From: Pelosinus propionicus DSM 13327
Lineage (GTDB): Bacteria > Bacillota > Negativicutes > DSM-13327
Reading direction: 5' to 3'
Length of the DNA: 64,000 nt
Assembly (NCBI RefSeq): GCF_900114615.1
Contig: NZ_FOTS01000010.1
Span: forward strand, 1-64,000
Notes under the pieces: generated by a model
What the model saw: only the letters and a program-made list of their open reading frames with translations
What the model was told of the DNA's origin: nothing
Database searches by the model: none
Shown: piece after piece, positions 1 through 64,000 of the stretch
How the letters are laid out: every line of letters starts with the position of its first letter
How positions within the stretch are numbered: the stretch's first letter is position 1
Made by a program: the position numbers and the translations under genes

Positions 1-304
1 GATCTTATTCACTGACCGCAGCCTCGCATAATAAGCATTCATCTGTGAAAGTCATTTTGCTGGATACCTTTCGCCCAGAGACGCAACATCTGTGTTAGCG
101 GTATTTGATGAATAAGGCAGGCGTCAAGCTTTATAAGCAATAACCAAAAGGTTTCGCAAGGAGGATAAGACGTTACCTTTGCTAAATTCTCTTACAAATA
201 TTTTAGCATCAAGGGGTTCCTTTACGTGTTGAAAAAATAAAATAAGTTTTGTAAACAACGGCGGATTGTTGCTTACAAAACTTATTATACGAGGAGATAA
301 ATGT
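1..304. other. Intergenic leader with no recognisable gene
   Basis: No convincing gene is seen before position 305. On the + strand, frame 3 is open from the window edge to a TAG near position 100 and could be the tail of a CDS beginning outside the window, but its composition matches nothing I recognise. An AGGAGG-like element near 160-166 is not followed by a usable ATG. The only clear structure is the hairpin at 241-286. Confidence 0.4.
241..286 (+). promoter_or_regulatory. Long hairpin in the 5' leader of the following gene
   Basis: Positions 241-254 and 273-286 form a perfect 14-bp inverted repeat. After one A/C mismatch, four more pairs (256-259 with 268-271) continue the stem around an 8-nt loop. 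It ends 4 nt before the GAGGAG ribosome site of the 305 gene. No T-run follows it, so it is not a typical intrinsic terminator. It could be an mRNA leader structure or a protein operator. Confidence 0.55.
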
Positions 305-649
305 ATGAAATTTCGAAAAGAAGACTTCGTTAACTGTGTCGGCTCCGTAACTATAGTAACAGATAACCGTATTATATTTCAGGGACAAATAAAGAGATTT
401 GAAGATCGTTACTGCAAGCAGGAATGGCCAACAGTAGAAGTGAATGCCCAATTGGAAAGTAACCCTGAATTTATTGTACTGTCACTATCTTGCGAACCTG
501 CATTAATAAGAGATAATGCCACAATACAGACTATCGACCCTGATTTATTTAGAGAAGGTGATATTGTTAGAATCAATCTAGATGAAATTTCAGCTATTGG
601 CCCAAGCAATGGTTGTATTGATGACGCTGAGGTTGCGGAAGGGGAATAA
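305..649 (+). CDS. Hypothetical protein, 114 aa
   Basis: The ATG at 305 is chosen over an in-frame upstream start at 266 because GAGGAG lies at 291-296, about 8 nt upstream, and the 266 start would lie inside the hairpin. The product (MKFRKEDFVNCVGSVTI...) is acidic, with no signal peptide or membrane segment. It is rich in short hydrophobic stretches typical of small beta-rich domains and ends in an acidic tail. I recognise no family. It is a single-gene unit, closed by the bidirectional terminator at 663-699 that it shares with the converging PTS operon. Coding status is likely because of the ribosome site, the length and the terminator; function is unknown. Confidence 0.7.
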   Translation: MKFRKEDFVNCVGSVTIVTDNRIIFQGQIKRFEDRYCKQEWPTVEVNAQLESNPEFIVLSLSCEPALIRDNATIQTIDPDLFREGDIVRINLDEISAIGPSNGCIDDAEVAEGE

Positions 650-662
650 AAAACATTAAAAT

Positions 663-699
663 AATAAGAAAAAGCACCCTTCAGGGTGTTTTTCTTATT
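663..699. terminator. Bidirectional intrinsic terminator
   Basis: GCACCCT/AGGGTGT form the core stem, flanked by AATAAGAAAAA on the left and the matching T-rich TTTTTCTTATT on the right. The hairpin therefore has a U-run on either strand. It separates the 305 gene from the converging araL reading frame, whose stop codon (698-700) overlaps its edge. Confidence 0.85.
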
Positions 700-1509
700 A
701 CACAAAATAGGCTTTTAATTCTTTTAGTGAATCAAATATTAGAGTTGGATGTATCTCAGACTTCTCCAAATCTCCTAACTTAGTTTCACCTGATAAAACC
801 AAAATCGTCACCAAGTCATTTCCTTTGCCAAGTGCAATATCCGTGTATAATCGGTCACCAATCACAGCAATTTCGTCTGCTTTGAAGCCTGTATTTTTCA
901 AAATATACTGTAAGGTATGAGTTGTCGGCTTACCAAAGTATTCTGGCAAAATCCCAGTAGAAGCCGTAATCATGGCGCATATAGATCCGCAATCGGGAAT
1001 AAAGCCATCTCCGTTGGACAATTAAAATCAGGATGAACCCCTAAAAAAATCGCCCCTGCACGAATAAACTTACAAGCTTTGGATACCTTCTCATAAGCTA
1101 ACGTTGTATCAAAACCTACAACTACTATATCCGGATCTTCTTCTACTAAATGTATATTAGAATTTTGAAAGTCACTTGTTAAATATTCATTTCCCAAGAG
1201 AAACACTTTTTTCTCTGGCTTTGCCTCTTGCAGATGACGAATAATGACATGATTGGAAAGCAGCATCGCATTCTCTTTTACATCATAGCCCATATGATGA
1301 ATTTTATTGATATAGAACTTTGCATTTTGGGATGAATTATTGGTAAAAAATTTAAATGCAATCTTGTTTTTTTCTAGTGCCTCTAAGAATTCAATGGCAC
1401 CATCTACTAAATTACCACCTAAATATACCGTTCCATCCAAATCTAAAATAAAGCATTTTACCTTATGTAAAATATCTTGTACTTTGTCTTTCGCTACCAT
1501 TCCATTCAT
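698..1509 (-). pseudogene. araL: AraL/NagD-family HAD sugar phosphatase, frameshifted
   Basis: Two overlapping reading frames together make one NagD/AraL-type HAD phosphatase of about 270 aa. The first frame (start 1509) carries the nucleophile motif DLDGTVYLGG, FFTNNSS and the segment up to NCPTE. The second frame resumes with GFIPDCGSICAM, the lysine motif YFGKP and the acidic motif IGDRLYTDI. Inserting one base near 1008-1009 joins them as NCPTE-xGFIPDCGS, the expected family order, so one base appears to be missing. The start directly abuts the araM stop. The family dephosphorylates small sugar phosphates; B. subtilis AraL is encoded next to AraM. It is either a true mutation or a sequencing error. 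Without the repair, the first fragment lacks the cap end and the acidic motif and would be inactive. Confidence 0.85.
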
Positions 1510-2889
1510 TTATACTTCTTCCTTTATTAAGTAATTATGAACCTCATGGGCAAATTTTTCTAATATTCCAAGATCAGATAATAAATTAAGGATGGTATAT
1601 CTTGTCCGAATTTCTTTCGCCATCAGGATACCATTGATGACATGTTGCTCATCAATGCCAACCTCCCTGGGACGACTCGCTCCTCCAGCATGTTTAAGAA
1701 TCGCTGTAATTTCTCTTGCCGAAGGTATACTCTTAACGATATCGATAATTTCACTCATATTTTCTTGAATGATATGAACCCTTGCAATTCTCTTGTCTAT
1801 AGAGTTCCGTTGTTCTTTTTCATTGATTTGAATAATTTCCTGAGCAGCCTTTTGATACAGCCTTTCAACACTTTTTTTCCATTGCTCTTGATCAAATGAA
1901 TTGGCTTTGTTAATAGCGTCGTCAAAATTAATTGTTGATCGGGCTACTAGTTCGCTCAATCTTGCCGTAATTACAGCAGCGATCCCTACTTTTGTACCAT
2001 GGAGCACGGCCTTCTTCTGTTCAAATAAAAACATCATCTCCCAATAATGGGCTAAGTGATGCTCTGAACCCGAAGCAGGTCTGGAATTACCGACAAAGCT
2101 CATGGCAATCCCCGTCACTACCAAGGCTTCCATTAAGTTTTTAATGGCACCTTCGTCTCTGCAGTTCATTCCTTCTATGTTATTGATACATTTCATCATG
2201 GATTGTGTAACCATTTTTTCAACAACATCGCAGTAGTATTCACCATTAATCACCTTACCTAACTTCCAATCCGTTAGAGCTGAATATTTTCCAACAATAT
2301 CTCCAAAACCAGCGATAATCATATCCATAGGTGCTTGTTTTAATATTGTAATATCTCCAATGATGGCTTTGGGGCAGACACATTCAAAAGAGGTTTTAAG
2401 ATTATCAACAATTAAGGCGGCTCCGGTGGAAGCAAAGCCATCCATGGAGGGGGCTGTTGCTACAATAATAGTTGGGATGCTGGTTTTGTGACTGACAAAT
2501 TTAGCTAAATCGTTAAGTGTACCTGTACCTATGGCAACAATTACCTCTGTATCCTTTTCCACTTGAATCAGTAATGTACCTACGGCTGCTTCGTCAGGAA
2601 CCAGTTCTTCTTCTCCTTGAAATACAAATTTTTTGTATGCAAAGTTTGCTTTACTTAAAGCTGCTTCTACCTGCTTGCCAGCGACTTCATTCGTGTGAAC
2701 ATCGGCAATGACTAATGCTCTTTTATATTGAAATTCGCTTAGACATTCAGGCAGTTTATCAATCCCATCCTTTTCGATTAGAATACGATCAATCGCAACG
2801 CGATGGGTCTCTTTGCATTCGCAATGTATTTCATTACCTAAGAAATCTTCTATTTCTAAATGCTCAATCGTATCGAGTGTTATATTCAT
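1510..2889 (-). CDS. araM: Glycerol-1-phosphate dehydrogenase (AraM/EgsA family)
   Basis: The protein belongs to the iron-containing-alcohol-dehydrogenase-like superfamily, AraM/EgsA branch, which reduces dihydroxyacetone phosphate to sn-glycerol-1-phosphate with NAD(P)H. Visible signatures are the dinucleotide-binding GTGTLND (around residue 130), ATAPSMDGFAS, the metal-site stretch GFGDIVGKYSA, and two histidine motifs GSEHHLAHYWE and HGTKVGIAA. At 459 aa it is longer than B. subtilis AraM (about 394 aa), mainly through N- and C-terminal extensions. The start at 2889 is preferred over 2910 because AAGGAG sits 7 nt upstream of it. It lies between PTS EIID and araL on the same strand and its stop abuts araL, so it is part of the PTS operon. 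The family call is firm; the metal and physiological role are not visible. Confidence 0.9.
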   Translation of the reverse strand: MNITLDTIEHLEIEDFLGNEIHCECKETHRVAIDRILIEKDGIDKLPECLSEFQYKRALVIADVHTNEVAGKQVEAALSKANFAYKKFVFQGEEELVPDEAAVGTLLIQVEKDTEVIVAIGTGTLNDLAKFVSHKTSIPTIIVATAPSMDGFASTGAALIVDNLKTSFECVCPKAIIGDITILKQAPMDMIIAGFGDIVGKYSALTDWKLGKVINGEYYCDVVEKMVTQSMMKCINNIEGMNCRDEGAIKNLMEALVVTGIAMSFVGNSRPASGSEHHLAHYWEMMFLFEQKKAVLHGTKVGIAAVITARLSELVARSTINFDDAINKANSFDQEQWKKSVERLYQKAAQEIIQINEKEQRNSIDKRIARVHIIQENMSEIIDIVKSIPSAREITAILKHAGGASRPREVGIDEQHVINGILMAKEIRTRYTILNLLSDLGILEKFAHEVHNYLIKEEV

Positions 2890-2939
2890 CTTGCTGCTCC
2901 TTATCATCAAATTTCCTTTTAAAACCTATAAACGAATCG

Positions 2940-2996
2940 AACCACAAAGACACAAGGTACACAAAGAATTCTATTTATATTTGTAACTTTGTGGTT
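2940..2996. repeat. Inverted repeat between EIID and araM
   Basis: AACCACAAAG (2940-2949) is matched by CTTTGTGGTT (2987-2996), with internal copies of ACACAAAG/ACACAAGG. This resembles the ACCACAAAGACACAAAG intergenic repeats common in many bacterial genomes (recalled pattern, not searched). It sits inside the operon, in the 104-nt gap between EIID and araM, and could attenuate or process the message. Confidence 0.5.
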
Positions 2997-3015
2997 GATA
3001 CATTACTATAGCCTC

Positions 3016-3831
3016 TTAAAATATGCCTAAAATTCCTGTAACAGCGCCTAAGGTGATTAAGATACCCATTAACTTAATAGGAGAAACACCCTTCTTGACC
3101 ATCGAAAGAACAATTAAGGTTAATGCCAGCGGGATCAATCCTGGCATGAGTTTATCAAGCAGATCGGTCTGTAAGTTAAATTTTACTTGCCCTACATCGA
3201 AACTAATTAAAGTTTGCAGAGGAATAAACCGGCCTACCAGCCCTCCCATGACAAGAGTTCCTAAAATCGATGCACCTTCAATTACCTTATTAATCATGCC
3301 GCCTTCTAAAATTTGCTCCACTGCCTTCTTGCCATAAGTATAGCCATTCATCCACATAGTAAGCTGAATGGAAGTCATAATAGCAAATTGCGCAATTAAG
3401 AAGATTATGGGACCTGCAAGATTTTGATTATTGGTAATGCCAATGCAGATCGCAAGCATAATGGGAGTAATAATCCCTTGGGTTAATGTATCCCCAATAC
3501 CCGCTAAAGGTCCCATTAAACCAGTCTTAATTCCATTGAAAGCTCCATCAGTAATAGGCTTGCCATTGGCCTTTTCTTCTTCCATGGCAATCGTAATTCC
3601 ATGAATCACAGCGCCGCATACAGGCTCTGTATTGAAGAAGGATAAATGCCGCTGTACTGCTGCCTTGGCATCTTCTTTATCAGGATATAATTTTTCGATA
3701 ACGGGCAGCATGGAATGGGCAAATGCAGTAGCTTGCATTCTTTCATAGTTATAATTGGATTGGGCGAACATGTACCATCGAAACCATGATTTGAGCACAT
3801 CATTCTTTGTTAATGTCTTTGTAGTTTGCAC
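3016..3831 (-). CDS. PTS system mannose-family EIID component
   Basis: This is the IID membrane subunit of a mannose/fructose/sorbose-class phosphotransferase permease, which forms the sugar channel with IIC. Family features are the start KSWFRWYMFAQSNYNYERMQ, the RHLSFFNTEP segment, GIKTGLMGPLAGIGDT, and C-terminal membrane segments ending in GAVTGILGIF. At 271 aa the length is usual. The start is GTG at 3831, with GGAGG about 9 nt upstream. It is the fourth gene of the IIA-IIB-IIC-IID cluster, 21 nt after EIIC. Substrate specificity cannot be read from the sequence. Confidence 0.92.
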   Translation of the reverse strand: MQTTKTLTKNDVLKSWFRWYMFAQSNYNYERMQATAFAHSMLPVIEKLYPDKEDAKAAVQRHLSFFNTEPVCGAVIHGITIAMEEEKANGKPITDGAFNGIKTGLMGPLAGIGDTLTQGIITPIMLAICIGITNNQNLAGPIIFLIAQFAIMTSIQLTMWMNGYTYGKKAVEQILEGGMINKVIEGASILGTLVMGGLVGRFIPLQTLISFDVGQVKFNLQTDLLDKLMPGLIPLALTLIVLSMVKKGVSPIKLMGILITLGAVTGILGIF

Positions 3832-3852
3832 GCTAACTTACCTCCTTCATCT

Positions 3853-4614
3853 TTATACATTGACATCTTTTTTACCGGAATAGCGCAGGGAAGTTACTGT
3901 CAGGGCTAATACAATACCCATAATGGCAATAATCAAGATGTCCTGCTTGAAATATACAGATAAAATAACACCTAAGACAAAAAACGGCATAGTAAAGGAA
4001 TTGCCAATTAATTTCAAATTCATTGCGATGCCCAGAGCAGGCAGCATGGCACCGATTACCGTAAACACATGCAATACGCTAGGGCTCATCACTCTCAGCA
4101 TTCCTGATACAGCATCCGGTCCATAGAATACCACTAAGGTGGCAGGAATAAAACTAACTAAGAATAGCAAAATCTGAGGGGGAAAGACATTGATAAATGC
4201 TAACCTCCTTACATTGCCTTTTTCAACCTCCCTATCCGCCCAATGAACAAAAAAGGAATTTACCGTCATTTTAGCAATCCAAAGCACTGTTGCAATGGTT
4301 CCTAATGGCACTGAAATCGCCATGGCAGTGGCCACATCCAGATTTGAGACTAACGCAAGAGCCGTTCCAACATATCCTGCAAAGGAAGGGTCACCCATTT
4401 GGGCCCCACCGGCTGAAATAAAGCCTAAGTATATAACATTGATGCCCGCACCAATTAATGCCCCTTCTAAGGGCTGACCTAAAATGATACCAGTAATAAA
4501 TCCAGCTACCAACGGTCGATTAAAGGTAAAGAAACCAACATAGGTAAACCAGGGACTCCATGAAAGATAATAAAAGATACCGATTAACGCAGCCTGTAAA
4601 AAAGAGATGTGCAT
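3853..4614 (-). CDS. PTS system mannose-family EIIC component
   Basis: This IIC permease subunit (253 aa) is highly hydrophobic, with about seven to eight predicted membrane segments. It has the typical opening LQAALIGIFYYLSWSP, the GQPLEGALIGAGINVIYLG motif and GAQMGDPSFAGYVGTAL. The start at 4614 (MHISFLQ) is chosen because AGGAGG lies 6-7 nt upstream; a start at 4638 would overlap that site. It partners the IID gene immediately downstream and is phospho-fed by the upstream IIA and IIB genes. Confidence 0.92.
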   Translation of the reverse strand: MHISFLQAALIGIFYYLSWSPWFTYVGFFTFNRPLVAGFITGIILGQPLEGALIGAGINVIYLGFISAGGAQMGDPSFAGYVGTALALVSNLDVATAMAISVPLGTIATVLWIAKMTVNSFFVHWADREVEKGNVRRLAFINVFPPQILLFLVSFIPATLVVFYGPDAVSGMLRVMSPSVLHVFTVIGAMLPALGIAMNLKLIGNSFTMPFFVLGVILSVYFKQDILIIAIMGIVLALTVTSLRYSGKKDVNV

Positions 4615-4657
4615 ACTTTTTCCTCCTTTATTTTGCAAACATCACATGCTTAGAAGT

Positions 4658-5131
4658 TTAAATCATCGCTGCCATTGGCATTTTATTTGCATCAGGAACA
4701 ATTTGTACAAAAACATCCACACCAAGAGTCAATAGTTCTTTAAAAATCGCTTTTTCTTCTGCCGATATTGAAATGTTTCTGTAGAGCTGCTTTCTGCCCT
4801 GTGTTGCTCCCATACCGCCTAGATTTAAGTCCGCAATGTTAACCCCAGCCTTTATAAGACCAAGTACCGTTTTGGGCGTCTTAACTAAAATAATAACTCT
4901 TTCACCAATATCTTCTCCTGCCAGTGTTACAGCGGCATCCTCAGTATTAAAAATATCCACTTTAATAGAAGATGGTGCCGCCATCTTTAACACTTTTACC
5001 ATAAAAGAATCTTCAGCTACCTCATCATCCACGACAATAATGCGATCTGCTTTGGTGATTTTTGTCCAGGCTGTAATCACCTGCCCATGTATTAATCGAT
5101 CATCAATTCGAGTCAGAACAATATGTAACAT
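4658..5131 (-). CDS. PTS system mannose-family EIIB component
   Basis: This cytosolic IIB protein (157 aa) carries the family motif RIDDRLIHGQV, whose histidine takes the phosphate from IIA and passes it to the sugar. GGMGATQGRKQLYRNISIS near the C-terminal third is also typical. The start at ATG 5131 is preferred over GTG 5140 because GAGGTG (5138-5143) is well spaced for 5131. Only 15 nt separate it from IIA upstream. IIB sequence classes differ by substrate, but I cannot assign one here. Confidence 0.92.
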   Translation of the reverse strand: MLHIVLTRIDDRLIHGQVITAWTKITKADRIIVVDDEVAEDSFMVKVLKMAAPSSIKVDIFNTEDAAVTLAGEDIGERVIILVKTPKTVLGLIKAGVNIADLNLGGMGATQGRKQLYRNISISAEEKAIFKELLTLGVDVFVQIVPDANKMPMAAMI

Positions 5132-5146
5132 AACATTCACCTCTTC

Positions 5147-5569
5147 TTACTTATTCGTTTCATCAAATATTTTAATCTCTTTAAAAAGTTCTCTGATTCC
5201 CATGATACCGGTCTGGATACATACATTCGTTAACTCATCTAACCCGTAGGACTCTCTCATATTAAAAGCCTCAATAATCATTGGCAAACTAAATCCAGCA
5301 ATACACCGAAAATTACTGGTAATAGTGCTGCTCACCTTAGCGGTGTTATTATAGGGACTTGCGCCAAATAAATCAGCAAATACCAGTACCCCCATTCCTG
5401 TATCTAATGCTTGGATGGCTGCATTGACCTTCTCGCAAAACGCTTCAATGCTATCTCCGCGATAACACCCCAGCGCCAATGCGTTTTCCTGCTTCCCCAA
5501 AATTAATTGAGCAGTTTGTAAAGCTGCTTCGCCAAAATTTTCATGGGTTACTACTAAAATTCCAATCAT
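5147..5569 (-). CDS. PTS system mannose-family EIIA component
   Basis: This EIIA-Man domain protein (140 aa) opens with MIGILVVTHENFGEAALQ, in which the histidine of THENF is the expected phosphoacceptor from HPr. A second conserved piece, VLVFADLFGASPYNNTA, follows. An AGGAGG lies 8 nt before ATG 5569. It is the first gene of the PTS operon, directly behind the sigma-54 promoter at 5601-5618. It probably also communicates substrate supply to the LevR-type regulator encoded upstream. Confidence 0.92.
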   Translation of the reverse strand: MIGILVVTHENFGEAALQTAQLILGKQENALALGCYRGDSIEAFCEKVNAAIQALDTGMGVLVFADLFGASPYNNTAKVSSTITSNFRCIAGFSLPMIIEAFNMRESYGLDELTNVCIQTGIMGIRELFKEIKIFDETNK

Positions 5570-5600
5570 TAAAATCCTCCTTTCTTTGTACTACATAGTA

Positions 5601-5618
5601 ATGCAACTCCTATGCCAA
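5601..5618 (-). promoter_or_regulatory. Sigma-54 (-24/-12) promoter of the PTS operon
   Basis: Read on the minus strand, TTGGCATAGGAGTTGCAT matches the RpoN consensus (TTGGCAC-N5-TTGCA) with the correct GG-GC spacing. It lies about 32 nt upstream of the EIIA start. LevR-type regulators act only on such promoters, so the neighbouring gene supports the call. Confidence 0.9.
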
Positions 5619-5621
5619 CTA

Positions 5622-5794
5622 TGTGTCTCATTACCTGCCTGTCTAATGACAAACCGTCTATAATCTATGAATCTAACGGTTCATTTGCTCCAAAAAATGA
5701 ATTTCTAATTTGGATATTTTCCCTATTTAAAATGTGTCTTAAAATGTGTCTTAGTTATTTTTTATGAGATGTGTCTCAGAATTTAAGACACATC
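5622..5794 (-). promoter_or_regulatory. Repeated TGTGTCT elements, probable LevR-type upstream activating sites
   Basis: TGTGTCT(C/T)A occurs at 5622, 5733, 5744 and 5770. The last forms a 9-bp inverted repeat, GATGTGTCT (5768-5776) with AGACACATC (5786-5794). The elements lie 115-190 bp upstream of the -24/-12 promoter, the usual distance for a sigma-54 activator enhancer. The match to a LevR-type protein is an inference from position and repetition. Confidence 0.7.
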
Positions 5795-5824
5795 AGTAAA
5801 ATGCAGAGAACTACATCACACTTT

Positions 5825-5901
5825 TGTCATGGTGAGTGATAGCGAAGTAATTTCTAACAAGGAGGAGATTATTTGCTAATGCTCGCAACGACAGATAAAT
5901 A
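5825..5901. repeat. Degenerate dispersed repeat, copy 1
   Basis: The stretch beginning with a TGTCATGGTGAG-like sequence, passing GCGAAGTAATTTCT and GGAGATTATTTGCTAATG, and ending in GCTCGCAACGACAGATA resembles the 'GCGAAGCAATCTC ... GCTCGCAATGACAGA' palindromic repeats scattered in related genomes. A second copy is at 25475-25545. It lies between the levR terminator and the PTS promoter. Confidence 0.5.
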
Positions 5902-5920
5902 AGTATTCTTCAGGAATGAA

Positions 5921-5963
5921 AAGAAGCTCAAGAGTTCACATTACATTTTCTCTTAAGCTTCTT
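5921..5963 (-). terminator. Terminator of the LevR-type regulator
   Basis: AAGAAGCTCAAGAG (5921-5934) pairs with CTCTTAAGCTTCTT (5950-5963). On the minus strand the stem ends in CTTCTTTT just past the regulator stop codon (5976). Confidence 0.65.
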
Positions 5964-5975
5964 TACTGTATTCTT

Positions 5976-8638
5976 TTAGCTCGATAGGACATTAAAATGT
6001 GCATCTGTCATTTCAACGACATAGGCTAATTCAGTATTGGGAATTTCAATGCCAAATGTCTCTTCCACGATAATAAACGCATCTTTAATCGTCTTGAAAA
6101 GAGATTCCTTGGACTCCTTAATATGTAAGAAATTTGTATAGGGTAAGGGTTCATTCCTTATGATTCTTTCAATCATGCAAGAACAATGAAATAAGAATTT
6201 GATCCTGATACTTTCATCAATAGCTTTATTGTAGCTATCCGCAACCTTTTCTAATACTTCATTGAGCAATCTTGATGCTTTCCCTACATTTAAGAACGTG
6301 AGAATTTCTTCTAGCATGGCAATAGCACGCTCTTGATAGATAAAGGGCGAGTAATCAAATTCAACTGGCGAATTATCTACTTTTATTCTGCCGCCAATTA
6401 ACGGACTCATTCCATTGACACTTTCCACCAGCATATCAAGACTGATATTGGGTAGCATTGCTTTTCTTGCTGCTTCGATCACCATCGGAGTGCTCACCAT
6501 TTTAACGACTTTTGTGGGTATACCTGTTCGTTCTGAAATGATTTCAGAAAAAGTAGTAAGAGAACCCATATCGACTAACAACAGTACGCCTCGCCCTTTA
6601 TTGATTTTCTTCACCTTTTCAATTGCCTTTTCCAAAATTACTTCTACCTTTTCTTCCAAGGGCATGTCTATTGCATGAATACATTGATAACCTAGAAGGG
6701 TTTGGGCTACTTGAACCATATTGGTAGCTGTAGCATACCCATGAGTGATAACCAATACCTCAATATTTTCCTCACTCTTTTTTATATGCAGGGAGTATAG
6801 CAGCATAGCGGTAAAAGCGACTTCGTCATCAGGGATATGGATTTTCAACTTCTCTTCCAGCTTATTTTTAATCATTTCGGCAACAGCAAATTCCTGCTGA
6901 TGCTCTTCATATATCTTGTTAATATTTGGATGGATAGAAATCTGCCCTAAACGCAGCCTTTCCACAAGAGTCTCCATATGTAAGGCTAGACTGTATATTA
7001 CGTTACTATCAAATAATAGCCCTATAGCCTCTTTTGATTCTGCTAAGGATTCTTCAATGATTTTGACAATTTCCGGAGTAACGATTTTTGCCAGAACTTC
7101 TTTTTCTAATAAAAGATTCCGATCTTGGCTTACAGAAAAAGAATCGTGAAAGCGATTTTGAATCTGCTGATTCATGCGTTCTCTAATTTCACTGATAGAA
7201 AGACCCTTTTCTAGAAAATTTTGCGCACTTTTAAGGATGACATCATAAAAATCCTCTTCTGTTTTATACTCATCATATAACAGTACGTTTTTCAGACTTG
7301 CATGTAGGTCTTCCTTTGCACCGTTAAATGTGATCGATTCAAAATCGTTTAAATTAAAGGCCTTTGCTATTTCCTGTCTCTTATTATCAATGGTGAAAAA
7401 TCCTTCTTTTAAGCGCTGTGAGAGCTGGGATAATTTTATATGGACATCACTTTGCTGCTCAGTAACATATTCTACAAATGCATTGGCACACATAAGCTGT
7501 ATATCATTTTTTAATTGTCCTATATTACCTGGGCATTTGTAAATCAACAATACTTTTAAAACTTCTTTTGATACTGTTACAGGTATTTTAATCTTGACTG
7601 ACTCTTCTCTAAAAAACTGGCAGATAAGGGTCATTCGTCCTTTCAATGACCGCTCTGCTAAACTAGGAAGCATAGTAATTACCGGAATTCTTCTTAGCAG
7701 CGTAGCGAGAATCACTTCTTTGGGATCTTCAGTCGTAGCAGCAATGATCAGTATGTCAGCCTTACGAGTATTTTCCGATTCCCCTAATCGGCGATAACTT
7801 CCCCGATCCATCAAAGAAAAGAGCATTTCCTGTCCTTCCGGCTGCAGACGATGAACTTCATCCAAAAATAAAATCCCTCCATCTGCTTGATCCACTAATC
7901 CTTTCTTTTCAATATCTGCACCTGTAAAAGCACCTTTTACATTACCAAAAAGATGTGAAACTAACAGCTGCAGATTATCGGCATAATCAGCACAATTAAA
8001 TATGACATAAGGAGCATTAGCGGAGAATCGTCCTATTTCAATTGCATAACGATACATAATTTCCGCAAAAGTTGTTTTTCCAATTCCAGTCGAGCCGATT
8101 AATAACGTGTGTAATCCTTTAGGCGGGTATAGAATTGCTGCCCTAGCCTGCTTTACCTGATTTTTTAAATCATCTTTAGAACCCACTATATTCGCAAAGA
8201 TATCATCTTTTGCTTTTGTATGATTCTCTACTAAATTGTGTGATTTATTTTTATTACAAGAAAATATTTCTTTTTTTCATTACAAATCAGCGATGTTTCT
8301 ATTATTAGCTTTCTAAAATCAGTATCTTGTTTAATAATTGGATCTTTTATCATGATCTGAGCATTTGCTTCTAACCAGATACGGTCCAGATAACGTACAG
8401 GCTTACCTAAGATTTTAATAACCTTTCCCTCAGCCATAAGGTTATTTAATTCCGTGCTAACATTATTCCTGGCAATGTTGAGCTTTTCAGATAAAAAAGT
8501 GGTTTCAAAACCGATTTTTTCTAGCACTTTATACTTGCTAAACTCAATCTCCTGAGTGAGCATTTTTAATTGCAGATAGACTCTCTCTTTTCTATGCATT
8601 TTATGTTCTAAACTATAAAATGTATCATCCTTTGGCAA
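5976..8638 (-). pseudogene. levR: LevR-type sigma-54 PTS regulator, frameshifted after the HTH domain
   Basis: This is one regulator in two frames. The N-terminal frame (start probably TTG 8638 behind GGGGAGG, or ATG 8599) holds a winged HTH (FLSEKLNIARNNVSTELNNL) and KVIKILGKPVRYLDR. The second frame (to 8186 and upstream) starts IVGSKDDLKNQ and contains the AAA+ domain with Walker A GSTGIGKTT, the sigma-54 contact GAFTGA and Walker B ILFLDE. It continues with a PRD, an EIIA-Man-like domain (VLVITHGYAT), an EIIB-like stretch (GMSPLIGGRIKV) and a final PRD. Adding one A to the seven-A run (8271-8277) rejoins the frames, giving about 887 aa, the family length. It faces away from the tetR gene and should activate the PTS operon through the -24/-12 promoter. 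It may be inactive in this strain, or the run may be miscounted. Confidence 0.85.
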
Positions 8639-8813
8639 TAGATCCTCCCCCTTATTCCCTATCGTCAACGGTGGCTGTAAGCAAAATGAAATTATCAAAA
8701 AATACAGATAATTTACACTCTCTGTATTCCACACATTTTCTCAAAATCCCCTCTGCCTTGGATAAGATCAATCATTTTACATTTTGATACAGTCTCTGTA
8801 TTTTAAATAAAGC

Positions 8814-8843
8814 TTGACATCAAATTCCAGCAAAGTTTATAAT
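8814..8843 (+). promoter_or_regulatory. Sigma-70 type promoter of the tetR gene
   Basis: TTGACA (8814-8819) and TATAAT (8838-8843) are both perfect consensus boxes separated by 18 bp. The tetR start lies about 30 nt further on, and the operator-like palindrome overlaps the expected start point. Confidence 0.85.
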
Positions 8844-8861
8844 TTGACTGAAATCAATTAA
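8844..8861 (+). promoter_or_regulatory. Probable TetR operator, copy 1
   Basis: TTGACTGAAATCAATTAA starts directly after the -10 box and has a partial dyad (TTGA...TCAA). An 18-nt near-copy with 16 matches lies at 9563-9580, before the next genes. Position at the transcription start fits autorepression. Confidence 0.6.
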
Positions 8862-8874
8862 TGAGGTGATGAAT

Positions 8875-9501
8875 ATGGCCCGCCCTCCACAAGATCCCCA
8901 GATACGAATAGCAGAAATATTAGATGCTGCTGAACCGCTGTTTTATGCCAACGGCTATCATGAAACAGCAATCAGTGACATTGTAAAAAAAATGGGAGTT
9001 GCTCAAGGAACACTCTATTATTACTTTAAATCGAAAGAGGAAATATTAGAAGCACTAATCAATCGCCACATGTCCACGTTCACATCAGCATTTGAGCCGA
9101 TCATTAATTCGGACAGCATCGCCCCACTCCAAAAAATTGAATTCGTAATACAGTCCATATTCCGCACCATTCACTACAAAGAAGGGCTCTTATTTGATTT
9201 TTTATATGATGACCGTACTTTGCATCTCGTAGACAAATTATCTCGTCAAGGTAAACAATTAGTGGCACCTTTTCTGCTAAAATTTATCGAAGAAGGAAAG
9301 CAACAACACTATTTTGATGTATCACATCCAAAAGCAGCATTGAATTTGATTCTGGCCATCCTTGATTGCCTGATTGATGCAATTTATAAGAAATCACCAG
9401 ATGACCTACTCACCTGCCAGTTTAAGCTTGCAGAAGAACTCATGGCAAAAGCATTAGGGATGCAGGAAGGCACAATACGTATCTTTATCAATGATTTATA
9501 A
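8875..9501 (+). CDS. TetR/AcrR family transcriptional regulator
   Basis: The protein is 208 aa. The N-terminal HTH (residues about 12-58) reads ILDAAEPLFYANGYHETAISDIVKKMGVAQGTLYYYFKSKEE, a textbook TetR domain. The rest is the alpha-helical ligand-binding/dimer domain. ATG 8875 is chosen over 8869 or GTG 8866 because GAGG (8863-8866) is 8 nt upstream of it. It has a consensus promoter and a likely operator of its own. A related 18-bp element downstream suggests it also controls the small protein/LptA-like/lipase genes that follow. The ligand is unknown; the LptA-like neighbour makes envelope stress or lipophilic compounds plausible, which is an inference. Confidence 0.88.
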   Translation: MARPPQDPQIRIAEILDAAEPLFYANGYHETAISDIVKKMGVAQGTLYYYFKSKEEILEALINRHMSTFTSAFEPIINSDSIAPLQKIEFVIQSIFRTIHYKEGLLFDFLYDDRTLHLVDKLSRQGKQLVAPFLLKFIEEGKQQHYFDVSHPKAALNLILAILDCLIDAIYKKSPDDLLTCQFKLAEELMAKALGMQEGTIRIFINDL

Positions 9502-9562
9502 CAATGAATATAAAAAACGCTATTCAGTCAATAAATAGGTGGATGTTTTTTTAGCCAATTAA

Positions 9563-9580
9563 TTGACTCAAATCGATTAA
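9563..9580 (+). promoter_or_regulatory. Probable TetR operator, copy 2
   Basis: TTGACTCAAATCGATTAA differs from the element at 8844-8861 at two of 18 positions. It lies about 110 nt upstream of the 9691 gene, in the only promoter-sized gap before the LptA-like/lipase genes. Confidence 0.55.
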
Positions 9581-9690
9581 CTGGTTTCGAGCAGGCTACT
9601 ATCAACACCACGAACACATTGGTAAAGCAGCTTTTGCTGTACGATCTCATTGACAAGCATCATTAAGCTATAACTAAGGAGGCATCGCAG

Positions 9691-9912
9691 ATGTGTAATA
9701 CAATCATACATGGCATACTCGTTGAATCTGATTCTTCCCTATCAGGGGAAGAAATCAACAATCTGGTTTACGAAGTCATTCAATCCTGGACCTGGGAAGG
9801 CAAAAAACTTGGAAAAATCGAGATTATACGTGATGGACAATGGATGCAAGTCCGCTCTTATGAACAACCTTTTATCCAACTTGTCCCCATGAAAGCAACA
9901 TTAAAAGAGTAA
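9691..9912 (+). CDS. Hypothetical protein, 73 aa
   Basis: The ATG at 9691 follows a strong AAGGAGG 9-10 nt upstream. The product is soluble, with no signal peptide; it has the short motif SLSGEEINNLVYEVIQSWTWEGKK and an immunoglobulin-like alternation of hydrophobic residues toward the end (KIEIIRDGQWMQVRS). I recognise no family. It is the first of three same-strand genes (this, the LptA-like protein and the lipase) behind a probable TetR operator, so it may be co-regulated with them. The strong ribosome site and operon position are the main support for coding. Confidence 0.7.
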   Translation: MCNTIIHGILVESDSSLSGEEINNLVYEVIQSWTWEGKKLGKIEIIRDGQWMQVRSYEQPFIQLVPMKATLKE

Positions 9913-10039
9913 AATCATACAACCATTCCATTGAATAAGAGAAACTTAAAACAAAGCAAATGGCATCTTTTCAGGATGATCAAGAGCCAAGAAAATAACC
10001 TGCTAACAGCATCTTAGCAGTTCGGGAGGTCAATCAAAT

Positions 10040-10522
10040 ATGAATCATAAAATTTTATTATCCCTCATCTTGCTTTCGTGTCTTTTGGTGAGCACTACAA
10101 TAGCTTCCGCAGCCAAGCCTATCATCAACGCTGATACCACCTACTACGATGTAAACACTGGGCTTTATATGTTAAAAGGAAATGTATATATTGAAGTATC
10201 CAATCGCATCATAACGGCGGGCCAGGCAAAAGTCAGCCTCAATTCACTGGAAGTCTGGGGCTCAGACGGCATAACCCTTACACAAGATAACATTTCTCTT
10301 ACTGCTGGCAGCGTTTACGTATATGGTAGTCAGAAGAAGGCCGTACTTGACGGAGGCGTGACATTTAAACAACCCGACTTAACCATATCCGCCGATACAG
10401 CAGACTTTAACTGGCGTACCAAACTAGGGACGTTTAACGGTAACGTACAGATTACTCAAGGTGATAAGAAGTGGTCTGCAGACTCTGTAACTTATAATAT
10501 CATAACCAATACGCTGCAATAA
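10040..10522 (+). CDS. LptA/OstA-like periplasmic protein
   Basis: The 160-aa product starts with a Sec signal peptide (MNHKILLSLILLSCLLVSTT, cleavage probably after ASA). It continues as an OstA/LptA beta-jellyroll domain with repeated short strands, such as INADTTYYDVNTG, LKGNVYIEVSNRIITAG, LDGGVTFKQPDLTISAD and GTFNGNVQITQGDKKWSAD. LptA proteins bridge inner and outer membranes for LPS transport, which fits a diderm Firmicute. It is a single domain of ordinary size. Neither lptC nor lptB is adjacent, so this is probably a paralogue outside the main lpt locus. GGAGG lies about 10 nt before the ATG. Confidence 0.82.
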   Translation: MNHKILLSLILLSCLLVSTTIASAAKPIINADTTYYDVNTGLYMLKGNVYIEVSNRIITAGQAKVSLNSLEVWGSDGITLTQDNISLTAGSVYVYGSQKKAVLDGGVTFKQPDLTISADTADFNWRTKLGTFNGNVQITQGDKKWSADSVTYNIITNTLQ

Positions 10523-10631
10523 TCTCATTAGTCTGCTTTGCTATGCAGCAAAATCGTATGCATGCGGCACTATAAACGAATTCTCCGTGTGGCGATAATA
10601 TTGAATAAATTCTGCCCCATGGAGGCTTATG

Positions 10632-11943
10632 ATGAAGAAGCTAGCGGTGTTGGTCTTCAGTCTTACGCAATTATGGTATCCTTTTTTTGTCCATGCTGGC
10701 CCAAGAGAAGACTATGAAGAGGCTTATAAACTATATATTGCAGCCGGGAGCAGTGCAGCGGCTTATAGCGACCGGATTGGTGAGTTGGCTACGCGCTATT
10801 TAACACAAGGCGGTTGGCAGATTGATCATTACATCCAAGCACAAGGTCATACCGGTGCCCGCTTTCTTATTGCCAAAAAAGAACATCCAGGAAATGCTTC
10901 TGAGTATCTTATTGCCATTGTTGGAACAGAAAACAATAAGGATATAAAAACCGACCTACAGGTTGATAAAATTTATTTTGCAGGTAGTAATACTAAAGAA
11001 TTCACAGTCAATGCCAATAAAAAAGATGTACCCAACACAGAACCTAAGGTTCATAAAGGATTTAATCAATTTATACAAGCTATTCCGTCTGCAGTCTTGC
11101 GTAATCCCCAGCACTCTCGTCTCTCACTACCTGATCTGCTCATGGCTGATAAAAACGCTAAACTGTATCTTACTGGTCATAGCTTAGGTGGCGCGGCGGC
11201 AACATTGGTCGGAGCAAGACTCCTGAGTATGGGAATAAATCCAGAACAAATTGAAGTGATTACTTTCGGCGCACCGGCTGTAGGCAATGCCGCGTTTGCC
11301 GCCAAATCCCAACCGATTCTACACCTGACGCGAATCGTCAATGCAGGCGATCCAGTAACTGGCGTCCTGCAAACTTTAGTTGGTGGCTATCAGCAGTTTG
11401 GCCGAGAAATTAAATGGACCTCGCCGGACACCGTGGGGGATCCCCATAAATTAGTCACTACGTCGATTCTGCAATAAAAAACTATTATGCTAAGCGCAGC
11501 CAGGCCGTGGAGGCCGGAATGGAACTGCCCGCTGCGCCTGCTACAAAACAAATAGATCTCGGACGCGTCTACATTGCCGCACTCCAAAATAACCTTCCGC
11601 CTGTTTTGACAGAAGATTTTTGGTATATGTATGAAGCATTAAAGGATGAGTACCGGAGAATACTTCCAGACGCTGTTATCGCTGATACACAGGCATCCCC
11701 GAATGCATGGCGGGAAGCCGCTGTCTCCTCCGGCTGTCGATGGGCCATTATATCTGAGGTAAGCGCTATCGTGTAAAACAAGAAAAAAATACTTATTATA
11801 TAACAGTAACTCAGGCTATATATGATGTCACCACCAGCACTGTCGTTGACACTACCATTTTTTCAACCGGGACATACAACCTAACTCCCCTAGAAGCATT
11901 TATCCATGCTTTCAAAGGAATACATATCAGGCAAAATAACTAG
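10632..11943 (+). pseudogene. Class 3 (alpha/beta-hydrolase) lipase, two frameshifts
   Basis: The first frame (start ATG 10632, or 10629; GGAGG at 10621) encodes a signal peptide (LAVLVFSLTQLWYPFFVHA) and a lipase class 3 domain with nucleophile elbow TGHSLGGAAATL, FGAPAVGN and IVNAGDPV, stopping at 11479. The sequence continues in the next frame as SHYVDSAIKNYYAKR after HK, so one base is missing near 11447-11452. That frame ends at 11776 (RWAIISE), and the third frame carries on as RYRVKQEKNTYYITVTQ to TAG 11941-11943, so a second base is missing near 11758-11763. The repaired protein is about 437 aa. The catalytic core up to the Ser elbow and probable Asp lies in the first frame; the C-terminal domain is lost. 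Either this is a decaying gene or the assembly has two errors. Confidence 0.75.
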
Positions 11944-12389
11944 CTCTTAGCCATCTAATGCCCAGAAAATCTTATTCTCTGCAACCAGAAAGAGGAAAAA
12001 TCACCTCCTTCACTCATGCCATTAAGCCAGATAATCAACGGGTTCTGTTTGTTCTCCTTTGCTGGCTCAAATCATGTATACTTCATCGTAATATTATCAT
12101 TGGTTTCTTCACTGAAAGTAAAATCGTCAATGATTGGGCTGATATTTCCAGTTGATTTTGTTACCACGCGACTGGAAATATCACCTTTTTTTTTGCTGCG
12201 ATCAATTAAACCTGAAATTTTTATTCATAATTGTATATTTTTTTTATATTTTCACCGACTGGATTAACTGCAGTGCACGATTCTTTGAGAACTTCAGCTA
12301 GTTGTTTCTTCTACATAAAAACCGTAATATTTTTGTCACATCTATCAAGTATAATTAAAAATAATTTAGAATAACTGGAGGATCAACGT
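11944..12389. other. Gene-free stretch after the lipase
   Basis: Small open frames occur here but none has a ribosome site or recognisable composition. The only clear element is the terminator-like hairpin at 12141-12194. The last 100 bases are AT-rich and probably hold the promoter of the 12390 gene, although I could not fix its boxes. Confidence 0.5.
12141..12194 (+). terminator. Intrinsic terminator after the lipase locus
   Basis: GATATTTCCAGT (12141-12152) pairs with ACTGGAAATATC (12171-12182), and a run of nine T follows at 12186-12194. The 18-nt loop is unusually large. It probably ends the transcript from the small protein/LptA-like/lipase genes. Confidence 0.7.
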
Positions 12390-12665
12390 ATGCTATCAAA
12401 ACCTGAAAAAAACTATTGTTTGGATATCGCTTTGCTATTATTTGGAGCCGTGAGCATTGCCACAGGAGTTGCTATATCCATAAAGCCGCCTGCCTTAATG
12501 TCATTCTTGAAGGCTATAAACGTCAAATCTCTGCATGAATGGTCAAGTTATGCTCTCACTATTTTGCTTATGTTTCATCTCATATTCCACGTGGACTGGT
12601 TCAAGGCAATGACGAGAAAAAAGATTCATTCTAAAAAAAGTACAACAACGATTCCACCGAGTTAA
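12390..12665 (+). CDS. DUF4405-like small membrane protein
   Basis: The 91-aa protein has two predicted membrane segments (about residues 10-30, LDIALLLFGAVSIATGVAISI, and 50-67, SYALTILLMFHLIFHVDW). Histidines in LHEW and in MFHLIFHVDW resemble the haem-ligating or metal-binding arrangement of DUF4405/cytochrome b561-like proteins. The C-terminus is basic. TGGAGG lies 10 nt before the ATG. It stands alone between a terminator and intergenic DNA. The family call rests on pattern; haem binding is not demonstrated. Confidence 0.6.
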   Translation: MLSKPEKNYCLDIALLLFGAVSIATGVAISIKPPALMSFLKAINVKSLHEWSSYALTILLMFHLIFHVDWFKAMTRKKIHSKKSTTTIPPS

Positions 12666-12755
12666 TCTCAGATTATGCTTGTAATTTCAAAGAAATATTA
12701 AATGCAAGTTTGCTATTATAAAATAGCGAATAAAGTAATTCTTTGGAGGTTAATT

Positions 12756-12932
12756 GTGAAGAAGTCAGTTCAAAATTTTCAAGTAAGTGAGCTACAAATT
12801 CCACAACGCAATATAATGAATTTAAAAATACAACAAGATATTTGCCAAAGAAATTTTGTATTGCAAAAAATACATTCTTTTTTTGTAAAAATAGATGCTT
12901 TAAATATTGAGTATATTTCTCGCAGATGGTAA
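12756..12932 (+). CDS. Possible small protein, 58 aa
   Basis: A GTG at 12756 follows TTGGAGG (12743-12749) by 6 nt and opens a frame of 58 codons (VKKSVQNFQVSELQIPQRN...). The composition is polar, with no signal or membrane segment. I know no relatives. The upstream ATG at 12702 lacks a ribosome site. The good ribosome site is the only support, so the call is tentative. Confidence 0.35.
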   Translation: MKKSVQNFQVSELQIPQRNIMNLKIQQDICQRNFVLQKIHSFFVKIDALNIEYISRRW

Positions 12933-13045
12933 ATCATAACTTCTAATATGAACAGGTTATTTGTCCCTACTAATGCTACTCTTTTCGACTGAACTTCCTC
13001 TTGCATATAAGAAACTAGGAATGGTGCCAACCCTAATCTAGCCTA

Positions 13046-13098
13046 AAGAGAAGACATCCATAATATCTAATAAATAGATATTATGGATGTCTTCTCTT
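13046..13098. repeat. Perfect 24-bp-arm inverted repeat
   Basis: Positions 13046-13069 and 13075-13098 are perfectly complementary around a 5-nt loop (ATAAA). The right arm overlaps the start of the EamA remnant at 13092. No T-run follows on + and only weak ones on -. It may be a terminator for a flanking unit or a rearrangement scar. Confidence 0.75.
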
Positions 13099-13241
13099 AT
13101 CAAATACTAAATTTTGCTAAAGTACTGGCGATTCCAATTATAGGAGTATTGTCAGGAGTAATTTTTCTCAACGAATCTCTCTATTGGAATACCATTATGG
13201 GAATCGTACTCATCTTGAGTGATATTGAGGAACAAACTTGA
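13092..13241 (+). pseudogene. C-terminal remnant of an EamA/DMT transporter
   Basis: Forty-nine codons without a start (FSYQILNFAKVLAIPII, GVLSGVIFLNESLYW, IMGIVLIL) end at TGA 13239-13241. The pattern is that of the last two membrane segments of EamA-type permeases: conserved GVLxGxxFLxE followed by W and a final hydrophobic helix. No upstream part of the gene is present in frame. This is a deletion remnant joined to the hairpin at 13046-13098. Confidence 0.65.
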
Positions 13242-13305
13242 TTATAGGTAGTTTTTCTTTATTCGATTTCTACTATATAAGCATTATTCTATCAAATATG
13301 CGACA

Positions 13306-14250
13306 CTACTCAGCAACTGTTGATCTAAACCTTTCATTCACGATTTCAATAAATAGTTGTGCCGCTTTAGAAACATAGGCATTTTTCTGAACGGCTATGC
13401 ACATTGTCCAATGTGGCGCGTATTTCTCATCCATATAATAGTAGGCAGGATGATAAACACTCGGAAAGATTTGCAAATACTGCAGTGGAACAAATGTTAT
13501 GCCAACTCCTTCACAGGAAAGCCGTCTTGCAGTTTCATAGCTTTTGGTAGTTAATATGATAATTGGATTAATATTGGCTTTTTGCAGAATAGAATCGGAT
13601 ACGTGCCTAATTTTTTGTTCTTTGTTTAATAAAATAAATGGCTCGTCCGCAAACAAAGTAAGATCTATTTGGGGGTATTCTCGATCGTTGTTATGTACGG
13701 CATATTGACGCAAAGGATGATCCTTAGCAGTTACTAAAAGAATTGGTTCTTTGAACAAAGGATAAATATCCACATTTTTACTATGAGAATGCTTACAAAA
13801 CGGAAATGTATGCATAATCGCAAAGTCGATTTCTCCTGAAGCTAAAGCCTTGTTTAGCTCCGTAGAATTTCGCTCCACAATATATACCTCTATATTGGAA
13901 CATTGCTTTTTAAATTTCGGCAAAACAATCGGCAGTATATAGGTTGCAAGATAAAGGGTAATGCCTAGCACAATTCTACCTTTTTTCAAGCTATTGATAT
14001 CACTCACTTCAATTTCAAAGTCATTATATATTTTCATGATATCTATAGCAACTTGATAATACCGTTCACCGGCAAACGTAGGAATCAAACCCGTATTTGT
14101 CCTTTTAAATAATTTGGTTCCAAGCTGCATTTCAATTTTTTGGATACAATTGCTAAGGGAAGGCTGAGTCAGGAATAGTTTTTTTGCAGCCTTGGAAATG
14201 CTGCGCTCTTCCACAATTATTTTAACATATAATAATTCACGTTCTGTCAC
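13306..14250 (-). CDS. LysR family transcriptional regulator
   Basis: At 314 aa it is a full-length LysR protein. The N-terminal winged HTH (residues about 3-62) reads YVKIIVEERSISKAAKKLFLTQPSLSNCIQKIEMQLGTKLFKR. It is followed by the linker helix and the two-lobed effector domain (GRIVLGITLYLATYILPIVLPKFKKQ ... EGVGITFVPL). The start is GTG 14250 with GGAAGGA upstream. No gene faces it within a shared promoter except the riboswitch-led chemoreceptor about 500 bp away, so its target is not obvious. The adjacent EamA remnant could have been its former target; that is an inference. Confidence 0.88.
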   Translation of the reverse strand: MTERELLYVKIIVEERSISKAAKKLFLTQPSLSNCIQKIEMQLGTKLFKRTNTGLIPTFAGERYYQVAIDIMKIYNDFEIEVSDINSLKKGRIVLGITLYLATYILPIVLPKFKKQCSNIEVYIVERNSTELNKALASGEIDFAIMHTFPFCKHSHSKNVDIYPLFKEPILLVTAKDHPLRQYAVHNNDREYPQIDLTLFADEPFILLNKEQKIRHVSDSILQKANINPIIILTTKSYETARRLSCEGVGITFVPLQYLQIFPSVYHPAYYYMDEKYAPHWTMCIAVQKNAYVSKAAQLFIEIVNERFRSTVAE

Positions 14251-14549
14251 AGCTGTTCATCTTCCTTTTCCGGTTGTAAACTCACCCACAATTTTTTTGT
14301 GCTACCGCTATTCATCCTTATATAAGAAATTGACCAGATTTTTGCCTTTGCCAATACGTATAGATGTTTTTGATATAGAGAAAAACTATAATAGATATAA
14401 AATAATAAGTATTTGATTATATCTCCATCCTTATTATACAATGGCAACATAAAAAATGGTAATTTTTCCACAAATATATAACACAAATCTAACCATAATG
14501 CAAAGAATATAACATTATGAAATGCAACTATACTAAATATATTTAAATA

Positions 14550-14630
14550 ACTCGGCAAACCTGTTGAAAAGCAGGGACGCAAAGCTATGGGTCTACAATC
14601 GTTATGCGATCAAGACTGCCAGGCCGCCAT
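14550..14630 (+). ncRNA. Cyclic-di-GMP-I (GEMM) riboswitch aptamer
   Basis: The conserved core is plain: GGCAAACC, a GAAA-capped P2 hairpin (CCTGTTGAAAAGCAGG), GGACGCAAAGC, then a P3 arm with TGGGTCT and GACTGCCAGG closing to GGCCGCC. This matches the GEMM-I consensus in order and spacing. It lies in the leader of the chemoreceptor gene at 14789 and is followed at once by a terminator. The rest of the 14251-14549 stretch is AT-rich, with no gene seen. Confidence 0.93.
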
Positions 14631-14647
14631 GTTTGTCATGCATGTAG

Positions 14648-14675
14648 ACGGTCGGAATCTTCTGACCGTTTTTAT
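14648..14675 (+). terminator. Riboswitch expression-platform terminator
   Basis: ACGGTC (14648-14653) pairs with GACCGT (14664-14669), followed by TTTTTATTATT. TGTAGAC (14643-14649) can instead pair with GTCTACA (14591-14597) in the aptamer P3 arm, giving a mutually exclusive antiterminator. Confidence 0.8.
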
Positions 14676-14788
14676 TATTATTTAAAGTCTATTCATAAGG
14701 AGGTCTTAAAAATTTAAATATTGATGATTTAGACATTCGATACAACAATTGATTAAAGCAGCTTAAGAATTTAAAAGGAGAAAAAATC

Positions 14789-16504
14789 ATGCAATTTATT
14801 GAGAATATGAAAGTCCAATTTAAATTAAAAATACTAGTATTTATCGGTTTTTTATGTATGGCAGTTGTCGGATACACAGGGTATCATTACCTTAGGCAGT
14901 CAGATGCTAACATGAATTTAATGTATAAAGATCGATTGATTCCAGTTAAGCTGGTAAATGAAAGTGCTACGAATGTCAGAGGATCAATCGCAGCAACAAT
15001 AGAACTGATGGTTACAACAGATGAGAAGAAGAATCAAAAGTTAAGAAGTAATATCGATAATCGATCAAACTTAATTAGGAATGCACTTGCCGAAATCGAG
15101 AAAATTCCTACAGATCCACAAGGCAAAGAATTATTAGATAAAGTACAAAGTTCTCTGGAAAAACAAATTTTAGCAAGAGATCGGGTTATTAGGTTAACAC
15201 AAGAAAAGAAAAGCGTTGAGGCTTACGCAGCATATGTTAACGAAGTAGAACCTTTGACAAATGACCTTACAGGCAGTTTACGAAATCTTATGGATTATTA
15301 CACTACAGTATCAGAGCAAATGAATGCTGCTAATCATGAATCGGTTGTAAAAGCAACACAGATTATGATTAGTATCATTTTAATGTCTTCTTTACTATTA
15401 GGGTTATTGGGCTGGTACATTACCAAAGTCATAACAAAACCCTTACATACTATGGTATTGTTTTGCAATGAATTATCTGCGGGGGATTTTAGTGATAAGC
15501 CCCGTGCATTTGTCAGTAAAGATGAATTTGGGCAATTAGCAGATGCTTTGTCCAATACACGTGTCAGCATCCGAACACTGATGCAACATGTCAACGACTC
15601 AGCTGAGCAGGTAGCCGCCTCTTCCGAAGAGCTGACTGCTAGTGCTGATCAATCATCTCAAGCTGCTAACCAAGTTGCCGAAGCCATTACCGATGTAGCC
15701 ACTGGAATGGATGAGCAGTTACATGTAGCCAATGGTACCGCTGAGATTGTCATAAATATGTCAGCCAGTATCCAACAAGTTTCAGCCAATACAAACCAAG
15801 TAGCTGAGCAATCATCTTTAGCAGCTGAAAAGGCTAATGAAGGTAATAAATCTGTTGACAAGGCCGTAAATCAAATGACCTCGATCGAGCAGACGGTCAT
15901 CTCTTCTGCACAAGTAGTTGCCAAATTAGGAGAACGCTCCAAAGAAATTGGACAAATTGTTGATACAATTTCCAGTATTGCAGGACAGACTAATTTACTC
16001 GCTCTAAACGCTGCTATAGAAGCTGCACGTGCAGGAGAACAAGGACGTGGCTTTGCTGTAGTTGCTGAAGAAGTTCGTAAACTTGCGGAACAATCACAAG
16101 ATGCAGCCAAACAAATCGCAGGTTTAATTGGAGAAATACAAGGAGATACCGACAAAGCCGTAAATGCCATGAATGATGGCACCCGAGAAGTAAAAGTGGG
16201 AGCTGAAGTAGTGAACGCTTCAGGAAAAGCCTTTCAGGAAATTGCTGATTTAATTTATAAAGTCTCGAATCAAATAAAAGAAATATCTACTGAGATAGAA
16301 CAAATGGCTGTTGGCAGCCAAAGGATTGTCGAATCTGTAAAACAGATCGACACACTTAGTAAAAAAACATCGAGTGAAGCTCAGACCGTATCGGCTGCGA
16401 CCCAAGAACAATCAGCATCCATGCAGGAAATAGCGTCCTCCAGTCAAGCATTGGCCAATTTAGCAATGAATTTACGGCAAGCTATCAGTAAATTTCACAT
16501 TTAA
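14789..16504 (+). CDS. Methyl-accepting chemotaxis protein (4HB sensor)
   Basis: The transducer is 571 aa. The N-terminus has TM1 (about 13-33, [21 protein letters not shown]) and a periplasmic four-helix-bundle sensor of about 150 residues. TM2 follows (about 188-208, [18 protein letters not shown]), then a HAMP domain ([10 protein letters not shown]...) and the long cytoplasmic coiled coil. The signalling tip contains [29 protein letters not shown] split over residues about 388-416. AAAGGAG precedes the ATG. It is controlled by the c-di-GMP riboswitch upstream, which ties chemoreceptor supply to the motile/sessile switch. The ligand is unknown, and no C-terminal CheR-docking pentapeptide is seen. 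Confidence 0.93.
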
Positions 16505-16680
16505 AATCCTATAACGATCAGCTCCTTCTACTCAGCTAAGATTTCCTTTTATACTGAAAGATCTCGTTCCCTCTTCTCCATCAGCCATTAGAATAGCGCA
16601 CTACTGAAATAATGTCCTCAATAACACGAAGATCTACTCCATTTTCTTATAGAAGTGACAAATCGTCTTCAATATTCCAC

Positions 16681-16708
16681 TTGACAGATACAAAAGGAAG
16701 AGTATAAT
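16681..16708 (+). promoter_or_regulatory. Sigma-70 promoter of the T-box transcript
   Basis: TTGACA (16681-16686) and TATAAT (16703-16708) are perfect boxes with a 16-bp spacer. Transcription would begin near 16715 and run into the T-box leader. The stretch 16505-16680 shows nothing else. Confidence 0.85.
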
Positions 16709-16770
16709 GATAGATAATTAACAAAAAGCAATGCAATATCAATTGTATTTAATATTATTGTAAATGTAAT

Positions 16771-17050
16771 GAGGGAGAATGTTGCAATCCTACAATCGTT
16801 TCAGAGAGCTGGTGGTTGGTGTGAACCGGTAACGAAGGGAATGTAAAAATCACTCCTGAACAGCAAAGCTGAAATGTAAAAGTAAGCTGCGCCGGTTTCA
16901 GCTCTTTAAAAGAGTGCAACCGTTATCTTGCTAGGGTTGTTAGACCTGATGAGATGTAGACCAATTGGTCTATGAAAAAGGGTGGTATCGCGAGAAATTT
17001 CTCTTGCCCCTTTGAGTCAATTAAAGACTCGAAGGGCAAGAGTTTTTTTA
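16771..17050 (+). ncRNA. T-box leader, specifier probably ATC (isoleucine)
   Basis: The stem I parts include GAGAGCTGGTGG and GGTGTGAACCGG. A specifier loop (TAAAAATCA) is closed by GGAG/CTCC. The T-box core AAGGGTGGTATCGCG is at about 16978-16992. The terminator stem is CTTGCCC...GGGCAAG (17003-17040), followed by AGTTTTTTT. The codon in register is ATC followed by a purine (Ile). The antiterminator bulge TGGT would pair with a tRNA ending ACCA, fitting Ile (discriminator A) and arguing against AAT/Asn. Uncharged tRNA should allow read-through into the transporter and racemase genes. Confidence 0.9.
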
Positions 17051-17127
17051 TTGTAGACCACTTTTCAATAGCAATATTGCATGATTTAGTTATGATTCCA
17101 ACTATAATGTATTAGGAGGTTTTCTAC

Positions 17128-18096
17128 ATGGTTATGTTTTTAGAAAAGTTAGCTGCGCTGGTTTGCAAGTATATGACGGCCTGGGTGTTAATTGCCTCAG
17201 CTATTGCTTTTGTAAACCCTGCTCCCTTCAAAATTGTCGGTCCATATATTTCCTATCTTCTAGGTGTGATTATGCTGGGAATGGGGCTCACTATGTCCTT
17301 GAAAGATTTTAGATTGGTTCTGACTAGACCAAAAGATGTTTTTTATGGTGTGAGTTTTCGTTATTTGATTATGCCGTTGGCAGGTTTTGGTGTAGCGAAA
17401 TTATTAGGGCTGCCACCAGCTTTAGCTGCAGGAATGGTGTTATTAGGAGCCGCTCCCAGCGGCACAGGTTCAAATGTCATGACTTACATTGCCAAAGGGG
17501 ATACAGCCCTTTCTATCACGGTTTCCAGTGTGAATACGATATTAGCTCCCGTTTTGACACCATATATCTTCCTACTATTGGCTGGTTCAATGATTCCTAT
17601 CGACGTTACCGTACTCCTTGTTGACATCGTCAAGATTGTATTAATCCCTGTGGCTGCAGGTGTTACCCTCCATATGGCAGCTCCTAATCTGGTGGAAAAG
17701 ATTATTAAAATTGTTCCTGCTGTGTCAGTTGTATTCATTATTACCATTTTGTCTTCTGTTGTCGCACTGAATGCTGCAAAAATGGCAACTGTCGCTTTGG
17801 TGCTATGCCTTGCCGTAATACTGCAAAATGTCTTAGGGCTGACCCTTGGTTATTATTCTTCAAAATCAGTTGGTATGTCTTCAAAGAAGTCACGGGCAAT
17901 TACATTTGAAATTGGCATGGAAAATTCAGGTCTCGCTGTCGCCCTTGCCTTGGCTCATCTTGATCCAATGGCGGCTTTGCCCGCTGCAGTTGGTGCTGTT
18001 TGGCAGTATATTAGCGGCAGTATACTAGCTAGTTATTGGTCAAATCGATCTCCAGGGGAAGAAAATACAGATAAAGATATTGTACTGGCAGAATAA
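17128..18096 (+). CDS. BASS family sodium-dependent transporter (PanS-like)
   Basis: The 322-aa protein has about nine to ten membrane segments and bile-acid:sodium-symporter motifs: LLGVIMLGMGLTMSLKDF, LLGAAPSGTGSNVMTYIAKGDTALSI (sodium-site region) and FEIGMENSGLAVALALAHLDP. Bacterial members move ketopantoate, pantothenate or other small organic acids. AGGAGG lies 8 nt before ATG 17128. It is the first gene behind the T-box and 36 nt ahead of the LarA-like gene. Its regulation by an amino-acid-responsive leader suggests a substrate related to amino-acid metabolism, perhaps a branched-chain 2-oxo or 2-hydroxy acid; that is an inference. Confidence 0.9.
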   Translation: MVMFLEKLAALVCKYMTAWVLIASAIAFVNPAPFKIVGPYISYLLGVIMLGMGLTMSLKDFRLVLTRPKDVFYGVSFRYLIMPLAGFGVAKLLGLPPALAAGMVLLGAAPSGTGSNVMTYIAKGDTALSITVSSVNTILAPVLTPYIFLLLAGSMIPIDVTVLLVDIVKIVLIPVAAGVTLHMAAPNLVEKIIKIVPAVSVVFIITILSSVVALNAAKMATVALVLCLAVILQNVLGLTLGYYSSKSVGMSSKKSRAITFEIGMENSGLAVALALAHLDPMAALPAAVGAVWQYISGSILASYWSNRSPGEENTDKDIVLAE

Positions 18097-18132
18097 AAAA
18101 GAGTATACCAGTGAAAAGGAAGGGATATTGCC

Positions 18133-19422
18133 ATGGAAAAGAATATTGCCTTAAAGTATGGTAATGAAGAAATGGTATTAACTATTGCAGAAGAAAATAT
18201 TCTGCAAGTTATCAAAAGTAATCCTATTGTTTTTGATAAATCGGAACTTGAGATTATACAAACAGCCCTGGAAAATCCCATTGGCAGTGAGAGGCTTGCC
18301 AATCTAGTACGAGAAAGAGAACGGGTTTGCGTTATTATCCCCGATATTACCCGCGCCTGGCAGAAAACAGACTTATATCTGCCATTGGTGGTTGAGGAAC
18401 TAAATCGGGGTGGAATAAGAGATGAAGATATTCTTTTTATCTGCGCATTGGGAACTCACCGTCCACAAACAAAAGAAGAGCACCGACTACTGTTAGGGCC
18501 AAAATTGGCCGATCGATTTCAAGTCATTGATCATAACTGCCAGGATCAGGATAATCTGATTGATTGCGGTACCACTTCTTTTGGTACACCTGTGCGGCTC
18601 AATAAAAAGGCAATGGAATGTGATCACCTTATTTTAACTGGCGGTATTGTTTATCATTTCCTTGCCGGGTGGTCCGGTGGTAAGAAATATGTGCTACCTG
18701 GTATTTCCTCCTATGAAACGGTTATGAAAAATCATGCCTTGTCACTTAATCCAATTAGAGGATTAGGACCTCATCCGGACGTCCGTTCCGGCAATGATGA
18801 TACCAATCTGATTCATTTGGATATGTTGGAGGCGGCCAGCCTTGCCAAACCAGCATTTCTTTTCAATGTTGTAACTGCAGAAGGAAGAATCGCAGGCGCT
18901 GTAGCAGGACATTTCAAGGATGCTCATGACAAAGGAAGGGAGCTTGTAGACGCCATTGATGGTGTAACCATACAGGAAAAAGCGGACTTAGTAATTGCTT
19001 CGGCAGGCGGTAGTCCGAAAGACGTAAATCTATATCAATCCATCAAAACACTGATTAATGCACGCGAAGCGACAAAGCCAGGCGGAACGATGATTATTCT
19101 GACTGAAAGCCCCGAAGGACTTGGCGGTAATGCAGACGTACAGAAAATGATTTTAGGTTATGACACCGTTTTGGAGCGGGAAGATGCTTTAAGAGCTGAT
19201 TATAGCATCTCAAAATATGTTGGCTATTATTTCTGCGAGTCGGCAGATAAATTTGATTTGCTATTAGTTTCATCCTTAGACCCTGATCTTTTAAAGAAAG
19301 CAAACATTACGATTGTTAAAACCCTAGATGAAGCACTTGAACTGGTTTATGCAAAGCGTGGACGTAACCTTAAAACTCATATCATGCCCCATGGGGCAAA
19401 CACATTGCCTAGACTTGCATAA
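18133..19422 (+). CDS. LarA-family nickel-dependent 2-hydroxyacid racemase
   Basis: The 429-aa protein is a lactate racemase homologue (DUF2088 plus the C-terminal LarA domain). Residues of the nickel-pincer site are present: THRPQT (His near 108), YHFLAGWSGGKKYVLPG (His near 174, Lys near 184) and KNHALSLN (His near 200). LarA enzymes need the pincer cofactor made by LarB, LarC and LarE, and none of those genes is in the window. LarA homologues act on various 2-hydroxy acids, so lactate is only one option. It shares the T-box transcript with the BASS transporter and ends at a strong terminator. GGAAGG lies 10 nt before the ATG. Confidence 0.88.
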   Translation: MEKNIALKYGNEEMVLTIAEENILQVIKSNPIVFDKSELEIIQTALENPIGSERLANLVRERERVCVIIPDITRAWQKTDLYLPLVVEELNRGGIRDEDILFICALGTHRPQTKEEHRLLLGPKLADRFQVIDHNCQDQDNLIDCGTTSFGTPVRLNKKAMECDHLILTGGIVYHFLAGWSGGKKYVLPGISSYETVMKNHALSLNPIRGLGPHPDVRSGNDDTNLIHLDMLEAASLAKPAFLFNVVTAEGRIAGAVAGHFKDAHDKGRELVDAIDGVTIQEKADLVIASAGGSPKDVNLYQSIKTLINAREATKPGGTMIILTESPEGLGGNADVQKMILGYDTVLEREDALRADYSISKYVGYYFCESADKFDLLLVSSLDPDLLKKANITIVKTLDEALELVYAKRGRNLKTHIMPHGANTLPRLA

Positions 19423-19460
19423 TTTAAAAAAATGATTTCATTGATAAATTTTGCTAATAG

Positions 19461-19499
19461 AAAGAGTCGTCAACCTCATACAGAGGTAGACGACTCTTT
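19461..19499. terminator. Bidirectional terminator
   Basis: AAAGAGTCGTC-AACCTC pairs with GAGGT-A-GACGACTCTTT around ATACA. It separates the LarA-like gene from the converging TonB-receptor gene. Confidence 0.85.
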
Positions 19500-19602
19500 G
19501 TGGATAAGCCTGTTAATAACATGTGAATAGCTGTTGATAACTTTAATTTCATCATTTTTCCAGGCCCAAGGGTTTAAGATGTTAAATTATAGCGTGGGCA
19601 CA

Positions 19603-21519
19603 TTATATACGTCGTTCAACACCGAATGTAAACGAACGGCTGGGCATTGGGAACTTTCCTGGTGTAGTAGTTTGGCTAATAAGCTCATATGCTTCATTGG
19701 TTAAGTTGTAACCCTTGAGATAAAAGCGCGTATTCTGATCAGCCTGATAGCCCGCTGTCAAATCCAGTGCTAAATAGGAGTTATCGGTATATGCTTTCGT
19801 ACTTCGTCCAGTTGCAGTCTGCAAGGTTAAACCAACATCCCATTTCTCCTGATGATAATCTGCTCCCACAAAATAGCCATTCGGTCGCGCGTTCAATGGA
19901 TCTAATTGATAGTTAGTTGATTTCGCCTTGTCTAATATCTTCCCTTTAGAATATGAATACCCTACCTTTACGTTCCACTGATCCGATAGTATTTTTGCTG
20001 CACTGATTTCAAGTCCTTGGCGCTTCTCACGATTCACATTTTCATATATGCCAGGAGCACCAGAGTCACCAGGAACCCACTTAATTGCGTTATTTAGGCG
20101 AGTACTGTAAACACTGGCCTGCAATGTGGTATTCTGATCCACTTGCCGATTGATTCCCAGCGTGACCGTATCGCTTTGTTCCTGTTTTAAATCTTTATTC
20201 CCTTTCATACTTGAATTATCTGCATACAACATCTTTAAAGTTGGATTCTTCACCCCTTGTCCCCAGGACAAATATACATTAGTATTGTTTGACAGTTCTT
20301 TATTAACCGAGATATGAGATGTAACGTCATTACCGAAGATACTTTGATGATCAAGACGGCTGCCCAACGTTAAGGACCACTGGTCACCCATCTTCCAGCG
20401 GTTTTCTGCAAATAAAGAGGTACTTGTCACATCACCGCTTGTCGTTGTATTGCTGCTAATTTCATCAAAATGCTCTTTTCGTGTTTCCGCACCACCAACC
20501 AGTGTATATCGATCATTTATGGTCCAGCTTTGCTGCCATTCGGCACCTGTTGCTTTAAGATCATGCCAGTAGGGGCTGCCATAGTGCGCTGTCGCTTCAT
20601 CGTTGTTCTGATAAATTCGGAAATAATCCTGCGCTCCTTTTGTTTTGTTCCAAGAATAGGTCAAAGCGACATTTAAATCAGAAGTACTTCGGCGACTGTT
20701 AGGATAGGTAACAATTTCCGTTGCTGGTGTTTTCAAATTCAACCCATAACCGTTATTTTCCTCCATCCGTTCAACTTCCAGTGCCAGCGAGCTGTCGTCT
20801 CCCAACTGCTTTTCGAGATACAAACTTTCATAATCCCTATCAATTTCACTCGAATTAAACTCCAGGATCTTTCCGCTGCGAGGACTTTTGTAGTCGAAAT
20901 TACCACGCTTTTGTTTTTCCATAGTCAATACATAGCTAATATCATTGTCTACACCTTCGGTAACCAGACTGTAGCGCTCCGAATTCCAAGTGCCGAATTC
21001 AGTGCTAACGACTGTCCGGTCCTCCTTGGCTTTTTTGGTGATGATATTAATAACGCCTCCCATAGCGCTGCTGCCGTACAAGGCCGAGTTAGGGCCACGA
21101 ACAATTTCAATACGTTCAATATTTTTTACAGCCAGATTGTCAATATTGACTGCCCGGCTGTTACCGCTAACAATCAAATGTCCCCAATTCATTTTTCTGC
21201 CGTTGACAAGCACCATAACGCGGTCATCGCCGTTGATAATTGGGTAAGAGGCAAAATTACTTGTCCCGATACTGACATTATTGTCTTTTAGGATATCCGA
21301 TACTTTCGTATATGCCTTTTTCTCAATCATTTCATTCTCAATTACCGTAACATTGGCAGCTACTTCGCTTTTCTTTACTGGTATACGATTGGCCGTTACA
21401 ACATATTCGTCAAACTCAAAGCTTTGCTCTTCTTCAGCTGCAGCAATATCCGTCATACCTGTCAATGATATCGCACTGCAAATCAGCGCACATAACAACT
21501 TCTGTTTTTGTTTACTCAC
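19603..21519 (-). CDS. TonB-dependent outer-membrane receptor
   Basis: The protein is 638 aa. A signal peptide (LLCALICSAISLTGMTDIAAA) is followed by a TonB-box-like DEYVVTANRIPV and a plug domain with VMVLVNGRKMN and IERIEIVRGPNSALYGSSAMGG. The 22-strand barrel ends in SFTFGVERRI. The size and motifs suit a BtuB/FepA-like siderophore or haem/cobalamin receptor. The start is GTG 21519, with GAGG 8 nt upstream. A Fur-box-like sequence in the promoter points to iron control. No siderophore ABC transporter or TonB gene is adjacent. It is clear evidence that the organism has an outer membrane. Confidence 0.92.
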   Translation of the reverse strand: MSKQKQKLLCALICSAISLTGMTDIAAAEEEQSFEFDEYVVTANRIPVKKSEVAANVTVIENEMIEKKAYTKVSDILKDNNVSIGTSNFASYPIINGDDRVMVLVNGRKMNWGHLIVSGNSRAVNIDNLAVKNIERIEIVRGPNSALYGSSAMGGVINIITKKAKEDRTVVSTEFGTWNSERYSLVTEGVDNDISYVLTMEKQKRGNFDYKSPRSGKILEFNSSEIDRDYESLYLEKQLGDDSSLALEVERMEENNGYGLNLKTPATEIVTYPNSRRSTSDLNVALTYSWNKTKGAQDYFRIYQNNDEATAHYGSPYWHDLKATGAEWQQSWTINDRYTLVGGAETRKEHFDEISSNTTTSGDVTSTSLFAENRWKMGDQWSLTLGSRLDHQSIFGNDVTSHISVNKELSNNTNVYLSWGQGVKNPTLKMLYADNSSMKGNKDLKQEQSDTVTLGINRQVDQNTTLQASVYSTRLNNAIKWVPGDSGAPGIYENVNREKRQGLEISAAKILSDQWNVKVGYSYSKGKILDKAKSTNYQLDPLNARPNGYFVGADYHQEKWDVGLTLQTATGRSTKAYTDNSYLALDLTAGYQADQNTRFYLKGYNLTNEAYELISQTTTPGKFPMPSRSFTFGVERRI

Positions 21520-21545
21520 TACACAACCTCGCTCTTACATATTTT

Positions 21546-21564
21546 GATATTGATTATCTTTATC
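21546..21564 (-). promoter_or_regulatory. Fur box of the TonB receptor
   Basis: GATATTGATTATCTTTATC matches the 19-bp Fur consensus GATAATGATAATCATTATC at 16 of 19 positions. It lies 27-45 nt upstream of the receptor start. Confidence 0.75.
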
Positions 21565-21800
21565 AATTATACCAATATTTCTTTTTCTGTCAAATTTTAC
21601 TGAACAGAAATAAAAGCTGTCTCATAGAATAAAAAATAAGTCCCTTATATTAGACATTCTAGAGTACGTCTAATGCAAGAAGACTCAACTCCTTTACGAT
21701 TCTGAGATATAAATGTAAGCTATGAACGAAGGTTGATCATCTTGTTGCACTCAGCAGCTCAATAAGGTGAAAATTTATCTTACATATGAATAATAAATCA

Positions 21801-21845
21801 CAAAAAAAATGAACCATGCATAGGATATTTTTCCTAAGCATGGTT
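21801..21845 (-). terminator. Terminator of the 29-codon gene
   Basis: On the minus strand, AACCATGC and TAGGA arms pair around a short AT loop (21812-21845), and a run of eight T follows (21802-21809 on the + strand as A). It lies about 35 nt past the stop of the small gene. Confidence 0.8.
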
Positions 21846-21878
21846 TTAAGATTTACTGTTGTACATTACTATATTCAT

Positions 21879-21968
21879 TTAATCATGAAATCCTGTTTTC
21901 TGCATGATTTCGCCCTGTCTTTTCAATTCTTCAATAATAAAAGCACCTATTTTCTTTAATACTGTCAT
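21879..21968 (-). CDS. Small peptide, 29 aa
   Basis: The frame reads MTVLKKIGAFI and continues to ...QKTGFHD. AGGAG (21977-21981) lies 8 nt before the ATG and an intrinsic terminator follows the stop, so this is a complete miniature gene. The N-terminal half is amphipathic (VLKKIGAFIIEELKRQ), with alternating basic, hydrophobic and acidic residues. It could be a membrane-surface peptide, a signal peptide-like pheromone or a small regulatory protein. I recognise no family. It is too short for usual gene finders. Confidence 0.6.
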   Translation of the reverse strand: MTVLKKIGAFIIEELKRQGEIMQKTGFHD

Positions 21969-22121
21969 GTTTATCACTCCTTTATTTTTACCATTTATTG
22001 TCCTTGATGTAAATATATATTAATCAATAATTATTGTCAATTAAAAAGTTTATTCTATTAAAAAACGCAATTTGGTAAATTATAAATATTACATATTGCT
22101 AGAATTGCCTGTAAATACTGA

Positions 22122-22149
22122 AATCGCCTCACCCGAAGGTAAGACGATT
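22122..22149 (-). terminator. Hairpin after the 22165 gene
   Basis: AATCG at 22122 and CGATT at 22149 close an imperfect stem with an ACC-CGAA-GGT top, located just past the stop of the minus-strand gene. The T-run is poor. Confidence 0.45.
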
Positions 22150-22164
22150 CATTTCTTCATCCTC

Positions 22165-22398
22165 TTAAAATACAATTGGATAGTCTTTCTTTAATCTTTT
22201 TACCTTTAACTCATCTACCGCAGTATATTTTTCTTCGGCAACTTCTCTAACCTTTTCCTCAATCACCAATTGAAAAAGAGCAGATTCTACATCTTCATGG
22301 TCACTTCCCAACACTGAGTTTATTTCTTCCGCAGTCATTTCGCCATAATCATATAATAAGCACAAGATATCAGCTTGTAGAAATTCTAAATACTCCAT
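22165..22398 (-). CDS. Small winged-helix-like protein, 77 aa
   Basis: The start is ATG 22398 (MEYLEFLQADILCLLY). AGGAGA lies 6-7 nt upstream, and a longer frame starting at 22416 would overlap that site. The sequence has DNA-binding winged-helix character: GEMTAEEINSVLGSDHEDVESALFQLVIEEKVREV resembles helix-turn-helix plus wing, followed by EEKYTAVDELKVKRL. It might be a small regulator or a domain of a larger family. It stands alone. Coding status is well supported by ribosome site and composition; function is not established. Confidence 0.65.
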   Translation of the reverse strand: MEYLEFLQADILCLLYDYGEMTAEEINSVLGSDHEDVESALFQLVIEEKVREVAEEKYTAVDELKVKRLKKDYPIVF

Positions 22399-22793
22399 AA
22401 AATCTCTCCTGCTCAATTATTTATTATTTAGTATATCCCACGATTCATCTATCAATAAATATGGTGTTACAATTCATAATGAGAATACTTGTAACTAACA
22501 AATCCTTAAGCAATTAGGCCTAAGGATTATTATTTTGCACATTATCGTTTGCGAAATTATAACGGGGATCAATAAAATTTATTTCATATTTTTAGAGAAT
22601 CATTTTTCTCCCTTTTTCTAACTGAATATAACTATCTCCATATTATTTTATGTATGATCATTATTAAAGGTTACATAGCACATTATAGACTCTCATCAAA
22701 ATAAAAAAATACGACTCTATTATTATTTTGCTTTTCAACTATAAAAATGGGAGAATATTTTATGATCTCTATTGTGGGATTACATGGATAGAA
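22399..22793. other. AT-rich intergenic stretch
   Basis: No gene is seen. AATCCTTA...TAAGGATT (22501-22528) forms a hairpin followed by ATTATTATTTT on the + strand, but no + gene ends there. The right edge holds the long inverted repeat of 22762-22817. Confidence 0.5.
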
Positions 22794-22817
22794 TTATAAT
22801 CCCACAATAGAGATCAT
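22762..22817 (-). terminator. Long inverted repeat overlapping the lysE stop
   Basis: A perfect 21-bp arm at 22762-22782 matches 22797-22817 around a 14-nt loop. The right arm contains the last codons of the lysE-like gene, so the hairpin forms at the very end of that message. The following minus-strand sequence is AT-rich but not a clean T-run. Confidence 0.65.
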
Positions 22818-23408
22818 ACCTAACAAAATTATAATAATACCTGCTATTTTATTAGTCTGAACAATAACATGTGGCGTTACTCTGCTGCGAAAAAGACATA
22901 CAATACTGGTGAGGACACCCCACCAAAGCGCTGAGCCAATAAAGACACCTAAAGAAGCTAACAGTGTAGTAGGCATATCTCTTACTGACAAGGCAATACC
23001 AAAGGATGAAAAAAACGCAATAAAGGTAAAGATGGTAACTGGATTGGTCAATGTCAAAAGAAATACTCCTGTACAAAGCCGATAAGAACTATGCTTTGAA
23101 CCTTTGTTATCGGATATACTTCTTGGTTGTGCACGAAAACTTGCAATCCCAAGAAGAATAATAAATGCTCCCCCTCCCCATCGAAAGACAGTGTCATATT
23201 CAGAAATAAAAACTGTAAGTATGCTCAGTCCGGCTGCTGCTCCCGCCCCATATAATGCATCAGCCAGCGCAGCTCCCATCCCTACCATAAGACCAGATAT
23301 GCGTCCTTCACTTAAGGTATATCGTATACAAATTAAATTGACAGGCCCAATTGGAGCAGCGAGAATAAAACCGATAACAATACATTTCATCAGAAGAATA
23401 TCATTCAT
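22794..23408 (-). CDS. LysE/RhtB family exporter
   Basis: The 204-aa membrane protein has six predicted helices and the LysE signatures GFILAAPIGPVNLICIRYTLSEGR near the start and LTLTNPVTIFTFIAFFSSFG in the middle. Such proteins export amino acids or related small solutes. The start is ATG 23408 (MNDILLMK), where TAGGAG lies about 8 nt upstream. The upstream extension to 23507 has no ribosome site. The gene is divergent from the acyl-CoA ligase at 23555, and no regulator is next to it. The exported substrate is unknown. Confidence 0.88.
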   Translation of the reverse strand: MNDILLMKCIVIGFILAAPIGPVNLICIRYTLSEGRISGLMVGMGAALADALYGAGAAAGLSILTVFISEYDTVFRWGGGAFIILLGIASFRAQPRSISDNKGSKHSSYRLCTGVFLLTLTNPVTIFTFIAFFSSFGIALSVRDMPTTLLASLGVFIGSALWWGVLTSIVCLFRSRVTPHVIVQTNKIAGIIIILLGMISIVGL

Positions 23409-23554
23409 CGAATAGTCTCCTATAAAAGAATCTAGTAACAGTGTCCGCAAAAATTTTAATGAATATACTTTCCCTTTACTATGCATAAGGGTTATTTGTG
23501 CGGACATAATGAAAAAGAATGATAAAAAGCATTATTATCGTTATAGGAGAAATT

Positions 23555-24883
23555 ATGATTGCAGAAATGATTGATAGAACACTGCGGCGCTTTGAAGAAC
23601 GGAATTGCCAGCCTGTAGTTGTCAAAAAAGCAAGCACCTTTTTCCACGGAATGATGGAATATGGGATGAAGCCGGAGTTAATTACTGCCGTTCAAGAGCG
23701 ACGGCTACGTAACACGATACATTATGTATATGCACATTCTCCTTTTTACCAGCAGCTGTTTAAAAAATGTGCAATACGCCCGGAGAATATACGAAAAGCG
23801 TCTGATTTGCAACAGCTTGAATTCACTACTTCCAGTGATATCCGACAATGGCAGGACTTCTTATGTGTCCCTGAAGAGAGATTGTCGGCAGTTTTTACAA
23901 CATCCGGTACAACAGGTGAACCTAAAAGAATGTATTATACCTATAAAGAAATACAAATGTTATCCAATCTTTATGGTGCAGCACTTCGTATGGCTCATGC
24001 GGGAAGACTAGTTGCCCTAATTGCGTTACCCATTGGACATGGGCTGTGGATTGGCGGCTCTAGTGTACAGCGCGCTGTAGAGCGTGCAGGCGGATTACCA
24101 CTAAATGCCGGTGCAGATAATCCTCAAGAAACAATCCGCTGGATGAAACTCTTTTCCCCCAACGTGATTTTCTCCTCCCCTTCTTATATGACAGCCCTAA
24201 CCCGCGAAGCGCAGCAATTAGGGTATCACTCTTCCATTGATAAGATCATCTTGGTAGGTGAAATATTAACTTTAGCACATAAGCAATTCTTTAATGATTA
24301 CTGGGGCGCGGGTATCTTTGATAGCTATGGTTCAACAGAAATTGGCGGCGCTCAAACTATTTCTCTTCCAGAATGCAGCGCCTTTCATCTGAATGATCTG
24401 CATCTTATCACAGAGATCATTAATCCGTTTACTGGTAAACCAGCTGATGAAGGCGAATTGGTATTTACCACGATCCGCAGAGAAGGAATGCCATTGATTC
24501 GCTATCGGTCAGGTGACAGAGCACGCTGGGCAAAATGCAGCTGCTGGCTGCCGCTGCAGGCAGTTAAGATTAAAGGAAGAACTGACGACATGATTGTCGT
24601 CGGCGACATGAATTTATATGGGCGAGTCATAGCAGATGCTGTAAGTACTGTTTCTGCTACTACTGGCAGGGTACTACTAACAGTAGGCAAAGAAAATCTT
24701 AATGATAAATTGACAATTACAGTAGAAGGCACTCCTCAAAAAGATTCCGTACAAGAAGCTTTGTTAACAACCTATCCAGAGCTGACAACGAACATGAAAA
24801 ATGGTAATTTATCTTTACTGATTGAAACAGTATTTGATCTTGGCTCGCAAGTTAAGGATGTCAAAATAATAGACCTCCGCTGA
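23555..24883 (+). CDS. PaaK-like AMP-dependent acyl-CoA ligase
   Basis: At 442 aa this is a phenylacetate-CoA ligase/coenzyme F390 synthetase-like member of the ANL adenylating superfamily. Motifs in order are the P-loop TTSGTTGEPKRMYYTYKE (near residue 125), an aromatic-acid-pocket region, YGSTEIGG (near 260), and the hinge region RSGDRARW followed by KIKGRTDDMIVV. It converts a carboxylic acid to an acyl-AMP and then a CoA thioester. The start is ATG 23555 behind TAGGAGA, not the in-frame ATG 23519. It stands alone between the divergent LysE gene and a terminator. The acid substrate is unknown. Confidence 0.85.
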   Translation: MIAEMIDRTLRRFEERNCQPVVVKKASTFFHGMMEYGMKPELITAVQERRLRNTIHYVYAHSPFYQQLFKKCAIRPENIRKASDLQQLEFTTSSDIRQWQDFLCVPEERLSAVFTTSGTTGEPKRMYYTYKEIQMLSNLYGAALRMAHAGRLVALIALPIGHGLWIGGSSVQRAVERAGGLPLNAGADNPQETIRWMKLFSPNVIFSSPSYMTALTREAQQLGYHSSIDKIILVGEILTLAHKQFFNDYWGAGIFDSYGSTEIGGAQTISLPECSAFHLNDLHLITEIINPFTGKPADEGELVFTTIRREGMPLIRYRSGDRARWAKCSCWLPLQAVKIKGRTDDMIVVGDMNLYGRVIADAVSTVSATTGRVLLTVGKENLNDKLTITVEGTPQKDSVQEALLTTYPELTTNMKNGNLSLLIETVFDLGSQVKDVKIIDLR

Positions 24884-24896
24884 TACTTTCCATAGG

Positions 24897-24948
24897 AAAA
24901 ATCCCACTATAATGAAGAGCTATGCCTTCTCATTATAGTGGGATTTTT
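24897..24948. terminator. Bidirectional intrinsic terminator
   Basis: Eighteen nucleotides at 24897-24914 (AAAAATCCCAC...) pair with 24931-24948 (...GTGGGATTTTT). It separates the ligase gene from the converging yjdM gene. Confidence 0.9.
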
Positions 24949-24991
24949 CTATGCTCGTTTCTTTATACATCTTACCTATAGATTCATGTTT

Positions 24992-25327
24992 CTATAGCTT
25001 TTTAACAAATTCAGATTTTAATTTCATGGCTCCAAAACCTTCAATATGACAATCAATATTATGATCACCATCAACTAGACGTATATTCTTTACTTTCGTA
25101 CCTATTTTTAAAGCCGATGAGCTTCCTTTTACTTTTAGATCCTTAATAATTGTTATAGAATCACCATCGCTTAAGACATTTCCATTTGCATCTTTTATAC
25201 TCTTTTTTTCTTCACTATTGTCTCCATCTACAGTCCACTCATGACTGCATTCTGGACAGATTAAAAGACTTCCATCTTCATAAGTATACTCCGATTTACA
25301 TTTTGGGCAATTTGGCAAATCCATCAT
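24992..25327 (-). CDS. yjdM: YjdM/PhnA family zinc-ribbon protein
   Basis: About 111 aa. A zinc ribbon at the N-terminus ([25 protein letters not shown]) is followed by the PhnA domain ([55 protein letters not shown]). Despite the historic 'alkylphosphonate utilisation' name, the family function is not settled. Four consecutive ATG codons lie at 25324-25333 behind TGGAGA; 25327 is chosen by spacing and could be off by one codon. It is a single gene, ending at a shared terminator. Confidence 0.88.
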
Positions 25328-25474
25328 CATCATTTCTCCATTCATTATTGCTCATGTTTGATATAAGAGTTTGTAAATTTATGAAAACATCACAATCTTC
25401 TTATACGCAAATATACTATCATAGTTTACTAAGATTGACAAATCTTCCTACAAATTCGTTCTAATCTACAGGCT

Positions 25475-25545
25475 TTAGTGAAGCAATCTCTCATTGCAAA
25501 CAGGGAAATTGCTTGGCTGACGCTCGCAATGACAGAGATACACGG
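25475..25545. repeat. Degenerate dispersed repeat, copy 2
   Basis: GTGAAGCAATCTCTCATTGC ... GAAATTGCTTGG ... GCTCGCAATGACAGAGATA has the inverted-repeat plan of the element at 5825-5901. The pairs GAAGCAATCTC/AAATTGCTT and TCATTGC/GCAATGA can fold on themselves. It lies in a 145-nt gap between yjdM and the radical SAM gene. Confidence 0.55.
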
Positions 25546-25589
25546 GCAAAGGTAAGAAAACACTCTGAAATGATAGGACAGGAAGAATT

Positions 25590-26468
25590 CTATTTGTTAA
25601 ATCTTTTTCTGTACCCGCATTTTCTGCACAGTTCTTCCACCACATGTTTATTGCAAAAACCAAACTTTATATCTTCTGCTCTTTTTGCATGGATAATATC
25701 GGAAAACGGCTTTTCATGGATATTACCTAAATTAATGATCCCTTCTCCATCAAGACAGCAGGGCACTACTGTTCCATCAACTAAAATAGCAACTTGATTT
25801 CTTAACCCAAAACAAGAGCCTGACTTCATATCCTCTTCTTCTTTTAAATCGGGCCATTTAAACTCATAATCTTGATTCAAATATACTTGATTCCTTAATT
25901 TTAACGCTTTGGCTTCAGACAAATTTCCTTGTATTTTATAAGATAAATTGAAATTCTTTTCTATTTTATGAAGGATATCTACATTTCTTTTTCTTTGATC
26001 TTCCGTTAACATTGCTTCATCTAAATTCCATAATCGCAAGGATATAATTATGTTTGACTCTGCTGCTGCCTTGTTAGAAAAATTTAAAATCTTATCAATA
26101 TACTCTTCTTTTACTATGTTCGCCTGATTTCCATCAAAGCTATGAAGGGAAAAATTGATTTGTCTTACTGCAGTTTTTTTAATTAGCATCTCTGCAGCAG
26201 CAGCTATTAACGTACCGTTTGTTGTCAGGTTTACTTTAAAACCTTTTTCACAGCTTATATCGAGAAGATTCTCTAATTTAGGATGCAATAAAGGTTCTCC
26301 CATTACGTGCAAATAGATATAATCTGTAAAAGGCTTAATCTGATCCAGAATTTCCTCAAATGCTGCTTTTGATACATATTCAGGTTTTCTTTTTGTTTCA
26401 GGACAAAAATCACATGCTAGGTTACAAACATTTGTTATCTCTACATATACTTTTTTATATTTTTTCAT
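25590..26468 (-). CDS. Radical SAM/SPASM domain protein
   Basis: The 292-aa protein starts with the radical SAM motif TNVCNLACDFC (cysteines near residues 15, 19 and 22), then LHVMGEPLLHPKL and LTTNGTL, a partial TIM barrel. The C-terminus is a SPASM-type auxiliary cluster region: SGSCFGLRNQVAILVDGTVVPCCLDGEG and later FCNKH...LCRKCGYRK. SPASM proteins often modify peptides, but no precursor peptide gene or transporter is near, so the substrate is unknown. The ATG at 26468 has a weak GGAG upstream. It stands alone. Confidence 0.88.
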   Translation of the reverse strand: MKKYKKVYVEITNVCNLACDFCPETKRKPEYVSKAAFEEILDQIKPFTDYIYLHVMGEPLLHPKLENLLDISCEKGFKVNLTTNGTLIAAAAEMLIKKTAVRQINFSLHSFDGNQANIVKEEYIDKILNFSNKAAAESNIIISLRLWNLDEAMLTEDQRKRNVDILHKIEKNFNLSYKIQGNLSEAKALKLRNQVYLNQDYEFKWPDLKEEEDMKSGSCFGLRNQVAILVDGTVVPCCLDGEGIINLGNIHEKPFSDIIHAKRAEDIKFGFCNKHVVEELCRKCGYRKRFNK

Positions 26469-26657
26469 CAGCTATAAGCTCCAATTCTTTCGCGCTCCAT
26501 GACATTCAAATCTCAACTATGACTATCTATATCCTACTCACTATACTATATAAAAGCTAATTCTGTCATTTGATTTCTCCTCCATCTTGTAGACAGCAAG
26601 CCGATTAGTCTCACTATTAATTTGATTGCCTTGAAAATGTCTTAAACTATTTGGAAA

Positions 26658-28289
26658 CTATTCTTTTACCATATAAGGATAATTGACTACGGTACGGGGA
26701 ACCAATGTCTCCTTAATTGCACGCTGGCTCATCCAGCGATATAGGTTAATGGCACTGCCTGCTTTATCATTTGTCCCTGATCCTCTGCTGCCGCCAAATG
26801 GCTGCTGACCAACCACTGCACCCGTCGGTTTGTCATTGATATAAAAGTTTCCTGCTGCATGATCCAATGCTTTTGCAATCTTGATAATTGCTGCTCTATC
26901 ATGTGCAAATACAGCACCTGTCAATCCATAAGGTGTTGCAGTATCGCAGTCTTTTAAGGCTTCGTCCAGTTTATCATTGGGATATACATAGATGGTTATA
27001 ATCGGCCCAAAGATTTCTTCTACCATGGTCTTGAATGTAGGCGTCTTTGCTAGTATCACAGTAGGCTCTATAAAATATCCTACACTATCATCACTTCCGC
27101 CGCCCATAATGATTTCGGCATCTTTAGATTCTTTGGCATAGTTAATGTAACTCTGACTATTCTTAAATGATTTTTGATCAATTACAGCATTCATCAGATT
27201 GGTGAAATCACAAACATCACCCATCTTAATCTTCCCAATTTCCTCCTCAAGACGTCCTTTTAATTTACTCCAAAGACTTTCGGGAATATAAGCACGAGAT
27301 GCTGCTGAGCATTTTTGCCCTTGATATTCAAAAGCTCCTAAAACGATAGCGCATGCAAGAGCTTCAACATCTGCAGATTCATGAGCAAAAATGAAATCTT
27401 TTCCTCCTGTTTCACCTACAAGACGAGGGTACGTAACATATTTATTAAGATTTTCACCAACTTGCTTCCAAATCCCGTTAAATACGTTTGTAGATCCCGT
27501 AAAGTGGACGCCCGCCATCTTAGGATGACTAATTACAACGTTGCCAAAGTCAACCCCTCTAGAAGGTACAAAGTTGATAACACCTGCAGGTAAACCCGCT
27601 TCCATAAGAATTTGCATAATGTAATAGTTAGATAACACCGCCGTAGAAGATGGCTTCCATAAGACCGTATTGCCAACCATAGCTGGAGCTGTAGAAAGAT
27701 TTCCACCGATAGAAGTGAAATTGAAAGGAGTGATTGCTGCCACAAAGCCATCCAATGCACGATATTCTACACGATTCCATACCCCATCTGTACTGTTAGG
27801 TTGTTGTTTATAAATTTCCTGTACATAGTAGGGATTAAAGCGGAGAAAATCCGCCAGTTCGCAAATAATATCAATTTCTGACTGATAAGCATTTTTACTT
27901 TGTACAAGCATACAAGAGGCTGCTATCTTTGCTCTATATTTTCCTGTCAACAAATCCGCTGCTTTTAGAAAAATTGTAGCGCGATGCTCCCAAGGCATAT
28001 TTTCCCATTCTTCTTTTGCTGCCTCAGCGGCTTCAACTGCCATAAGCAGCTCTTTTTCACCTGCAATGTAATATTCACCAAGCTCTTTTTTATGGTCATG
28101 AGGACAAATCATCTTTTCTTTCTTCTCGGAGCGAACCTCTTTTCCACCAATAATCATCGGTATTTCAATTGGATTTGCTAATTGTCTTTGGAGCTCCATC
28201 TGTAAAGCTTCCTTTTCAGGAGATCCTGGCATATACGCTTTTACTGGTTCATTCTTTGGAAACGGAATTTGGAAATAAGCATTATTCAT
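26658..28289 (-). CDS. pruA: L-glutamate gamma-semialdehyde dehydrogenase (P5C dehydrogenase)
   Basis: At 543 aa this is the long, single-domain P5C dehydrogenase form. It oxidises L-glutamate-gamma-semialdehyde to glutamate with NAD+, the second step of proline catabolism. Motifs include ITPFNFTSIGGNLSTAPAMVGN with WKPSSTA, FTGSTNVF, the general-base ETGGKD, the nucleophile GQKCSAASR and EEIFGPIITIYVY. AAGGAGG lies about 10 nt before the ATG. No proline dehydrogenase is adjacent, so its partner must be elsewhere. It is a single-gene unit. Confidence 0.92.
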   Translation of the reverse strand: MNNAYFQIPFPKNEPVKAYMPGSPEKEALQMELQRQLANPIEIPMIIGGKEVRSEKKEKMICPHDHKKELGEYYIAGEKELLMAVEAAEAAKEEWENMPWEHRATIFLKAADLLTGKYRAKIAASCMLVQSKNAYQSEIDIICELADFLRFNPYYVQEIYKQQPNSTDGVWNRVEYRALDGFVAAITPFNFTSIGGNLSTAPAMVGNTVLWKPSSTAVLSNYYIMQILMEAGLPAGVINFVPSRGVDFGNVVISHPKMAGVHFTGSTNVFNGIWKQVGENLNKYVTYPRLVGETGGKDFIFAHESADVEALACAIVLGAFEYQGQKCSAASRAYIPESLWSKLKGRLEEEIGKIKMGDVCDFTNLMNAVIDQKSFKNSQSYINYAKESKDAEIIMGGGSDDSVGYFIEPTVILAKTPTFKTMVEEIFGPIITIYVYPNDKLDEALKDCDTATPYGLTGAVFAHDRAAIIKIAKALDHAAGNFYINDKPTGAVVGQQPFGGSRGSGTNDKAGSAINLYRWMSQRAIKETLVPRTVVNYPYMVKE

Positions 28290-28445
28290 TTTAATATTCC
28301 TCCTTGGCTATTTTTTAATCATTAGTTGTACTAGTAACTAAAAAGTATCTACCTCATAATTCTTTATCTAAATCTTACTTCAAAAATAGCGCTAGGTATA
28401 TTCAGAATATCTTATAGATTACATTAGTATTTTCAATACTTACCA

Positions 28446-28754
28446 CTATGATGATCTTTCTTGCATTATTCCAATCATTTCTTTAATCAAATCCTTTGCT
28501 AATACTGCATTCATTAAGTGATCCTGTGCATGCACTGCTAACAAGTTGATTTCTTGCTTTTCACCTTTTGCTTCCATCTGCAATAAATTCGTTTGCAATC
28601 TATGTGCTTCTTGTAATTCCCTTGCTGACTCTTTAAGGCATTCTAAAACTTCTTCCTGTTTTCCAATTCGTGCTAAGCTTAAAGCCTCAAAACAATAGCT
28701 GCGTGCATTTCCTGCATGCAAGATAAGAGTGAAAGCAACATGTTCCATTTCCAC
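28446..28754 (-). CDS. Orphan PTS lactose/cellobiose-type EIIA
   Basis: The 102-aa helical protein belongs to the EIIA-Lac/Cel family. It has HVAFTLILHAGNARSYCFEALSLAR near the N-terminus and the phosphoacceptor region EINLLAVHAQDHLMNAVLAKDL near residue 75. The start is GTG 28754, with GGGAGG 7 nt upstream. No EIIB, EIIC or glycosidase gene is near, so it either serves a PTS elsewhere or has a regulatory role. It lies between pruA and the RND pump gene on the same strand. Confidence 0.85.
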   Translation of the reverse strand: MEMEHVAFTLILHAGNARSYCFEALSLARIGKQEEVLECLKESARELQEAHRLQTNLLQMEAKGEKQEINLLAVHAQDHLMNAVLAKDLIKEMIGIMQERSS

Positions 28755-28800
28755 ACTACACCTCCCATATCTACTTACACCAGGCGTCTATTTAAGAAGA

Positions 28801-31800
28801 TCAAACTGGTTTGCTCTGAAAATCAACGTCTTGATCCTTATGTTGCGGCATTCCCATATCCACTTTATACCAAGCTGCATACATGGTCGGCAATACTAGC
28901 AAAGTTAATATGGTGGCAACAAATAATCCAGCAGCAATCGCCACTGCCATTGGTCCCCAAAATACACTGGAGAACAGAGGAATCATTGCTAAGATTGCTG
29001 CTGCTGCCGTCAATAAGATAGGGCGGCATCGGATTACCGTCGCATCAATAACTGCATCCCACATAGATTCTCCATTTGAGACCAATTGCTCAATTTGGTC
29101 TATTAAGATTACTGAATTACGCATAATAATCCCGGACAAGGACAAAATCCCCAGTTGAACAACAAAACCAATTGGATGGCCCGTAAGTAAAAGCCCCATA
29201 ACTACACCAATGATGCCAAGAGGCGCTGTTAATAATGTCAGTATCATTTTAGGTATATTTTGCAGCTGAATCATTAAGAGGATCATGATTGCTCCCACCA
29301 TCATAGGTACGGGTTCAGAAATGAATTTTGCAGCTTTTATACTATCCTCTAAAGCTCCATCTACTTCAATCGTGTAACCGAAAGGTAAATCAGCTCGCAG
29401 CTCATTAAGAGCATCATAAACCTCTTGTGTAACATCATTTCCCATAAATCCTGGATTTACCTCAGCCTGGACGATAACCATCGATTTTAAGCCTCGTCTC
29501 CATAAGAGTCCATCTTCCGCATCATAACTTATCTTGGCAATTTGATCGACCGGAACATATTTCCCATTACCGATATGAACATTTAAGTCTTTAATACGTG
29601 AAATATCAGTTCTATCTTGCAAGGCACCTTTAAATACCATGCTAATGGTTCTATCTTCTACACGAAAATCTGCAATGGATGCACCGGATAATTGTGTCTG
29701 CAGCGAAGATGCTAATGACTGTGTATCCACTCCAAGTTTTCTTGCCTTATCCTGATCAATCTCAAAGTGTATCACTTTACTTTTTTCATCCCAGTTAAAG
29801 TTTATATTCCTTACGCCTGGATGACCTGCCATGATATCGCGCATATTCTGGGCGATGACTCTGACTTTTTCGGGATCATATCCTCGAACTCGTATCATGA
29901 CAGGATAGTCTGCCGAAGGGCCGTTAGCAATTACTTTCATATGTCCTCGCACGCTAGTCATCTTTTCATTTAATATCGTATTGACCTTCTGGGATAATGC
30001 CTCCCGAGACTTAGCATCTTTGGCAACGATAATAAACTCCGCGAAATTTGTTTTATTAAAAGTAGGTTCAAAACTTAAAACAAAGCGAGGAGCGCCTTCA
30101 CCCACATGATATGTATAGTAATCAATAGCAGGATCACCTTCTATGCTCTTGGCAAATTCTTCAGCAACTTTTTCTGTAGCTTTCAATGAAGCTCCTTCCT
30201 GAAGCTTCATTTGAACAATTAATTCAGGCCTGGTAGATGCGGGAAAGAACTCCTGTTTAATTAGACTCATAGCTAACACAGCACCAAGAAAGCACGCCAC
30301 GGTTCCAAATAATACCTGTTTCCTATGATGTAAACACCAAATTAGAATCTCCTTAAAGTGTCGATAAAATGTAGTATTATAAATATCGTGTTCCTTGCCT
30401 TCGCCATCAGTCGTGTCTATCTTTATAAATAAATAGCCTAATAGAGGTGTTACTGTGCCGGCAGCAACCCAAGATAGCAGCAATGCCAATACCACTACTG
30501 TGAAAATACTGCCGCAGTACTCAGCAGCACTTCCTCTTGCAAAACCAACAGGAACGAAACCGGCACAAGTAACCAGCGCGCCCGTTAACCGCGGATAGGC
30601 TGTTGCAGTATAAGCATAGCAGGCGGCATTAAATCGTGTCCAGCCTTGCTCTAATTTTACGGACATTGTTTCAATCGTAATGATGGCATCATCAACCAAA
30701 AGTCCCAAAGCAATAATAAGAGCCCCCAGGGATATCTTCTGCAGATCAATTCCTATAAAATTCATAAAAGTAAAAACGGCTGCAATCACTAAGGGAATAC
30801 AAAGAGCTACAATAACACCTGAACGCACCCCCAAGCTAAGAAAACTTACAATTAATACTATAACAACTGCTTCACCTAATGATTTTACAAATTCATCAAT
30901 GGATGTTTCTACAATCTTCGGCTGATTTACAGTCTGACTCAGTTCTAATCCCACTGGCAGTTCTTTTTTGATTTGTTCAATGGCATTTTCCAAATTTTTG
31001 CCTAGGGTCAGTATATTTCCTCCCGGCTCCATCGCCAAAGAAATTCCAATGGCAGGCTGCCCGTTATAAAACATTTTAGGATCAGAAGGTTCTGCATAAC
31101 TGCGGCTGATCTTGGCTATATCTCCTAAGCGAAATGTATTGCCATTAGCCTTAATCGGTACATTACGGATAGACTCTACATCTTCAAACATTCCTGTAAC
31201 ACGTAAATAAACATTATCAGAAGCTGTTTCAAACATTCCCGACGCCGTCATAGCATTTTGCGTTTGAAGAGTAGAAGTAATGGTACTTGGATCAATTCCC
31301 AGCTGAGATAGTTTGTTATTTTCTATCTCAATATATATTTTTTCAGTTTGAACTCCAAGGAGTACAATCTTTTTTACACTAGGAATATCCAGGAGCATGC
31401 GGCGAATTTTTTCCGCTTTTTCCCGCATTTCCTCATAGGAATATCCATCACCTGTAAGGGTATAAACTACACCATATACTTCATCAAATCGATCATTAAA
31501 AGTAGGATCCAAAGCACCTTCAGGAAGGGTGCTTTTCATATCATTAATCATATTACGAGCTTCCAGCCATGTGGGTCGAACATCTTTCTTAAGAACGGTG
31601 TCCTTTAAAATGACGTAAGTAATAGTTTGCCCTGGAGTTGAATAGCTTTTTACATAGTCAAGCCCAGGTAAATCCTGCAGTTTTTTTTCAATTTTATCAG
31701 TAACCTGTTCCTCCATCTGACGAGCAGTAGCCCCTGGCCAACTCACTTGCACAATCATCTGTTTTATCGTAAAATCAGGATCTTCCATACGCCCTAATTT

Positions 31801-31899
31801 GTTATAAGAGACGATCCCCATAATAAAAAATAAGACAATAAAGAAATAAATAAATTGCTTATGGTGAAGAGACCATTCCGTAAGATTAAAATTTTTCAT
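28801..31899 (-). CDS. RND efflux pump inner-membrane permease
   Basis: This is a 1032-aa AcrB/MMPL-type RND transporter with 12 membrane segments and two large periplasmic loops. The N-terminus is FNLTEWSLHHKQFIYFFIVLFF. The proton-relay aspartates sit in ALGLLVDDAIITIETM, and the second half repeats the fold (FISEPVPMMVGAIMILLMIQLQ, LGILSLSGIIMRNSVILID). It lacks the classic HAE1 FFIDRPIFA start and resembles the family formerly grouped near heavy-metal/multidrug RND proteins of diderm Firmicutes. The start overlaps the adaptor stop by 4 nt (ATGA). No outer-membrane TolC factor is encoded nearby. The substrate is unknown. Confidence 0.9.
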   Translation of the reverse strand: MKNFNLTEWSLHHKQFIYFFIVLFFIMGIVSYNKLGRMEDPDFTIKQMIVQVSWPGATARQMEEQVTDKIEKKLQDLPGLDYVKSYSTPGQTITYVILKDTVLKKDVRPTWLEARNMINDMKSTLPEGALDPTFNDRFDEVYGVVYTLTGDGYSYEEMREKAEKIRRMLLDIPSVKKIVLLGVQTEKIYIEIENNKLSQLGIDPSTITSTLQTQNAMTASGMFETASDNVYLRVTGMFEDVESIRNVPIKANGNTFRLGDIAKISRSYAEPSDPKMFYNGQPAIGISLAMEPGGNILTLGKNLENAIEQIKKELPVGLELSQTVNQPKIVETSIDEFVKSLGEAVVIVLIVSFLSLGVRSGVIVALCIPLVIAAVFTFMNFIGIDLQKISLGALIIALGLLVDDAIITIETMSVKLEQGWTRFNAACYAYTATAYPRLTGALVTCAGFVPVGFARGSAAEYCGSIFTVVVLALLLSWVAAGTVTPLLGYLFIKIDTTDGEGKEHDIYNTTFYRHFKEILIWCLHHRKQVLFGTVACFLGAVLAMSLIKQEFFPASTRPELIVQMKLQEGASLKATEKVAEEFAKSIEGDPAIDYYTYHVGEGAPRFVLSFEPTFNKTNFAEFIIVAKDAKSREALSQKVNTILNEKMTSVRGHMKVIANGPSADYPVMIRVRGYDPEKVRVIAQNMRDIMAGHPGVRNINFNWDEKSKVIHFEIDQDKARKLGVDTQSLASSLQTQLSGASIADFRVEDRTISMVFKGALQDRTDISRIKDLNVHIGNGKYVPVDQIAKISYDAEDGLLWRRGLKSMVIVQAEVNPGFMGNDVTQEVYDALNELRADLPFGYTIEVDGALEDSIKAAKFISEPVPMMVGAIMILLMIQLQNIPKMILTLLTAPLGIIGVVMGLLLTGHPIGFVVQLGILSLSGIIMRNSVILIDQIEQLVSNGESMWDAVIDATVIRCRPILLTAAAAILAMIPLFSSVFWGPMAVAIAAGLFVATILTLLVLPTMYAAWYKVDMGMPQHKDQDVDFQSKPV

Positions 31900-33005
31900 A
31901 ACGTATCACCGGCAATACGCACCTTCTGCCCTTCCTTTAATTTATGCACTCCTGCTGTAACAATCACATCATCATTTTGAAGTCCTTCCAGTACCTGGAC
32001 CTTGCCGTTGCCAACGGCGCCAATTTTAATGTGACGCAATGTTACAATTTCATTATTTAGCACCCAAACTCCCGGAACATCGCTAGTTTGATAAATTGCG
32101 GTTAGAGGAATATAAGCTGCATCTTGCTGCTTCCCTCTATTCGCTGCCGTTACCGTAGACGTCATTCCCAATTTGACTTCGGCAGGAGGATTCACCAGAC
32201 TTACCCTGACTTTATAGGTACGAGATACGGCATCCGCCATCGGTGCAATTTCTCTAACAGCAGCATCTACACTAATGCCAGGCAATGCCCAAAAAGTAAC
32301 GTTTAGCTGTCCCATGTTACGAAATTCATCAATACGATTTTCAGGAACACTAATTTCAACTTCCCGTTCTCCATCCTGTACGATACTAACTACGGATTGT
32401 CCTGCTGTAACAACCTGCCCTGCTTCTGCTGTTATGCTGGATATAACGCCTGCTTTATCAGCATATAAAACACTATAATCCAATTGATTCGATCCTTGAG
32501 CATATTGCGCCGAAGCTTGACGCAGGCTTGCAGCAGCTACATCATAGGCACTTTTGTATTGATCAAGTTGAGCTGCACTAATCGCCCCCCCTTCGAATAA
32601 CTTTTGGTAGCGATTAAGATTATTTTCCGCCAGCTTTACTTGAGACTCAGCGGAATAAACTTGCGCCGCATTACTGTTGACCGTCTGTTTAACATCTTTG
32701 GCGTCTATTTCCATAAGCACATCTCCAGCATTTACAACACTCCCTAGCTGCACATGCCGTTTTATTATTTTCCCGCCAACTTGAAACGCCAGCTGACTTT
32801 CAAAGCGCCCTTTAACTTCACCTGAATAGGTATAATCTTGAGCTGCTGCTGCCCTTCCAACAACCTCAGTACGGACTAAAGCGGCCTCTTCCATAATTGC
32901 AGCAGATTTAGAATGTTTTGTGACTGTAATTCCTACTGCGATGGCTGCCAAGACCACTCCCGCAGCCAAACCATAATATAGTTTCTTCTTACTTAACTTC
33001 TGCAT
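31896..33005 (-). CDS. RND periplasmic adaptor (HlyD/AcrA family)
   Basis: The 369-aa membrane-fusion protein has an N-terminal anchor (LYYGLAAGVVLAAIAVGITV), a barrel-sandwich half motif (ESQLAFQVGGKIIKRHVQLGSVVNAGDVLMEID), a coiled-coil hairpin (AAQVYSAESQVKLAENNLNRY...), the second lipoyl half (SITAEAGQVVTAGQSVVSI), and beta-barrel/membrane-proximal domains to the C-terminus. It links the RND permease to an outer-membrane channel. Start ATG 33005 has AAGGAG 7 nt before it. It is the second gene of the tetR-adaptor-permease operon. Confidence 0.9.
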   Translation of the reverse strand: MQKLSKKKLYYGLAAGVVLAAIAVGITVTKHSKSAAIMEEAALVRTEVVGRAAAAQDYTYSGEVKGRFESQLAFQVGGKIIKRHVQLGSVVNAGDVLMEIDAKDVKQTVNSNAAQVYSAESQVKLAENNLNRYQKLFEGGAISAAQLDQYKSAYDVAAASLRQASAQYAQGSNQLDYSVLYADKAGVISSITAEAGQVVTAGQSVVSIVQDGEREVEISVPENRIDEFRNMGQLNVTFWALPGISVDAAVREIAPMADAVSRTYKVRVSLVNPPAEVKLGMTSTVTAANRGKQQDAAYIPLTAIYQTSDVPGVWVLNNEIVTLRHIKIGAVGNGKVQVLEGLQNDDVIVTAGVHKLKEGQKVRIAGDTL

Positions 33006-33107
33006 CTTTTCACTCCTTTATATAAATACAAACATTATTAAATATCATTTTAAATTAAATATTTATTTAAAAATCTCAAAAAAAAGAATTAATTAAAAGA
33101 CTTTTTT

Positions 33108-33725
33108 TTATACAGGGTTATTTAAAACACCTCTGAGAAACATTTCCACGGCTTCTGCTATGTAGTATTCAGCCTTATCCTTTTTTGTCTCCAAAAATTC
33201 ATCGGCAAGATGATTCGTCATAAAATAAAAGTGTAAAAGACTTCCTAACAGTACATTAGCGCAATCAGGCTTAACATCTGAACGTATTTGCCCATTATTG
33301 ATTCCTTCTTGAATACACTCCGTTAAGAAATCATGATGTCGCAGAATGCCAGGTTTTACGATACTTTCATAGCAATTGGTAGAATTTATGATTTCTCCAT
33401 AAATTAGACGATGATTATAAGGATAGGATTTATGCAACTTTACAAATTTTTGCGAAAAACGTCTGATCTTTTCGATGGGACAATTTTCTTCATTGCGAAT
33501 TGAACCTATTATATTATCTATTAAGTCAAACTGAGCGTCCAGTATAGCAGCATAAAGCTTTTCTTTTCCACCAAAATAATATGAAATCAGAGCAATATTT
33601 ACTTCGGCAGCCTCTGCAAGTTCTTTTACAGATACTGCAGCAAATCCTTTTTGTGCGAACAAAGGAGCTGCAGAAGTCATTATTTTATGAACTGCTGGCT
33701 TATCTGTCATTATTTCCTTTTTCAC
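33108..33725 (-). CDS. TetR/AcrR regulator of the RND operon
   Basis: At 205 aa, its N-terminal HTH (KIMTSAAPLFAQKGFAAVSVKELAEAAEVNIALISYYFGGKEKLY) fits the TetR family closely, with a CecR/AcrR-like C-terminal helical domain. It is the first gene of a same-strand set with the adaptor and permease (102 nt gap), so it probably represses its own pump operon. The start is GTG 33725 behind GGGGG, although ATG 33710 with AAGGA is possible. A 48-bp perfect palindrome lies 20 nt upstream and is the likely operator. Confidence 0.88.
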   Translation of the reverse strand: MKKEIMTDKPAVHKIMTSAAPLFAQKGFAAVSVKELAEAAEVNIALISYYFGGKEKLYAAILDAQFDLIDNIIGSIRNEENCPIEKIRRFSQKFVKLHKSYPYNHRLIYGEIINSTNCYESIVKPGILRHHDFLTECIQEGINNGQIRSDVKPDCANVLLGSLLHFYFMTNHLADEFLETKKDKAEYYIAEAVEMFLRGVLNNPV

Positions 33726-33744
33726 TTTTTTCCCCCATATTTTT

Positions 33745-33792
33745 CAACTTCAATCTAGTATTAAATGATCATTTAATACTAGATTGAAGTTG
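33745..33792 (-). promoter_or_regulatory. 48-bp perfect palindrome, probable TetR operator
   Basis: The 24-nt half (CAACTTCAATCTAGTATTAA and then ATGA, 33745-33768) is exactly mirrored at 33769-33792 with no loop. It lies 20-67 nt upstream of the tetR start. The central ATTTAA/TTAAAT parts resemble TetR-type operators. It could also fold as a cruciform or act as a terminator. Confidence 0.7.
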
Positions 33793-33838
33793 TTTTGGAT
33801 AAATTTGTCTAGTGAGAATGTTTTAGCCGTGGGAAATC

Positions 33839-33888
33839 ATAAGCCGATTATCCTAATACATAATAGTTCATTTGGATAATCGGCTTAT
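33839..33888 (-). terminator. Hairpin between chemoreceptor and tetR
   Basis: Fifteen-nt arms (ATAAGCCGATTATCC at 33839-33853, GGATAATCGGCTTAT at 33874-33888) enclose a 20-nt loop. It lies past the chemoreceptor stop on the same strand. No T-run follows, so termination strength is uncertain. Confidence 0.55.
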
Positions 33889-34002
33889 TCAAGCAAATCA
33901 TTTACGTCTCACTCTATCGCGATAGTACAAAGAACAGAACTGTCCCGATGATTTTATGTATTCAACACTTTACACTTGATTTCAATCATGCTTTCCATTT
34001 TT

Positions 34003-35976
34003 CTAAACCTGGAATCTAGCTACTGCAGTTTGCAGGTCTCGCGCCATTCCTTCAAGTACTTTACTGGAATCGGCGACTTCTTCCATGGAAGCTAATTGCT
34101 CTTCAGTGGCCGCAGACACACTCTGTGACTCTCCCGCTGAATTTTTACTAAGCTCGTCGATTCTTTTAATCGAAGTCACAATTGTCTTACTATCAGAAGC
34201 CAACTGCATCATAGCGGCCGACGTCATTTTGACCTGTCCTGATACCTCGTTTACAAGACCGACAATTTCCTTAAAAGCATCTCCTGCCACCTTAACTACC
34301 TCTATCCCCATCTTCACTTCTTTCGTACCTTCATCCATGGCAACAACTGCTTTGTCGGTTTCTCCTTGGATTGAGCCGATAAGTTCAGCGATTTTTTTAG
34401 CTGCTGCTTCAGACTGCTCAGCCAATTTGCGTACCTCCTCAGCTACCACAGCAAAGCCTCGCCCCTGTTCTCCTGCACGGGCAGCTTCAATTGCAGCATT
34501 TAAGGCCAGAAGATTTGTTTGTCCAGCAATATTTGAAATGGTATCAACAATCTGACCAATTTCTTTAGAGCGCTCCCCTAACTTCATCACAACATGAGCA
34601 GAAATATTGACGGTTTCTTCTAGCAGATCCATCCGGTCCACTGCTTTCACTACCGCTGTGTCACCGTCCTCTGCCTTTTCGGCTACTTGCGCCGACTGCG
34701 CAGCTACTTGCTGAAAGTTAGCAGCTACCTTTTGGATATTGCTCGACATCTGCTCTATCACCATAGACGTTTTATCAGCAGCCTCCATTTGTTCATCAGC
34801 ACTAGCAGCCACAGTGGTGATCGAATCGGCGATATGAGTGGCAGCCTGAATGGCTTGCTGGGAGCTAGCCGTCAATACTTCAGATGAAATCAATACTTTA
34901 CCGGTAGACTCGCTAATTTTCTGAATAAGTTCTCGCAAGTTCTGCGCCATTTTGTCAAAGCTTTTACCCAGCCGACCAACTTCATCATTGGATGTGATAT
35001 CAAGCTTAGTATTCGAAATATCACCGCTAGCGATACGGCTAGCTGCTTCATCCATCATTCGAATGGGCTGGGTAATGTAACGAGCAAACCAAGCAATGAG
35101 GAAAGTTGTAATCATCAGCACAATCGATATGCTTACTAAAGAAGTCGTAGCCAAAGCAGAAATCGTTCCTGTAACCTCGCTAACCGGCACTGTCAATGCC
35201 AGTGACCATGTCGTCCCTGGAATAGGTTGGAAGCAAACGATTTCATCTTGACCATTTAATTGATACTGATCAATTCCCGTTTCACCTTTCACCATGCGTC
35301 CAATAACATTCTTAAATTTATCTTCAGCTTTACCATCCTTAAGAGGGTTGTATTTCATTGCCATGTCCTTATTAGGATGAATGATAAATGTTCCGTCGTT
35401 CTGCACTACATATGCATAACCTGTTTGTCCAACCTTTATCGCTAATACTTTCTGAGTAAGGCTATCTAAGATTATTGAGCCATACAACACTCCAGTCACC
35501 TTGTTATTTTCCTTTACCGGAATGCTGATTACTGTAACGACATTGCCTGTAGTTTTACCAATAACCGGATCAATAAATGAAATGTCTTGTCTCATTCCCC
35601 TCTGGAAATACTCACGCTCGGCAATCGTACCTTTCACTCCATTAGAATTAATATAGGCTCCATTTGGGTAAGCATAACCAATCGCATCATATGCTTTATT
35701 TACTTTTCCCGCATTGACTAAAAAGGGAGCAATCACTGACAAGTTGCCGCTTTGGACCATCGGTGCTACAGCCATGATCGACAACTCACATTTACGAGCC
35801 TCAAGCCAACCTCCAATGTCGCTGGCGGAATTAGCCGTTAGTTGTTCCATATCATCATTTACTTTTTCTGATATAATACTTCGCGCTTGCCAATAATTGA
35901 TTCCGCCTAATGCTCCAAGTGCAATCAAAATAATAAGAAGAATGACAACGGTAAGTTTGGTTCGAATACTTATCAT
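34003..35976 (-). CDS. Methyl-accepting chemotaxis protein (dCache sensor)
   Basis: The transducer is 657 aa. TM1 (about 8-30) reads [20 protein letters not shown] periplasmic double-Cache domain follows, recognisable by [45 protein letters not shown] and [16 protein letters not shown]2 and a HAMP domain follow, then a long coiled coil with tip [21 protein letters not shown] split near residues 490-510. It resembles the 14789 chemoreceptor in the signalling half but not in the sensor. The start at 35976 ([15 protein letters not shown] upstream) is preferred over 36063. dCache domains commonly bind amino or organic acids. No riboswitch precedes this gene. Confidence 0.92.
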
Positions 35977-36039
35977 TTGGACCCCTTTCTCAATCTCATG
36001 TTTTTTTACAATCAATTTGGTACTTCTGTATCTGCTTTT

Positions 36040-36079
36040 AAAAATACTGAGCCGCTTTATCATTCAGCTCAGTATTTTT
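36040..36079 (-). terminator. Terminator of the 41.4-36.1 kb operon
   Basis: AAAAATACTGAGC pairs with GCTCAGTATTTTT around a 14-nt loop, ending in T-rich sequence on the minus strand. It lies between the HD-domain gene and the chemoreceptor start. Confidence 0.8.
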
Positions 36080-36131
36080 TACCTACTCAAAAATTAATGG
36101 TTTTGCTAACTGCCAATTATACATGTGATGA

Positions 36132-36689
36132 TTAAATGATTCCATGAAATGATTTAATCATTTCAAAATTCATTACATCCACCTTATTAATAATAACCGC
36201 CTCTGGAGTTCGCAAAGTTCCATCCCCTTCTTTAGCGTGATTAGCAATCGTATGAGCAATATTAGAAGGAATCCCATTACGCATGGCGATTACGGTTCCA
36301 GAGAATGGATGGCGCAATTCTTTGCCCATTTCCGACTTAATAAATTTACCGTCTGTTGTTTTTTTATATTCTACTAATTTACCCACATCGTGTAACAATG
36401 CCCCAGCAATTAATGTATCATAATCCAGTACAGGCGCATCATGCCCCTTATACGTAATCTGGTATTCATCCCAGATCATATGACACATTCTGGTCACAGC
36501 CTGTACATGCACCAGATAGGATACGGACCCTACAGGTACCAGCAGTGTAAATGGTATTTTATTCATATCATCAACACACCAGCCAGACATTGTTAAAGCA
36601 TCTACATAAGAGTTTATAGTTGCTTCTCGGATCGTATCATCTTTAATCCAATTAAACTCGGGCATAACTTTTATTAATTGCTGAATCAC
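36132..36689 (-). CDS. HD-domain metal-dependent hydrolase
   Basis: The 185-aa protein has the HD signature: H in LVHVQAVTR, the doublet LLHDVGK, H in RHPFSGTV and IANHAKEGDG. These proteins hydrolyse phosphate or related esters with divalent metals. The start is GTG 36689, spaced 8 nt from GAGGAG; the frame start at 36698 overlaps that site. It is the last gene of the operon that begins at 41445. Its substrate is unknown. Context suggests a role in processing a breakdown intermediate rather than nucleotide signalling, but that is an inference. Confidence 0.8.
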   Translation of the reverse strand: MIQQLIKVMPEFNWIKDDTIREATINSYVDALTMSGWCVDDMNKIPFTLLVPVGSVSYLVHVQAVTRMCHMIWDEYQITYKGHDAPVLDYDTLIAGALLHDVGKLVEYKKTTDGKFIKSEMGKELRHPFSGTVIAMRNGIPSNIAHTIANHAKEGDGTLRTPEAVIINKVDVMNFEMIKSFHGII

Positions 36690-36727
36690 ATGTATCACTC
36701 CTCATTTTATGAAAGTTAAAAAACTGA

Positions 36728-37876
36728 TCAAAAGTCAATTTGTTTGAACACGATTCTACCATTTAAGATGGTCAACTGCGGTAACAGATATTGATCTGCA
36801 GTAATGGAATCACCAAACTTATCACTTATGATAACCTCTTTACGGGATAATCGAAAGATTGCTACATCAGCTAATGCACCGGGCTTTAAAGTACCAATTT
36901 GCCCCTGCATGCCTACAAATCGAGCCGGCACTATAGTACAAGCTGCTACAATTTGTTCTATGCTCATTCCAAGATTCAAATATTTCATCATAACATATGG
37001 CAGTCCAAATACAAAATTTCCATATAATGTGCCCGATGTAACATCACTGCTTATAATATCCGGCAAAAAGCCTTCTTTTATTGCCTGTGCCGCAACCTTC
37101 AGTGAAAAATTATTGCGGCCATTGGCTGCATCAAATAAAATACCGGCATCCTGAGCCTTAAATAAGGAAGGTTTTACTTTACCATCTTCAGACAAAATAG
37201 TTTGCCCTGTTCCATGATGAACATGACAGAAAACATCACCAGGTCTCAAGTAATTTATTATTTCTTCTATTGGGCCAGGCGGATTCGTGGTATGTACCAC
37301 CACCGGACAGTTTAGTTCTTCAGCAACTTTTATCGTGGCTTCCAGAGGTTTCATACCAAGCTCACCTACAATTTCAGTTGACTGTCTAACTTTAAGACCT
37401 ACGATCTGCCCCGAATATCGCTCCAACAGTCTCTTGATATTTGCTTCATCATAACAGACAGGATTAAGTTCCTCATGAAAACGATTCGTTATGATGCCTC
37501 CTGAAGAAACATTTAGCAGACCAAATAAACGCATCTGATTATGATTGACAATAGCTTGTACAAAACTTTCATAATTGGCAGCACCACAACTGCCTGCATC
37601 AACGGCAGTTGTGACGCCCATCGGCAGCAATGATACATCCGGATTGATCCCGGCATCCGTACCGCCATTAAATAGATGTGCATGAAAATCAATGAGTCCA
37701 GGCATTACCAAGCAGCCTTGTGCATCAATTGTCTGCCCTGCTTCAACTGTGGCTCCTGGCTGAGATTCAACAATTCGGTTTCCCTTTATAAGCACTTCAC
37801 CTGAGCCTGATACTCCTTGTTCAGGATCAATTATTGTACCATTCATTATACGTATATCAACTTTAAGTCTAGGCAT
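36728..37876 (-). CDS. Amidohydrolase/deacetylase family protein
   Basis: The 382-aa protein has the dihydroorotase-like amidohydrolase fold. It shows MPGLIDFHAHLF (first metal HxH), MGVTTAVDAGSCG, GLKVRQ (lysine position), VVVHTTNP and VFCHVHHGTGQ (metal His), SDV (catalytic Asp), and a C-terminal GTLKPGALADVAIF. This pattern fits the amidohydrolase/deacetylase group that includes the EF_0837/AHA_3915-type proteins, acting on N-acyl or cyclic amide substrates. GGAGGAG precedes the ATG 37876 start. It follows the DASS carrier by 27 nt in the operon. The substrate is unknown. Confidence 0.82.
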   Translation of the reverse strand: MPRLKVDIRIMNGTIIDPEQGVSGSGEVLIKGNRIVESQPGATVEAGQTIDAQGCLVMPGLIDFHAHLFNGGTDAGINPDVSLLPMGVTTAVDAGSCGAANYESFVQAIVNHNQMRLFGLLNVSSGGIITNRFHEELNPVCYDEANIKRLLERYSGQIVGLKVRQSTEIVGELGMKPLEATIKVAEELNCPVVVHTTNPPGPIEEIINYLRPGDVFCHVHHGTGQTILSEDGKVKPSLFKAQDAGILFDAANGRNNFSLKVAAQAIKEGFLPDIISSDVTSGTLYGNFVFGLPYVMMKYLNLGMSIEQIVAACTIVPARFVGMQGQIGTLKPGALADVAIFRLSRKEVIISDKFGDSITADQYLLPQLTILNGRIVFKQIDF

Positions 37877-37903
37877 TGCTTTCGACTCCTCCAATCCAGT
37901 GTT

Positions 37904-39307
37904 TTACCAAATACCAATCACTTTCCAATACGGCAGACTTACGATAAAGTTAACGACGAAACTAACGAAAGCCATTGTCGCACCAAGCTTCCACCAGGTT
38001 TTCTGGTCAACGTAACCCGAACCAAACAAAACCGGGCTTAATGCACCGCCGTAATGAGTTAACATACCAGCATATCCGCCAGCAAACGCAATGAGAAAAA
38101 CATAGGGAAGAACAGGCAGATTAGCTACCATTCCAAGCGTAAATAGGACTGGAATCATGGTCGCAACGAATGCTGCCATTGATGCAAATACATATCTGAC
38201 TACCACACTAAACAAAACCAACAGTATTAAAATAATCAGCTCATTAACACCTGTAAAATTAATATTAACTGAGATTAACTTTGCTAGCCATTCAAAGAAC
38301 TTAGCTTTAGCTAAAGCATCAGCTAATCCAATAATACCACCATACCATATGAAAGTGCTCCAGGCCCCTTTTGTAGCGAGAATATTCTCCCAAGTCATTA
38401 CACCTGTCCACAAACAGGCAGCCACAAAGCCAATAGCGACTGAAGTTGCATCAATCCCAATAAAAGGTCCTAAAGCCCAGCCCAAAATAGCTAGCACAAA
38501 TAAAACTCCTAATATCTTTTCCCGAATTGACACTGCGCCGAGCTCCGCTAGACCATTTTCAGCAACGGTCTTATTATCGATTTCTTTTAGCTCTGGCGGA
38601 TACAGCTTGTACACCGCATAGGGAATAATCAGCAGAGTAACTAACCCAGGAACAACAGCTGCCTTTGCCCACAACATCCAATCGACCTTAACATGGAGAA
38701 TGCTCTCTGCAAACGATAGGATCAGCGCATTCGGTGCCATGGCTGTAAGAAAGGTATACCCTGTTGTAAAACTTATATAATAAAGAGTCATTGTTAAATA
38801 AGCCCCTACCCGCCTGGCCGTTGAACCAGGAGTTGAACCAAGTACTACTGCAATATTTTGAAAGATTGGATATATAATTCCTCCCGTTCTAGCTGTGTTT
38901 GAGGGAGTAGCTGGGGCTACAACTAGGTCAGTTAATGCCGCAACATAGCCTAACCTAAGAGTAGTACTTCCAAATTTCCCAATTAGAATATATGCCATTC
39001 GCTTGCCAAGTCCTGTGGCAATAAATGCAGTGCCAATCATAAATGCAGAAAAGACCAGCCAGGCTGTTGAGCTGGCATATCCACTTAATAAAACGCCAAT
39101 ATTACCAAAAGATAATCCTGATGCAGCAATCACTCCAAATAAAATCACGGCTTCATCAAATGGTCGGAGAATTAATCCAATAATTGCTGCCATATACATG
39201 GCAAATAGCTGCCAGGCTTTTATGGACAGGCCTTCTGGTGCAGGAAATAACAAAATCACCAGAGGCAATACAATACAAAGGCCAATTTTACATGTTTTAC
39301 TATTCAC
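37904..39307 (-). CDS. DASS/SLC13 family organic-anion:sodium symporter
   Basis: The 467-aa protein has about 11-13 membrane segments. Family features include the SNTARTGGIIYPIF and MAPNALILS segments, the FIWYGGIIGLADAL loop (second half repeat) and C-terminal THYGGALSPVLFGSG. DASS proteins take up di- and tricarboxylates or related anions with sodium. The start is GTG 39307 behind GGGGGG. It sits between the LDH-family dehydrogenase and the amidohydrolase in the operon and is a clear paralogue, not a copy, of the 50033 gene. Confidence 0.9.
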   Translation of the reverse strand: MNSKTCKIGLCIVLPLVILLFPAPEGLSIKAWQLFAMYMAAIIGLILRPFDEAVILFGVIAASGLSFGNIGVLLSGYASSTAWLVFSAFMIGTAFIATGLGKRMAYILIGKFGSTTLRLGYVAALTDLVVAPATPSNTARTGGIIYPIFQNIAVVLGSTPGSTARRVGAYLTMTLYYISFTTGYTFLTAMAPNALILSFAESILHVKVDWMLWAKAAVVPGLVTLLIIPYAVYKLYPPELKEIDNKTVAENGLAELGAVSIREKILGVLFVLAILGWALGPFIGIDATSVAIGFVAACLWTGVMTWENILATKGAWSTFIWYGGIIGLADALAKAKFFEWLAKLISVNINFTGVNELIILILLVLFSVVVRYVFASMAAFVATMIPVLFTLGMVANLPVLPYVFLIAFAGGYAGMLTHYGGALSPVLFGSGYVDQKTWWKLGATMAFVSFVVNFIVSLPYWKVIGIW

Positions 39308-39489
39308 AAAATTCCCCCCAGTTTTCTATCTTTATTTATGCGATAGACATTTTTTCCATATTCAATCTGTTCCCAACATCATCAATATACTGCCCCCTGG
39401 GCTAACTCCCCAATAGAGGGGTTGACCCGGCTAAACCTTGTCTTATATAAACAGAGGGATTACCATTCGGGTCAATAATTCGATCCGGC

Positions 39490-40533
39490 TTATAATTTAG
39501 GAATAGCAAACCTTTCAGCAAGTCCAGCTAATTCCTTTATAACATCCTCTGGTACTGGAATACCTTCGACTTGCCTTTTATCGGCTAGGTTGAATTCGAT
39601 TTCTCCCGGCAGATACACAGGTGAGCCATCCACCGATGGTGAATCTTTTATTCCTCTAATTACTGTGTCAACATTCGTTTTAAAGAAATCAAGATTGATA
39701 AACTTTTCTATATTAATAGCAATAAACAGATGCCCAGTCTTGGATGGGCCTGAGATATCAGTGATATTTTTTACTTCACCAGTAATTCCACTGCCAGTCA
39801 ACACTCCGCATAATAAATCAATCACCAGGGACAAACCAGCGCCCTTCGGTCCACCTACTGGCTCCATAAAACCTTTAAGAGCCGCCTTAGGATCATCCGT
39901 TGGATTACCATCCATATCCCTTGCCCAGCCAAAAGGAATTTTCTCACCCGCTAAAGAGGCACGTCGAATTTTACCGCGAGCCACAACTGAAGTTGACATA
40001 TCTAATATAATGGGTCTTTCTTTGGCAGTTGGTATCCCTATTGCTAAAGGATTGGTACCAACAAGTGGTTTTTTGGTATTATAAGCAGCCATTGCAGGCG
40101 ATGAATTGGTAATAACTAAACCAATCATATTCTTCTTGACTGCCTGCATTGCATAAAAAGCAGCTACGCCAAAATGATTTGAGTTTTTAACTGCTACAAC
40201 AGAGGATCCTGTTGTTTTTGCTTTTTCAATGGCATACGTCATAGCCTTAGTCCCAGCAATTTGTCCAAAACCATTCTGAGCATTTAACAAAGCAGATGCC
40301 AAAAGATCTTTTTCCAATTCCATAGTTGGATCCAGTACCATTGCCCCCGCCTTGACTCGATCTAAATATGTCGTCAAGCGGGCAACACCATGTGAGCTAA
40401 CCCCGCGTAAATCTGCATATAACAAGGATTCAGTAACAATTTCCGCGTTTTGACCACTTAAACCAGCTTTTTGTAATATGGCATTACAGAATTTTTCTAG
40501 CCTTTCAGCCGCTACTACAATCTTTTCACTCAT
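39490..40533 (-). CDS. Malate/L-lactate dehydrogenase (LDH2) family oxidoreductase
   Basis: The 347-aa NAD(P)-dependent enzyme shows LDH2/MDH hallmarks: ADLRGVSSHGVARL (catalytic His), VKNSNHFGVAAFYA, PLVGTNPLAIGIPT, ILDMSTSVVARGKI, GGPKGAGLSLVIDLLCGVLTG. This fold includes malate, ureidoglycolate, 2,3-diketogulonate and (R)-sulfolactate (ComC) dehydrogenases. The start at 40533 is set by GAGGAG 8 nt upstream. It is the second gene of the operon behind the -24/-12 promoter. Substrate is open; a 2-hydroxy acid is implied by the family. Confidence 0.88.
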   Translation of the reverse strand: MSEKIVVAAERLEKFCNAILQKAGLSGQNAEIVTESLLYADLRGVSSHGVARLTTYLDRVKAGAMVLDPTMELEKDLLASALLNAQNGFGQIAGTKAMTYAIEKAKTTGSSVVAVKNSNHFGVAAFYAMQAVKKNMIGLVITNSSPAMAAYNTKKPLVGTNPLAIGIPTAKERPIILDMSTSVVARGKIRRASLAGEKIPFGWARDMDGNPTDDPKAALKGFMEPVGGPKGAGLSLVIDLLCGVLTGSGITGEVKNITDISGPSKTGHLFIAINIEKFINLDFFKTNVDTVIRGIKDSPSVDGSPVYLPGEIEFNLADKRQVEGIPVPEDVIKELAGLAERFAIPKL

Positions 40534-40569
40534 TTTTTTCACTCCTCAGTTATTGTAAAGTTTTCTATT

Positions 40570-41445
40570 TCATTTATCAAACATAGTAAAAATCTCATGA
40601 AAATCATTTGGGGGAACACCCTTAAAAAACTCTTTAAACTTCTGATCCGTGCACCATTTAAGCTTAGCTTTTGTTGCTTTCGACATGGTGCTGTCAACCT
40701 GTAGATTATTTAATGTTGTAAGTACTTCATCCATCTCATGTTCGCGTCGTTCAGAATGTATTACGCCTCTAGTCAACAGACCATTGATAATGGGTAAGAA
40801 AGGGCCATCTGTTAACGTCTCTTCTATAGAGGCCAGAACATCATCTTCAATACCGTACTGATGGCTTGCCATTACGGTTTCTAATAATAAAGTAACAAAG
40901 CCTTTCATAAATATGCTGCGAAACATTTTGGATGCGGATGACTTGCCTGCAGGTCCCTCTAGCAATGTAATGTTCATTCCATAACGGTTCATCGTTTCCG
41001 CGAACTCTTTAGCTCCAGCTCCTGATGCCAGCATTGGTACTTTATGTCCATTTCCTGGAACAGTCCCCATTACTGCAACATCTACAAACAGAGCTTTTGT
41101 TTTTGATACAATTTCATTTGCAGCAACTTTAGTATCAGGACCTGCAGAATTAATGTCCACATATAGTTGCCCTGATTTAAGATATATTGCACTTTCTTCA
41201 GCTAGTGCAACGGCAAGATTCGCGCTGACAGAAGAAATTACAATATCCGATATTTCAATTAATTCTGAAATGCTTTTTACAAGATTCACACCAGCATCTT
41301 TTGCCCTTTGAGTGACGATCTTCGACTGTGGTTCGATATTCCAAAATTTATCATAAGCATGAATGTGTATAATTCCTTCTCCAGCTAAACCAGCTGCAAT
41401 ATTAAAAGAAGCTTCTCCAAATCCAATAAAACCAATCTTAAACAT
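40570..41445 (-). CDS. NAD-binding beta-hydroxyacid dehydrogenase-like protein
   Basis: The 291-aa protein begins with the Rossmann motif IGFIGFGEASFNIAAGL and continues with a 6-phosphogluconate-dehydrogenase-type N-domain (VISSVSANLAV, YVDINSAGPDTK, DVAVMGTVPGNGHKVP) and an all-helical C-domain in which SSASKMFRSIFMKG carries the catalytic-type lysine position. This fits the DUF1932-containing branch of the beta-hydroxyacid dehydrogenases. AAAGGAG lies 8 nt before ATG 41445. It is the first gene of the operon, about 165 nt after a sigma-54 promoter. Confidence 0.85.
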   Translation of the reverse strand: MFKIGFIGFGEASFNIAAGLAGEGIIHIHAYDKFWNIEPQSKIVTQRAKDAGVNLVKSISELIEISDIVISSVSANLAVALAEESAIYLKSGQLYVDINSAGPDTKVAANEIVSKTKALFVDVAVMGTVPGNGHKVPMLASGAGAKEFAETMNRYGMNITLLEGPAGKSSASKMFRSIFMKGFVTLLLETVMASHQYGIEDDVLASIEETLTDGPFLPIINGLLTRGVIHSERREHEMDEVLTTLNNLQVDSTMSKATKAKLKWCTDQKFKEFFKGVPPNDFHEIFTMFDK

Positions 41446-41609
41446 AACTATAACTCCTTTGATTTTTTTTTGCCTAGCAAAGCTACATCATAATCCCTCC
41501 ACATAATGATCGTACAAGATTTCACTAGTTTTACATGAAAATACTGTCTTTTTGAATCCCACAGTCTATATCTCTTATTACCGTTATCAATACCGCACAT
41601 CATAGTTAA

Positions 41610-41627
41610 TTGCATGAACCATGCCAG
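41610..41627 (-). promoter_or_regulatory. Sigma-54 promoter of the 41445-36132 operon
   Basis: On the minus strand CTGGCATGGTTCATGCAA has the -24 GG and -12 GC at the required distance. It resembles the other three island promoters. The gap 41446-41793 also holds AAGCTACAT (41479-41487), close to the UAS motif but lying downstream of the promoter, and the TTG start of the regulator gene on the + strand. No other gene is seen there. Confidence 0.75.
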
Positions 41628-41793
41628 ATTTTTTAAAAATCAGAAAAATTTTATTTCACATAAGAAAATCCTTTATTTATAGGCTTTGTAGGTTCTTTTA
41701 ATACGATGCGAAGAGAAGATCAGTTGAGCCAATTTATTAGTTTTGATATAATTAGTACAACTATTGTTGCATTCCGTTGCGAGGTGATGAATT

Positions 41794-43665
41794 TTGTCTA
41801 AGATACTATTAATCTTGCCCGATAAAGACTTACTGCCCTTTGCCAAAGAAACTTTGACTACGATCTACCCTGATATTGAAGTAGTAGCAGCAATTGCCGA
41901 TCAGGGAGTTGACATTGTCAAGGAAAAACTAGCCTCTGGTTTAGAAGTGGTAGCAGCCCGCGCGGTAACCGCTGCCGCTATTCGCCGGGCAGACCTTAAT
42001 GTGGCAGTGGTAGAAATTCCTCGAACCAGTTTTGACATTATCAGGACAATTGATGAAGCTAATCTGCATGGGAAAAAATTGGCCTTCATTTCTTACTCCG
42101 AAAAAATATGGGGGATTGACTTCTTCTCCGATGCATTGGGAGTCATGATTCGTCAATATACTGTTAGCTATAAGAAAGATTATGAAAAAGAGATATTGGC
42201 AGCCTGTGCGGATGGTGCTGAAGTAATCCTGGGCGGCTTCACCGTTGTAAAGACTGCCCAACACCATAAGATCCCTTGTGCCCTAATTCGTCTCGGTAAA
42301 GAAAGCTTATTGCAAGCGGCTCATGAAGCCATACATATTCAAGAAGCATTAGACAACGAAGCGGCTAAGCGAGGGGTTTTCGGCACTATTTTGGATTATT
42401 CTGATGAAGGTATCATTACAATTGATAAAAGCCATCGCATTACAGCATTTAATCCACTTGCCCAAAAATTTACCCGCATCAGTAAATTGGCAGCTCTAGG
42501 GCAGCCAATTGAAACGATCTTACCACAATTTAATTTGGAGAAAGTTGCTGATCTCGGCAAAGAAGACTTGCATAGCATTGTTGAAGTCGGAAAGGTAAAA
42601 ATCATGTGCAACAAAGTGCCAATAACTGTTAATAAGAAATTGTATGGCGCTGTTGCTACCTTTCAAGAGATTGGAAAAATACAAGAAATGGAAAGCAAAA
42701 TCCGTCAGCAAATCTATGCGCGCGGACATCTTGCCAAATTCCATTTCGAAGATATTCTTGGGAAAAGCTCAAGTATTTTAAGCACAGTCGAGATTGCAAA
42801 AAACTTTGCAGCTACTAATTCTAGCATTTTAATTTTAGGTGAAACCGGTACGGGAAAAGAAGTTTTTGCACAAAGCATTCATAATGCAAGCAAACGAGCT
42901 AAAGGTCCTTTTGTTGCCATAAATTGTGCCGCATTGCCTGCACAGATTCTTGAAAGTGAACTTTTCGGCTATGTTGGCGGAGCCTTTACAGGAGCTAACA
43001 AAGAAGGAAATCCTGGCTTGTTTGAAGTTGCTCATGGTGGCACTATTTTATTGGATGAAATCGCTGAAATGGACTATGTAAACCAAGGCAGACTCCTTCG
43101 CGTACTTCAGGAGAAAACAATCGTAAGATTAGGCAGCCATAAAGTCATTCCTGTCGATGTACGTGTTATTTCAGCTACAAATAAAGACTTAGAGGTGTTG
43201 ATTCAAGAAAATAAATTTCGAAATGACTTATATTATCGTTTAAATGTACTAAACTTAGAACTACCATCACTAAGAACTAGAAAATCCGACATTCGATTTT
43301 ACGTCGAAAATTTTGCCCAGGAAATTGTTGCAAATTCAGGCGTTATTCCAAAATTCACCCCAGATACAATACGTATTCTTGAAGAATACCCCTGGCCTGG
43401 AAACATACGAGAACTTAAAAACATCGTAGAGAGAATCGTTGCAACGGCAAAAACATCAATTATTAGCAGTACGTTTCTTGAAAGCATTTTTCACAAAAAA
43501 AAATCAAGTCTTTCTGCTTTATCCCAAAAAGAAAAACGGCTTATTCAAGAAATTCAGCAGGCATTACAAAATACAAATGGAAACACGACTGCTGCTTCCA
43601 AGTTGCTGGGAATTAACCGCACAACTCTCTGGCGGCGAATGCAAAAGTTTAAAATAGAATATTAA
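41794..43665 (+). CDS. Sigma-54 activator with PrpR_N and PAS domains (regulator 1)
   Basis: This is a 623-aa enhancer-binding protein. Residues 1-175 form a PrpR_N ligand-sensing domain ([33 protein letters not shown]). Residues about 195-300 form a PAS domain ([22 protein letters not shown]). The AAA+ domain has Walker A GETGTGKE, the sigma-54 contact GAFTGA, Walker [11 protein letters not shown] and a [17 protein letters not shown] arginine region. A Fis-type HTH ends it ([20 protein letters not shown]). The start is TTG 41794, with GAGGTG 7 nt upstream. It is divergent from the operon beginning at 41445, the natural target, and faces a sibling regulator at 43811. Confidence 0.92.
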
Positions 43666-43699
43666 TAAGCTTATCCATTGTAAAGATAGATATATGACT

Positions 43700-43761
43700 A
43701 TGATCAAAAAGAGAGGCTGTATTGAAATAATCGCTTCAATACAGCCCCTCTTTTTGATCAT
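43700..43761. terminator. Bidirectional terminator between the two regulators
   Basis: ATGATCAAAAAGAG-x-GGCTGTATTGAA pairs with TTCAATACAGCC-x-CTCTTTTTGATCAT around an 8-nt loop, giving T-runs on both strands for the convergent genes. Confidence 0.9.
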
Positions 43762-43810
43762 AAGAGCCCCCCAAATTAACCACCTTAATGTGAATGTAAT
43801 ACCGAATAAT

Positions 43811-45682
43811 TTAATACTCTATATTCAACTTTTGCATTCTTCTTCGCAATGTCATACGATGAATCCCTAGTATTTGAGCAGCCGCTGTATAATTACCCTT
43901 AGCGTCTTTAAGAGCAGACATAATTTCGCGTGTTACACGATCTTCTTTGGAAGAAGGAGCATTGATGCTGATTCTTCTTTTTCTTAGATTCATTGATAAT
44001 ACTTTACTATTTATAACATCACTTTTACAAGTTGCCACAACTCTTTCCATGACATTCTTAAGTTCCCGAATATTACCTAACCAAGCATGATCTTCCAACA
44101 ACTGTAGAGCATCTTTTGTTAATCGGAATCTTCTACCCATATCTGCAGAAAGTTCACGTAAAAAAGTTTCCGCATATAAATGAATATCAGCTTTACGTTC
44201 CTTTAACGGCGGTAATTCTAAAGTTAATACATTTAAACGATAATACAAATCATCACGGAATTTATTTTCATCAATCAACTCTTCTAAATTCTTATTCGTT
44301 GCTGCAATGACACGTACATCAACGGGAATGACCTTATGGCTTCCTAGACGCACTACAGTTTTTTCTTGAAGTACTCGCAATAGACGTCCTTGATTAACAT
44401 AATCTGTTTCAGCAATTTCATCAAGAAAAATTGTTCCTCCATGGGCTACTTCAAATAGGCCTTGTTTGCCTTCTTTGTTAGCTCCTGTGAAGGCGCCGCC
44501 TACATAGCCAAATAGTTCACTTTCAAGGATCTGTGCAGGCAATGCTGCGCAATTTATGGCAATAAAAGGACCATCAGCCCGCTTACTAGCATTGTGAATA
44601 CTCTGAGCAAAATACTCTTTGCCTGTTCCAGTCTCACCTAGAACTAATATATTAGAATTAGTCACTGCAAAATCTTTTGCCATTTCAATGGCCTCAATCA
44701 TAATAGGACTCTTCCCAACAATATCTGAAAATCCAATTTTCGCCACATGTCCACGCGCATATATTTTCCGACGGATTACTTCTTCCATCTGCTGAATTTT
44801 GCTGATATCTTGAAAAGTTGCTACAGCACCATAAGGCCTGCCGTTTACAGTAATCGGTATTTTATTGCAGATAACTTTTGTACCATTCACATCAATAATA
44901 TTATGTAAGCTTTCTATACCACTATCCACCGTTTCACTCAAGTGAAATTGCGGTAAAACAGAAGCAGCATTTTGCCCAAAGGCACTTACCTTGTCAATTC
45001 TTACAAGCTGCTGCGCTTTAGGATTAAGCGCAGTAATGTTATGTTCTTGATCAATCGTGACAATTCCATCATAAGCATAATCAATAATCGTACTAAAAAA
45101 TCCACTTTTAGCGGCTTCAATTTCTAACGCTTTTTGAATTTGTACCGCTTCACGTGCAGCTTGCAGCAAACTTTCCCTTCCGAGTTTTAATAAAATATAA
45201 GGAATGCCATGATGTTTAGCTGCTGCTACAACCCTAGCTCCCCCCAACATCACATTAGCACCACGAGAAGCTGCCTCTTTCACAGCTTGTTCTATGTTAT
45301 CTCCATAATGCACGACATGCTGAAAAAGGGTTACACCTAAAACATCGGCCAACGTATCTAAACCAAACACGGTTGTTGAGTAGGTAATAAAAGCGATTGT
45401 TTGGCCACGAAGATCTTCTTCACATATGGCACGAATAATATCAATACTTGTAATTGGGATCTCTACAACCGTAATATTTACTTCTGCCTGCTTAATCGTT
45501 AGTGCTGTTCCTGCCCGCGCAGCTACCACATCCACACCCTGGGCAATATAATCCTGAACTACTTTCACAGCTTGATTGGAAAATGCTGTACTTAACTCAA
45601 TATCAATATGACTTTCTCCCAAAACATCTCTGGCTTGGGCAATCATGGCTTCATCCGAAACTAGAAATAGTATTTTAGACAC
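43811..45682 (-). CDS. Sigma-54 activator with PrpR_N and PAS domains (regulator 2)
   Basis: The protein has exactly the same length (623 aa) and domain order as the 41794 regulator: PrpR_N (GVDVVAARAGTALTIKQA, ITVVEIPITSIDIIR), PAS (IIDYAYDGIVTIDQEHNITALN), AAA+ ([22 protein letters not shown]) and Fis HTH (NYTAAAQILGIHRMTLRRRM). The core domain is nearly the same as its sibling; the sensor and the recognition helix differ more, so the two probably sense different ligands and overlap in DNA sites. The start is GTG 45682. It lies between the LDH/DASS operon and the RraA gene, both with -24/-12 promoters. Confidence 0.92.
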   Translation of the reverse strand: MSKILFLVSDEAMIAQARDVLGESHIDIELSTAFSNQAVKVVQDYIAQGVDVVAARAGTALTIKQAEVNITVVEIPITSIDIIRAICEEDLRGQTIAFITYSTTVFGLDTLADVLGVTLFQHVVHYGDNIEQAVKEAASRGANVMLGGARVVAAAKHHGIPYILLKLGRESLLQAAREAVQIQKALEIEAAKSGFFSTIIDYAYDGIVTIDQEHNITALNPKAQQLVRIDKVSAFGQNAASVLPQFHLSETVDSGIESLHNIIDVNGTKVICNKIPITVNGRPYGAVATFQDISKIQQMEEVIRRKIYARGHVAKIGFSDIVGKSPIMIEAIEMAKDFAVTNSNILVLGETGTGKEYFAQSIHNASKRADGPFIAINCAALPAQILESELFGYVGGAFTGANKEGKQGLFEVAHGGTIFLDEIAETDYVNQGRLLRVLQEKTVVRLGSHKVIPVDVRVIAATNKNLEELIDENKFRDDLYYRLNVLTLELPPLKERKADIHLYAETFLRELSADMGRRFRLTKDALQLLEDHAWLGNIRELKNVMERVVATCKSDVINSKVLSMNLRKRRISINAPSSKEDRVTREIMSALKDAKGNYTAAAQILGIHRMTLRRRMQKLNIEY

Positions 45683-45907
45683 AATAAATCACTCCGCATA
45701 ATTTTGTAGCAACTTATATCATAATAGCACACTAATTATAGCAGCTTGAATTTTCTTGATCTAGTTTTCCCCAAAAATAATTCTTCAGATTCATAAAGTC
45801 AGTAAATTAAATATATTAAATTCATAGTATCTTCTTTTTGAATTACAATGTAATCCACTAAACGATATGACTATGACCTCAAAACTGATATCCTTCAATT
45901 GCTACTA

Positions 45908-45957
45908 TAACAAAGAATGAGACCTACTCTTTAGAGTAAGGCTCATTTCTTTATTAT
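45908..45957 (-). terminator. Terminator of the RraA-family gene
   Basis: An AATAAAGAAATGAG-CCTTACTCT half pairs with AGAGTA-GGTCTCATTCTTTGTTAT around a tight loop. It is about 30 nt past the stop codon at 45989. The rest of the 45683-45988 gap is AT-rich, with nothing further seen. Confidence 0.75.
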
Positions 45958-45988
45958 AGCTATTATTAAATTATACTAACTCTTTGTA

Positions 45989-46678
45989 TTAATAACAATC
46001 ATCAATAATTTCGCATCCGCTTTTTGTAAAGGCTTCATCGGAATAAGCCGACCGATCTAATGTACCTGCCTCAATAGCCTTAAATGTTTTATGCTCTGCA
46101 TCAGACTTAGCTTTTGCCTTTGCCGCAATTACCTCTGCATCTCTAGGAGAAATAACAACAATACCGTCTCCATCACCGACCAGAATATCACCAGGGTTTA
46201 CAACCATTCCTCCACAGCTTACTGGAACATTGATTTCCCCTGGACCATCTTTATAAGGTCCCTTCGGTGTAATCCCTGCTGCATAAATCGCCAAGTCCAT
46301 TTTCTTCAATGCATCAGCATCCCGTACTGCTCCATCAATGACTACGCCAGCAAGTCCTTTTTTCAAGACCTGTCTCATCATAATTTCGCCTGTTACCGAA
46401 TTTGTTATATCTCCTTGCACATCCACAACAATGACATCTCCTGGCTGTGCTAAATCAATTGCCTTATGAAACATTCTATTATCACCAATTCGCGCTCTCA
46501 CCGTAAAGGCTGTGCCTAATAGTGGTGTATCATTTAAAGGCTTAATACGTGCATCTACGCAAAAGAACCGATTCATCACATCAGCAATATTTGCAGCTGG
46601 AAGCCCTCTGAATAACTCTACTACTTCCTTACTTGGACGATTTACTTTGGTATAAATTCGAAATCCTGCATTTGACAT
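45989..46678 (-). CDS. RraA-family aldolase/decarboxylase (HMG-aldolase-like)
   Basis: The 229-aa protein belongs to the RraA/DlpA family (formerly annotated as dimethylmenaquinone methyltransferase). Signatures are LPAANIADVMNR, GTAFTVRARIGDN, QPGDVIVVDVQGD, GLAGVVIDGAVRDADALKKMD (metal and pyruvate-binding R-D) and PGDILVGDGDGIVVI. Such proteins include 4-hydroxy-4-methyl-2-oxoglutarate aldolase and oxaloacetate decarboxylase. The start is ATG 46678, 9 nt from AGGAG. A -24/-12 promoter sits about 85 nt upstream, so this is its own sigma-54-dependent unit. Substrate unproven; a 2-oxo acid cleavage fits the island. Confidence 0.85.
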   Translation of the reverse strand: MSNAGFRIYTKVNRPSKEVVELFRGLPAANIADVMNRFFCVDARIKPLNDTPLLGTAFTVRARIGDNRMFHKAIDLAQPGDVIVVDVQGDITNSVTGEIMMRQVLKKGLAGVVIDGAVRDADALKKMDLAIYAAGITPKGPYKDGPGEINVPVSCGGMVVNPGDILVGDGDGIVVISPRDAEVIAAKAKAKSDAEHKTFKAIEAGTLDRSAYSDEAFTKSGCEIIDDCY

Positions 46679-46763
46679 AATCATTCACTCCTTATTTATT
46701 GGTTTTAGTTTACTACCATGAATCGTTGTTGCACTGATCATTATTAGATCAACTTTTATTATG

Positions 46764-46781
46764 TGTTGCACAAATCATGCC
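46764..46781 (-). promoter_or_regulatory. Sigma-54 promoter of the RraA-family gene
   Basis: On the minus strand TTGGCATGATTTGTGCAA fits the -24/-12 consensus. Upstream motifs at 46925-46948 lie about 150 bp away, as expected for an enhancer. Confidence 0.85.
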
Positions 46782-46924
46782 AACTTTTATATAAACTATA
46801 CAAAAATATATAACAGGCTGTAATTCCGCAAATTTACTGACTTTATACACCACAATGATACAGTCAAAGACCGAGACCACTACTCAGTTCTCCGCTGTTG
46901 TTGCAGTCAATGTAACTTATAGTC

Positions 46925-46948
46925 GCAAATAGCTATATCTTGCTACAT
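46925..46948 (-). promoter_or_regulatory. Upstream activating motifs of the RraA promoter
   Basis: GCAAATAGCTA (46925-46935) and TTGCTACAT (46940-46948) are repeated exactly at 51703-51713 and 51675-51683, before another island promoter. They are the likely binding sites of one or both sigma-54 regulators. Confidence 0.65.
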
Positions 46949-46976
46949 TTTTTAATGACCGTAGGTATTATATCAT

Positions 46977-48119
46977 TTAGCGCCCCCTAGTAAATACAAT
47001 ATTCGATGGGCTTGCACTTTTTATTACTTGCCCTGTTGGTTCAAGCATGCCATCCTTTTTAATATGAAATACCACAATGGAATCACTATCTTGATTGGCT
47101 ACATAAAGCATATTACAGAAAGGATCAATGGTAAAAAATCTCGGTGTTTTCCCATGAGTAGACTGCCAGCCAATTGCAGTTAACATACCAGTGTCTTGAT
47201 TCACATGGAACATACTAATACTATCGTGACCGCGATTGGAAACATATACATAGTTGCCAGAAGGGACTACCACAATTTCAGCACTAACATTAGCATCTTT
47301 CAAATTTACTGGCAATGTAGTTATGATCTGAATCGGCTTTAATTCACCGCTTGCTGCATCAAACTGATACGTAGAGACAGTAGAATCAAGTTCATTAGCA
47401 ACATATACATACGGTCTATAAGGATAAAAAGCCAAATGACGCGGACCTGCTCCTGGATGTGCTGCTACAAAAAAAGGATGATTTTCGATTAATCTGCCGT
47501 TTTCTTTGTCAAATCGATAAACAAATATTCGGTCTAGACCTTTATCCGGCACGATAATAAATTCTCCCGTACTATCAAAATGAACATGATGAGGATGCGA
47601 AGAGGTCTGCTGAATAGGATGTGGTCCTCGTCCATCCGGCAATTGAACTAAAGTACACACTGACCCCAGCGACCCATCCTCCTGCCTGGGAAGCACGGCT
47701 AAATTACCCGAAGAATAATTTGCCACAATAATGTAACGGTTATCTGGATCTACCGTGCTTGCAACCCCATTTTTCCCGTGTGTTGGCTGTTCATTGAGCA
47801 AAGTAAGTTTCCCAGAGGTTTTATCTAGGGCAAAAGAAGATATTAACTCACCATCGCCATGGGCAGCATAAAGAAATTGCTGATAACGGTCTAATAGCAG
47901 CCAGGAAGGATTTATACTTTTATAAAGTTGAACCTGATGCCAAACTCCCGATTCTTCAATTTGATAAACGCCAATTCCTTCCCCGCGACCGTCACGATCA
48001 CTAGAAGTATAGCATCCCACATAGGCAAAGTTAGGCGCATTAAAAACGTCTGACGATTGTGCTGTTACACAGGTATTCACAGGCAAGCAATCCTTTCTTA
48101 CTATTCTTTCAGCATCCAC
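46977..48119 (-). CDS. Lactonase family protein (YbhE/Pgl-type seven-bladed propeller)
   Basis: The 380-aa protein fits the 6-phosphogluconolactonase/lactonase beta-propeller family, with repeated blade motifs such as FAYVGCYTS, GEGIGVYQI, KSINPSWLLLD, QTSSHPHHVHFD, GAGPRHLAFYP, YVYVANELDSTVS and PRFFTIDP. Such enzymes open sugar-acid or hydroxyacid lactones. The start is GTG 48119 with GGAGGAG 6 nt before it. It is last in the operon from 51487, after the carriers, which fits hydrolysis of an incoming lactone. No secretion signal is seen. Confidence 0.87.
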   Translation of the reverse strand: MDAERIVRKDCLPVNTCVTAQSSDVFNAPNFAYVGCYTSSDRDGRGEGIGVYQIEESGVWHQVQLYKSINPSWLLLDRYQQFLYAAHGDGELISSFALDKTSGKLTLLNEQPTHGKNGVASTVDPDNRYIIVANYSSGNLAVLPRQEDGSLGSVCTLVQLPDGRGPHPIQQTSSHPHHVHFDSTGEFIIVPDKGLDRIFVYRFDKENGRLIENHPFFVAAHPGAGPRHLAFYPYRPYVYVANELDSTVSTYQFDAASGELKPIQIITTLPVNLKDANVSAEIVVVPSGNYVYVSNRGHDSISMFHVNQDTGMLTAIGWQSTHGKTPRFFTIDPFCNMLYVANQDSDSIVVFHIKKDGMLEPTGQVIKSASPSNIVFTRGR

Positions 48120-48200
48120 GTTAGCTCCTCCATGCTATTCATTAATGCCCTTTAAACCTGCAACTCTTTTTACTATCCAGTTCCCTTACTTTTTCCAGAT

Positions 48201-49568
48201 TTATTTAAAAGCAAATACTTGCATGATGATCCAAGGAGCAGCAAAATAAGACATAAATTGCACACCCACATTAAATCCGAAATATTTATTGAGTACACCA
48301 CTGAAAATTCCCATTAAAATAGTAATTACAATTCCTGCTCCTTGCGCTTCAAAATAAGATAAAACAACGGTAAGCCCTGCAAACATTGTTAAAACTGCTT
48401 CCTGGCTGATATTGCGCATGACCCATACACTGGCAGGACGTGCATAATTCATTGCAAGAGGATAAGCAATGATAGAAGCAATGGCAACGGCAAGTAATGC
48501 ATACCAAAAGAACTGTGCTGTTGTCATCATGTGATGCAAATTGTGTTGAGGGGTCATCATTGGCGGTGCATTGAATAAAGGAAATGCGGCTCCCATAGCC
48601 ACCGAGCTCAATGGCAGGCCAAAAGCAACGAGAGGAATTAAAATTTCTGCCATATAAGTACTTTCTGTAGCACTATTCATGACTGAAACACTTGTTATCA
48701 CTTTTTCGTAGAAGCTCTTTATCTTGGAACGCACAACTTCTCCTACAATAATCGTCATGCCAACGGCACTGGCCGTAAATGTTATCGCTGAAAAAATCGC
48801 AGCATAAAAGGTATATAACTTTTGTTTTCTTGATAATATTTTCAAAGGGTTAGGAAAATAACCAGACCACGTTTTCAAGTCAGGTGCCAGCCAAAATGTC
48901 TTAGGTGAGTCCACTGCTACCCGAGAGCGAGAAATAGGAGATAATGCTGCCAACAAGTCTGCAAATAATGGTCCCATAGCAATACCCAGGAAAACGCAGA
49001 TGACAACACTTCCCCCCGTGGCAGCAATCGCCATTTTATTTAAACCTTGAACAAAAAATGTAAATGGTATGATTAAAGCAATACTAGCCCATTTGCCAGG
49101 GGAAGTATATCCCACACCAACAGCGACTATCGTGAAAATTGCACCAGCCCATACCTTGACAACATCTCCAAAGGGTGCCAGAACCAAGGCAAACCCAATG
49201 GAAATGGGCACCGAGATGAATGCTCCCAGCACACCAGCTGAAATCATTTTTTGCAGCGCAATGTGGGGAAGTCCTAAGCGCCGTAATATAGAACATGGCT
49301 CAATCATAGGCACAGCCAGTGTATCACCGGGGACACCTAACAATGCCGTCGGTATCGTGTGAATCAAATGCTTGGCTACCACAGCTGCCATACAAAAGGT
49401 AAATACAGCCACTGGAGGAACTCCGATAAAAACAAGGAGCAAGGTAGCTGGTGCAATTGTAGCAGTCTCTGTTGTACCAGCAATCAGACCAACCCCAACA
49501 AATATTATGGCACCCAAAAGGGCACCACCCAGTCCCCATGCAATTTGAAATAAAATATCAGCTTCCAT
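48201..49568 (-). CDS. TctA-like tripartite tricarboxylate transporter permease
   Basis: The 455-aa protein has about 10-12 membrane segments and TctA/DUF112 signatures: TATIAPATLLLVFIGVPPVAVF, LIHTIPTALLGVPGDTLAVPMIEPCS and LGIAMGPLFADLLAALSP. TctA normally works with TctB and a TctC periplasmic binding protein; no TctC is here. Its start directly abuts the stop of the small membrane protein (49569-50000), so the two probably form a complex. It is a third carrier in a cluster already holding DASS symporters. Substrate unknown. Confidence 0.85.
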   Translation of the reverse strand: MEADILFQIAWGLGGALLGAIIFVGVGLIAGTTETATIAPATLLLVFIGVPPVAVFTFCMAAVVAKHLIHTIPTALLGVPGDTLAVPMIEPCSILRRLGLPHIALQKMISAGVLGAFISVPISIGFALVLAPFGDVVKVWAGAIFTIVAVGVGYTSPGKWASIALIIPFTFFVQGLNKMAIAATGGSVVICVFLGIAMGPLFADLLAALSPISRSRVAVDSPKTFWLAPDLKTWSGYFPNPLKILSRKQKLYTFYAAIFSAITFTASAVGMTIIVGEVVRSKIKSFYEKVITSVSVMNSATESTYMAEILIPLVAFGLPLSSVAMGAAFPLFNAPPMMTPQHNLHHMMTTAQFFWYALLAVAIASIIAYPLAMNYARPASVWVMRNISQEAVLTMFAGLTVVLSYFEAQGAGIVITILMGIFSGVLNKYFGFNVGVQFMSYFAAPWIIMQVFAFK

Positions 49569-50000
49569 TTACTCCCCTCCTTTTTTTGAGTGCTGCAAAT
49601 TACCAGCAAATAATTCATATAGTTTCAACTGATGCATTTCCGCAATTACATCGGACGGCACTTCTTTTAAATATTCTGCCTCTTTCTGAAGATTGATCTG
49701 AAAGCTTTCCAATACAGAATCTAAATCAATACCGCCCTCTTCTTCCATTAAAATGCGCTTTGCTTTACTCCTTTTGGCAACGATAGCTCCAGCAGCAATA
49801 CACCCTGCAATACCAAAAATTAATCCATACCCCATCACTAATCCCTTTTCTAGACTCCCATGAAAAGTCTGGAGATACCATAAACCACCTTTTAAACTTA
49901 TAAAGCCTAGTACCCCGCCTAACAACAAACCAACTAAAAGGTCTTTAAACGCTACCGTATCGCCCCAAATGGTCAGTAAGTCTTGTTGTTTTTCTTGCAT
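49569..50000 (-). CDS. Small membrane protein partnered with the TctA-like permease
   Basis: The 143-aa protein has two membrane segments (about 19-40, KDLLVGLLLGGVLGFISL, and 55-75, MGYGLIFGIAGCIAAGAIV), then a charged, probably cytoplasmic tail with ESFQINLQKEAEYLKEVPSD. It does not show a clear TctB pattern (which has four or five segments). Translation is coupled to the TctA-like gene: the stop is followed immediately by the next ATG. GGAGG lies 6-7 nt before ATG 50000. It may be an unusual TctB replacement or an accessory stabiliser; no family recognised. Confidence 0.7.
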   Translation of the reverse strand: MQEKQQDLLTIWGDTVAFKDLLVGLLLGGVLGFISLKGGLWYLQTFHGSLEKGLVMGYGLIFGIAGCIAAGAIVAKRSKAKRILMEEEGGIDLDSVLESFQINLQKEAEYLKEVPSDVIAEMHQLKLYELFAGNLQHSKKGGE

Positions 50001-50032
50001 AAAATCCTCCTTATGTGTAAAAAATCAAATAA

Positions 50033-51487
50033 TCAAAATAGTCCCAGCCAACGCCAATACGTTGCTGCGCATAGAGCATAAACGAGGCAAGCCATGGCTG
50101 AAATAACAATACCGACCCTTGGGTAATCTTCCATACGCAGCTTACCTGTTCCATATACCAAAATATTAGGTAACGTGCTATAAAACATCAGCACTGGATA
50201 GCCGCCAATAATCATACCCGCTGGCAATGCCAGAACAACTGGCGGAATATTTGCCTCGACCGCTAAAGCTAAAACGATAGGCAGAAGAGCCGTAGCCATC
50301 GCTGTAGTGCCGACAAAGAAAATATGCAAATATTGCACGACGAACATAACAACAATTAACAATAATAGTACAGAAAATGAATGCAGACCTAATGCACTAA
50401 ATATGGTTACGGCCAACCACTTCGCAGCACCAGTCTTCATTAGAATATCTCCCATGGCTATGCCGCCGCCTGCAACCAGAACAATTTGCCAAGATACTCC
50501 TTTTTGTGCATCCGACCATTTTAGAACACCAAACCTCGGTAAAAATAGCATAACAACCCCAACTAAACAGGTCACAAGAACGTCGATCTTTGTCCACTCT
50601 CCAGTCATCCAAAAAACGATAACACCAATAAAAACAGCCAAAGTACGCTTCTCTTCTGCGCTCATTGGACCAGCTTCTTGCAATCGTTTCTGGATATACT
50701 CCGTACCTCCAGGAATTTCAGGATGTTCTGGCTTATAGGTTCTAAAAACGTACCACCAAGTGAAGAGTGTCATCAAAAAGGCTGGCGGCAGACCATATAT
50801 TAACCATTTTGTATAGGATATTGCAGGACCGCCTGACTTGATAATGAAATCTACAGTTACAGGATTAGGAACTGTGGATGTAAGAATTCCCGCACTAATG
50901 GTAGCATTGGTAAAGGCTAATGTTAAGAGCAGTGCTACACCAAAATTAGAGCGTCCCTGAACCTGAAACAAATCAATAATTCCTAAACATACGGGAAGCA
51001 TAATAGCTGTTCGCGCAGTAGCTGATGGGACTAAGAAAGCAAGGCAAATATTGACTAACACAATTCCCAATGTAATATTACGAGTACTGCTGCCAATTTT
51101 CGAAAGAATAACGTAGGTAATCCGCTCTGCCAATTTGGTCTTAACCATAGCTGTCGCTAATATAAAAGCCCCTACAAGTAAATAGACCGATGAAGAAGCA
51201 AAACCCTCAAGTGCACCTTTTAAATTGACTACTCCTAACAATACTGCTAAAGGTACAACTGCCAGACTAGTAATTGCCAGCGGCATAGCCTCCGTTAAAT
51301 ACAAAGCAAATATTCCAGAAAATAATATGAGCGCCTTTTTTCCAACAAGTGAAAGAGCAACCGGATTGGGTGCGAGCCAGACTACTATCATGCAAACAAT
51401 CGCTAATGGCACTCCCCAAGTTAAACGTAATTCTTCAATCCGTGCTCCCCAATCATTTGTTGTCGGAGCATCTGCTTTGATTGACAT
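50033..51487 (-). CDS. DASS/SLC13 family organic-anion:sodium symporter (second)
   Basis: The 484-aa protein has about 12-14 membrane segments. It shares the fold and motifs of the DASS family: LTEAMPLAITSLAVVPLAVLLGV, LVPSATARTAIMLPVCLGI, VLVAGGGIAMGDILMKTGAAKWL, and PILVYGT-like segments near the C-terminus. It is the first gene of the operon driven by the promoter at 51545-51562, followed at 32 nt by the small membrane protein and TctA-like genes. AGGAGG precedes ATG 51487. It probably imports the dicarboxylate-like inducer or substrate. Confidence 0.9.
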   Translation of the reverse strand: MSIKADAPTTNDWGARIEELRLTWGVPLAIVCMIVVWLAPNPVALSLVGKKALILFSGIFALYLTEAMPLAITSLAVVPLAVLLGVVNLKGALEGFASSSVYLLVGAFILATAMVKTKLAERITYVILSKIGSSTRNITLGIVLVNICLAFLVPSATARTAIMLPVCLGIIDLFQVQGRSNFGVALLLTLAFTNATISAGILTSTVPNPVTVDFIIKSGGPAISYTKWLIYGLPPAFLMTLFTWWYVFRTYKPEHPEIPGGTEYIQKRLQEAGPMSAEEKRTLAVFIGVIVFWMTGEWTKIDVLVTCLVGVVMLFLPRFGVLKWSDAQKGVSWQIVLVAGGGIAMGDILMKTGAAKWLAVTIFSALGLHSFSVLLLLIVVMFVVQYLHIFFVGTTAMATALLPIVLALAVEANIPPVVLALPAGMIIGGYPVLMFYSTLPNILVYGTGKLRMEDYPRVGIVISAMACLVYALCAATYWRWLGLF

Positions 51488-51544
51488 ATTTCTTCCTCCT
51501 ATTTTTATATTTCCTACTCACTATTATTGTGATTCCTTCATATA

Positions 51545-51562
51545 TTGCACGAACTATGCCAA
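51545..51562 (-). promoter_or_regulatory. Sigma-54 promoter of the DASS/TctA/lactonase operon
   Basis: On the minus strand TTGGCATAGTTCGTGCAA matches the -24/-12 consensus. It lies 58-75 nt upstream of the operon start. TTGCTACAT (51675) and GCAAATAGCTA (51703) lie 115-165 bp upstream of it. Confidence 0.87.
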
Positions 51563-51674
51563 CCCTGAAGCTTGTTGCAAGAAAAATGTAAAACGGTAGA
51601 ATTGCGCAAATTCATTGACTTTAAGCATAGATACATTCATTAGAAAAAAAATACTTAAGCAAAACGACTTTGAA

Positions 51675-51713
51675 TTGCTACATCTTTTTGTTATAGGATG
51701 ATGCAAATAGCTA
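51675..51713 (-). promoter_or_regulatory. Upstream activating motifs of the DASS/TctA operon
   Basis: Exact copies of TTGCTACAT and GCAAATAGCTA, also present before the RraA promoter. The order is reversed relative to 46925-46948, which suggests independently acting binding sites. Confidence 0.6.
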
Positions 51714-51741
51714 CAATTCGCTAATATCCTTTACGTTGCGA

Positions 51742-51789
51742 ATGCACAAAGGATCTAAAGCCCCTCAAGGCTTTAGATCCTTTGTGCAT
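51742..51789 (-). terminator. Hairpin after the hydroxyacid dehydrogenase gene
   Basis: ATGCACAAAGGATCTAAAGCC and its exact complement flank a CCTCAA loop. It is about 25 nt past the stop at 51816. There is no T-run after it, but the stem is very stable. Confidence 0.65.
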
Positions 51790-51815
51790 TGCAGCAAACA
51801 CCATATTATCCTTTT

Positions 51816-52784
51816 TTAAAAATACTTAGCGTTAACAAAATCTGTTTTTAGAAGAGGTTCTTCCTTACTGATCTTTATGATATTTTCGATACAACGCTTA
51901 GCCATGCTGAAATTTACATCCATCGTACTACCTCCCATATGAGGAGTTAGCACAATATTATCGAGTGCAAGCAAAGGACCGTTTGCATCAGGTGGCTCAT
52001 GCTCAACCACATCCAGTCCAGCACCTAAAATCTGCTTATTTTGCAGTGCTTCTACAAGATCCTCTTCTTTAATGATCGCACCTCTCGCGGTGTTAATAAT
52101 AATAGCATTTGGTTTCATTAACTCAATGGTGTCTTTACAAATCAAATGTCGGGTATTTTCCATCAAAGGCACATGTAAACTTATTATATCGGATGTCTTT
52201 AATAATTCTTCCAATTCAACATAGTTTACTCCCCATTTTTCTTCTTCTTCAAGAGGTTGCCTAAACGCATCATAATACTGTACGTTAGCCCCAAAAGCTT
52301 GTACTTTCTTAGCTACCAGCTTGCCTATACTACCAAAGCCAATAAGTCCAACCGTTTTGCCATCAATAACATACGATGTACTCGCAATCCCTGCTTCTCC
52401 CCGCCACTTCCCCGCAAGAACATTATTATGCAAGCGTGGTAGTTTACGATAAACAGCCAGCATAAGCAACACAGCCATTTCCGACACGGACGGGGCATTC
52501 ATACCCGAGGTAATGGCTACCGGAATCTTTCTTTTTGCTGCTGCTTCAATATCTACGGTATCAAATCCAACGCCCCAGCGTTGGATTAATTTTAAATTGG
52601 GGATCGAATTAATGATCGCGTCTTTCATTGTAAGGGTTCTTAAAATAATATAATTGACATCGTGTAGTGCAGAGTATTCGCTCTCTGCAGTAATCTCCTT
52701 GATCGTAAAATCATTTGGAATTCCTTTATATAGTAACTCTTTAATTTGTGGATCATAGGGTCCAATCAGTGCAATTTTTTTCAT
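51816..52784 (-). CDS. D-isomer-specific 2-hydroxyacid dehydrogenase family protein
   Basis: The 322-aa NAD-dependent enzyme follows the phosphoglycerate-dehydrogenase/formate-dehydrogenase fold: VGLIGFGSIGKLVAKKV (Rossmann glycines near 150), a PNAIIINTARGAIIKEEDLVEAL segment with the catalytic Arg nearby, AGLDVVEHEPPDANGPLL, and LTPHMGGSTMDV (catalytic His). The start is ATG 52784 behind GGAGG; the frame start at 52799 lies inside that site. It is the second gene of the DUF6282 operon. Stereospecificity is opposite to most LDH2-family enzymes, a contrast of interest with the 39490 gene. Confidence 0.88.
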   Translation of the reverse strand: MKKIALIGPYDPQIKELLYKGIPNDFTIKEITAESEYSALHDVNYIILRTLTMKDAIINSIPNLKLIQRWGVGFDTVDIEAAAKRKIPVAITSGMNAPSVSEMAVLLMLAVYRKLPRLHNNVLAGKWRGEAGIASTSYVIDGKTVGLIGFGSIGKLVAKKVQAFGANVQYYDAFRQPLEEEEKWGVNYVELEELLKTSDIISLHVPLMENTRHLICKDTIELMKPNAIIINTARGAIIKEEDLVEALQNKQILGAGLDVVEHEPPDANGPLLALDNIVLTPHMGGSTMDVNFSMAKRCIENIIKISKEEPLLKTDFVNAKYF

Positions 52785-52809
52785 GACAATTTCCTCCATG
52801 TATTTAAAT

Positions 52810-53724
52810 TTATAATGCCAAACCTAATAACTCTACTTGATTTTTTCTTACCATATAGGCAAGCTCTTCTTCTGAAAAGCCTTCTGCTAATAATGCCTTT
52901 AGCATCATACGAAACCCTTCAATCGGAGCAGGATTGTGCATCTGACCAAAGTCAGTTGCCATAATGCATTTTTTAACACCAACTGCTCGTATCGCTTCTA
53001 CAAAATCACTAATAGGAATATTTGCGTGCCGAGGTAAAGAAGCAACCCATGTATGTTCTATATATGCCCCCATTTGTGCTAACTGTATTTGGTCTTTTAC
53101 ACTAAGTCGTGTACCTACATTTTCACTAAGAGGATGTGTTATTACCATCTTCTTAACACCTTTTTCTGCCGCCATTCCAATTAAGGTAAAAATCTCTTGT
53201 CTAGAAAGATGTCCCGTTGCCAAAACCATTTCATGCTGCTTTATGATTTCAATAATTTCAATTACTTCAGGTAGTAATTCTCCATTATCCCTTAAAATTA
53301 CTAAATCATTCTGTCTTCTATCTTTGTCTGTTTTCTTCTTACTTGGATCGTTTCTCGCAGAATAGGTGGGCATCCAAACAACTTTAGATCCCAACGCTGC
53401 CTCTATTTCTACTGCCGCCGGATTTATCCCTCCTATACTTACATCCAAAGTGATCGCGCCAATCGCCAAGCAACCTCCTGCATATTTGTTGACTAATTGA
53501 GCAATCGCACCTGTACCACAGCTTTTATCTTTTAGTACTACAGCGCGCATTCCTACCATTCTTGCTGCTCGCACCACTTCAAACATATCCATTTTTCTTA
53601 GTGTTTTTCCATCTGGACCAGGATGAACATGAAATTCGATAGCTCCAGATAACAGGCTTTTGATGGTTGTTTCGCTGTCATTTACTATAGGTGCTTTGTT
53701 TGTCGTGCTCAAGCTCATTGGCAA
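52810..53724 (-). CDS. DUF6282 family metal-dependent hydrolase
   Basis: The roughly 304-aa protein shows an amidohydrolase/PHP-like metal site: IEFHVHPGPDG (HxH), VLKDKSCGTG (possible lysine), LATGHLSRQEI (His), VITHPLSENV (His) and MATDFGQMHNP (Asp). This fits the DUF6282 family, whose chemistry is not established. Start TTG 53724 or ATG 53718: AAGGA spacing fits the TTG, homology habit would favour the ATG. It is the first gene of an operon with the D-hydroxyacid dehydrogenase, behind a sigma-54 promoter. Confidence 0.8.
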   Translation of the reverse strand: MPMSLSTTNKAPIVNDSETTIKSLLSGAIEFHVHPGPDGKTLRKMDMFEVVRAARMVGMRAVVLKDKSCGTGAIAQLVNKYAGGCLAIGAITLDVSIGGINPAAVEIEAALGSKVVWMPTYSARNDPSKKKTDKDRRQNDLVILRDNGELLPEVIEIIEIIKQHEMVLATGHLSRQEIFTLIGMAAEKGVKKMVITHPLSENVGTRLSVKDQIQLAQMGAYIEHTWVASLPRHANIPISDFVEAIRAVGVKKCIMATDFGQMHNPAPIEGFRMMLKALLAEGFSEEELAYMVRKNQVELLGLAL

Positions 53725-53786
53725 TCATCATCCTTTCTAGCAAAAGTCCCTCTATAGCACAACAAGTTGTGTATATCAATTAAACA

Positions 53787-53803
53787 TGCATATCTTATGC
53801 CAA
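53787..53803 (-). promoter_or_regulatory. Sigma-54 promoter of the DUF6282 operon
   Basis: On the minus strand TTGGCATAAGATATGCA keeps the GG and GC elements at the correct spacing. TTGCTACGT (53842-53850) and TTGCTATAA (53937-53945) lie upstream. The remainder of the 53725-54039 gap shows no gene. Confidence 0.78.
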
Positions 53804-54039
53804 GATTAGGCTTTTATTTAATTTTTTTCAATCTCTTGATTTTGCTACGTTGAAGCTAACAGTTTTGCCGACAAAATGAAAAGAGACATAAGATATATCA
53901 GTTATTAGTAACATTTGCATTGCTAATTGATATATTTTGCTATAACATGGCACAAAGCGATGCATAAAAGCTACCAGTGATGCAGTGCCTTTAGGTAAAA
54001 CATATTTTTTCCGTGTCTACGTATTGGAACTGTATACAA

Positions 54040-54083
54040 AGCAATGTCCTTGATACCTCACAAGAAGGATCAAGGACATTGCT
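54040..54083 (-). terminator. Terminator of the second RND operon
   Basis: AGCAATGTCCTTGAT (54040-54054) pairs with ATCAAGGACATTGCT (54069-54083). It is about 20 nt past the RND stop codon; the T-run after it is short. Confidence 0.7.
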
Positions 54084-54103
54084 CTTTAAACAGTATATAT
54101 GTC

Positions 54104-57100
54104 TTAACAGACTTGCTTTTTCTTCCCATGGAGTTTAGCCACAATCCATTCCACAGCAACAAACAAGACTGGAATAAGGAAAATACCAAGAGCCGTGGCA
54201 ACGGTCATACCGCCAACAACTGCAGTTCCCATCGCCTTTCTCGCGCCGGCACCGGCACCACTTGCCACCGCCAGCGGCAGGCACCCGATAATAAAGGCAA
54301 AAGACGTCATGAGGATCGGGCGGAGACGTAATGCCGCAGCTTCAATAGCAGCTTGCACTGGGTCCATCCCCTTATCTACCCTGACTTTCGCAAATTCAAC
54401 GATCAAAATCGCATTCTTAGCGGCTAAACCAATTAGCATAATCACTCCGATCTGCATATACACGCTGTTTTGCAGATTCATAGCATATTGAGATAATAAT
54501 GCCCCAAAAATTCCGGTTGGCACAGAAAGCATGACAGCATACGGAATGCTCCAGCTCTCATACAGCGCTGCCAGGCATAAAAAGACAAATACTAAAGCCA
54601 ATGCCAGAATCTGCATCGTTGTGCTGCCGGCTTTCTTTTCTTCCCGGCTTTGCCCTGACCATTCCACGCTAAAACCGGAAGGCAGTTTTTCTTTGGCCAG
54701 TTTCTCCATGACAGCAAGGGCTTGCCCTGAACTATAGTTTTCTCCTACCGAGCCATTAATCTGAATGCTGCGGGCAGCATTGAAACGGGAAATAATGGAT
54801 GGTCCGGTAGTTAGCTTCGGCTTTATCAAGGTATTTAACGGAATCATAGAGCCATTCGAAGATCGGACATAAATAAAGCGCGTCATGTCCGCTTCATTGC
54901 GGAACATTGTATCGGCCTGCATAACCACTTTATAGGTACGGTTAAATTGGTTGAAATCATTCACCTGGGTACCGCCAAAATTAACCTGCAGCGCCGTAAA
55001 TACCTCATTTAATGCAATTCCTAGAGTTTTAATCTTTTCACGGTCAACTTCAAATTCATATCCGGGAGAATCGCTTTTATAAGTAGAGTATACTGCACTC
55101 ACTTCCGGAATTTGATTGGCTGCAAGCACAAATTCTTTCGTAATCCCATCCAATTCTTCTTTGCTGTGACCAGTCATATCCTGCAATACCATAGTGAAAC
55201 CGCCGACCATACCCAGCCCTGGCAAGGAAGGCATATTAAAGGCCATAATTGAAGCTTCCGGGAACAGGTCCGCTTTGCTCTGAACCTGACCAATGATAGA
55301 ATCAATCTGGGTTTCAGGGCTTTTTCGGCTACTCCACGGTTCGAGCCCAACAAATAGGACTGCCGTATTTGATTTAGCAGCATTTGACAAAAGATCAAAA
55401 CCCACAATCGCAATGACCTGTTCTACACCTGCTTGTTCTCTAATTTCTTTAGCCACCTGATCGGTTATGACCTGTGTCCTATTCATACTCGCACCTTCCG
55501 GCAAATTGACTGATACCGCAAAAAAACCTTGATCTTCATCCGGTACAAACGTCGTCGGGACAATTTTATATAGGTATACCGTCCCCACTACAATGATTAA
55601 CAAGAAGATACAACAATATTTCGCCTTGGAAATTAATGATTTCACCGTCTCACTATACGCACTGGTGGTTCGGTCAAACCAGTCGTTAAATTTTCCAAAA
55701 AATTTGCCGAGAGCATTATCCTTTGCCTGTTCTTTGTAAGGTTTTAATAAAAGCGCACACAGTGCCGGGGTCAAGGATAAAGCGACTAGAGCAGACAAAG
55801 CCATCGACACCGCGATCGTCAAGGCAAACTGGCGATAGAGAATCCCCACCATGCCGCCGATGAAGGCAACCGGAACAAATACGGCCGCCAATACAAACGC
55901 AATGGCAATAACGGGTCCGGACACTTCGTCCATTGCTCGTTTTGTGGCCTCCACTGGTGTCAGCCTATTATAGCGGATGTGATGCTCCACGGCTTCAATA
56001 ACGACAATAGCATCGTCGACAACCAGTCCTATCGCTAATACCATAGCAAACAGCGTCAAGGTATTAATCGAAAATCCAAGGAGCACAAAGGCACCAAATG
56101 TACCAATCAAAGATACAGGAACTGCCAGCATAGGAATGAGCGTTGCCCGCCAGCTTTGCAGAAAAAGAAATACTATAATCATTACGAGAGTCATCGCTTC
56201 CAAGAAGGTTTTAACTACTTCGTGCATAGATTCAGAGATAAAATTCGTATTATCAAAGACAGGTTTATATTTCATATCCGGCGGAAAACTTTCTGCTGCT
56301 GCTGCCACAGCTTTTTTTACTCCTGCAATGGTATTCATTGCATTCGCATCGCTGGTAAGCTGAATGCCCACGGCAACCGCATTGGTCCCATCCTGTTTTG
56401 AGGAGTAATTCAATTCTTTTCCGGCATTCTCGACTCGTGCAATATCCTTCAGATACACAAAGGAGCCATTCGGCTGAGCCTTCACGATAATATTTTCAAA
56501 ATCAGCAATACTTGCCAAGCGCCCTTGCACTTTCGCTGTATATTGAAATTCCTGCTTTTTCGGTACAGGCATGGCACCAATTGTACCGGCTGGCGCCTGG
56601 ACATTCTGTTCCTTGATAGCCTCAATCACATCAGAGACTGTTAACTCCAGTTCCGCCATGCGATCCGGGTTAATCCAGATACGCCGGGAAAAATCTGCTC
56701 CTAGAATCATCACATCGCCTACACCATTGACCCGTTTAACAGCATCTTTTAAGTAGACATTAAAATAATTAGTTAAAAATACACTGTCATAGGTTCCCTT
56801 GGGAGAATAAAAACTCAGCATCATAGCCATGTCAGAAGATGCTTTTCTGGTGGTAATGCCAGCCGCGGTTACTTCTGCCGGCAAATTGGCATTGGCCTGG
56901 GCGACACTGTTCTGTACCTTTACGGCAGCGATGTCTCCATCGATACCTAGATCAAATACAACTTCCAGACTATAGGCACCCGAATCATCGGAATTTGAGC
57001 TCATGTAGTTCATGCCCTGAACACCATTCACCTGCTCTTCCAGCACTTGGGCTACCGTCTGATTCACGACCTCAGCGTTTGCACCAATATAGGCTGCCGA

Positions 57101-57235
57101 CACGGATACTGTCGGCGGCTGAATTTGCGGGTACTGAGCGATGGGAAGATTCAGCCCGGCAATCATTCCTGCTACCACAATCATAATGGAAAGAACAATT
57201 GCAAAAATTGGACGCTCAATAAAAAATCTTGCCAC
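54104..57235 (-). CDS. RND multidrug efflux permease (HAE1/AcrB type)
   Basis: About 1043 aa. Canonical HAE1 start ARFFIERPIFAIVLSIMIV, NQTVAQVLEEQVNGVQGM, proton-relay AIGLVVDDAIVVIEAVEHHI, GGMVGILYRQFALTIAVS, and the second-half IGLAAKNAILIVEFAK plus GALLSQYAMNLQNSVY. Twelve membrane segments. The start at GTG 57235 (VARFFIERP) is set by the family start and by AGGAGG lying over the 57247 frame start. It follows its adaptor gene closely. The substrate range is probably broad. The sequence seems somewhat GC-richer than the neighbouring island. Confidence 0.92.
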   Translation of the reverse strand: MARFFIERPIFAIVLSIMIVVAGMIAGLNLPIAQYPQIQPPTVSVSAAYIGANAEVVNQTVAQVLEEQVNGVQGMNYMSSNSDDSGAYSLEVVFDLGIDGDIAAVKVQNSVAQANANLPAEVTAAGITTRKASSDMAMMLSFYSPKGTYDSVFLTNYFNVYLKDAVKRVNGVGDVMILGADFSRRIWINPDRMAELELTVSDVIEAIKEQNVQAPAGTIGAMPVPKKQEFQYTAKVQGRLASIADFENIIVKAQPNGSFVYLKDIARVENAGKELNYSSKQDGTNAVAVGIQLTSDANAMNTIAGVKKAVAAAAESFPPDMKYKPVFDNTNFISESMHEVVKTFLEAMTLVMIIVFLFLQSWRATLIPMLAVPVSLIGTFGAFVLLGFSINTLTLFAMVLAIGLVVDDAIVVIEAVEHHIRYNRLTPVEATKRAMDEVSGPVIAIAFVLAAVFVPVAFIGGMVGILYRQFALTIAVSMALSALVALSLTPALCALLLKPYKEQAKDNALGKFFGKFNDWFDRTTSAYSETVKSLISKAKYCCIFLLIIVVGTVYLYKIVPTTFVPDEDQGFFAVSVNLPEGASMNRTQVITDQVAKEIREQAGVEQVIAIVGFDLLSNAAKSNTAVLFVGLEPWSSRKSPETQIDSIIGQVQSKADLFPEASIMAFNMPSLPGLGMVGGFTMVLQDMTGHSKEELDGITKEFVLAANQIPEVSAVYSTYKSDSPGYEFEVDREKIKTLGIALNEVFTALQVNFGGTQVNDFNQFNRTYKVVMQADTMFRNEADMTRFIYVRSSNGSMIPLNTLIKPKLTTGPSIISRFNAARSIQINGSVGENYSSGQALAVMEKLAKEKLPSGFSVEWSGQSREEKKAGSTTMQILALALVFVFLCLAALYESWSIPYAVMLSVPTGIFGALLSQYAMNLQNSVYMQIGVIMLIGLAAKNAILIVEFAKVRVDKGMDPVQAAIEAAALRLRPILMTSFAFIIGCLPLAVASGAGAGARKAMGTAVVGGMTVATALGIFLIPVLFVAVEWIVAKLHGKKKQVC

Positions 57236-57250
57236 GATTATGTACACCTC

Positions 57251-58411
57251 CTAGGAGTTAATTGATAGCTCCAATTCATCGGGAGTGACAATAGTCACGT
57301 CAAGTGCCATTCCCTCCTGAACCTTTGTCAGTCCTTCGACAACAACTGTGTCATTTGCGGTTAACCCTTCTTTTACAAGGTAATAACTGCCCACTTTTTC
57401 TCCCAGAATCACCGACCGCGGCTCTGCTATATTTTCGGCATTGACGATCGTGACGAGGGATTTATCCAAAATCTGCTGCACAGCCCTTTGAGGAACCAGT
57501 ATTGCATTTTTCTCTGGTATGCCAGGGATTTTAATTCTAGCAAACATCCCTGGGATTAATATCCCATCAGGATTCGCGAAGGAAGCTTTTAACGTCAGCG
57601 TTCCGCTATTGTTAGACAAGCCTCGATCTGCCTGTGTTACTTTCCCCTTTATCGGATATACTGCACCATTACTTAATGTAATCATAACATCATCACCCCA
57701 GCCGCTGTTGGCAATATGATTCTGCGAAACCTGCCGCAAGCTAAGGTATTCATTTTCGCTCATGTTAAATTGCACAAATACCGAGTCTAAAGCACCCATT
57801 GTCACTAATGTAGTACTGCCTGCCTGCACATAGGTTCCCACACTGACATCATTTACATCAATACGGCCATCAACTGGCGAAACAACTAAAGTACTGTTTA
57901 CATCATCCTGGGCTTTTTTTACTAATGCACGGTAAGATGCCGCAACAGCTTCATTCTGCCTCTCAGTCGCTTTCTGAGTAGTCAGCCTCTGTTCCGAAAT
58001 AGCTGCCGCATTCAGCAGATTTTGATACCTTTCCGTATCAATCCGTGAATTTTCCCAATTGGCCTCAGCTTGTACCAGCTGCGCTTGGGCAGAAAGCAAT
58101 GCACTTTCATATTGAATACTGTCGATGCGAAACAAGGGCTGCCCCTTTTTAACCACGTCACCGCCGGATACCATTTTCTCCACAATATTGCCTGATACAC
58201 GCGCCTGTATCTTCACTTCATTTTTCCCTTGTACCTGTCCTGCATATTCATTCGATCTCGTTACATCCTGCTGGATAACCTTTATTGCTTTAACCGGCAC
58301 TGCTTTTTCCTGTACCATCGTCTTCGTACTGCCACATCCCGTAATGATCAAACCAATCATTATAGCGCCTAATCCTACGCAGCAGCTCTTTCTGCCTTTT
58401 GCTGAAAGCAC
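57251..58411 (-). CDS. RND periplasmic adaptor lipoprotein (AcrA type)
   Basis: At 386 aa, it begins with a lipoprotein signal ending in the lipobox LIITGC, then EKAVPVKAIKVIQQDVTRSNEYAGQVQGKNEVKIQARVSG-type strands. A coiled-coil hairpin (AQLVQAEANWENSRIDTERYQ), lipoyl halves and a beta-barrel (VDGRIDVNDVSVGTYVQAGSTTL) follow. The start is GTG 58411, behind GGGGGAG. It heads the pump operon driven by the MerR-type promoter. No TolC-like gene follows in the window. Confidence 0.92.
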   Translation of the reverse strand: MLSAKGRKSCCVGLGAIMIGLIITGCGSTKTMVQEKAVPVKAIKVIQQDVTRSNEYAGQVQGKNEVKIQARVSGNIVEKMVSGGDVVKKGQPLFRIDSIQYESALLSAQAQLVQAEANWENSRIDTERYQNLLNAAAISEQRLTTQKATERQNEAVAASYRALVKKAQDDVNSTLVVSPVDGRIDVNDVSVGTYVQAGSTTLVTMGALDSVFVQFNMSENEYLSLRQVSQNHIANSGWGDDVMITLSNGAVYPIKGKVTQADRGLSNNSGTLTLKASFANPDGILIPGMFARIKIPGIPEKNAILVPQRAVQQILDKSLVTIVNAENIAEPRSVILGEKVGSYYLVKEGLTANDTVVVEGLTKVQEGMALDVTIVTPDELELSINS

Positions 58412-58495
58412 AATTCTCCCCCCTCATGTATAACGGTATTACAGCATTGTTCGCTGCGCCACCGCGTCCTATGATCCCATCTTAATTACGTAAAA

Positions 58496-58525
58496 TTGAC
58501 TGTTTTAGAGCTATTGATTTATAAT
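58496..58525 (+). promoter_or_regulatory. Promoter of the merR gene
   Basis: TTGACT (58496-58501) and TATAAT (58520-58525) with an 18-bp spacer, reading toward the MerR gene at 58572. It overlaps the divergent pump promoter. Confidence 0.75.
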
Positions 58526-58551
58526 AAACTATACAGTAACTGTATAGTCAA
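58521..58551 (-). promoter_or_regulatory. MerR-type promoter of the pump operon with 19-bp spacer
   Basis: Read on the minus strand: TTGACT (58551-58546), a 19-bp spacer and TATTAT (58526-58521). The spacer region carries the dyad ACTATACAGT-A-ACTGTATAGT (58528-58548). A 19-bp spacer with a central palindrome is the hallmark of promoters twisted open by MerR-family activators. Confidence 0.82.
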
Positions 58552-58571
58552 GAAAAAAAGGAAGTTACATC

Positions 58572-59399
58572 ATGAATGATTTTTTTCAGAAAGAATTTAC
58601 AACTGGCCAATTTGCTGCTCTGTACGGTGTTAACAAACGTACCTTAATGTATTATGACAGCATTGATTTATTTAAGCCGGCTATTGTGAAAAAAAACGGC
58701 TATCGCTATTATACATATGGACAAAGCGTTATTTTTGATGTGATTCAGTTATTGCGCAAACTCCGGCTTCCATTGGAAGAAATCAAAAAGCATTTGGCAC
58801 ATTGTACTCCACAAAAGACTAGTACACTGCTGTATAATCAAAGTCAAATGCTCGAGCAAGAAATTGCCGAGCTTATGTGGCTGCAAAGGGTTGTACAGAA
58901 TAAGATCAGCAGGATGGAAGCAAAACTGGAAATGGATTACTCTAAAATTGAAATGATTGAATCCAAAGCCCAAGCAATCGTAACCAGTGAACCAACTTCC
59001 GAAATATCAATGGAGCAAGTAATGAAAGTTACGCTGAAATTTATGCGTGACTGCTATCATACACGAACCTACAATGGATACCCCCTTGGCTATATGATGG
59101 ATGCCGAAAAAATGCAGCAGGGAGATTTCAGTCAGTTGACCAATTGCTTTTATCATATCGATGAAACTAACAGCGAAGATGTGAATTGGACGTATAAGCC
59201 TGCAGGCCGTTACCTTGTTGGCTATTACAGAGGATCTTGGACGGATATGGACCCAACCCTTCAACAACTCACAGACTATGCAAATAGTCACGGACTCGTA
59301 TTCACCGGAAGCGCCTATCTGGAAAATATCCTGGATGACACGGCAGCAGTTGAAGACTCTTACTATTGTGAAGCTAAAATTTCAATTTTATTGAAATGA
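58572..59399 (+). CDS. MerR family regulator with GyrI-like effector domain (BmrR-like)
   Basis: The 275-aa protein has a MerR HTH (FTTGQFAALYGVNKRTLMYYDSIDLFKPAIVKKNGYRYY), a long dimerisation helix (residues about 85-125) and a C-terminal ligand-binding domain (GYPLGYMMDAEKM, YKPAGRYLVGYYRGSW, YLENILDDTAAVEDSYYCEAKISI) like the GyrI/BmrR drug-binding fold. It is divergent from the adaptor-permease operon and the 19-bp-spacer promoter between them is its evident target. GGAAG precedes the ATG. Confidence 0.9.
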   Translation: MNDFFQKEFTTGQFAALYGVNKRTLMYYDSIDLFKPAIVKKNGYRYYTYGQSVIFDVIQLLRKLRLPLEEIKKHLAHCTPQKTSTLLYNQSQMLEQEIAELMWLQRVVQNKISRMEAKLEMDYSKIEMIESKAQAIVTSEPTSEISMEQVMKVTLKFMRDCYHTRTYNGYPLGYMMDAEKMQQGDFSQLTNCFYHIDETNSEDVNWTYKPAGRYLVGYYRGSWTDMDPTLQQLTDYANSHGLVFTGSAYLENILDDTAAVEDSYYCEAKISILLK

Positions 59400-59419
59400 C
59401 GCAATTCTTAATTTTTCTC

Positions 59420-59463
59420 AATATAACCAGTGAAATTTTTTTAAAAAAATTCACTGGTTATAT
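59420..59463. terminator. Terminator after merR
   Basis: ATATAACCAGTGAA pairs with TTCACTGGTTATAT, with a T7/A7 inner stem. It follows the merR stop by about 20 nt. No other feature is seen in 59464-59688. Confidence 0.8.
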
Positions 59464-59688
59464 TGATTTTTTGACAAAAGGCGTTTTTACCTGGATAAGT
59501 GGAAGATCGTGGATTAGCCCCTCTTCCTTGGGCTGTAATTTTTAGACGCACACTCCTAATGTCAGTTCCATTCTTCTTGACTATTCAGCTGCTGTATCGT
59601 TTATATTGTAAGTAACGCATCAAATAGCATAGTTAAAGCTATACTAAAGCATAATGACCGCTTTATTATTTACATTGGAGGATACAAA

Positions 59689-60015
59689 ATGAATGGATAC
59701 GTATTATTAGCAGCAGCTATCATTTGTGAAATTTTTGCAACCTCAATGATGAAGGCCTCTGCAGGCTTCACAAAGATCATACCTAGTATTTTATTTGTCG
59801 TAGTCATGGGAGCTTCATTCTATGCACTCTCACAAGCATTGATTCAAATCCCACTAAGCATCGCTTATGCCATTTGGTCAGGACTAGGAACAGCATTGAC
59901 ATCCCTAGTAGCTTTATTTGTTTGGAAGGAATCAATGAATATTTATACTTTTGCTGGTATGGTATTCATCATTATTGGTGTAGTATTACTTAATTTAAAA
60001 GGCGCTGGACATTAG
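59689..60015 (+). CDS. Small multidrug resistance (SMR) family transporter
   Basis: The 108-aa protein has four membrane segments with SMR hallmarks: LAAAIICEIFATSMMKAS (the essential Glu near residue 14), FYALSQALIQIPLSIAYAIWSGLGTALT (helix 3 GxxG packing) and FIIIGVVLLNL. EmrE/QacE-type members export quaternary cations; Gdx-type members export guanidinium. The AxAIWSGLG pattern leans to the EmrE/QacE side. TTGGAGG lies about 8 nt before the ATG. A single gene; no guanidine riboswitch was recognised upstream. Confidence 0.9.
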   Translation: MNGYVLLAAAIICEIFATSMMKASAGFTKIIPSILFVVVMGASFYALSQALIQIPLSIAYAIWSGLGTALTSLVALFVWKESMNIYTFAGMVFIIIGVVLLNLKGAGH

Positions 60016-60209
60016 GTACATTTCATATAAAGCTTGATATGTGTTGTGCCACGTTGGTTTATACAATATATGTTCACTGTATTGCCCCTGGAAGATTTAT
60101 TAGGCTATTTCTTATGAAATTTCCAAAAAGAACACAATCTGCTCATTGCTGACTTTCACTAGCTTAATTCTTTTCTAATATTTATATTTGCTTTTTTACA
60201 CTACATAGT

Positions 60210-61373
60210 CTATGGCTTTATCGTTTCTTTATAAACTTGCTTGCCATCTTTCATTTCGATAATGACTACACCTCTTATGGCATCATGAGTAGAGCTCAGA
60301 TTCATATTTCCGCTTACACTTTTAAAATCTTTCGTTGCAGCCAGTGCCTCACGTATTTTAGCAGACTCTTCACTATTAGCCCGCTTGATTGCATCAACCA
60401 GCAAATAAACAGCGTCATATCCCATAGCAGCCATAGAATCGGGCGGTTGGCCATACTCTTTCTTGTATGCTTCAACAAATGCTTGAGATGCCGGATTGGT
60501 ATCTTGTACGGAATAAAAATTAGTAAAATACGTATCATTCAAAGCTTGTGCTCCGCCGAGTTCAACTAATCTAGGTGAATCCCAAGCATCACCACCAAGA
60601 ATCGGTGCCGTAATACCTAGTTCACGAGCCTGTTTGATAATCTTACCTACATCATCATAATAACCAGGAAGATATATTAGTTCTGGGTTTTGCGCCTTGA
60701 TCTTAGTCAAGATAGCTTTAAAATCCTGGTCTTTTTGGAGGTATGCCTCTTCTGCAACGACTCGGCCCCCTCCTTTTGTAAATACATCTTTAAAGATCTG
60801 CGCTAGCCCTTTACTATAGTCGCTGGAATTATCAATCATAATAGCGCTATTTGATTTTTTCAGGCTGTTTAAAGCAAAATTGGCACTTACTGTACCTTGG
60901 AAAGAGTCAATAAAACAGGCCCGAAATGTGTAATCCTTCACCTTACCAGTTTTTTCGTCAACTGTTACTCTTGGGTTGACAGTAGCTGCAGCTACAAGGG
61001 GAATCTTATTATCTTCAGCAACAGCTGAACCAGCAATTCCACAGGAACTAACGGTAAAACCAGTCACAGCGATCACTCTGTCCTGGGTAATAAGTTTCGT
61101 CATAGCATTAGCAGATTCAGAAGGCTCACCTTTATTATCTGCTGTAACTATTTTAATTTGTTTTCCTAAAACTCCACCATTCGCATTTATTTCTTTAAAG
61201 GCTAATTTTGCACCATCTGCGGCTGAAGTACCATAAGACGCAGTGTTTCCTGTTAACTCATATACCATGCCGATTTTAATATCTTTGCTTGCACTATCTG
61301 TGCAACCAGAAAGTAAACCTGTCATCAAAATAAGAACTAGTATTAGATAATAATTTTTCGAAGATACCTTCAC
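60210..61373 (-). CDS. Branched-chain amino-acid type ABC substrate-binding lipoprotein
   Basis: About 387 aa. A lipoprotein signal with lipobox LLSGC is followed by a Peripla_BP_6 (LivJ-like) binding protein: IKIGMVYELTGNTASYGTSAADGAKLAFKEIN, VTGFTVSSCGIAGSAVAEDNKIPLVAAATVNP, SSDYSKGLAQIF, ELIYLPGYYDDVGKI, AAMGYDAVYLLVDAI. The start is GTG 61373, 9 nt past AGGAGG; the ATG at 61382 lies too close to it. No permease or ATPase genes adjoin, so it either uses transporters elsewhere or feeds a sensor. Confidence 0.88.
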   Translation of the reverse strand: MKVSSKNYYLILVLILMTGLLSGCTDSASKDIKIGMVYELTGNTASYGTSAADGAKLAFKEINANGGVLGKQIKIVTADNKGEPSESANAMTKLITQDRVIAVTGFTVSSCGIAGSAVAEDNKIPLVAAATVNPRVTVDEKTGKVKDYTFRACFIDSFQGTVSANFALNSLKKSNSAIMIDNSSDYSKGLAQIFKDVFTKGGGRVVAEEAYLQKDQDFKAILTKIKAQNPELIYLPGYYDDVGKIIKQARELGITAPILGGDAWDSPRLVELGGAQALNDTYFTNFYSVQDTNPASQAFVEAYKKEYGQPPDSMAAMGYDAVYLLVDAIKRANSEESAKIREALAATKDFKSVSGNMNLSSTHDAIRGVVIIEMKDGKQVYKETIKP

Positions 61374-61577
61374 TATGTACATCCTCCTATTAATTTACAT
61401 ATCATTTTCTTTTTGTTATTGTGATATATTTTATTGTAAATCTGCTATATTAGCAAGGTTTATTAATAGCCATTTCTCAACATTATAAGTGGTACGGTTC
61501 TACACATTACACAGACGGCGAATTATTCTAATCGTATTCAAGTAAAGACCTTCTCATGATTCAACACAGTTTCTCTT

Positions 61578-62327
61578 TTACTTGAAATTAACATTACCGA
61601 ACTGTCTGCGGGCATCTAATAACAATTCGGTTATTAAATTCAACTTTTCTTTTGTCGCTCGAAAATTTGGAATACTAACGCTGAGGGCAGCAATAATAGT
61701 GCCGTTGGACTCTAAAGGCACTGCATAGCACCATAACCCTTTGGTAATTTCTTCGTGTTCCTTAGCAATATGCTCTTTTCGAATGGTTAATAATTCATTA
61801 TTTAAAATATCGAAATCTGTGATTGTATTTTCCGTATAAGGAATCAAGCCTTTTGGATATAATTTTTTAACTTCTTCAATGTCATAGTTGCTTAACAAAG
61901 CTTTTCCTAATGCGGTGCAATATGCAGGAATTCGCTTTCCGACACGAGAGATGATGCGAATATCCAAGCCTACTTCAGGTTCCTCTTTTAAGACGTATAG
62001 AACATTGTTTCCTTCCAAAACTCCCATTTGACAGATTTCTTTAATTTCAGCAACGATATTTTTCATGATCGACTTGGTAAATTCAAGCATGTATTCATCT
62101 TGAGAATAAGAAGATCCAATGCAGAAAGTAGAGATTCCTAATTTATAACGAAGAGACCCCGTATCCAGTTGGATATAATTCATATTAGTCATCGTTTGTA
62201 AAATAGGATACAGTGTACTCTTGGGAACCGAGATAGCCTTGGATATTTCGGTAAGAGTTAATCCTTCTACATTTATAGATAAAAGATTTAATATATTTAA
62301 TACTCGTTCTGTAGGTTTATGAGACAT
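61578..62327 (-). CDS. IclR family transcriptional regulator
   Basis: At 249 aa, it has an N-terminal winged HTH (RVLNILNLLSINVEGLTLTEISKAISVPKSTLYPILQTM) and an IclR effector domain (GRRIPAYCTALGKALLSN-like segment, GLWCYAVPLE, AALSVSIPNFRAT). It is divergent from the YjhG-type dehydratase with a 326-bp shared gap that contains a TAATTC-N8-GAATTA dyad, a likely operator. It probably controls aldonate catabolism in response to a sugar acid. AAGGAG lies 7 nt before ATG 62327. Confidence 0.9.
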   Translation of the reverse strand: MSHKPTERVLNILNLLSINVEGLTLTEISKAISVPKSTLYPILQTMTNMNYIQLDTGSLRYKLGISTFCIGSSYSQDEYMLEFTKSIMKNIVAEIKEICQMGVLEGNNVLYVLKEEPEVGLDIRIISRVGKRIPAYCTALGKALLSNYDIEEVKKLYPKGLIPYTENTITDFDILNNELLTIRKEHIAKEHEEITKGLWCYAVPLESNGTIIAALSVSIPNFRATKEKLNLITELLLDARRQFGNVNFK

Positions 62328-62486
62328 AAATACTCCTTATAGTAATAAAATTTATATCATTACTATTTTATTGATTTTAAAAAAGATTGTCTACTGAAAT
62401 ATGAATTGCAAATTACTTGCTTAACCTAATTGGACGAATGAAAAATGATTGCGAATAATTGCATAACTGTGTTATTATCAAATTAA

Positions 62487-62506
62487 TAATTCCGATAATA
62501 GAATTA
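62487..62506. promoter_or_regulatory. Possible IclR operator
   Basis: TAATTC (62487-62492) and GAATTA (62501-62506) form an interrupted palindrome with an 8-bp spacer in the divergent gap. IclR proteins bind such short dyads. The promoter boxes within 62328-62653 could not be fixed with confidence; nothing else is seen there. Confidence 0.5.
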
Positions 62507-62653
62507 AGTTCGTATATAAGAATAAAATATGCGCATAATTACGGTGATTTTATTGAAATTGATACAATGAGGGGTGTTTCGCAGAAAAATAAATCTCATC
62601 CTTTAGATTTTTGTCATTTTTCAATGCAATGAAATTCTAAGGAGGAACTGTTT

Positions 62654-64000
62654 ATGTCAATGAACTCAATTTATGATGTAAAAGATGTATCTTTATATGA
62701 CATTTTCACTCATGCTGAGGGACCGAAAGGAAAGCTGCCTTTTACGGAAGAGTTCTTAAGAAAATCACCAAGTGGACATATTTTTGGAATGACTCTAAAT
62801 GCTGGTATGGGCTGGAATCCGGAAAGGCTTAATGATGATGACGTACTTATTTTAAGCACTCAAGGAGGAATCCGTGGTGAAGACGGCAGCACCATAGCTG
62901 TGGGGCTACATACAGGCCACTTTGAATTAGGTTTGCAGATGCGTGCAGCCGCTGATGAACTAGCACGCCATGGTGCCATACCATATGCAGCATGTGTTAC
63001 CGATCCTTGTGACGGGAGAAGCCAAGGAACAACGGGCATGTTTGACTCATTGCCTTATCGCAATGATGCTGCAATCGTGCTGAGACGATTGGCACGGTCT
63101 CTTCCAACAAGAAAAGTAGTAATGGGTATTGCTACTTGCGATAAGGGATTGCCAGCAATGATGATGGCATTGTCATCAATGCATGATTTTCCGACTGTTC
63201 TTGTCCCAGGAGGTGCAACGCTTCAACCTGTAAAAGGTGAAGATGCTGGAACGGTTCAGACAATCGGGGTTCGGTTTGCCAGTAATGAAATTTCTTTTGA
63301 TGAAGCGGCAAGAGTAGGTTGCAGTGCTTGTGCATCTGCTGGCGGCGGATGTCAATTTTTCGGAACGGCAGGGACTTCCCAGGTCATAGCGGAATCATTG
63401 GGGCTCGCAATTACACATTCCGCTTTAGCGCCTTCGGGTCAGCCAATTTGGGAAGAAATTGCAAGACAGTCTGCTAGAGCTGTAATGGAATTAAAAGAAA
63501 AGGGTATTACAACAAAGGATATTATTACTGATAAGGCAATTGAAAATGCAATGGTTCTACATGCGGCATTTGGCGGCTCGACAAATTTACTTCTTCATTT
63601 GCCAGCTATTGCTTTTTCAGCAAATTGTAGGGTGCCTACAGTAGATGACTGGGCTGCCGTTAATAAAAAAGTTCCTCGTTTAGTCAGTGTCATGCCAATT
63701 GGCCCGGTTAACTATCCAACAGTAAGTGTTTTTTTAGCTGGTGGAGTTCCAGAAGTGATGCTTCGTTTAAGAGAACTAGGTTTGCTGCATGAAGATGTTA
63801 TGACAGTTACGGGTGATACATTAGGAGCTAACTTAGATTGGTGGGAAAAATCGGCGAGACGTCAAAAATGCAGGGAGCGATTAGAATCATTAGATGGGAT
63901 AAATCCTGACGATGTAATTATGACTCCTACCAAAGCTAAGGAGAGAGGGTTAACATCTACGGTTACATTTCCTGTTGGAAACATTGCTCCAGAGGGATCG
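62654..64000 (+). CDS. yjhG: YjhG/YagF-type xylonate dehydratase (3' end outside window)
   Basis: The frame is open from ATG 62654 (AAGGAGG 8 nt upstream) to the window edge, 449 codons. It is a dihydroxy-acid dehydratase/6-phosphogluconate dehydratase (IlvD/Edd) fold protein. The stretches [80 protein letters not shown] (cluster cysteines) and [13 protein letters not shown] match the E. coli YjhG/YagF branch, which dehydrates D-xylonate to 2-keto-3-deoxy-xylonate. The family has about 650 aa, so roughly 200 residues lie beyond the window. It is divergent from the IclR regulator and probably heads an aldonate operon. Confidence 0.9.

Follow-up and report, generated by a model that had tools for sequence, protein, structure and literature searches.

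An isoleucine T-box operon joining a BASS carrier to a LarA homologue suggests salvage of the isoleucine carbon skeleton in Pelosinus and related bacteria

An operon in Pelosinus propionicus DSM 13327 places a carrier of the BASS family and a homologue of the nickel-pincer enzyme LarA behind a T-box leader with an isoleucine specifier. It lies in a 64,000-nucleotide (nt) stretch of DNA (hereafter ‘the window’) from a 5.4 Mb genome whose closest named relatives are Pelosinus, and runs from a perfect consensus promoter through the T-box and its antiterminator/terminator to the BASS and LarA genes. This arrangement suggests an unrecognised route for salvaging the isoleucine carbon skeleton in Pelosinus and related bacteria. 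In the explanation that we consider probable, the operon would import a hydrophobic 2-hydroxy acid and invert its stereochemistry for isoleucine supply when charged tRNA-Ile is low.

The Rfam scan of the window found a single T-box, which matches covariance model RF00230 on the plus strand at positions 16760–17014 (109.4 bits against a gathering score of 93; E 2.9e-23) and starts 11 nt upstream of the boundary given in the initial annotation. Beyond its score, the leader has an amino-acid codon in its loop and an antiterminator with a UGGN bulge that is exclusive of a terminator. The Rfam alignment places the antiterminator at 16977–17013 (fold of −11.1 kcal/mol), with its UGGU bulge at 16983–16986. 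An intrinsic terminator at 17001–17049, comprised of a hairpin (about 17001–17042; −26.8 kcal/mol) and seven U, was seen by folding and missed by a simple terminator scan. The two structures overlap in bases and are thus mutually exclusive, and the leader as a whole folds 3.6 standard deviations below shuffled sequences. UGGU is the expected partner of a tRNA with discriminator A, a fit that had been claimed from the letters alone and that the alignment supports. Uncharged tRNA-Ile would be predicted to permit read-through into BASS–LarA.

The Rfam alignment alone leaves the register of the specifier ambiguous by one base. We calibrated the register on 21 T-boxes of the same genome, in most of which an 8-nt loop precedes the lower stem, with the codon at positions 5–7, one base ahead of the stem. 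By this rule, tyrS and a DAHP-synthase gene read UAC, valS GUA, leuS and leuA CUC, pheS UUC, glyQ GGC, thrS ACC, serA UCC, cysE UGC, the trp genes UGG and ilvD GUC, whereas ileS, a second ileS, ilvA and ilvB all read AUC (loops and gene identities were read from the sequences by eye; ilvA, ilvB, ilvD and both ileS genes were confirmed with NCBIfam). The loop of the window’s T-box, AAAAAUCA, gives AUC (ATC in DNA) at 16849–16851 of the plus strand; A16852 comes next, and then the stem CTCC (16853–16856), which pairs with GGAG at 16774–16777. All 13 orthologous leaders read AUC-A and then CUCCUGAAC; leaders L069 and L072 fall under the Rfam threshold yet carry T-box motifs. An asparagine codon (AAU), obtained by a one-base shift from the Rfam consensus, is ruled out: among the leaders the preceding base may be A or G whereas AUC-A never changes, and the genome’s own T-boxes set the register. 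The covariance model, from which the initial annotation had expected a fixed specifier, confirmed the T-box and left the codon one base open, and it was the calibration that upheld the isoleucine reading. With these codons, the isoleucine regulon of the genome consists of ileS, ileS2, ilvA, ilvB and BASS–LarA. The second isoleucyl-tRNA synthetase (L014, 1–636 of G000:C105) is nearest to MupB/MupA models and has its own isoleucine T-box. Elsewhere, a phenylalanine T-box precedes a sodium:solute symporter-like protein and a leucine T-box precedes a membrane protein (L002 and L003 of G000; L073, 6732–8488); the substrates of these carriers could likewise be inferred.

Upstream of the leader, a sigma-70-type promoter (TTGACA-16-TATAAT, 16681–16708, plus strand) is predicted from its consensus match alone, at 12 of 12 positions. 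Downstream, on the same strand, lie the 322-residue BASS carrier (17128–18096) and, after a gap of 36 nt, the 429-residue LarA homologue (18133–19422). A hairpin at about 19458–19502 (plus strand; −26.4 kcal/mol, without a long U run) is the likely operon end. The operon holds no dehydrogenase gene. Elsewhere in the genome are genes for LarB, LarC and LarE, which make the nickel-pincer cofactor (NPN), and two GlcD-type dehydrogenase genes, one adjoining an EtfA-like gene; these dehydrogenases could oxidise the 2-hydroxy acid. The T-box operon is itself closely preceded by a c-di-GMP-I riboswitch (RF01051; 14544–14631, 72.9 bits) and, behind this riboswitch, the gene for a 571-residue methyl-accepting chemotaxis-like protein (14789–16504).

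The carrier matches Pfam SBF (128.5 bits against a cut-off of 24.3; E 3e-37) and has the crossover-site residues T112, N115, E260 and N265 of the BASS family. Its nearest solved relatives are ASBT_NM and ASBT_Yf, and the solved homologues align gap-free at the motifs used. In ASBT_NM, the main-chain nitrogens of T112 and A113 hold the carboxylate of pantoate, N265 and the nitrogen of G267 hold the 2-hydroxyl, and H294 and N295 hold the distal hydroxyl; ketopantoate was not bound (PMC10645422). The window’s carrier has Gln at 294 and Tyr at 295 (ASBT_NM numbering). Among the T-box carriers of its clade, T112, N265 and G267 are kept in 31 of 31 and position 294 is Q or E, whereas the remaining carriers, including those linked to ilvD, keep H294, save two with A. 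Most plainly read, the pocket would suit a 2-hydroxy acid that lacks the distal hydroxyl of pantoate and has a hydrophobic side chain instead. The initial annotation had proposed import of either a 2-hydroxy or a 2-oxo acid; the pocket residues agree with the former (PMC10645422), and the latter is doubtful because ASBT_NM, which shares T112 and N265, bound no ketopantoate. Salvage of pantoate itself for coenzyme A, with LarA converting L-pantoate to D-pantoate, is very unlikely. PanS (NF047939) is the carrier’s best NCBIfam match and pantoate is a 2-hydroxy acid bound by ASBT_NM, but the score of 274.6 bits misses the PanS cut-off of 400, Gln-Tyr replaces a His294-Asn295 pair that is changed across the whole clade and kept in the ilvD-linked paralogues, and Ile, Val and Leu specifiers are ill-suited to coenzyme A.

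A BASS search of 300 genomes of the class, with reading of the gene surroundings, placed 31 distinct carriers of Negativicutes in one supported clade (100/99), and all 31 stand behind a T-box (22 Ile, 8 Val and 1 Leu). A sample of 398 genomes from across the phylum yielded no further members. Because the clade arose once, the swap at residue 294 counts as a single event and not 31. The specifier has switched at least four times on the carrier tree. Genomes G018, G020, G035, G037, G044, G118 and G142 each hold one Ile and one Val copy. The sole Leu (CUC) T-box of the clade (L129, around 4517 of G146:C1) is nested among Ile relatives, its specifier having apparently switched by base change. In one locus, a Val T-box and BASS are followed by an iron-containing alcohol dehydrogenase (GldA/YbdH-like; L124, 4118–6376 of G020:C1), which may do the oxidising step in place of LarA. 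In four others (L135, L137, L138 and L139), a PhzF-family gene lies downstream of the Val T-box BASS, by Pfam in L135 and by alike start sequences in the other three.

Outside this clade, an ilvD–BASS arrangement occurs in 13 of the loci read, and in five genomes of the genus Pelosinus, including this one, it stands behind a Val T-box; BASS carriers are thus tied to branched-chain synthesis twice over. A third BASS gene of the genome (L083, G000:C48) sits within an apparent four-carbon sugar-acid catabolism cluster (aldolase-like and DUF1537-type kinase genes, by eye), likewise pointing to hydroxy acids as possible BASS substrates.

The specifiers of the clade also bear on the main rival explanation, in which the carriers take up branched-chain amino acids and LarA was added later, its role being minor or unrelated. 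T-boxes often control amino-acid carriers (PMC2494555), and the clade is read by Ile, Val and Leu T-boxes; 18 of the 31 carriers have no adjoining LarA, and the Glu294 of many of them could suit an amino group. The 2-hydroxyl site of ASBT_NM, however, has a main-chain NH donor, which would suit a hydroxyl over an ammonium group, and LarA has been retained beside the carrier in 13 genomes of several families. We know of no amino-acid carrier in the BASS family. On balance, we regard uptake of amino acids as doubtful.

The LarA homologue matches Pfam Lar_N (E 2e-75) and LarA_C (E 4e-16) and has R75, H108, H174, K184, H200, Q295 and K298; with larB, larC and larE in the genome, it belongs to the LarA superfamily. 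These matches, with those of the T-box (RF00230) and the carrier (Pfam SBF), bear out the initial description of a T-box ahead of a BASS carrier and a LarA homologue. Its best NCBIfam match is LarAH10 (NF052525), at 468 bits under a cut-off of 540; the second LarA-like protein of the genome passes this model at 662 bits, so the window’s protein looks like a separate, uncharacterised subgroup.

At the four selectivity positions the window’s protein has F, L, Y and V. According to published residue rules, hydrophobic 2-hydroxyacid racemases such as LarAH10, LarAH52 and LarAH66 have F/Y at the W358 position, lactate racemases have F, F, W and E/Q, and malate racemases have H/Q and K at 358 and 359 (PMC11770544). 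With Tyr at the W358 position and hydrophobic selectivity residues, the homologue fits the hydrophobic 2-hydroxyacid racemase type, as the initial annotation had supposed, and not lactate or malate racemase. Lactate and malate are common substrates of LarA enzymes and the closest solved relative of the homologue is the malate racemase Mar2, which would favour import and racemisation of either acid for general carbon, with the Ile T-box incidental. That reading is improbable: the selectivity residues, with Y and V at 358 and 359, speak against identity as a lactate or malate racemase, the corresponding models score below LarAH10 (NF033504, 307.7 against a cut-off of 460; NF052593, 388 against 500), and AUC is invariant in the 13 leaders. 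Dicarboxylates such as 3-methylmalate are unlikely without Lys at 359, and citramalate is excluded by chemistry, as its C2 bears no hydrogen.

The LarA gene travels with the carrier. At an identity threshold of at least 67%, orthologues occur in 12 of 120 related genomes, and in all 13, counting the window’s own, a BASS gene lies immediately upstream and the leader reads AUC, so the conservation of the trio, on which the initial annotation had proposed to check its hypothesis, holds. Among the 398 genomes sampled across the phylum, no trio was found outside Negativicutes, and LarA homologues of Clostridium and Tissierellales (51–59%) have no T-box above threshold and no adjoining BASS gene. 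On one Tissierellales contig, a 51% homologue is preceded by an aminotransferase-like gene, EtfB, EtfA and a GlcD-type dehydrogenase, a neighbourhood of the kind of pathway that our model requires. Within the clade, LarA adjoins 13 of the 22 Ile copies and none of the 9 Val/Leu copies (Fisher p 0.0036), but a strict link to Ile is not upheld after correction for kinship, with only four supported contrasts on the tree, of which one or two are informative.

In the mechanism that we favour, a rise in uncharged tRNA-Ile would lead to its pairing with the stem I AUC and the antiterminator UGGU, and transcription would pass into BASS and LarA. The carrier, presumably sodium-coupled by homology, would take in a 2-hydroxy monocarboxylic acid whose side chain is aliphatic, and LarA, with the nickel-pincer cofactor from LarB, LarC and LarE, would interconvert its C2 stereoisomers, making either imported isomer oxidisable by a stereospecific 2-hydroxyacid dehydrogenase of the cell. 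With 2-hydroxy-3-methylvalerate as substrate, the resulting 2-oxo acid could reach isoleucine by transamination; with 2-hydroxybutyrate, it could do so through acetohydroxyacid synthase. This explanation is supported by the Ile specifier common to the two ileS genes, ilvA and ilvB of the genome, by the trio in 13 genomes and a carrier clade wholly behind Ile/Val/Leu T-boxes, and by the pocket, the LarA residues, LarB/LarC/LarE and the Tissierellales neighbourhood. Against it stand the absence of LarA beside 18 of the 31 carriers and of a dehydrogenase in the operon, the linear-chain preference of known racemases, Glu294 and the single origin of the residue swap.

The evidence is split between these two substrates. 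A branched acid is favoured by the carrier’s relatives behind Val and Leu T-boxes; 2-hydroxybutyrate is favoured by the kinetics of characterised racemases and by the Ile T-box shared with ilvA. As a form of the same explanation, import of 2-hydroxybutyrate, its racemisation and its oxidation to 2-oxobutyrate, bypassing threonine deaminase, is possible, and we hold it tentatively. 2-Oxobutyrate is the isoleucine-specific input of acetohydroxyacid synthase; ilvA, whose product makes it, is under the same Ile T-box, and LarA is found behind Ile T-boxes only (13 of 13). Characterised hydrophobic racemases favour linear over branched side chains, and the Sporomusa termitida enzyme LarAH66, a racemase of the same type, is best on 2-hydroxybutyrate and 2-hydroxyvalerate; its KM for 2-hydroxybutyrate is 25 mM, however, its authors doubt that this is the native substrate, and they note that the true substrates of LarAH52 and LarAH66 may have been missed (PMC11770544). 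The Val/Leu T-box carriers, with the same pocket residues, would moreover need a different substrate, and the LarA–Ile link is lost on kinship correction. The initial interpretation is upheld in part: its branched-chain 2-hydroxy acid fits the Ile/Val/Leu pattern of the clade, but known racemases prefer linear chains, and 2-hydroxybutyrate, which it does not mention, is an equally isoleucine-specific candidate.

If this is true, the operon would add a salvage route to the branched-chain amino-acid metabolism of anaerobes and provide a physiological function for the hydrophobic racemases. We know of no earlier nickel-pincer enzyme that serves amino-acid supply, and the LarA homologue would be the first as far as we know. 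The T-box identifies the amino acid whose scarcity would call for the enzyme, narrowing the substrate search to a few compounds, and the residue swap at the pantoate site of the carrier clade supplies a second prediction; together they make the functions of an orphan nickel-enzyme group and a BASS subfamily directly testable. More broadly, chances seem even that Negativicutes have a tRNA-sensed branched-chain salvage system acting on 2-hydroxy acids, with a new subfamily of BASS carriers, standing behind Ile, Val or Leu T-boxes and importing hydrophobic 2-hydroxy acids, whose Ile branch is joined by a nickel-pincer racemase.

T-boxes, BASS carriers and LarA enzymes are all known individually. 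In combination they form a T-box regulon whose targets are of a new class, and the carriers make up a new subfamily of BASS. In the open-access literature, with most subscription papers outside its scope, we found no link of a T-box with LarA, BASS or PanS, and a survey of T-box carriers has no match for ‘bile’ or ‘racemase’ (PMC2494555). The leader shares its RNA architecture, AUC specifier, UGGU bulge and attenuation layout with the Ile T-boxes of ileS, the ilv genes and LIVCS or ABC amino-acid carriers, but it stands ahead of BASS and LarA genes instead. The LarA homologue has the catalytic residues, F/Y at the W358 position and hydrophobic pocket residues of LarAH10, LarAH52 and LarAH66 (PMC11770544), and differs in falling under the LarAH10 cut-off and in its association with an Ile T-box and a BASS gene. 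The carrier shares fold family, T112, N265 and G267 with ASBT_NM and PanS (PMC10645422), and departs from them in His294 to Gln, Asn295 to Tyr and predicted regulation by tRNA-Ile. Within the same genome, the operon of a Val T-box, ilvD and a second BASS carrier (L082, 4523–7459 of G000:C33) likewise sets BASS under a branched-chain T-box, but there the partner is dihydroxy-acid dehydratase, the specifier is GUC and the His294-Asn295 pocket is kept.
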